A program made the position numbers and the translations under genes. From Pseudomonadota bacterium (lineage in GTDB: Bacteria > Pseudomonadota > Gammaproteobacteria > Steroidobacterales > Steroidobacteraceae), in contig JAKADE010000014.1 of NCBI GenBank assembly GCA_021820785.1, forward strand, positions 1 to 18,535: 18,535 nt of DNA, read 5' to 3'. Numbering within the stretch: position 1 is the stretch's first letter; each line of letters begins with the position of its first letter. This document shows, one piece after another, positions 1-18,535 of this stretch. Under the pieces are notes generated by a model that ran no database searches, had not been told where the DNA came from, and worked only from the letters and a program-made list of their open reading frames with translations.

Positions 1-192
1 GGCGGATTTTACGGCCCGCAGAGCCCGGCGGCGGCCCTGGAGCACCAGGAGAGCTACCTGCGGGGCGTGTTCGGTTTCCTCGGTATCACGGAGGTGACCT
101 TCGTGCGCGCCGAGGGCGTTAACATCAGCCCGGATCAGCGTCAGGCTGCGATCAGCGCTGCTGCGGCCGAAGCGGCCCGGCTGGCCGCCTGA
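1..192 (+). CDS. azoR: FMN-dependent NADH-azoreductase, C-terminal 63 residues (5' end outside window)
   Basis: Frame 1 is open from the first base to a TGA at 190-192. The visible part has the AzoR C-terminal pattern: a glycine-rich start with a Tyr, then [19 protein letters not shown], then a beta strand reading [11 protein letters not shown], and an Ala-rich final helix. AzoR-family enzymes are cytosolic flavodoxin-fold oxidoreductases that use NAD(P)H to reduce quinones and azo compounds. The FMN-binding N-terminal half lies outside the window. The pirin gene follows after 35 bases on the same strand, and azoreductase and pirin genes are often neighbours in proteobacteria, so the two are probably co-transcribed. 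The assignment rests on this C-terminal signature only. Confidence 0.8.
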
Positions 193-227
193 GCCGCAAC
201 GAACATCTTTATCGACCGGAGATCGCC

Positions 228-1082
228 ATGAATACTCTTGCGACCCGCAGCGTCGAGCGCCTGGTGCGCGGCATGCCCACCTCGGACGGCGCGGGGGTCA
301 AACTGACACGCGTGATCGGCCAGCCGCAGCTCGCCGATCTGGACCCGTTCCTGATGCTCGATGAGTTCGGTACCGATAATCCCGGCGACTACATCGCGGG
401 CTTTCCCGACCATCCGCACCGCGGCTTCGAGACGGTGACGTACATGCTCGACGGGCGCATGCGCCATCGCGACAACCACGGCCACGAAGGAGTGCTCGTC
501 CCTGGCAGCGTGCAGTGGATGACCGCCGGGCGCGGCATCATCCACTCGGAGATGCCCGAACAGCAGGAGGGTCGCATGCGCGGCTTCCAGCTGTGGATCA
601 ACCTGCCGGCGCGCGAGAAGATGACCGCACCGCGCTACCAGGAATTCGGGCCGCAGCGCATCCCCGTGGTCGAAGTCGGAACGGCTCGCGTGAAAGTGAT
701 CGCCGGAACGGTCGAGGGCGTGACCGGTCCGATCGCGCAGCCGGCCACGGAACCGACGTACCTCGATATCGAGCTCGCCCCGGGCGCCCGGTTCGGACAC
801 GACCTGCCGGCCGGGCATGCCGGATTCGTCTACGTCTACGAAGGAGCGGTGGGTATCGGCGCGGGCGAGGCCGTGACTTCGGTCGGGACGCACGATCTGG
901 CGGTGCTCGGCGGGACCGGCGCGGTGCACATCGAAGCGCGTAGCGGCGCGTCCCCGGCGCGACTGATCCTGGTCGCCGGCAAGCCACTGCGCGAACCGGT
1001 CGCCAAGTACGGCCCGTTCGTCATGAACACCCGCGAGGAGCTGATGCAGGCCTTCCAGGACTTCCAGAGCGGGCGATTCTGA
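228..1082 (+). CDS. Pirin family protein
   Basis: This 284-residue protein has the bicupin pirin layout at the usual family length. The N-terminal cupin carries the metal-binding set: His62 and His64 in DHPHRGFET, and His106 and Glu108 in GIIHSEMP. These match the three His plus one Glu iron ligands of human pirin and E. coli YhhW. The second half (about residues 180-284) is the degenerate second cupin. Pirins bind a mononuclear metal; some bacterial members have quercetinase activity, others are redox-linked regulators, and the substrate cannot be told here. The start is supported by GGAG at 218-221, six bases before ATG. The gene lies 35 bases after azoR on the same strand and ends before a strong GC-rich hairpin. 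Confidence 0.93.
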   Translation: MNTLATRSVERLVRGMPTSDGAGVKLTRVIGQPQLADLDPFLMLDEFGTDNPGDYIAGFPDHPHRGFETVTYMLDGRMRHRDNHGHEGVLVPGSVQWMTAGRGIIHSEMPEQQEGRMRGFQLWINLPAREKMTAPRYQEFGPQRIPVVEVGTARVKVIAGTVEGVTGPIAQPATEPTYLDIELAPGARFGHDLPAGHAGFVYVYEGAVGIGAGEAVTSVGTHDLAVLGGTGAVHIEARSGASPARLILVAGKPLREPVAKYGPFVMNTREELMQAFQDFQSGRF

Positions 1083-1087
1083 TCCAG

Positions 1088-1111
1088 GGCGCGCCGCGCC
1101 GGCGGCGCGCC
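1088..1111 (+). terminator. GC-rich hairpin after the pirin gene
   Basis: A perfect 10-base inverted repeat (1088-1097 against 1102-1111) encloses the 4-base loop GCCG and starts 5 bases after the pirin stop. No T-tract follows, so it is not a textbook intrinsic terminator. Its position suggests it ends or stabilises the azoR-pirin transcript and insulates the LysR gene. Confidence 0.5.
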
Positions 1112-1146
1112 TGCGATCCCGCCGGCCGTAGCGACCGTTCGCGTCC

Positions 1147-1152
1147 TATACT
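1147..1152 (+). promoter_or_regulatory. Candidate -10 box (TATACT) of the LysR gene, probably a leaderless transcript
   Basis: TATACT is a good sigma-70 -10 match in an otherwise GC-rich region. Its last base is only six bases before the ATG at 1159. No Shine-Dalgarno sequence precedes that ATG. With the usual 6-8 base distance from the -10 box, transcription would start at or beside the ATG. No convincing -35 box is visible at the expected spacing. Confidence 0.4.
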
Positions 1153-1158
1153 GCGGCG

Positions 1159-2052
1159 ATGAACCTGCACCATCTGGCGATCTTCGCCACGGTCGCCGCC
1201 ACCGGCAGCCTCACCGCCTCGGCCCGCAAGCTGCACGTGTCCCAGCCGGCGCTATCGCGTGAGCTCAAGGCGTTCGAGCAGCGTCTGGGCGTGACGCTGT
1301 TCGAACGCCACGCCAAGGGCATGCGCCTGACCCAGGCCGGTGAAGTGCTGAACCGCTATGCAGTGCGGCTGTTCGAACTCGAACGCACCGCCGAGGCCGC
1401 CATGCAGGAGATCGCCGGGGCGCTGCGCGGCCGGCTGACCCTGGGCGCAAGCAATACGATCGGCACCTATGTGTTGCCGCCGCTGCTGGCGACATTCCGC
1501 CGCCAGCGGCCGCACGTCGAGATCTCACTGTTCGTCGGCAACACCGAGCAGGTCTCCCAGGGCGTCGATGACATGCGCTTCATGCTCGGGTTCATCGAGG
1601 GTCCGCTGCATCTGCAGGGACTGCGCAGCACGGTCTTCCAGCACGATGAAATCATGCCCGTGGCGGCTCCGGATCACCCCCTGTTCGCGCGCAAGACGCT
1701 CAAGCCCGAGGACCTCTCCGGTGAACCGCTGCTGATGCGCGAACACGGTTCCGGAACCCGGGAGCTGATCGCCGCGGCGCTGCAGCGGCAGAACATCACT
1801 CCGGGCGAGACCATGGAATTCGGCAATACCGAGGCACTCAAGCGCGCCGCGGTGCACGGCGGCGGCATCGCCTGGCTGCCGCGTATCTGCATGCTCAACG
1901 AACTCGCCGACGGCAGTTTGCGCACGCTGCCGGTGCGCGAGCTGACCATCACCCGCCCGTTGATGATGGTAGAGCGTGAGAGCGCGCAGATGGAGCCGGC
2001 CGCAGCAGCATTCGTGCGCCTGCTGCAGCAGCCGAGCGAGGCCTCGACCTGA
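1159..2052 (+). CDS. LysR family transcriptional regulator
   Basis: This 297-residue protein has the normal LysR length and layout. Residues 1-60 form the winged helix-turn-helix: LAIFATVAATGSLTASA, then VSQPALSRELKAFEQRLG, then LFERHAKGMRLTQAGE. A linker helix follows, and the effector-binding domain spans about 90-290, with GSGTRE and FGNTEALKRAAVHGGGIAWLP resembling the YeiE/CmpR/CysB-like effector fold. It acts in the cytosol as a DNA-binding regulator, probably a tetramer. Azoreductase genes often have a LysR neighbour, so azoR-pirin is a plausible target, but here the regulator lies downstream on the same strand rather than divergent. It converges with the kinase gene, with only 12 bases between the two stops. 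The inducer cannot be read from the sequence. Confidence 0.94.
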   Translation: MNLHHLAIFATVAATGSLTASARKLHVSQPALSRELKAFEQRLGVTLFERHAKGMRLTQAGEVLNRYAVRLFELERTAEAAMQEIAGALRGRLTLGASNTIGTYVLPPLLATFRRQRPHVEISLFVGNTEQVSQGVDDMRFMLGFIEGPLHLQGLRSTVFQHDEIMPVAAPDHPLFARKTLKPEDLSGEPLLMREHGSGTRELIAAALQRQNITPGETMEFGNTEALKRAAVHGGGIAWLPRICMLNELADGSLRTLPVRELTITRPLMMVERESAQMEPAAAAFVRLLQQPSEAST

Positions 2053-2064
2053 GGACGCGCGGGA

Positions 2065-3690
2065 TCACGGCGCGGCGCTGATCAGCCCGAGGATCCTGTC
2101 GATCGACTGCGGGTCGATGGATTCGACCTCGAGAGACGCAAGCCTTTCATCCGCGGCCGGCGGTTCGAGCTGCTGACGCTGCCATTCGAGGACCGATGCA
2201 TCGGCCTCGGAAGGATCCTGTCCCGCCTCGGCACGCGCACGCAGCCGCTCCTGCAACAGTGCCAGCGGCGCGGTGCACCGGATCCAGTAGGTCGAAGCCT
2301 GCGCACGCGCGCCCAGTTCCCTGAATCGACGCCGCTGCGCACGGCGCAGGAAGGTCGCATCCACGATCACGGAGTAGCCTCCGATGAGCGCATCGTAGGC
2401 CTCTCGCGCCAGCTCATCGTACACTCGCTCGCTCACGTCGGGGGCGTACAGTCCCGCCGCGAGCCCCGATCCCGAAGGTTGCAGCGGATCGAGGCCCGCC
2501 AGGCGTTTGCGCTCGATGTCCGAACGCAGATGCACCGCCTCGAGCCGCTCGGTGAGCTGCCGGGCGATCCACGTCTTGCCCGATCCGGACAATCCGCTCA
2601 TCAGCACCAGCTGCGGCTGCCGTGCCGCCAGCGCCGCGACAGCATGGCGCACCAGCCGCTCGAATTCCGCGCGCAGCGCCGAGCGTCCCGCCTCGGGACG
2701 TGTGGCGGCCGAGAGCGCGGCCACCTTGGCACGCACCAGTGCCCGGTGTACCTCGTACAACCGAATGACCCGGCACGCATGGTAATCACCGCTGCGCTGC
2801 AGATACGCAGCCAGAAATGCATGCGCATGCCGCCGATGGCCGCGCGCGGCGAGATCGCTCGACAGAAAGGCGATTTCATCCGCCACGTCGATCCAGCGAA
2901 ACGCCGGCTCGTACTCCAGGCAGTCAAACGGCACCAGACGCCCCTCGCGCACGACGATATTGCGGCTGTGCAGATCGCCGTGACACTCGCGCACCCGGCC
3001 GCTCGCGCAGCGCAACGCCATCGCCGGACTGGCCTCTGCGAGCCGCTGTTCCAGCGGCACCTCGAGGGCTGCCACAGCCTCGGCGCGCGAGAATACTCCG
3101 GCCGCAGCGGCGCACTGCCGCACATTGTCGATCAGCAGCGAGCGCACGCGTGCCGGTTGCCCCCAACTCGCATCCTCCGTGACGGAGGGGAGCGTGGCAT
3201 GTATGTCCGCCAGCGTCTTCCCGAAGGTCCCGAGTGCATCGACCGGCAGGCGGCCTTCCGCCAGACGCCGATCGAGCTCGTCGGCCGCATCGAATCGCAC
3301 CATCCGTACCGCGTACTCGACGATCCTGTGGGTGCCGGCCGGACCGCTGTGCATGCGCACGTGCCGTCCGGCGGATACGACGGAGCAGACTTCCAGATAC
3401 AATTCGGAGGCGAAACGGCGATTGAGCCGAAACTCCTCCTCGCATAACCACCGACGATACTCGAGCGTGCGCTGATCGACGAACGGATAGCGCACGGCAC
3501 GTTTGATCTTGTAAGCGAAGGCGCCGGCAAGCAACACCCAGGAAATAGGCGTCTCGATGACCGCGACCGCTTCGACGGGATGGGGGTAGGCCTCCGGCCT
3601 CAGCAACCCACTCAGTTGGGCCGGCAGGAGTTCCGCGGCACCCTCGGGAGGCGCCGGATGCGATGCACGTGCGGCTTTCATGTCGTCCAC
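2065..3690 (-). CDS. Fused aminoglycoside-phosphotransferase-like / P-loop kinase protein
   Basis: This 541-residue protein has two enzymatic modules. Residues about 30-340 resemble APH/choline-kinase-fold phosphotransferases. A lysine-bearing N-lobe segment (YKIKR, 60-64) is followed by the catalytic loop HGDLHSRN (237-244) and the metal-binding FDCLEYE (255-261). Residues about 360-540 form an AAA_33/zeta-toxin-like P-loop kinase with Walker A GLSGSGKT (366-373) and HLRSDIERKRL. The combination matches the known COG2187 plus COG0645 fusion found in many proteobacteria. Its substrate is unknown, and antibiotic resistance should not be inferred from the APH label. The chosen ATG at 3690 gives an N-terminus without a signal peptide, so a cytosolic location is expected. 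It lies 80 bases after the barrel gene, with a strong hairpin between, so it may be separately expressed. Confidence 0.9.
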   Translation of the reverse strand: MDDMKAARASHPAPPEGAAELLPAQLSGLLRPEAYPHPVEAVAVIETPISWVLLAGAFAYKIKRAVRYPFVDQRTLEYRRWLCEEEFRLNRRFASELYLEVCSVVSAGRHVRMHSGPAGTHRIVEYAVRMVRFDAADELDRRLAEGRLPVDALGTFGKTLADIHATLPSVTEDASWGQPARVRSLLIDNVRQCAAAAGVFSRAEAVAALEVPLEQRLAEASPAMALRCASGRVRECHGDLHSRNIVVREGRLVPFDCLEYEPAFRWIDVADEIAFLSSDLAARGHRRHAHAFLAAYLQRSGDYHACRVIRLYEVHRALVRAKVAALSAATRPEAGRSALRAEFERLVRHAVAALAARQPQLVLMSGLSGSGKTWIARQLTERLEAVHLRSDIERKRLAGLDPLQPSGSGLAAGLYAPDVSERVYDELAREAYDALIGGYSVIVDATFLRRAQRRRFRELGARAQASTYWIRCTAPLALLQERLRARAEAGQDPSEADASVLEWQRQQLEPPAADERLASLEVESIDPQSIDRILGLISAAP

Positions 3691-3722
3691 GCCCTAAGTC
3701 CCCCACACCGTATGGACCAATG

Positions 3723-3753
3723 CGGACCAGCGCGCCCTGCGGCGCGCGGTCCG
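3723..3753 (-). terminator. Long GC-rich hairpin between the barrel and kinase genes
   Basis: Bases 3723-3736 pair with 3741-3753: thirteen base pairs, interrupted by one bulged A (3729), around the loop CTGC. On the - strand it lies just after the stop of the outer-membrane protein gene. No T-run follows, so it could be a terminator, a processing barrier or an mRNA-stabilising stem. Confidence 0.5.
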
Positions 3754-3770
3754 TCCTGCGCCGAGACCTC

Positions 3771-4562
3771 CTAAGTCTGTCCGGATGCAGGACTCCAGCT
3801 GAACTGAACGCCGCCCCCCCAGGATGGACTGCTGTCCCCAAATCCTTTGAAGATGGAAGGGTTGATGACCAGACCACCGGCAGCGGAAAACGCTGCGAAC
3901 ACGGATGCTTCCTTCACGGCGTCGTAGTTCACGATCGCAGACGTCCGGTAGGCGAAGCTCACGCCCGCGCGCGCACCGTTCATCACCAGCAGATCCATGC
4001 CGACCTGCCCGAACGGAACGTCGCGCAGGTGGATCTTTCCCGGACTGCCCCGCACTACGTACCCGGCCGTGGCGAACAAACCGACCCTGCCCACGTCTTT
4101 CAGCGCATCGAGCTGCAGCGCATAGTCAGTTTCGCCGGTTCCGAGACCTTCGGAAGCCTTTGCGGTCCCTAATTTCACCGTCCCGGTCACATCGAGATGA
4201 AATCGCGCCGCATCCGATTTGGCGAGGTCATAGAGCGTCCCGGACAGCAGAACATCCCCGAGACCGCCATGCGTCCCGCCCGGCCCCGGCGCGAATTCCC
4301 CGGTCGTATCGTCAATGATGGTCGCCGGACCGCTCACGCTGACGTACGGGACGGTCACCCGGAATGCCGCGGACTCGAACCGGTAACCCACGGTCACGGG
4401 AACGTACGTCTCGGTAATGGTCTCGATACCCCCGTAGTCGCCGCTCGTGTACTGATAGCCGGCCGAAAGCCGCCAGCCGTCAGGACCCGCCGCGTGGGCG
4501 GCGGGTCCCGAACCGAGGATCAGACACAGCGCCACGCCCAGAACACCACTTGTTCGGGTCAT
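3771..4562 (-). CDS. Outer-membrane beta-barrel protein, MetA-pathway transporter-like
   Basis: This 263-residue protein begins with a clear Sec signal peptide (basic start, hydrophobic core, AHAAG cleavage region near residue 25). The rest is a series of short alternating amphipathic strands such as WRLSAGYQYTSGDYGG, FRVTVPYVSVSG, YALQLDALKDV and RAGVSFAYRTSAIV. A GGLGDV block at about 99-104 is typical of the transporter family related to phenol-degradation MetA proteins. The last strand (VQFSWSP) is followed by a short hydrophilic tail rather than ending in the usual terminal Phe. The predicted location is the outer membrane and the solute is unknown. AGGGG lies 9-13 bases before ATG and overlaps the end of the preceding gene, so the pair is probably translationally linked. 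Confidence 0.72.
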   Translation of the reverse strand: MTRTSGVLGVALCLILGSGPAAHAAGPDGWRLSAGYQYTSGDYGGIETITETYVPVTVGYRFESAAFRVTVPYVSVSGPATIIDDTTGEFAPGPGGTHGGLGDVLLSGTLYDLAKSDAARFHLDVTGTVKLGTAKASEGLGTGETDYALQLDALKDVGRVGLFATAGYVVRGSPGKIHLRDVPFGQVGMDLLVMNGARAGVSFAYRTSAIVNYDAVKEASVFAAFSAAGGLVINPSIFKGFGDSSPSWGGGVQFSWSPASGQT

Positions 4563-4573
4563 GATCTGCGCCC

Positions 4574-5239
4574 CTACTTCGGCGGTGACTCACCGCGTTC
4601 GCGGGCGCGCTCTTCCATCTGCCGACGATGCTCGGCGCGAATGTGTTCGCGTTCCTGCGCCGTGCGCGCCGCTCCCATCTGTGCCTGATAGCGCGCAACC
4701 TCCTGGGGCGTCATCATGGCATAGCCGTAGATCTGCTCACGCTCCTGCTGGCGCTGGCGCTCCTGCGCACGGATCTGGGCCTCGCTCGGCGGAGAGCCGA
4801 GATGCTCATGGCGTTCCTCGGCGCGCTGCTGCATCTCGTGCTGCTGCTCCATCCGGTACTGCACACGCTCCTGCTCCGTCGGCAACGAACGCAGATGCTC
4901 TTCGTATTGCGTCTGCTCCGCGCTGGTCATCAGGTTCCCGCCGTAGATACGGTCCCGGTCCTGTTCGCGCTTGAGGTCGCGGTCGTAGAGACGGTCGAAA
5001 GTGCGGTCATGCAACCGATCGCGAGTGCGGTCGAGCGTCCGGTCGTGCAGCCGATCCATGTCGTGGGTCGCCAGCCGGTCCCGATCCTGCAGCCGCGTTC
5101 CGCTGCCGATCCGGCTCTGAGATTGTGCACCTGCGCCACCGCCTCCACCGCCGGCGTTCTGCGCGAATACTGCCGGGGAAGACAACAGCAGCCCCGTCAA
5201 AATTGCCATCGCCACTGTCGATTTCGCTGCGTACATCAT
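4574..5239 (-). CDS. Exported charged-repeat protein with two IYG-MTxxE modules
   Basis: This 221-residue protein is of a type seen as hypothetical in proteobacteria. It has a Sec signal peptide (residues 1-27, ending VFAQ), a glycine-rich linker (30-38), and an Asp-Arg tetrapeptide repeat region (62-97). Two related modules follow: IYGGNLMTSAEQTQYEEHL at about 98-116 and IYGYAMMTPQEVARYQAQM at about 170-188. Each continues into a Gln/Glu/Arg-rich helix. A periplasmic, elongated, mostly helical protein is expected and no catalytic residue is evident. AGGAG at 5243-5247 precedes two consecutive ATG codons (5239 and 5236) and spacing allows either. The barrel gene starts 11 bases after its TAG stop. 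The function is not known to me. Confidence 0.8.
   Translation of the reverse strand: MMYAAKSTVAMAILTGLLLSSPAVFAQNAGGGGGGAGAQSQSRIGSGTRLQDRDRLATHDMDRLHDRTLDRTRDRLHDRTFDRLYDRDLKREQDRDRIYGGNLMTSAEQTQYEEHLRSLPTEQERVQYRMEQQHEMQQRAEERHEHLGSPPSEAQIRAQERQRQQEREQIYGYAMMTPQEVARYQAQMGAARTAQEREHIRAEHRRQMEERARERGESPPK
4967..5056 (-). repeat. In-gene 12-base periodic repeat encoding Asp-Arg-x-x tetrapeptides
   Basis: Residues 62-89 read as seven tetrapeptides in strict register, each starting with Asp-Arg: DRLH, DRTL, DRTR, DRLH, DRTF, DRLY, DRDL. KREQ and DRDR then continue the spacing. Opposite charges are spaced i to i+3/i+4, as in stable single alpha helices. Confidence 0.8.
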
Positions 5240-5373
5240 GTTCTCCTGAGAAAGTCGCTTGCGACCGCCGCACTTTGTCAGGTTGGCCCGACGGGAAGCA
5301 TTCGCACATGCCCCTAGGTAATTCCCCCTCCCTTACCGATCCCGGACGCACAGCTGTCGTTTCGCACCGACGC
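5240..5373 (-). promoter_or_regulatory. Upstream region of the charged-repeat protein gene
   Basis: This 134-base gap separates the mrtJ stop from the next gene on the same strand. It holds an AT-richer block at 5311-5330 that reads AGGGGGAATTACCTAGGGG on the - strand, unlike its GC-rich surroundings. It also holds a 12-base dyad GTCGC-TT-GCGAC (5254-5265) just upstream of the ribosome-binding site. A separate promoter here is likely. I did not recognise the regulator. Confidence 0.35.
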
Positions 5374-5892
5374 TCACCGCAGGGCGAGCGAGGCCGCCAC
5401 GAAGAACTCGAGATTGAACAGGATGTGCAGACCCATCGGCGCCCCGACGCCCCGGTAGCGCTCGCGGAACCCGCCGAACAGCAGCGACGGCGCGAACACA
5501 CTCAACGCCCACAGCGGCGGATGATGCACGAAGTGCGCCGCCACGAAGAGAGCCGAGGTGATCAGGTTTGCTGCACTGACGCCGCACCAGCGCGCCGCAA
5601 TGGTGCGGCGGCGCAGCAATTCCCCCTGGATCAGTCCCCGAAAGACTCCTTCCTCGAGTGCCGGCTGCCACAGCACGCAGGAGAACCAGACTTCAATCCC
5701 ATGCAACGCGGAGATTGCCATCGCCGCCGGAAACGCAAACCGAAGCCCGATCGCCACGACGAGTCCCACGGCGCTGGCCAGCCACCAGAGCGGGTCGCGC
5801 ACAAATCCGAACGCTGCCCGGATCAGACCCGCGGGCCTGGGCTCAGCCCGCATCTCGCCGAGTGCACCGACCCCAAGCTCAGAGCATCGCAT
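5374..5892 (-). CDS. mrtJ: JDVT-CTERM system glutamic-type intramembrane protease (CPBP/CAAX-like)
   Basis: This 172-residue integral membrane protein has the CPBP/Abi protease signature. Glu80-Glu81-x-x-x-Arg85 lies in PALEEGVFRG, His120 ends the helix FVAAH, and His156 with Asn160 lies in LHILFN. Hydrophobic segments lie at about 35-60, 63-78, 104-121, 127-140 and 152-170. The family cleaves substrates within the membrane, with the first motif glutamate activating water. It is shorter than general CPBP proteins, as expected for the compact sorting-linked branch. The gene starts 12 bases after a gene whose product ends in a GGGC-type sorting signal, and three more such proteins are encoded upstream. 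That context is the main reason for calling MrtJ rather than a generic CPBP protease. The ribosome-binding site is weak, and Met14 is an alternative start that keeps all motifs. The family name is from memory and unconfirmed by a model search. Confidence 0.8.
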   Translation of the reverse strand: MRCSELGVGALGEMRAEPRPAGLIRAAFGFVRDPLWWLASAVGLVVAIGLRFAFPAAMAISALHGIEVWFSCVLWQPALEEGVFRGLIQGELLRRRTIAARWCGVSAANLITSALFVAAHFVHHPPLWALSVFAPSLLFGGFRERYRGVGAPMGLHILFNLEFFVAASLALR

Positions 5893-5904
5893 TGCACCGG
5901 TCTC

Positions 5905-6027
5905 TTACGGAATCCTGCCGCGCGTTCGCAGGAGTCTTCTCCCCAACAGCAGCGCGGCGAATCCCGCCAGTCCCAGCAGCAGCGGGTCGAACCCCGCATC
6001 GGGCACACTCACGCACCCCCCGCCACC
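5905..6027 (-). other. JDVT-CTERM-type sorting signal of the beta-helix protein next to mrtJ
   Basis: Residues 819-858: GGGGCVSVPDAGFDP, then a helix of about 14 hydrophobic residues, then a basic tail (RRLLRTR). The invariant Cys is residue 823, at bases 6013-6015. Confidence 0.8.
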
Positions 6028-8481
6028 ACTCGACACGACCGGTGCCGCAGCACTGATGCTCTTCACCGACACCGCCGTCTGGGTCGAATTATCCACGAGA
6101 TTCACGTCTTCCTGCGGCGCTTCGACATCGAAGCTGGCCGTGCCATCGCCGGTCGTCGCGGCGGTCACCTGCACCAAGCCGCTGAGTGACGCACCCGAGG
6201 CGAGCGAGTCCAGCGTGCACAGAATCGTCGCCGGCGTATCGGTGCCGTCAAAATTGCAGCTCGCCCCCGGCAAGTCGATCGAATCGTACAGAACGTTGGG
6301 CGGCAGCGTGACGCCAAAGCGGACCTGCTGCGCATCCGTCGGACCGAAGTTGCGGATGAGGAACGGGAGATACATCGCAGTACCCCGTGCCGCGCTGACC
6401 GAAGGGTTTCCGGGCGTGACCGTCAGATCGGACTGCCCGAGCTCCGAGATCCTGGCATCCGCCGAATTGTTGACCAGATTCGGATCAATCGGCGCCGTCT
6501 GGGTGACGGAGAATTCGATCGGCGCCTCAGCGTTCGGTGCGCCGGACTGCAGATTCAACGTCATGGTGGCAGAGGCCCCCGGGGCCAGGGTACCGGCCGG
6601 GCAACTGACCACCGCACCGGTCTCTACACAAGATGCGCTGCCCGCAGGCGTCGCAATCGTTGCAGACTGCAGCACCAGCGACGACGGCAGAGCAGAGGTG
6701 ACGATCTGCACCCCCGTCGCGGCGGTCGTCGCGGTCGGATCCACGTGAGCCGTTGCTGTCACGGAAAACTCTCGACCGACGTACACGCTGTCCGGTGCCG
6801 ACACGTTGTCGATGTGCAGATCGGCCGTATGCACGAACAGCTCATACGCACCGACGTCGCACTGGAACACCCCGTCGATATTCCCATCGGCGCGGCCCAT
6901 CTGCCCGCGCTGATCCTCGTTCGGACACTGGGTGGAATCTCCGGCATCGATCGCCGGACTGCCGCTCTGCAGCGCCATGGTCGGCGTCGGGCCTCCATTT
7001 TCTTCCAGCGGACCGAGTTGCGCATTGACGCTCGATTGATCGCCTGCCGCACCAAGTCCGCAGCTGGTGCCGTCCTCGATATTGTGTCCCATCGAATAGA
7101 ACCGCGCCGCCGGATCGCCCTCCCCCTTGCCTCCACAATTGAGCAATGTCGGAGTCGTACCGGCATAGGTGTTCGCCGCCACAATGGTATTGGTCAGACT
7201 GAAATTTGCCGCATTGGCGCCGCCGCTGGCGGGCAGCGCGCTGGCCGGGCCGAACCCGCTGAGCCCGACACCCGCCTTGCCGACTTTTCCCGTGACCGTA
7301 TTGTCGGCGACCGTATCGTTGATCAGATTGACGCGACCGTTCGTCATGATGCCCGCCCCCCCGTCGGTGGCGGTATTGGCTGCGATCGTTGAGCGGGTAA
7401 TGACTTCGAGCACCATCCGACGGCCCGCAATACCGCCGCCGCTCGAGGCGCTGTTGCCGACGAACGCACTGCGTTCGATTTCCGACGTATGGAATCCGGT
7501 TTCGAACAGTCCACCGCCATCGGCCGCACTGTTCGGGGCTGCCGTCGAGCCAATCTCACTGTCGGTCATCCGCATGACCGCATCGTTGTAGATACCCCCG
7601 CCGTTAGCGGCACTCGTATTTCCCGTCACCGTCACGTGATCCAGCGTCAGGGGACCCGTATTGTAAATACCGCCGCCCTCTCCACCTGCCGCATTGTTCA
7701 TGACCTGAACATCGGACAGGGTCACCATCTGAATGGTCGCGCCGGACTCGCTCTCGCCAGGTCCCCCATGACCTTCCGGACCTGCGCACCCCTTGCTGCT
7801 GCCGCCGCCTCCGCCACCGCACCCACCCTCATCCTCTTCACCCTCGGTCGCGGTGGAATCGATGACCTGGATTTCCGCCCCGGCCCCGATCGCGATGCCT
7901 CCGCCCATGCGCGCAAAGCGGATCACCGCCGTCGGCACCGACGCATCGAGAATCACGGGCGTCGGAACATAGCCGTTCTCCACCGTCATTCCCTGCAGGT
8001 TCACCGTCATATTGCTTTGTGCACCGGCGGGTATCTCGATGTGGAAGATGCGATCCTGGTTCGCCCCCGGCGCCCATCCGATCACCGTCTGTCCCGCGCC
8101 GGCCCCGATAATCGTCATGCTCTGCGTAATATTCAGGTCCCCTTTCGAGGCGTCCGGAGTGTGCACGACCGTAAAGCTGCCATTCACCTGTTCAGCCGCC
8201 TCGTCAACCCCCGTCACGGTCAGCTGATAATTTCCGGCCGGGACCATGATCGTGCTCGCGGTCGTCGCCGCATCCGCAACCTGAATCGCGGCTCTGAGCG
8301 TGCATTGCCCCTGTCCGTCATCGCATTGACCGACCGCAATCGCCGCAGCGGACGCCGGCGCATCGAGGGTGGTATTGACCTGAAGCGTTCCAGCATGGGC
8401 GCTCAATACTGCGCACATGATCCCCGCAGGCACGCAAACGCGTACCGCCCCGGAGAATGTTCGATATAAGCGGTTGCTCAT
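5905..8481 (-). CDS. Beta-helix surface protein with CSLREA-like, choice-of-anchor-Q-like and JDVT-CTERM regions
   Basis: This is an 858-residue exported protein. The start at 8481 is preferred over upstream in-frame codons for three reasons: its ATG overlaps the subtilase stop as ATGA, GGAG lies seven bases upstream, and a signal peptide (residues 1-31, ending SAHAG) follows at once. In order come a CSLREA-like motif (CTLRAAI, 60-66) and right-handed beta-helix turns (about 110-450) with repeated GGGIYN/GNTS-type rungs. Next are a choice-of-anchor-Q-like block (495-548, GSPAIDAGDSTQCPNEDQRG to CDVGAYEL), two DUF11-like beta domains (about 550-680 and 685-808), a short linker, and the sorting signal with Cys823. 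A Gly/Glu/Ser-rich insert with two extra cysteines interrupts the helix at 212-247. It is probably a surface or outer-envelope structural or adhesive protein; no catalytic motif is seen. The mrtJ gene follows after 12 bases. Confidence 0.85.
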   Translation of the reverse strand: MSNRLYRTFSGAVRVCVPAGIMCAVLSAHAGTLQVNTTLDAPASAAAIAVGQCDDGQGQCTLRAAIQVADAATTASTIMVPAGNYQLTVTGVDEAAEQVNGSFTVVHTPDASKGDLNITQSMTIIGAGAGQTVIGWAPGANQDRIFHIEIPAGAQSNMTVNLQGMTVENGYVPTPVILDASVPTAVIRFARMGGGIAIGAGAEIQVIDSTATEGEEDEGGCGGGGGGSSKGCAGPEGHGGPGESESGATIQMVTLSDVQVMNNAAGGEGGGIYNTGPLTLDHVTVTGNTSAANGGGIYNDAVMRMTDSEIGSTAAPNSAADGGGLFETGFHTSEIERSAFVGNSASSGGGIAGRRMVLEVITRSTIAANTATDGGAGIMTNGRVNLINDTVADNTVTGKVGKAGVGLSGFGPASALPASGGANAANFSLTNTIVAANTYAGTTPTLLNCGGKGEGDPAARFYSMGHNIEDGTSCGLGAAGDQSSVNAQLGPLEENGGPTPTMALQSGSPAIDAGDSTQCPNEDQRGQMGRADGNIDGVFQCDVGAYELFVHTADLHIDNVSAPDSVYVGREFSVTATAHVDPTATTAATGVQIVTSALPSSLVLQSATIATPAGSASCVETGAVVSCPAGTLAPGASATMTLNLQSGAPNAEAPIEFSVTQTAPIDPNLVNNSADARISELGQSDLTVTPGNPSVSAARGTAMYLPFLIRNFGPTDAQQVRFGVTLPPNVLYDSIDLPGASCNFDGTDTPATILCTLDSLASGASLSGLVQVTAATTGDGTASFDVEAPQEDVNLVDNSTQTAVSVKSISAAAPVVSSGGGGCVSVPDAGFDPLLLGLAGFAALLLGRRLLRTRGRIP
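7741..7848 (-). other. Low-complexity Gly/Glu/Ser insert in the beta-helix (first protein)
   Basis: Residues 212-247 are almost entirely Gly, Glu, Ser and Pro, with Cys221 and Cys232. They lie just before the QMVTLSDVQVMNN rung. The two other beta-helix proteins carry a different acidic Gly-rich insert at the same place. Confidence 0.7.
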
Positions 8482-8633
8482 GACTGTTCTCCGTGACGCG
8501 CGCCAGGACACCCCTGCTTCGCGCGTCGCATCGATCGTGCGCCGCGCGCACATGATCCGAATACGCCGACCCCGAAGAGAACCCACAATGTGGGATCGAA
8601 CGACCGTCCGGGTTCGAAGACGCAGCCGCCGCC
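8478..8633 (-). other. JDVT-CTERM-type sorting signal of the subtilase
   Basis: Residues 735-785: GGGCVFEPGRSFDPTL, a helix of about 12-14 residues ending in SCARGARSMRR, then 14 further hydrophilic residues. The invariant Cys is residue 738, at bases 8622-8624. Confidence 0.75.
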
Positions 8634-10835
8634 GGACGAGGACGTCGAGGTCGTCGACGTCGGAGTCGGAGCCGACGCCGCCTGCAAAATCGGCACCGAC
8701 ACTTCCGTGGACGGCGCGCTCTCCTGCCCCTTGGTGTCCAACGTGCGGACCACGTAGTAGTACGTTCCAGAGGCGAGTCCTGTGTCGGTATACGTCGTGC
8801 TCTGGTACGACACCGTCGCAATCTTCGCCAGATCGCTGCTCGCGGAACTGGCCCGGTAGACATCGTAACCATCGACATCCAGTGCGGAATTCGCGGGCCA
8901 GGCCAGATTCGCCGAACTGCCGCTCGCGGTAGCCTCCAGGCTCGTCGGGGCCGCGGGTGGTGCCACCGGCAGCGCATCGAAGGACGCCTTGACGTCGAGC
9001 TTGCCGTAACCCCAGGAAGCATTGGGCACCGTTCCGACCGCATCGTCAGACGTCGCATAATGCTCGAGGTAACCCTTGATCTCGTCTGGCGTCACGCTCG
9101 GCGCCAGCTGCAGCAGCAGCGCGACTGCACCGGAGACGATGGGTGCGGCCATGCTCGTGCCTTGTCGAAAACTGTGCACGCCATCGAGATCCAGATAGCA
9201 CTCTCCACAGGAGTCTGCAGGCCACACGGTCTGCGCAGAAAATGCCGCCGCGATCCAGGCCCCGGGGGCAGTCACTTCGGGCTTTTCAACGGAAGGGCAC
9301 TCGATCGCGAGGCTACATGCCCGGCGCGGACCGACGCTGCTGAAGTAAGACAGCGCCCCGAGCGGATTCGACGTAATCGCAGACATGGGCCCTGCGAGAC
9401 TCTCCCACGTGTTTCGCGTGTTGTACGCTCCCACAGCAATCGGAGCCGTCGCGGTCGCCAGATCACTCAACGTATCGCTAGCGTCGAGATTACTTGTAAA
9501 GCGGGCACCACTCGTCGAACCATTAACCCATGCATCGAATCTTCCGCTCGTGATCGATGTTCCGCTCAAATCGATCTGCCATCCCGTGGATGAAAACGGC
9601 GCATCGGATGTCGCAGAGAGACTGATCAGAATTTCACGATCCCCGTTGAGCGGATTGACGTTGCTCGATACGACGGTGACTCTCCCCGCGCAAGAAAGTG
9701 TCTCGGCCGAAGGATCTGAAACCGGTGCCGCCAGGATGCCGGAATCACACACGCTGCCATTTCGCACCTCGACTGCAAGCCGATCGGCTCCGGCATACCA
9801 GATGTCAAACAGTGTGAGGTCGGTTGCCACTGGAACCGATGCACTCAGCGAAACCAACCCTCCCGGCGCGAGGGTTCCGCTGGCATGCGAATCGTCATCC
9901 GCATGATTCCCCGCAGCAATGACGATGATGCGCCCGGGTCCTGAAGCGTTGTCGAGCGCGCGATCGGCGTTGTCCGTGCCGTCATGCGGCCCGATTTCCG
10001 TTCCCACGCTGAGGTTGATCACGAGCGGACGCCCAAGCACACTGGCCGCGTTCTCCAGGTAATTGATCGCCTCAATGATATTCGCCGTATTCCACTCGCC
10101 CTTTGCCACGAGCAGTTCCGCCTGCGGTGCCATGCCGACGTACCGATATGCCGGCTGACCATTACCGGTCGCCGACCCATTGCCCGCCGCGATCCCGGCT
10201 ACTTCCGTGCCATGCCCCACCGTATCAACTTCCCCGCACTCCCCCGCATCGATTTGTGCACCGGTACATTGGGTGCCCGTGGTGTAATCCATGAGCTGCA
10301 GGATCCGGGTTCGTCCCTCTGGATCCCGAAAATCCCGGTGCGTCAGGTCGATGCCGGTATCCACCAGACCGATCAAGACATTTCGACCCGTATCGCCCTG
10401 CCAGTCCGGTGGTGTCCCGCTGCGGACCTGGTCGGCACCAGTCGCAACCACTGCGAGATCGACCGCCGGTTGCAGCGGAACCGCCACGTCGACGTAGCGG
10501 ACATTTGCCAATTGCGCGAGATTTGCGAGCTCGCCAACCGGAACACGCACACCGGCGACGTCACCGGACGTCCACCTCACCGAGCCCCCGAGCTGCGAAA
10601 CGTCCGGCATCGCGCCACGGAACCGCACGAGCGTCGACGCCATCGGCGGCTGCGTCCCGGTGGCCGGGCGGATCATGCCCTTAGCAGAAAAGACGCCCAA
10701 CCCTGCCGGACGGCTCTGTTGCTCCACCAGCACCGCGGCCAACGGTGCGAGTCGGGCCGTCTGCGCAACGGCTGCCAGGGGTCCGAGCCCCGCACAGAGA
10801 ACAAGAATTCGCCACCGGTTACCCCAGATGCTCAT
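8478..10835 (-). CDS. S8 family serine protease (subtilase) with fibronectin-III and JDVT-CTERM regions
   Basis: This 785-residue exported protease begins with a signal peptide (1-24, ending AAVA). A propeptide-like region follows (about 60-122, with TSGDVAG and NVRYVDVAVPL). The subtilisin catalytic domain (about 150-622) has Asp159 in LVDTGID, His208 in GHGTEVAGIAAG, the oxyanion Asn310 in AAGN and Ser561 in GTSMAAP. A PA-like or jelly-roll insert lies between Asn310 and the Ser. A fibronectin type III domain spans about 627-716, followed by a Ser/Thr/Pro linker and the sorting signal with Cys738. All catalytic residues are present. The gene begins in a 4-base ATGA overlap with the propeptide-like gene and ends in another with the next beta-helix gene. 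It probably acts at the cell surface or periplasm, perhaps on its co-encoded neighbours. The tail after the last helix is unusually long. Confidence 0.93.
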   Translation of the reverse strand: MSIWGNRWRILVLCAGLGPLAAVAQTARLAPLAAVLVEQQSRPAGLGVFSAKGMIRPATGTQPPMASTLVRFRGAMPDVSQLGGSVRWTSGDVAGVRVPVGELANLAQLANVRYVDVAVPLQPAVDLAVVATGADQVRSGTPPDWQGDTGRNVLIGLVDTGIDLTHRDFRDPEGRTRILQLMDYTTGTQCTGAQIDAGECGEVDTVGHGTEVAGIAAGNGSATGNGQPAYRYVGMAPQAELLVAKGEWNTANIIEAINYLENAASVLGRPLVINLSVGTEIGPHDGTDNADRALDNASGPGRIIVIAAGNHADDDSHASGTLAPGGLVSLSASVPVATDLTLFDIWYAGADRLAVEVRNGSVCDSGILAAPVSDPSAETLSCAGRVTVVSSNVNPLNGDREILISLSATSDAPFSSTGWQIDLSGTSITSGRFDAWVNGSTSGARFTSNLDASDTLSDLATATAPIAVGAYNTRNTWESLAGPMSAITSNPLGALSYFSSVGPRRACSLAIECPSVEKPEVTAPGAWIAAAFSAQTVWPADSCGECYLDLDGVHSFRQGTSMAAPIVSGAVALLLQLAPSVTPDEIKGYLEHYATSDDAVGTVPNASWGYGKLDVKASFDALPVAPPAAPTSLEATASGSSANLAWPANSALDVDGYDVYRASSASSDLAKIATVSYQSTTYTDTGLASGTYYYVVRTLDTKGQESAPSTEVSVPILQAASAPTPTSTTSTSSSGGGCVFEPGRSFDPTLWVLFGVGVFGSCARGARSMRRAKQGCPGARHGEQS

Positions 10836-11254
10836 GGGGGACTCCCGTGTGGCAAAGACAGCGGCAGCGACAGCTCCACATACCGCACAAATTCGAATCT
10901 CGAAATTCGTACCAGAGCCGCATAGCCCAGATAACCGGTAACGACGTCGCCAGATGTACTGATGACGTCCACGCCGGCCTCCTCCAGCGCATCCCGCTCA
11001 TGCACACCGATCGCATGGCGCGTGCGGACCAGAACGGCGGTCAATTGACCGGAATTCCTCCGTGCCCATGCGCGCACACCGGCCGACCATTTGAACCGCT
11101 CCGACGCCACTTCTCGCGCGGCACCTGCGCTGGTCACCTGGCGGTCGGCACACCCACCCGCCCCGATGACGATGAACACGGCACCGATCGCCACGATGCC
11201 GAAACAACCCCTACCGGGAGCCGGACCGAGCCTGCGTAGCGTCATGGGCTTCAT
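10832..11254 (-). CDS. Small exported protein resembling the subtilase propeptide (candidate inhibitor/chaperone)
   Basis: This is a 140-residue protein. A basic start and a hydrophobic stretch (18-32) lead to Cys35 in IGAGGC, a poor but possible lipobox, so it is either a lipoprotein or membrane-tethered. The C-terminal half (about 70-133) matches the propeptide-like region of the adjoining subtilase by eye. Shared landmarks in the same order are LVRTR/LVRFR, TSGDV, VRYVELSLPL/VRYVDVAVPL. This is the usual inhibitor-I9-like pattern, a small alpha/beta domain that folds subtilases and blocks their active site. Its stop overlaps the subtilase start as ATGA, so the two are translationally coupled. 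GGAG lies nine bases before the ATG at 11254; an in-frame ATG three codons later lacks a ribosome-binding site. A dedicated inhibitor or folding partner is an inference. Confidence 0.72.
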   Translation of the reverse strand: MKPMTLRRLGPAPGRGCFGIVAIGAVFIVIGAGGCADRQVTSAGAAREVASERFKWSAGVRAWARRNSGQLTAVLVRTRHAIGVHERDALEEAGVDVISTSGDVVTGYLGYAALVRISRFEFVRYVELSLPLSLPHGSPP

Positions 11255-11284
11255 GGGTGTCTACTCCGACTCATCGCCGATGCC

Positions 11285-11319
11285 GCGCGGGAGCGGCGTC
11301 CCTCGTGCCGCCCCCGCGC
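11285..11319 (-). terminator. Imperfect GC-rich hairpin between the interrupted beta-helix gene and the propeptide-like gene
   Basis: A 7-base perfect outer stem (11285-11291 against 11313-11319) continues inward through two single-base bulges into five more pairs (one G-T). It sits within the 81-base gap after a TGA at 11336-11338. No T-run follows on the - strand. It could be a terminator or an attenuator before the four-gene operon. Confidence 0.4.
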
Positions 11320-11335
11320 CAGCCTCCGCTCCCTG

Positions 11336-11473
11336 TCACACGTTACGGCTCTGCTCGCCCTTGACGGTCCGGCGCCACCGTCGCACACCGAGGCCGGCCA
11401 TGCCGATCCCCAGCACCACCAGCAGGGTGGGATCAAACGGACCGCCCGGCTGGAACACGCATCCGCCGCCGCC
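11336..11473 (-). other. JDVT-CTERM-type sorting signal of the interrupted gene (beyond the amber codon)
   Basis: GGGGCVFQPGGPFDPTL is followed by a hydrophobic helix and the basic GVRRWRR. The Cys codon is at 11459-11461. The signal is intact but reached only if the TAG at 11840-11842 is read through. Confidence 0.78.
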
Positions 11474-11485
11474 GCTTGAAGTCGA

Positions 11486-11530
11486 CGTCGTGGGCGTGGT
11501 GGGTGTGGTGGGGGTGGTCGGCGTAGTGGG
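11486..11530 (-). repeat. Five 9-base repeats encoding Pro-Thr-Thr
   Basis: Five imperfect copies of a 9-base unit (CCN ACN ACN on the - strand) encode five Pro-Thr-Thr triplets just before the sorting signal. The intact paralogue has a shorter, irregular TTPAVPTTPAV linker here, so copy number varies between paralogues. Confidence 0.85.
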
Positions 11531-11839
11531 CTCCGCCGCAATATTCAGCGGCACCACCGTGGAGTCGTTAGTATTGTCGGTATCCACGTCGTCCGTCGTA
11601 ACCTGAAACTCCACGTCCGCAGTACCCGCAGAGGTGGCAAGGAGGTTCAGGCTTCCGGTGACACTCTGACCTGCCGCGATCGTGCCGCAATCACACACCG
11701 CACTCAACTGATCCGGCAGAAGCGTGCACGTTCCCCCGGACGCAACCTGCATCTTCTGGTAACTCATACGATTCCGGAAAATCGCCAGAACGCGCACATT
11801 GGTAGCCGCATCCGGACCTGAATTGGAGACGGTGAAATT

Positions 11840-11842
11840 CTA
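11840..11842 (-). other. In-frame amber stop codon (TAG)
   Basis: Flanking residues GQAG-stop-NFTVSNSG align without a gap to GPAALNFSVSNAG in the paralogue, so only the Leu position differs. One base change from TTG to TAG would explain it. Two other genes here (3771-4562 and 4574-5239) end in TAG, so TAG acts as a normal stop in this genome. Confidence 0.9.
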
Positions 11843-13186
11843 TCCCGCCTGTCCCTGCGCCTTCGGCTGCTGACCCGGTCCGGTCGCCGCGACGCCCACA
11901 TTGCTCGTTCCCTGCACCAGCATCGTCACGGTTGCCGTATTGTTATCCGGGGATATGTCCGTAGGACTCGCCGCCGTAATCGACGCCGTGATCGCGACAA
12001 TTCCGGGCGCTGTCCCGGTACCATTGATATCCAGGGACACCCCCTGACCCTGGGCCAAGGTTCCGACGTCACAGGTGATCACCCGCGTATTGGTATCGAA
12101 CGCGCAGTCCGAAGTGCCTGCCGCCGTCGTCATCGTTGCACTCGTGACGGAATAATTCTGCGGAATCGGCTGCGTCGTGATCACGACACCCGTGGCATCC
12201 GTCGCCGTCGTCGAATTATTCATGAACGCAAAGGACGCCTTCGCTCCCGAACCATGCGGAAACTTGTCCGGGCCACCCTTACCGCTGACGTGCAGATCGG
12301 CACGCGGAACGAACAGCTCGAACGCTCCGATATCGCAGATCTCCGTATTCTTGAGGCTGCCGTCCGCCGGGCGCATGCTGCCGCGCTGGTCCGTGTTCGG
12401 ACAATTGGCATTGTCACCCGCGTCAACCGCCGGAGAACCAGTCAGCAGCCCACGGGTTTCGGTCGGCCCGCCATTCGCGGCCAGCGCCTGAAGCTGCGCA
12501 CTCGTGTTGGCCATGTCTCCAGCGCCCGTCAAGAAGCAGGTCGCATCATCTGCCAAATTATGCCCGAGCGAGCTCATCACCCCTGTTTTGCAGCTTGAAC
12601 CGCTGCACCCGCAGTTCGACGGCGTGCTCGAGCCAGTCGCGATGTTGCCTTGCATGAGCGTATTGACGAACTGATAACCTCCGCTACCGAACGCATTCAG
12701 TCCCGCGCCACCGCTGGTAGAGTCATTCGCGGCAGTATTATCCGCGATCGTATCGTTCTGCAGGGAAACCTGGCCGTTCGTAGTTATTCCGCCGCCGACA
12801 TCAGTCGCCGAATTTCCATTGATCGTCGTGTTCACGATGTCCATGACGACCAGCGATCGCGCCGAGATTCCCCCGCCGCCAACTGCGGTATTTCCGTTGA
12901 TTGCGCTCTCCTCGATGACCGTGTTGTGCATGCCGGTATCGAAGATTCCGCCGCCACCTTCCGCCGTATTCGGCGTCGCCAGAGCAGTCGTAGTGCCGAC
13001 CGTGGAATTCATCATAGTCAGCTGCGCATCGTTGTAAATTCCACCACCATTCGTCACGGCAGAATTTCCACTGACCACAACGTTATCCATCGTTAACGGC
13101 GCCGCGTTGGATATACCGCCTCCTGCGGCACCACTCGTGTTGTTGAGGATCTTGACGTCGGTTAACGTGACCCCGGTAATGGTTGC

Positions 13187-13255
13187 CGCTGACTCCCCTT
13201 CGTCGCCACCTCCGGACTCGCCACCGCCTTCGTCACCGCTACTCCCTCCAGAGGC
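13187..13255 (-). other. Low-complexity Gly/Glu/Asp/Ser insert in the beta-helix (interrupted protein)
   Basis: Residues 217-239 consist almost only of Gly, Ser, Glu and Asp, with GDEGGGES and GGGDEGES blocks. They lie between the conserved AVTYINPAA strand and the ATITGVTLTDV rung. Confidence 0.7.
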
Positions 13256-13903
13256 CGCCGGATTGATGTAGGTCACCGCCGCTGCAGGACCAATGGCGAT
13301 CCCAGCTCCGCTGCGTTCGAACTGATAGTAGGTTCCGTCGCTCAGTGTCTGCAGAATCTCCGCCGGCGGTGTTACGCCATTTTCAATCGTTACACCACTG
13401 ATATTGACCGCGATATTGCTCGAAACCGCCTCGATGTGAAACACCCGATCCCCGTCGGCTGGCGTCTGCTTTACCGTCGGCGACCATTCAATTACCGTGT
13501 TCCCTGATCCGGCACCGACAATGTCCATACTGGAGGTGATGTTCAGATCTCCGATGCTTGCATCGTGCGTACCAACCACCTGATAACCGTCGGTTGCATT
13601 GCCTTCGACCGTCTCGTCCGCTCCGGGAATCGTCAAAATGATCGGATTGTTCGGATCACTGATCTGGCTCAGGTCGATGACGTTTGTGCCACCGAGTGCG
13701 TTCGCCTGCATGATTGCCGCGCGGAGCGTGCACAGACCCGCCGCATCCGCACAGATTCCATCGCCCAGATCAGCATCCGGCGCGTCTGCCGTACTGTTGA
13801 CGGTGAATGTCGCCGCGGACACCGGCCATGCCGCCGCCAGCAGAACCGACGCCAGCCCGACCAGGACTGCGGCCCTGGAGGACTTGATCTTCAAAACGTT
13901 CAT

Positions 13904-14148
13904 GAGAGCCACTCCCCTGACCAGACGGCACACGCCGCCGTTACGCCGATGACTGTCCAACAGAATGCACGCTGCCGCCATGTGCAGATATCCGTACGCA
14001 TTCACCCAGGGATTCCCGAAATGCCTCCAGCGGAACGCTGCACGCGCCCCGACGTAGCGCACCCAGAGGTGCCCCACGTTCAGGTCCCGAAGAACTGCTT
14101 ATAAGCACGGCCCGTCGCACCGTCCCAGGCGGCCCGACACAGAGACTG
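13904..14148 (-). promoter_or_regulatory. Intergenic region upstream of the interrupted beta-helix gene
   Basis: This 245-base gap separates the two tandem paralogues. No convincing gene is visible: an in-frame extension upstream of 13903 exists but lacks a signal peptide and a ribosome-binding site. A partly conserved block (TCCAACAGAATGCAC, 13956-13970) resembles TCCAAGGAATGCAC upstream of the other paralogue (16742-16755), and nearby GCTGC and ATG-GCAG pieces also match. The leader region was therefore probably duplicated with the gene. I found no clear -35/-10 pair. Confidence 0.3.
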
Positions 14149-14286
14149 TCAGCGCTCCTGCGCCCGTTTCCTTCGCGGTGCACGGCGAAAGCGACGCACA
14201 CCGATGCCGGCCATTCCGACAGCCAAAGCTGCAATCAAGGTGGGATCGAAAGGAGCATCGGGTGAAAACACACACCCGCCGCCACC
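14149..14286 (-). other. JDVT-CTERM-type sorting signal of the intact upstream beta-helix protein
   Basis: GGGGCVFSPDAPFDPTL is followed by a hydrophobic helix and a strongly basic tail (GVRRFRRAPRRKR). The Cys codon is at 14272-14274. Confidence 0.8.
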
Positions 14287-16731
14287 GCTCGAAATCGATA
14301 CCGCCGGCGTCGTCGGGACCGCTGGAGTCGTCGACTCCGCCGCAATATTCACCGGCACGACGATCGAATTGTTCGTATCATCCAGGTCGACATCATCGGA
14401 CTCGACCTGGAATTCCACGTCCGCCGTCCCTGCAGACGTCGCCAGCAAATCGAGCGTGCCGGTCACGCTCTGGCCCGCTGCAACCGTTCCGCAGTCACAG
14501 ACTGCGCTCAGCTGGTCCGCCAGCAAAGTGCAGGTGCCGCCGGAGGCGATCTGCATCTTCTGGTAACTCATCCGATTACGGAAAATCGCTAGAACCCGCA
14601 CATTGTTCGCCGCGTCCGGGCCGGCATTTGACACTGAGAAATTGAGCGCCGCTGGCCCTTGAGCCCTCGGTTGCTGCCCAGGCCCCGTGGCCGTCACACC
14701 CACGTTGCTGGTGCTCTGGATCAGCATCGTCACCGTCGCCGTATTGTTATCCGGCGATATCTCAGTCGGGCTTGCTGCGGAAATTGTCGCGGTAATCGTT
14801 ACTTCGCCAGGCGCATCCCCAGTGCCACTGATGTCGAACCGAACGCTCTGTCCGTGCGCCAGGGTTCCGACATTGCACGTAATCACTCGGGTATTCGTAT
14901 CAAATGCGCAATCCGTTGTTCCCCCGGACGTCGTCATCGTTGCGCTGGTGATCGAATAATTCTGCGGTATGGGCTGAGTCGTGATGACGACGCCTGTCGC
15001 CTCCGAAGCCGTCGTGGAGTCGTTCGTGAAGCCGAACGACGCATTCGCCGCCGCACCGTGGGGCGTTCTGTCCGGTCCGCCTTTGCTGCTGACGTGCAAA
15101 TCGGCCCGGGGAATGAACAGCTCGAATGCGCCGATATCGCAAACCTCCGTATTCCTGAGACTTCCGTCCGCGGGACGCATGCTGCCGCGCTGGTCTGTAT
15201 TTGGACAGTTCGCATTGTCCCCCGCATCGACCGCCGGTGAACTGCTCAGCAGGGCACGCGTCTGCGTCGGCCCGCCATTGCTCGCCAGAGCCTGCAGCTG
15301 CGCATTGGTATCGGCGAGGTCGCCGGCTCCGCTCAATGAACACGTCGCATCGTCGGCCAGATTGTGGCCTAGGGAATTCATTACCCCGGTATTGCAGCTT
15401 GCGCCACTGCAGCCACAGTTCGCCGGGGCCCCCGAGCCGACCGCCGAGTTACCTTGAAAGAGGGTATTGACGAAGCTGTAGCTGCCTTTGCCAAATGCGT
15501 TGATCCCGGCCCCGCTACCGGTAGAATCATTCGCAGACGAATTGTCCGCGATCGTATCGTTCTGCAGCGTGACGCTGCCGTTGCTTGTCATTCCACCACC
15601 GACGTCAGCGGCCGCATTTCCATCGATCGTGGTGTTCACGATGTCCATGCTCACCATCGACCGAACAGACAGTCCCCCGCCGCCGGTTGCCTTGTTGCCG
15701 TCGATCGCGCTACCTTCGATTACCGTGCTGTGCATGCCGGTATCGAAGATACCTCCGCCGCCCTCTGCGGAATTCGGCGTCGTGAGCACGCCCGTCGTTC
15801 CGATCGTGGAGTTCACGACCGTCAGCTGCGCATCGTTGTAAATGCCGCCGCCGTTGGTCACTGCAGAGTTTCCGCTGATGTCGACGTTCGTCAGTGTCAG
15901 CGGCGCAGCGTTCGATAAGCCGCCGCCCGCAGCTCCGCTCTGATTATTGAGTAGTTTCACGTCGGTCAACGTCACCCCGGTGATGGTCGCGGAGGATTCC
16001 TCACCTTCATCACCCCCGTGCTGTCCACCTCCGCCCTCGTCTCCCGGGCTGCCGCCCGAGTCACTGCCGTGACCTGTGGGCGCACTGGGATTCACGTAAG
16101 TCACCGTGGCGGCCGGTCCAATCGCGATTCCCGCGCCACTTCGCTCCAGCTGGTAATACGTTCCGTCCTGTAACGTCTGTATGATCTCTGCAGGCGGCGT
16201 CACACCATTCTCGATCGACACCCCGGAGATATTCACCGTGATGTTGCTGGAGACAGCCTCGATGTGAAAGACGCGGTCGCCGTCTGCCGGATTCTGCTTC
16301 ACGTTCGGCGACCATTCGATGACGGTCTTGTCCGCGCCTGCCCCAATGATGTCCATGCTGGACGTGATGTTCAGGTCGCCTCGGCTCGCATCATGAGCAT
16401 CCACAACCTGATAACCGGTGCCGGGATTACCTTCGACGGTCTCGTCGACACCCGGGATCGCCAGGATGATCGGGCTGCTGGGATCCGCGATCTGGCTGAG
16501 GTCGATGACGTTCGTGCCTCCGAGAGCATTCGCCTGCATGATCGCCGCTCGCAATGTGCACAATCCCGTGGCATCCGCACAGATTCCGTCTCCAAGGTCT
16601 GCATCCGGTGCATCCACGGTGCTATTGACGGTAAATGTGGCCGCCGCCGCGGGTAACGCAGCCGCGAGTGCCAGAATGAGCACTGCAGCAAGACCGGCAC
16701 CGGCGTTCAAATACATCTTCAGCGCGTTCAT
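14149..16731 (-). CDS. Intact beta-helix surface protein with CSLREA-like, choice-of-anchor-Q-like and JDVT-CTERM regions
   Basis: This is an 860-residue exported protein. The chosen ATG (16731) begins a clear signal peptide (1-31, ending AAAA). A 57-residue upstream extension of the frame has no signal-peptide character and crosses the intergenic region. In order come a CSLREA-like motif (CTLRAAI, 58-64) and beta-helix rungs (about 115-430) with GGGIYND and GNSAVTNGGG-type turns. Next are a paired-cysteine segment (NCGCSGASC, 438-446), a choice-of-anchor-Q-like block (484-538, ending CDIGAFEL), two DUF11-like domains (about 541-672 and 674-797), a Thr/Pro linker, and the sorting signal with Cys820. 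It is highly similar to the interrupted neighbour along its full length, so the pair is a tandem duplication. It is probably envelope- or surface-attached and structural or adhesive; no enzymatic residue set is visible. The ribosome-binding site is weak (GGAA). Confidence 0.87.
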   Translation of the reverse strand: MNALKMYLNAGAGLAAVLILALAAALPAAAATFTVNSTVDAPDADLGDGICADATGLCTLRAAIMQANALGGTNVIDLSQIADPSSPIILAIPGVDETVEGNPGTGYQVVDAHDASRGDLNITSSMDIIGAGADKTVIEWSPNVKQNPADGDRVFHIEAVSSNITVNISGVSIENGVTPPAEIIQTLQDGTYYQLERSGAGIAIGPAATVTYVNPSAPTGHGSDSGGSPGDEGGGGQHGGDEGEESSATITGVTLTDVKLLNNQSGAAGGGLSNAAPLTLTNVDISGNSAVTNGGGIYNDAQLTVVNSTIGTTGVLTTPNSAEGGGGIFDTGMHSTVIEGSAIDGNKATGGGGLSVRSMVSMDIVNTTIDGNAAADVGGGMTSNGSVTLQNDTIADNSSANDSTGSGAGINAFGKGSYSFVNTLFQGNSAVGSGAPANCGCSGASCNTGVMNSLGHNLADDATCSLSGAGDLADTNAQLQALASNGGPTQTRALLSSSPAVDAGDNANCPNTDQRGSMRPADGSLRNTEVCDIGAFELFIPRADLHVSSKGGPDRTPHGAAANASFGFTNDSTTASEATGVVITTQPIPQNYSITSATMTTSGGTTDCAFDTNTRVITCNVGTLAHGQSVRFDISGTGDAPGEVTITATISAASPTEISPDNNTATVTMLIQSTSNVGVTATGPGQQPRAQGPAALNFSVSNAGPDAANNVRVLAIFRNRMSYQKMQIASGGTCTLLADQLSAVCDCGTVAAGQSVTGTLDLLATSAGTADVEFQVESDDVDLDDTNNSIVVPVNIAAESTTPAVPTTPAVSISSGGGGCVFSPDAPFDPTLIAALAVGMAGIGVRRFRRAPRRKRAQER
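15991..16083 (-). other. Low-complexity Gly/Asp/Glu/Ser insert in the beta-helix (intact upstream protein)
   Basis: Residues 217-247 include SDSGGSPGDEGGGG and GGDEGEESS. They occupy the same position as the inserts of the two other beta-helix proteins but differ in length. Confidence 0.7.
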
Positions 16732-16761
16732 GGCGGCGATTTCCAAGGAATGCACAGCGTC

Positions 16762-16776
16762 TGCTGCAATGCAGCA
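16762..16776 (-). promoter_or_regulatory. 15-base palindrome upstream of the first beta-helix gene
   Basis: TGCTGCA-A-TGCAGCA has perfect 7-base arms around a single base. It lies 31-45 bases before the - strand ATG at 16731, which suits an operator over the promoter or leader. The regulator is unknown. Confidence 0.4.
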
Positions 16777-16891
16777 CACACTGTCATGAACTCGCCATAT
16801 GACGGTATGTGTACTACTGCCTACCTCCCTTGCGGTACTGGTGCGCGACGTGGTCAGTTCGGAAGGCCGCTCGGAAACATCCGCATAAGCC

Positions 16892-16923
16892 ACGATGCGC
16901 AACAGGCGTCACTTGCGCATCGT
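16892..16923. promoter_or_regulatory. 11-base inverted repeat in the divergent intergenic region
   Basis: ACGATGCGCAA (16892-16902) and TTGCGCATCGT (16913-16923) are perfect inverted copies separated by 10 bases, putting arm centres 21 bases apart, two helical turns. It lies 73 bases before the ABC ATPase start and 161 bases before the beta-helix gene start. It is either an operator for a dimeric regulator or a hairpin; no T-run follows on either strand. Confidence 0.45.
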
Positions 16924-16995
16924 TTGCATCTCAAGGGACTTGCTGTGCGTAAGCACGCCCCGCGCCGCCCTTTCGCGAACCAGGAGTGAGCTGCC

Positions 16996-17742
16996 ATGGC
17001 AGCCGGCAGAGAGACAGGTTCTACGCCGCAGCTGACCTCGACGCCCGTGTTGCAGGTGCACGCACTCACCAAGATCTACCGAATGGGGGACGTCGAGGTT
17101 CCGGCTCTGCGGGCGGTGGACCTGGAGCTCTTCGGCGCCGAATTCGTGGTCATTCTCGGCGCTTCAGGCAGCGGAAAATCGACACTGCTCAACATCCTTG
17201 GTGGGCTCGACACCCCAAGCAGCGGAACGGTTCGATATCTCGATCACGAGCTGAGCAACGCCAGCGAACACGAGCTGACGGGTTATCGGCGCGAGCATGT
17301 CGGATTTGTGTTTCAGTTCTTCAACCTTCTGCCCAGCCTCACGGCGCTGGAGAACGTAGAGCTGGTCACCGAGATCGCTGTTCGGCCGCGCAGCGCGCTC
17401 GAGGTCCTTGACCTCGTTGGTCTCTCGGATCGTCTGCGACATTTTCCCGCACAATTATCCGGCGGCGAGCAGCAGCGAGTGGCCATTGCCCGCGCACTCG
17501 CCAAGCGCCCTGATGTGCTCTTGTGCGATGAGCCGACCGGTTCTCTCGATTTCCCCACGGGTCGACGCGTACTGCAGGTTCTCGAACAGGCAAATCTGGA
17601 GCTCGGCACCCTGATCGTGGTCATCACGCACAACGTGGCCATTGGAGCTATGGGGAGCCGGGTCGTCCGGATGAGCAGCGGACGCATCAGCGATGTACGC
17701 ATCAATTCCGCGCGTGCATCCGCACAGGAGGTCTCCTGGTAA
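16996..17742 (+). CDS. ABC transporter ATP-binding protein, LolD/MacB type
   Basis: This is a 248-residue ATPase with all motifs in order: Walker [10 protein letters not shown] (55-63), Q-loop Gln107 in [10 protein letters not shown], signature LSGGEQQ (154-160), Walker B VLLCDEP (184-190), D-loop SLD and H-loop His212. The insertion-free LolD/MacB/FtsE-like form and the downstream FtsX-like permease place it in the MacB/LolCDE superfamily. Members power extraction or efflux of lipids, lipoproteins or small molecules by mechanotransmission rather than classic transport. It acts at the cytoplasmic face of the inner membrane. AGGAG at 16982-16986 supports the start. The permease frame begins inside its last codons, so the two are translationally coupled. 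The substrate is not deducible. Confidence 0.94.
17726..17731 (+). promoter_or_regulatory. Strong Shine-Dalgarno (AGGAGG) that fixes the permease start
   Basis: A perfect AGGAGG lies inside the end of the ATPase gene. The permease frame has no ATG, GTG or TTG at suitable spacing. The only start-like codon is CTG at 17736, four bases downstream. Confidence 0.6.
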
Positions 17743-18535
17743 GCCGGCTGTATCAGGTACTGCTGCGCGATCTGTGGCATTTGCGCGGGCAGGTGCTCGC
17801 CACTGCACTGGTGGTCGGCTGCGGACTTGGTGCGTTTATCACGATGCGAGGTACCTACACCTCTCTCGTGCAAGCCCGGGATCAGTATTACGCTGCCACG
17901 CAGTTTGCCGATGTATTCGCGCATCTGCGTCGCGCTCCGCTGCCGCTCACCGAGCGCCTGCGGCGGATTCCTGGAGTCGCTTCCGTTCAGACTCGGGTCG
18001 TCGAGGACGTCACGCTCACCGTCCCCGGTCTTCCAGAACCTGCCATGGGTCGGCTGATCTCACTGCCGTCCTCATCCCGCGCCGACGATTCGCTGAATCG
18101 GCTGCAGCTTACCGCCGGACGCTTTCCCGCGGCCGATAACGATGCTGAAACAGTAGTCAGCGAGACCTTCGCTCGAGCCAATGCATTGACGCTGGGGGAA
18201 AAGATCGGGGCCGTGCTCAATGGGCGGTGGAAGGAGCTCAGGGTGGTCGGTTTCGTTCTGTCGCCGGAATACGTGTACGAGATCGGACCGGCCATGGTTT
18301 TCCCCGACAACCGGCGCTTCGGAGTCCTCTGGATGAATTCCGATGCACTCGCCACCGCTTTTCAGATGAAAGGTGCGTTCAACGACGTGGCGATTACTGC
18401 GAGCCGATTGGCCTCGAAATCGCAGTTGATCGACGTCCTGGATCGTCTCCTGGCACCGTACGGTGGCACGAGTGCTTATGGCCGCGAGGATCAGTCTTCC
18501 AATCGGTTTCTGAGCGATGAGCTCGGCGAAATTGA
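17736..18535 (+). CDS. FtsX-like ABC transporter permease, N-terminal part (runs off window)
   Basis: An open frame of about 266 codons begins at 17736 and continues to the window end without a stop. It starts [19 protein letters not shown], followed by a first transmembrane helix (about 20-36, [16 protein letters not shown]). Next come [24 protein letters not shown] and a MacB-like periplasmic core ([49 protein letters not shown]). This matches the FtsX-like permeases with a conserved N-terminal RDL-LRGQ helix and a FADVFA-RAP segment. It is the membrane partner of the ATPase just upstream. The first in-frame ATG (17844) would remove the first helix, so the non-canonical CTG at 17736, with AGGAGG four bases before it, is the best start. 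The C-terminal three-helix FtsX domain lies outside the window. Confidence 0.85.

Follow-up and report, generated by a model that had tools for sequence, protein, structure and literature searches.

A probable MrtJ/JDVT-CTERM protein-sorting locus with four clustered candidate substrates, one of them a subtilase

The window (the whole stretch of 18,535 nucleotides analysed here) probably contains a dedicated MrtJ/JDVT-CTERM sorting locus, one serving Sec passage, retention by a C-terminal tail, lipidation of a cysteine, a cut by MrtJ and surface export, probably through the type II system. The basis for this reading is the assignment of the protease and three tails to their families, the conserved motif residues, the fold, the co-occurrence of enzyme and tails across genomes, their adjacency, and the retention of the cluster in a second genome. 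The features are as follows, with match ranges converted to window coordinates; NF033191 is the JDVT-CTERM model, with a curated cut-off of 27 bits.

5374..5892, minus strand: MrtJ, glutamic-type (CPBP) intramembrane protease, 172 aa (ORF start 5892, alternative ATG 5853)
5905..8481, minus strand: target 1, choice-of-anchor Q / DUF11 protein with JDVT-CTERM tail, 858 aa (ATG 8481; NF041518, 73.4 bits)
5935..6030, minus strand: JDVT-CTERM tail of target 1 (NF033191, 28.2 bits, residues 853-884 of the 893-aa ORF)
8478..10835, minus strand: target 2, S8 subtilase with JDVT-like tail, 785 aa (PF00082, 123.6 bits, cut-off 21.8)
8556..8639, minus strand: JDVT-like tail of target 2 (NF033191, 21.6 bits, residues 733-760, below cut-off)
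10832..11254, minus strand: small putative lipoprotein resembling a subtilase propeptide, overlapping the subtilase start
11336..13903, minus strand: target 3, CSLREA / choice-of-anchor Q protein, interrupted (first part: NF041518, 76.8 bits; TIGR04214, 30.1 bits)
11378..11476, minus strand: JDVT-CTERM tail of target 3, behind the stop (NF033191, 35.9 bits, residues 108-140 of the 153-aa fragment)
11842-11840, minus strand: in-frame amber codon (TAG) within target 3
14149..16731, minus strand: target 4, CSLREA / choice-of-anchor Q / DUF11 protein with JDVT-CTERM tail, 860 aa (NF041518, 80 bits; TIGR04214, 27.7 bits)
14185..14289, minus strand: JDVT-CTERM tail of target 4 (NF033191, 33.0 bits, residues 872-906 of the 917-aa ORF)

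The protease had been proposed to be MrtJ and not a member of another CPBP clade, and the NCBIfam scan bears this out: the protein scores 113.2 bits against NF033192, the MrtJ model (curated cut-off 75), versus 60.3 bits for the second-best model. The EExxxR and paired-His motifs are present in the translation as E80-E81-G-V-F-R85, H120 and H156-x-x-x-N160, and E80, E81, R85, H120, H156 and N160 are invariant across an alignment of 46 sequences. The predicted structure is Rce1/SpdC-like, with an Rce1-like domain and fold. The MrtJ profile found no PDB sequence at E ≤ 0.1, and Foldseek alone returned no match at E ≤ 0.001 for the models of either MrtJ or the small lipoprotein. We considered the possibility that a general CPBP protein had been mistaken for MrtJ and rejected it, as over-cut-off NF033192 matches occur in 8 of 147 genomes of the order and in none of 14 control genomes. 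Weak matches (E ≤ 0.001) are present in 60 of the 147 order genomes and 11 of the 14 controls, and the MrtJ counts below include over-cut-off matches only.

All four Cys-centred tails described in the sequence-only reading are present. Those of targets 1, 3 and 4 pass the JDVT-CTERM cut-off, although that of target 3 lies behind an in-frame stop and the subtilase tail falls short at 21.6 bits; assignment to the JDVT-CTERM/MrtJ system thus stands on curated models for the protease and three tails, and does not extend at that cut-off to the subtilase. The three tails exceed chance, given their scores and the lack of any NF033191 match at E ≤ 0.001 in the 14 control genomes; at E ≤ 0.05 one control genome has a match, below cut-off. 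In whole-protein scans the L001 orthologues of target 1 and of the subtilase score 25.1 and 23.0 bits, respectively. The latter reached 30.2 bits in the open-frame genome search only, and we have withdrawn the suggestion that it passes the JDVT-CTERM cut-off. The genome search gives the same tails several bits more than the whole-protein scan, so that "over cut-off" is a laxer statement there. A tail profile of our own, built without any subtilase tails, scores 33.5 bits on the window subtilase and 43.7 on its L001 orthologue.

Target 1 lies directly upstream of mrtJ, 12 bp away, and its start overlaps the subtilase gene via ATGA. Targets 1, 3 and 4 are homologous, through L001 matches common to them. 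In target 3, a run of 687 codons that starts with MNVLK (13903) ends at TAG. The part with DUF11 and the tail (11839-11336) continues in the same frame; a frameshift was rejected on this ground. The amber codon may be a real stop, a sequencing error, or read through. The nearest relative of target 3 among the matches listed (P0055, 94% identity over 92% of the 745-aa query) is intact, with 858 aa and a JDVT-type tail at its end. Among the homologues listed, the best 120 of 2736, 77 fit a regular expression for the tail, a loose one that also accepts the GCGC-type tail of P0119. The relatives listed carry Cys-type, Gly-rich (Cys-free) and other tails, suggesting that anchors may have been swapped between proteins in evolution.

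The in-frame stop and the sub-cut-off subtilase tail might together point to a decaying locus in a lineage that is losing the anchoring. We give this hardly any credence, as the frame is open behind the stop and ends in a 35.9-bit tail, the remaining genes are open, and in a related genome, G001, the four tail-bearing frames are free of internal stops. G001 has the same locus, MrtJ included, and all four JDVT matches found in that genome sit within it. For the relative, this supports the description of the locus as self-contained.

MrtJ and JDVT-CTERM tails occur together far more often than expected. In a phylum-wide set of 398 genomes, where up to 18 JDVT candidates were scored per genome, 29 have MrtJ, 29 have JDVT and 21 have both, against 2.1 expected (Fisher p 3e-22, kinship ignored); in the order set of 147 genomes the figures are 8, 9 and 7 (p 1e-9, kinship again ignored). 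By a count made by eye, MrtJ and a JDVT match share a contig and are no more than 10 kb apart in 13 of the 21 phylum-set genomes with both. The correspondence is imperfect. Among these genomes, whose completeness is not stated, no over-cut-off JDVT match was found in 8 of 29 MrtJ genomes of the phylum set and 1 of 8 of the order set, and a renewed search of these nine gave no JDVT match at E ≤ 0.05. Conversely, 8 of 29 and 2 of 9 JDVT genomes have no over-cut-off MrtJ; at E ≤ 0.001, seven of these ten have only sub-cut-off CPBP matches and three have none, and in one of the ten (G302) a match in two pieces lies close to the JDVT match. The expectation that such tails are found only where MrtJ is present thus holds as a strong association, with exceptions. 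GspD scores over cut-off in 11 of the 13 genomes tested, a figure of little weight, as MrtJ-free genomes fall outside the comparison.

These patterns also bear on whether MrtJ is a protease for the tails at all. It could instead be a CPBP scaffold or regulator whose link to the tails is positional only, the tails being uncut transmembrane anchors. We regard this as very improbable: the motif residues of the Rce1 type do not vary, enzyme and tails co-occur far more often than chance predicts, and MrtX, described as a close relative of MrtJ, is a tail protease with experimental support (PMC11980579, excerpted text).

A cluster of this size is rare. Of the 41 MrtJ loci compared, only those of the window and its relative have four clustered targets, and the remaining 39 have two at most; 16 of the 20 loci with any linked target have a single one. 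ORFs of under 60 aa and internal tails are not counted here, and several stretches stop at contig ends. One tail (G380) is in an open frame of 37 aa where a contig ends, below the 60-aa limit, and the first MrtJ locus of G396 has two tail-ending targets plus a third, internal one in the genome search. The protein search is limited in reach, an L001 homologue with 31-36% identity being known from DNA only.

With single-target loci this common, MrtJ might process target 1 alone, the other tails being plain membrane anchors or substrates of another protease and the cluster a product of tandem duplication. The known neighbourhood, as given in the excerpted text of PMC11980579, is MrtJ with a single target, the homology of targets 1, 3 and 4 makes duplication likely, and the subtilase tail is under cut-off in both the window and L001. 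However, the tails of targets 3 and 4 score higher than that of target 1, the diverged locus of G001 keeps all four tails, and there are other genomes in which a single MrtJ is found alongside JDVT matches on additional contigs (five matches in G310 and four in G190, for instance). We consider processing of target 1 alone unlikely, and favor a MrtJ that serves several targets. The stronger claim that one protease cuts all four is weakened, because the reading frame of target 3 contains an amber codon, the subtilase tail does not reach the cut-off, and cleavage itself is an extrapolation.

The subtilase has the expected S8 motifs (DTG at 159, GHGT at 207 and GTSMA at 559), which place it in that family, and its L001 orthologue is 69% identical. 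The sequence-only reading was silent on the gene before it, which encodes the small putative lipoprotein. This protein has a hydrophobic stretch followed by a conserved Cys, and its sequence resembles the N-terminal region of the neighbouring subtilase itself. It has no Pfam match at E ≤ 0.1 and no NCBIfam match at E ≤ 1. In its predicted model, a core of beta-alpha-beta-beta-alpha-beta order aligns with the subtilisin propeptides of 3whi, 1scj, 1spb and 4i0w, so that a propeptide fold is possible. It is perhaps an inhibitor or chaperone acting on the subtilase in trans. We tentatively suggest a surface protease module with a safety catch, in which MrtJ would deliver a JDVT-anchored subtilase and an outer-membrane lipoprotein derived from a duplicated propeptide would inhibit or chaperone it in the periplasm until export. 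If so, overlapping genes would pair C-terminal (MrtJ) and N-terminal (classical lipoprotein) lipid anchoring on a protease and its inhibitor. Nothing apt on standalone propeptides or subtilisin inhibitors appeared among the literature matches listed, and our literature search found no paper joining MYXO-CTERM and subtilase.

The tails probably mark secreted proteins that are to be cut and anchored on the cell surface. On the proposed mechanism, the three choice-of-anchor Q proteins (one stop-interrupted) and the subtilase, with hydrophobic N-termini as judged by eye in the translations, would cross the inner membrane via Sec and be retained there by the C-terminal helix. The invariant tail Cys would be lipidated enzymatically, MrtJ would cut beside it within the membrane, and the lipid-anchored target would be transported to the surface, probably through type II secretion. 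In the periplasm, the propeptide-like lipoprotein would restrain the subtilase or aid its folding. Cleavage by MrtJ is extrapolated from its experimentally studied relative MrtX, and the lipidated Cys and type II route follow the model of the MrtX authors.

The locus is compact and offers a 172-residue protease several natural candidate substrates, one of them itself a protease with an activity that could be measured. It would therefore be well suited to testing tail specificity and to asking which enzyme modifies the tail Cys.

Among known systems, the subtilisin propeptides (3whi, 1scj, 1spb, 4i0w) can be aligned with the core of the small lipoprotein model, whereas the window version is a separate gene product that has a conserved Cys following a hydrophobic stretch and no Pfam or NCBIfam match. 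Rhombosortase/GlyGly-CTERM likewise uses a tripartite C-terminal signal, and Gly-rich, Cys-free tails are also carried by relatives of target 3 among the matches listed, while rhombotarget A (TIGR04212) is weakly similar to target 1 (16.7 bits, cut-off 295). Rhombosortase, however, is a rhomboid serine protease (PMC11980579, excerpted text), whereas the window has a CPBP protease and tails with Cys. MrtX of Myxococcus xanthus is, like the window enzyme, a CPBP protease, and its MYXO-CTERM tails have an invariant Cys, a helix and an Arg-rich end; cleavage there is experimentally MrtX-dependent and Cys-dependent, and Cys lipidation (predicted) and T2SS export form the model, again by the excerpted text of PMC11980579. 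It differs in that, according to that text, a myxobacterial genome typically encodes dozens of MYXO-CTERM proteins, and in that the MrtX model NF040593 scores the window MrtJ at only 26 bits (cut-off 180). The MrtJ/JDVT-CTERM system itself (Haft 2024) is described in the same excerpts as MrtJ with one JDVT-CTERM protein, found sporadically among the beta- and gamma-proteobacteria, and is presented there as a bioinformatic prediction, with bench work unmentioned; the MrtJ/JDVT pairs that we found in Campylobacterota fall outside that range. The window shares with this two-gene system the same curated protease and tail families and a target gene directly upstream of mrtJ, and differs in its four clustered tails, one on a subtilase, and its propeptide-like lipoprotein gene. 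The sorting system is thus a known one, of which this locus is a well-stocked further case in which we infer cleavage, lipidation and surface export; the four-substrate cluster, with a possible built-in inhibitor for one substrate, is unusual.

The locus is encoded on the minus strand, and its genes are listed below with the window coordinates.

Genes of the mrtJ locus in the window, in order of transcription (first to last)
16731-14149, minus strand: target 4
13903-11336, minus strand: target 3, with an in-frame stop inside
11254-10832, minus strand: small putative lipoprotein gene
10835-8478, minus strand: S8 subtilase (target 2)
8481-5905, minus strand: target 1
5892-5374, minus strand: mrtJ, for the CPBP-type intramembrane protease

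An ATGA overlap is found at both the lipoprotein/subtilase and the subtilase/target 1 junctions, target 1 is separated from mrtJ by 12 bp, and target 3 from the lipoprotein gene by 81 bp. Because of these overlaps and short spacings, the last four genes (lipoprotein, subtilase, target 1 and mrtJ) look like one translationally coupled unit. Also on the minus strand, at 4574-5239, is a gene for a highly charged, probably secreted protein in which Asp-Arg-rich motifs recur, for which NCBIfam and Pfam scans gave no family model above its cut-off; a 70% identical copy adjoins MrtJ in L001, a related locus discussed below.

Targets 1, 3 and 4 match the NCBIfam choice-of-anchor Q model, 3 and 4 additionally match CSLREA, and DUF11 is above the Pfam gathering score in 1 and 4. 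The JDVT-CTERM model (NF033191, cut-off 27 bits) scores the tails of target 1, the target 3 fragment and target 4 at 28.2, 35.9 and 33.0 bits. The subtilase tail reaches 21.6 bits, under the cut-off. Our own tail profile drew on six other tails besides those from relatives of targets 1, 3 and 4 and left out subtilase tails of this lineage; it gives 33.5 and 43.7 bits for the window and L001 subtilase tails. We take the window tail as JDVT-like, without certified membership.

Starting at 13903, target 3 has 687 codons before it meets a TAG at 11842-11840, beyond which its frame stays open to 11336 and encodes the tail with the top score of the four. The nearest protein among the matches listed, P0055, shows 94% identity across 92% of the query; it is uninterrupted, with 858 aa and the tail present. 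The working substrates in the window genome are therefore three, or four at most. Relatives of target 3 (P0055-P0124) carry Cys-type JDVT tails, Gly-rich Cys-free tails or, in P0119, a GCGC-type tail, a variety on related passengers that looks as if anchors had been swapped.

L001 (JAKAZL010000026.1, from the MAG 'Proteobacteria bacterium ZJ1.bin34', our G001) has the same gene order, with 65% identity in MrtJ, 69% in the subtilase and 69% in target 1; an APH/AAA protein and the charged, probably secreted protein are nearby in both. The genome search, in which all 56 candidates were scored, found four JDVT matches in G001 at E<=0.001, every one within this locus and above the cut-off. The whole-protein scan gave 29.9, 29.2, 25.1 (target 1 orthologue) and 23.0 bits (subtilase), two of the four being under 27.

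We surveyed 41 MrtJ loci (the window, L001-L004, L048-L052, L054, L055, L089, L090 and L094-L120). Linked tail-ending targets are present in 20: four each in the window and L001, two each in L049 and L089, and one each in 16 loci. The other 21 have no linked tail-ending target, some of them being at contig ends. In the phylum set, G310 has five JDVT matches and G190, G202, G396 and G416 have four, like G001; those of G310, G190, G202 and G416 are scattered over separate contigs, unlike those of G396 and G001. G396 has three matches in 13.5 kb, one of them internal (48.9 bits) to a 924-aa open frame (L089:9581-12355), where by eye it is followed by a hydrophobic stretch and then a thioredoxin-like part.

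MrtJ and JDVT-CTERM also co-occur in wider genome sets. Within the order of G001, 8 of 147 genomes have MrtJ above cut-off, 9 have JDVT and 7 have both (Fisher p 1e-9); in a sample of 398 from its phylum, with at most 18 JDVT candidates scored per genome, the counts are 29, 29 and 21 (p 3e-22), where G001 is counted in both sets, the genomes are of unstated completeness, the p values ignore kinship among genomes, and the JDVT counts reflect a genome search that is more lenient on tails than the whole-protein scan. By row count, MrtJ and a JDVT match share a contig and lie no more than 10 kb apart in 13 of the 21 phylum-set genomes with both. Nine MrtJ genomes (eight phylum, one order) have no JDVT match even at E<=0.05, and ten JDVT genomes (eight phylum, two order) have no MrtJ above cut-off, seven showing sub-cut-off CPBP matches and three none. 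One of these ten, G302, has a split MrtJ match (G302:C32:110713-111007, 52.6 and 27.3 bits, TAG in one piece), with a JDVT match inside a 3682-aa open frame some 1.3 kb away; this pair is decayed or misassembled. G019, G033 and G045 each encode a CPBP protein some 205 aa long that scores 36-40 bits against the MrtJ model; G019 and G045 have JDVT matches and no MrtJ above cut-off, while G033 has both.

We also scanned 18 proteins encoded at other loci (17 tail-bearing and one lipoprotein), plus one more. Proteases of secreted type appear repeatedly among the targets linked to MrtJ: S8 in L001 and L115, and C10 (streptopain-type) with an I69 propeptide immediately upstream of MrtJ at L002:8430-9851, L003:167-1600 and L004:501-1946. 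On other contigs, G150 has two further JDVT-tailed protease-like proteins, S8 (L092) and M12B-like (L093). The source MAGs of L002-L004 are named Nitratifractor and Campylobacteraceae, that is, Campylobacterota; their MrtJ proteins exceed the NF033192 cut-off (106.8, 106.2 and 102.8 bits), and the adjoining target tails score 34.4, 33.9 and 22.9 bits, the last under 27.

PMC11980579 attributes the cleavage of MYXO-CTERM in M. xanthus to MrtX and describes this cleavage as needing conserved Cys residues and as also seen in E. coli given MrtX; its authors propose that the Cys is lipidated, by an unidentified acyltransferase, before cleavage, with T2SS transport. Because of the family relationship, MrtJ would act likewise, cleaving tails after Cys lipidation on a T2SS route. 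GspD is above cut-off in 11 of 13 genomes with MrtJ and/or JDVT (G045 and G055 have sub-cut-off or fragmentary matches only), which is compatible with this route but lacks specificity.

The MrtJ and JDVT-CTERM families and their pairing are already known (Haft 2024, as described in PMC11980579). Our searches of open-licence PubMed Central papers brought up no account of the four-target cluster, of an anchored subtilase with a propeptide-like lipoprotein next to it, or of Campylobacterota MrtJ/JDVT pairs. The Campylobacterota pairs fall outside the beta- and gamma-proteobacteria that a passage of PMC11980579 names for the system. The internal JDVT-CTERM of L089 may be compared with the internal MYXO-CTERM of MXAN_5598, termed a possible gene fusion in the same source.
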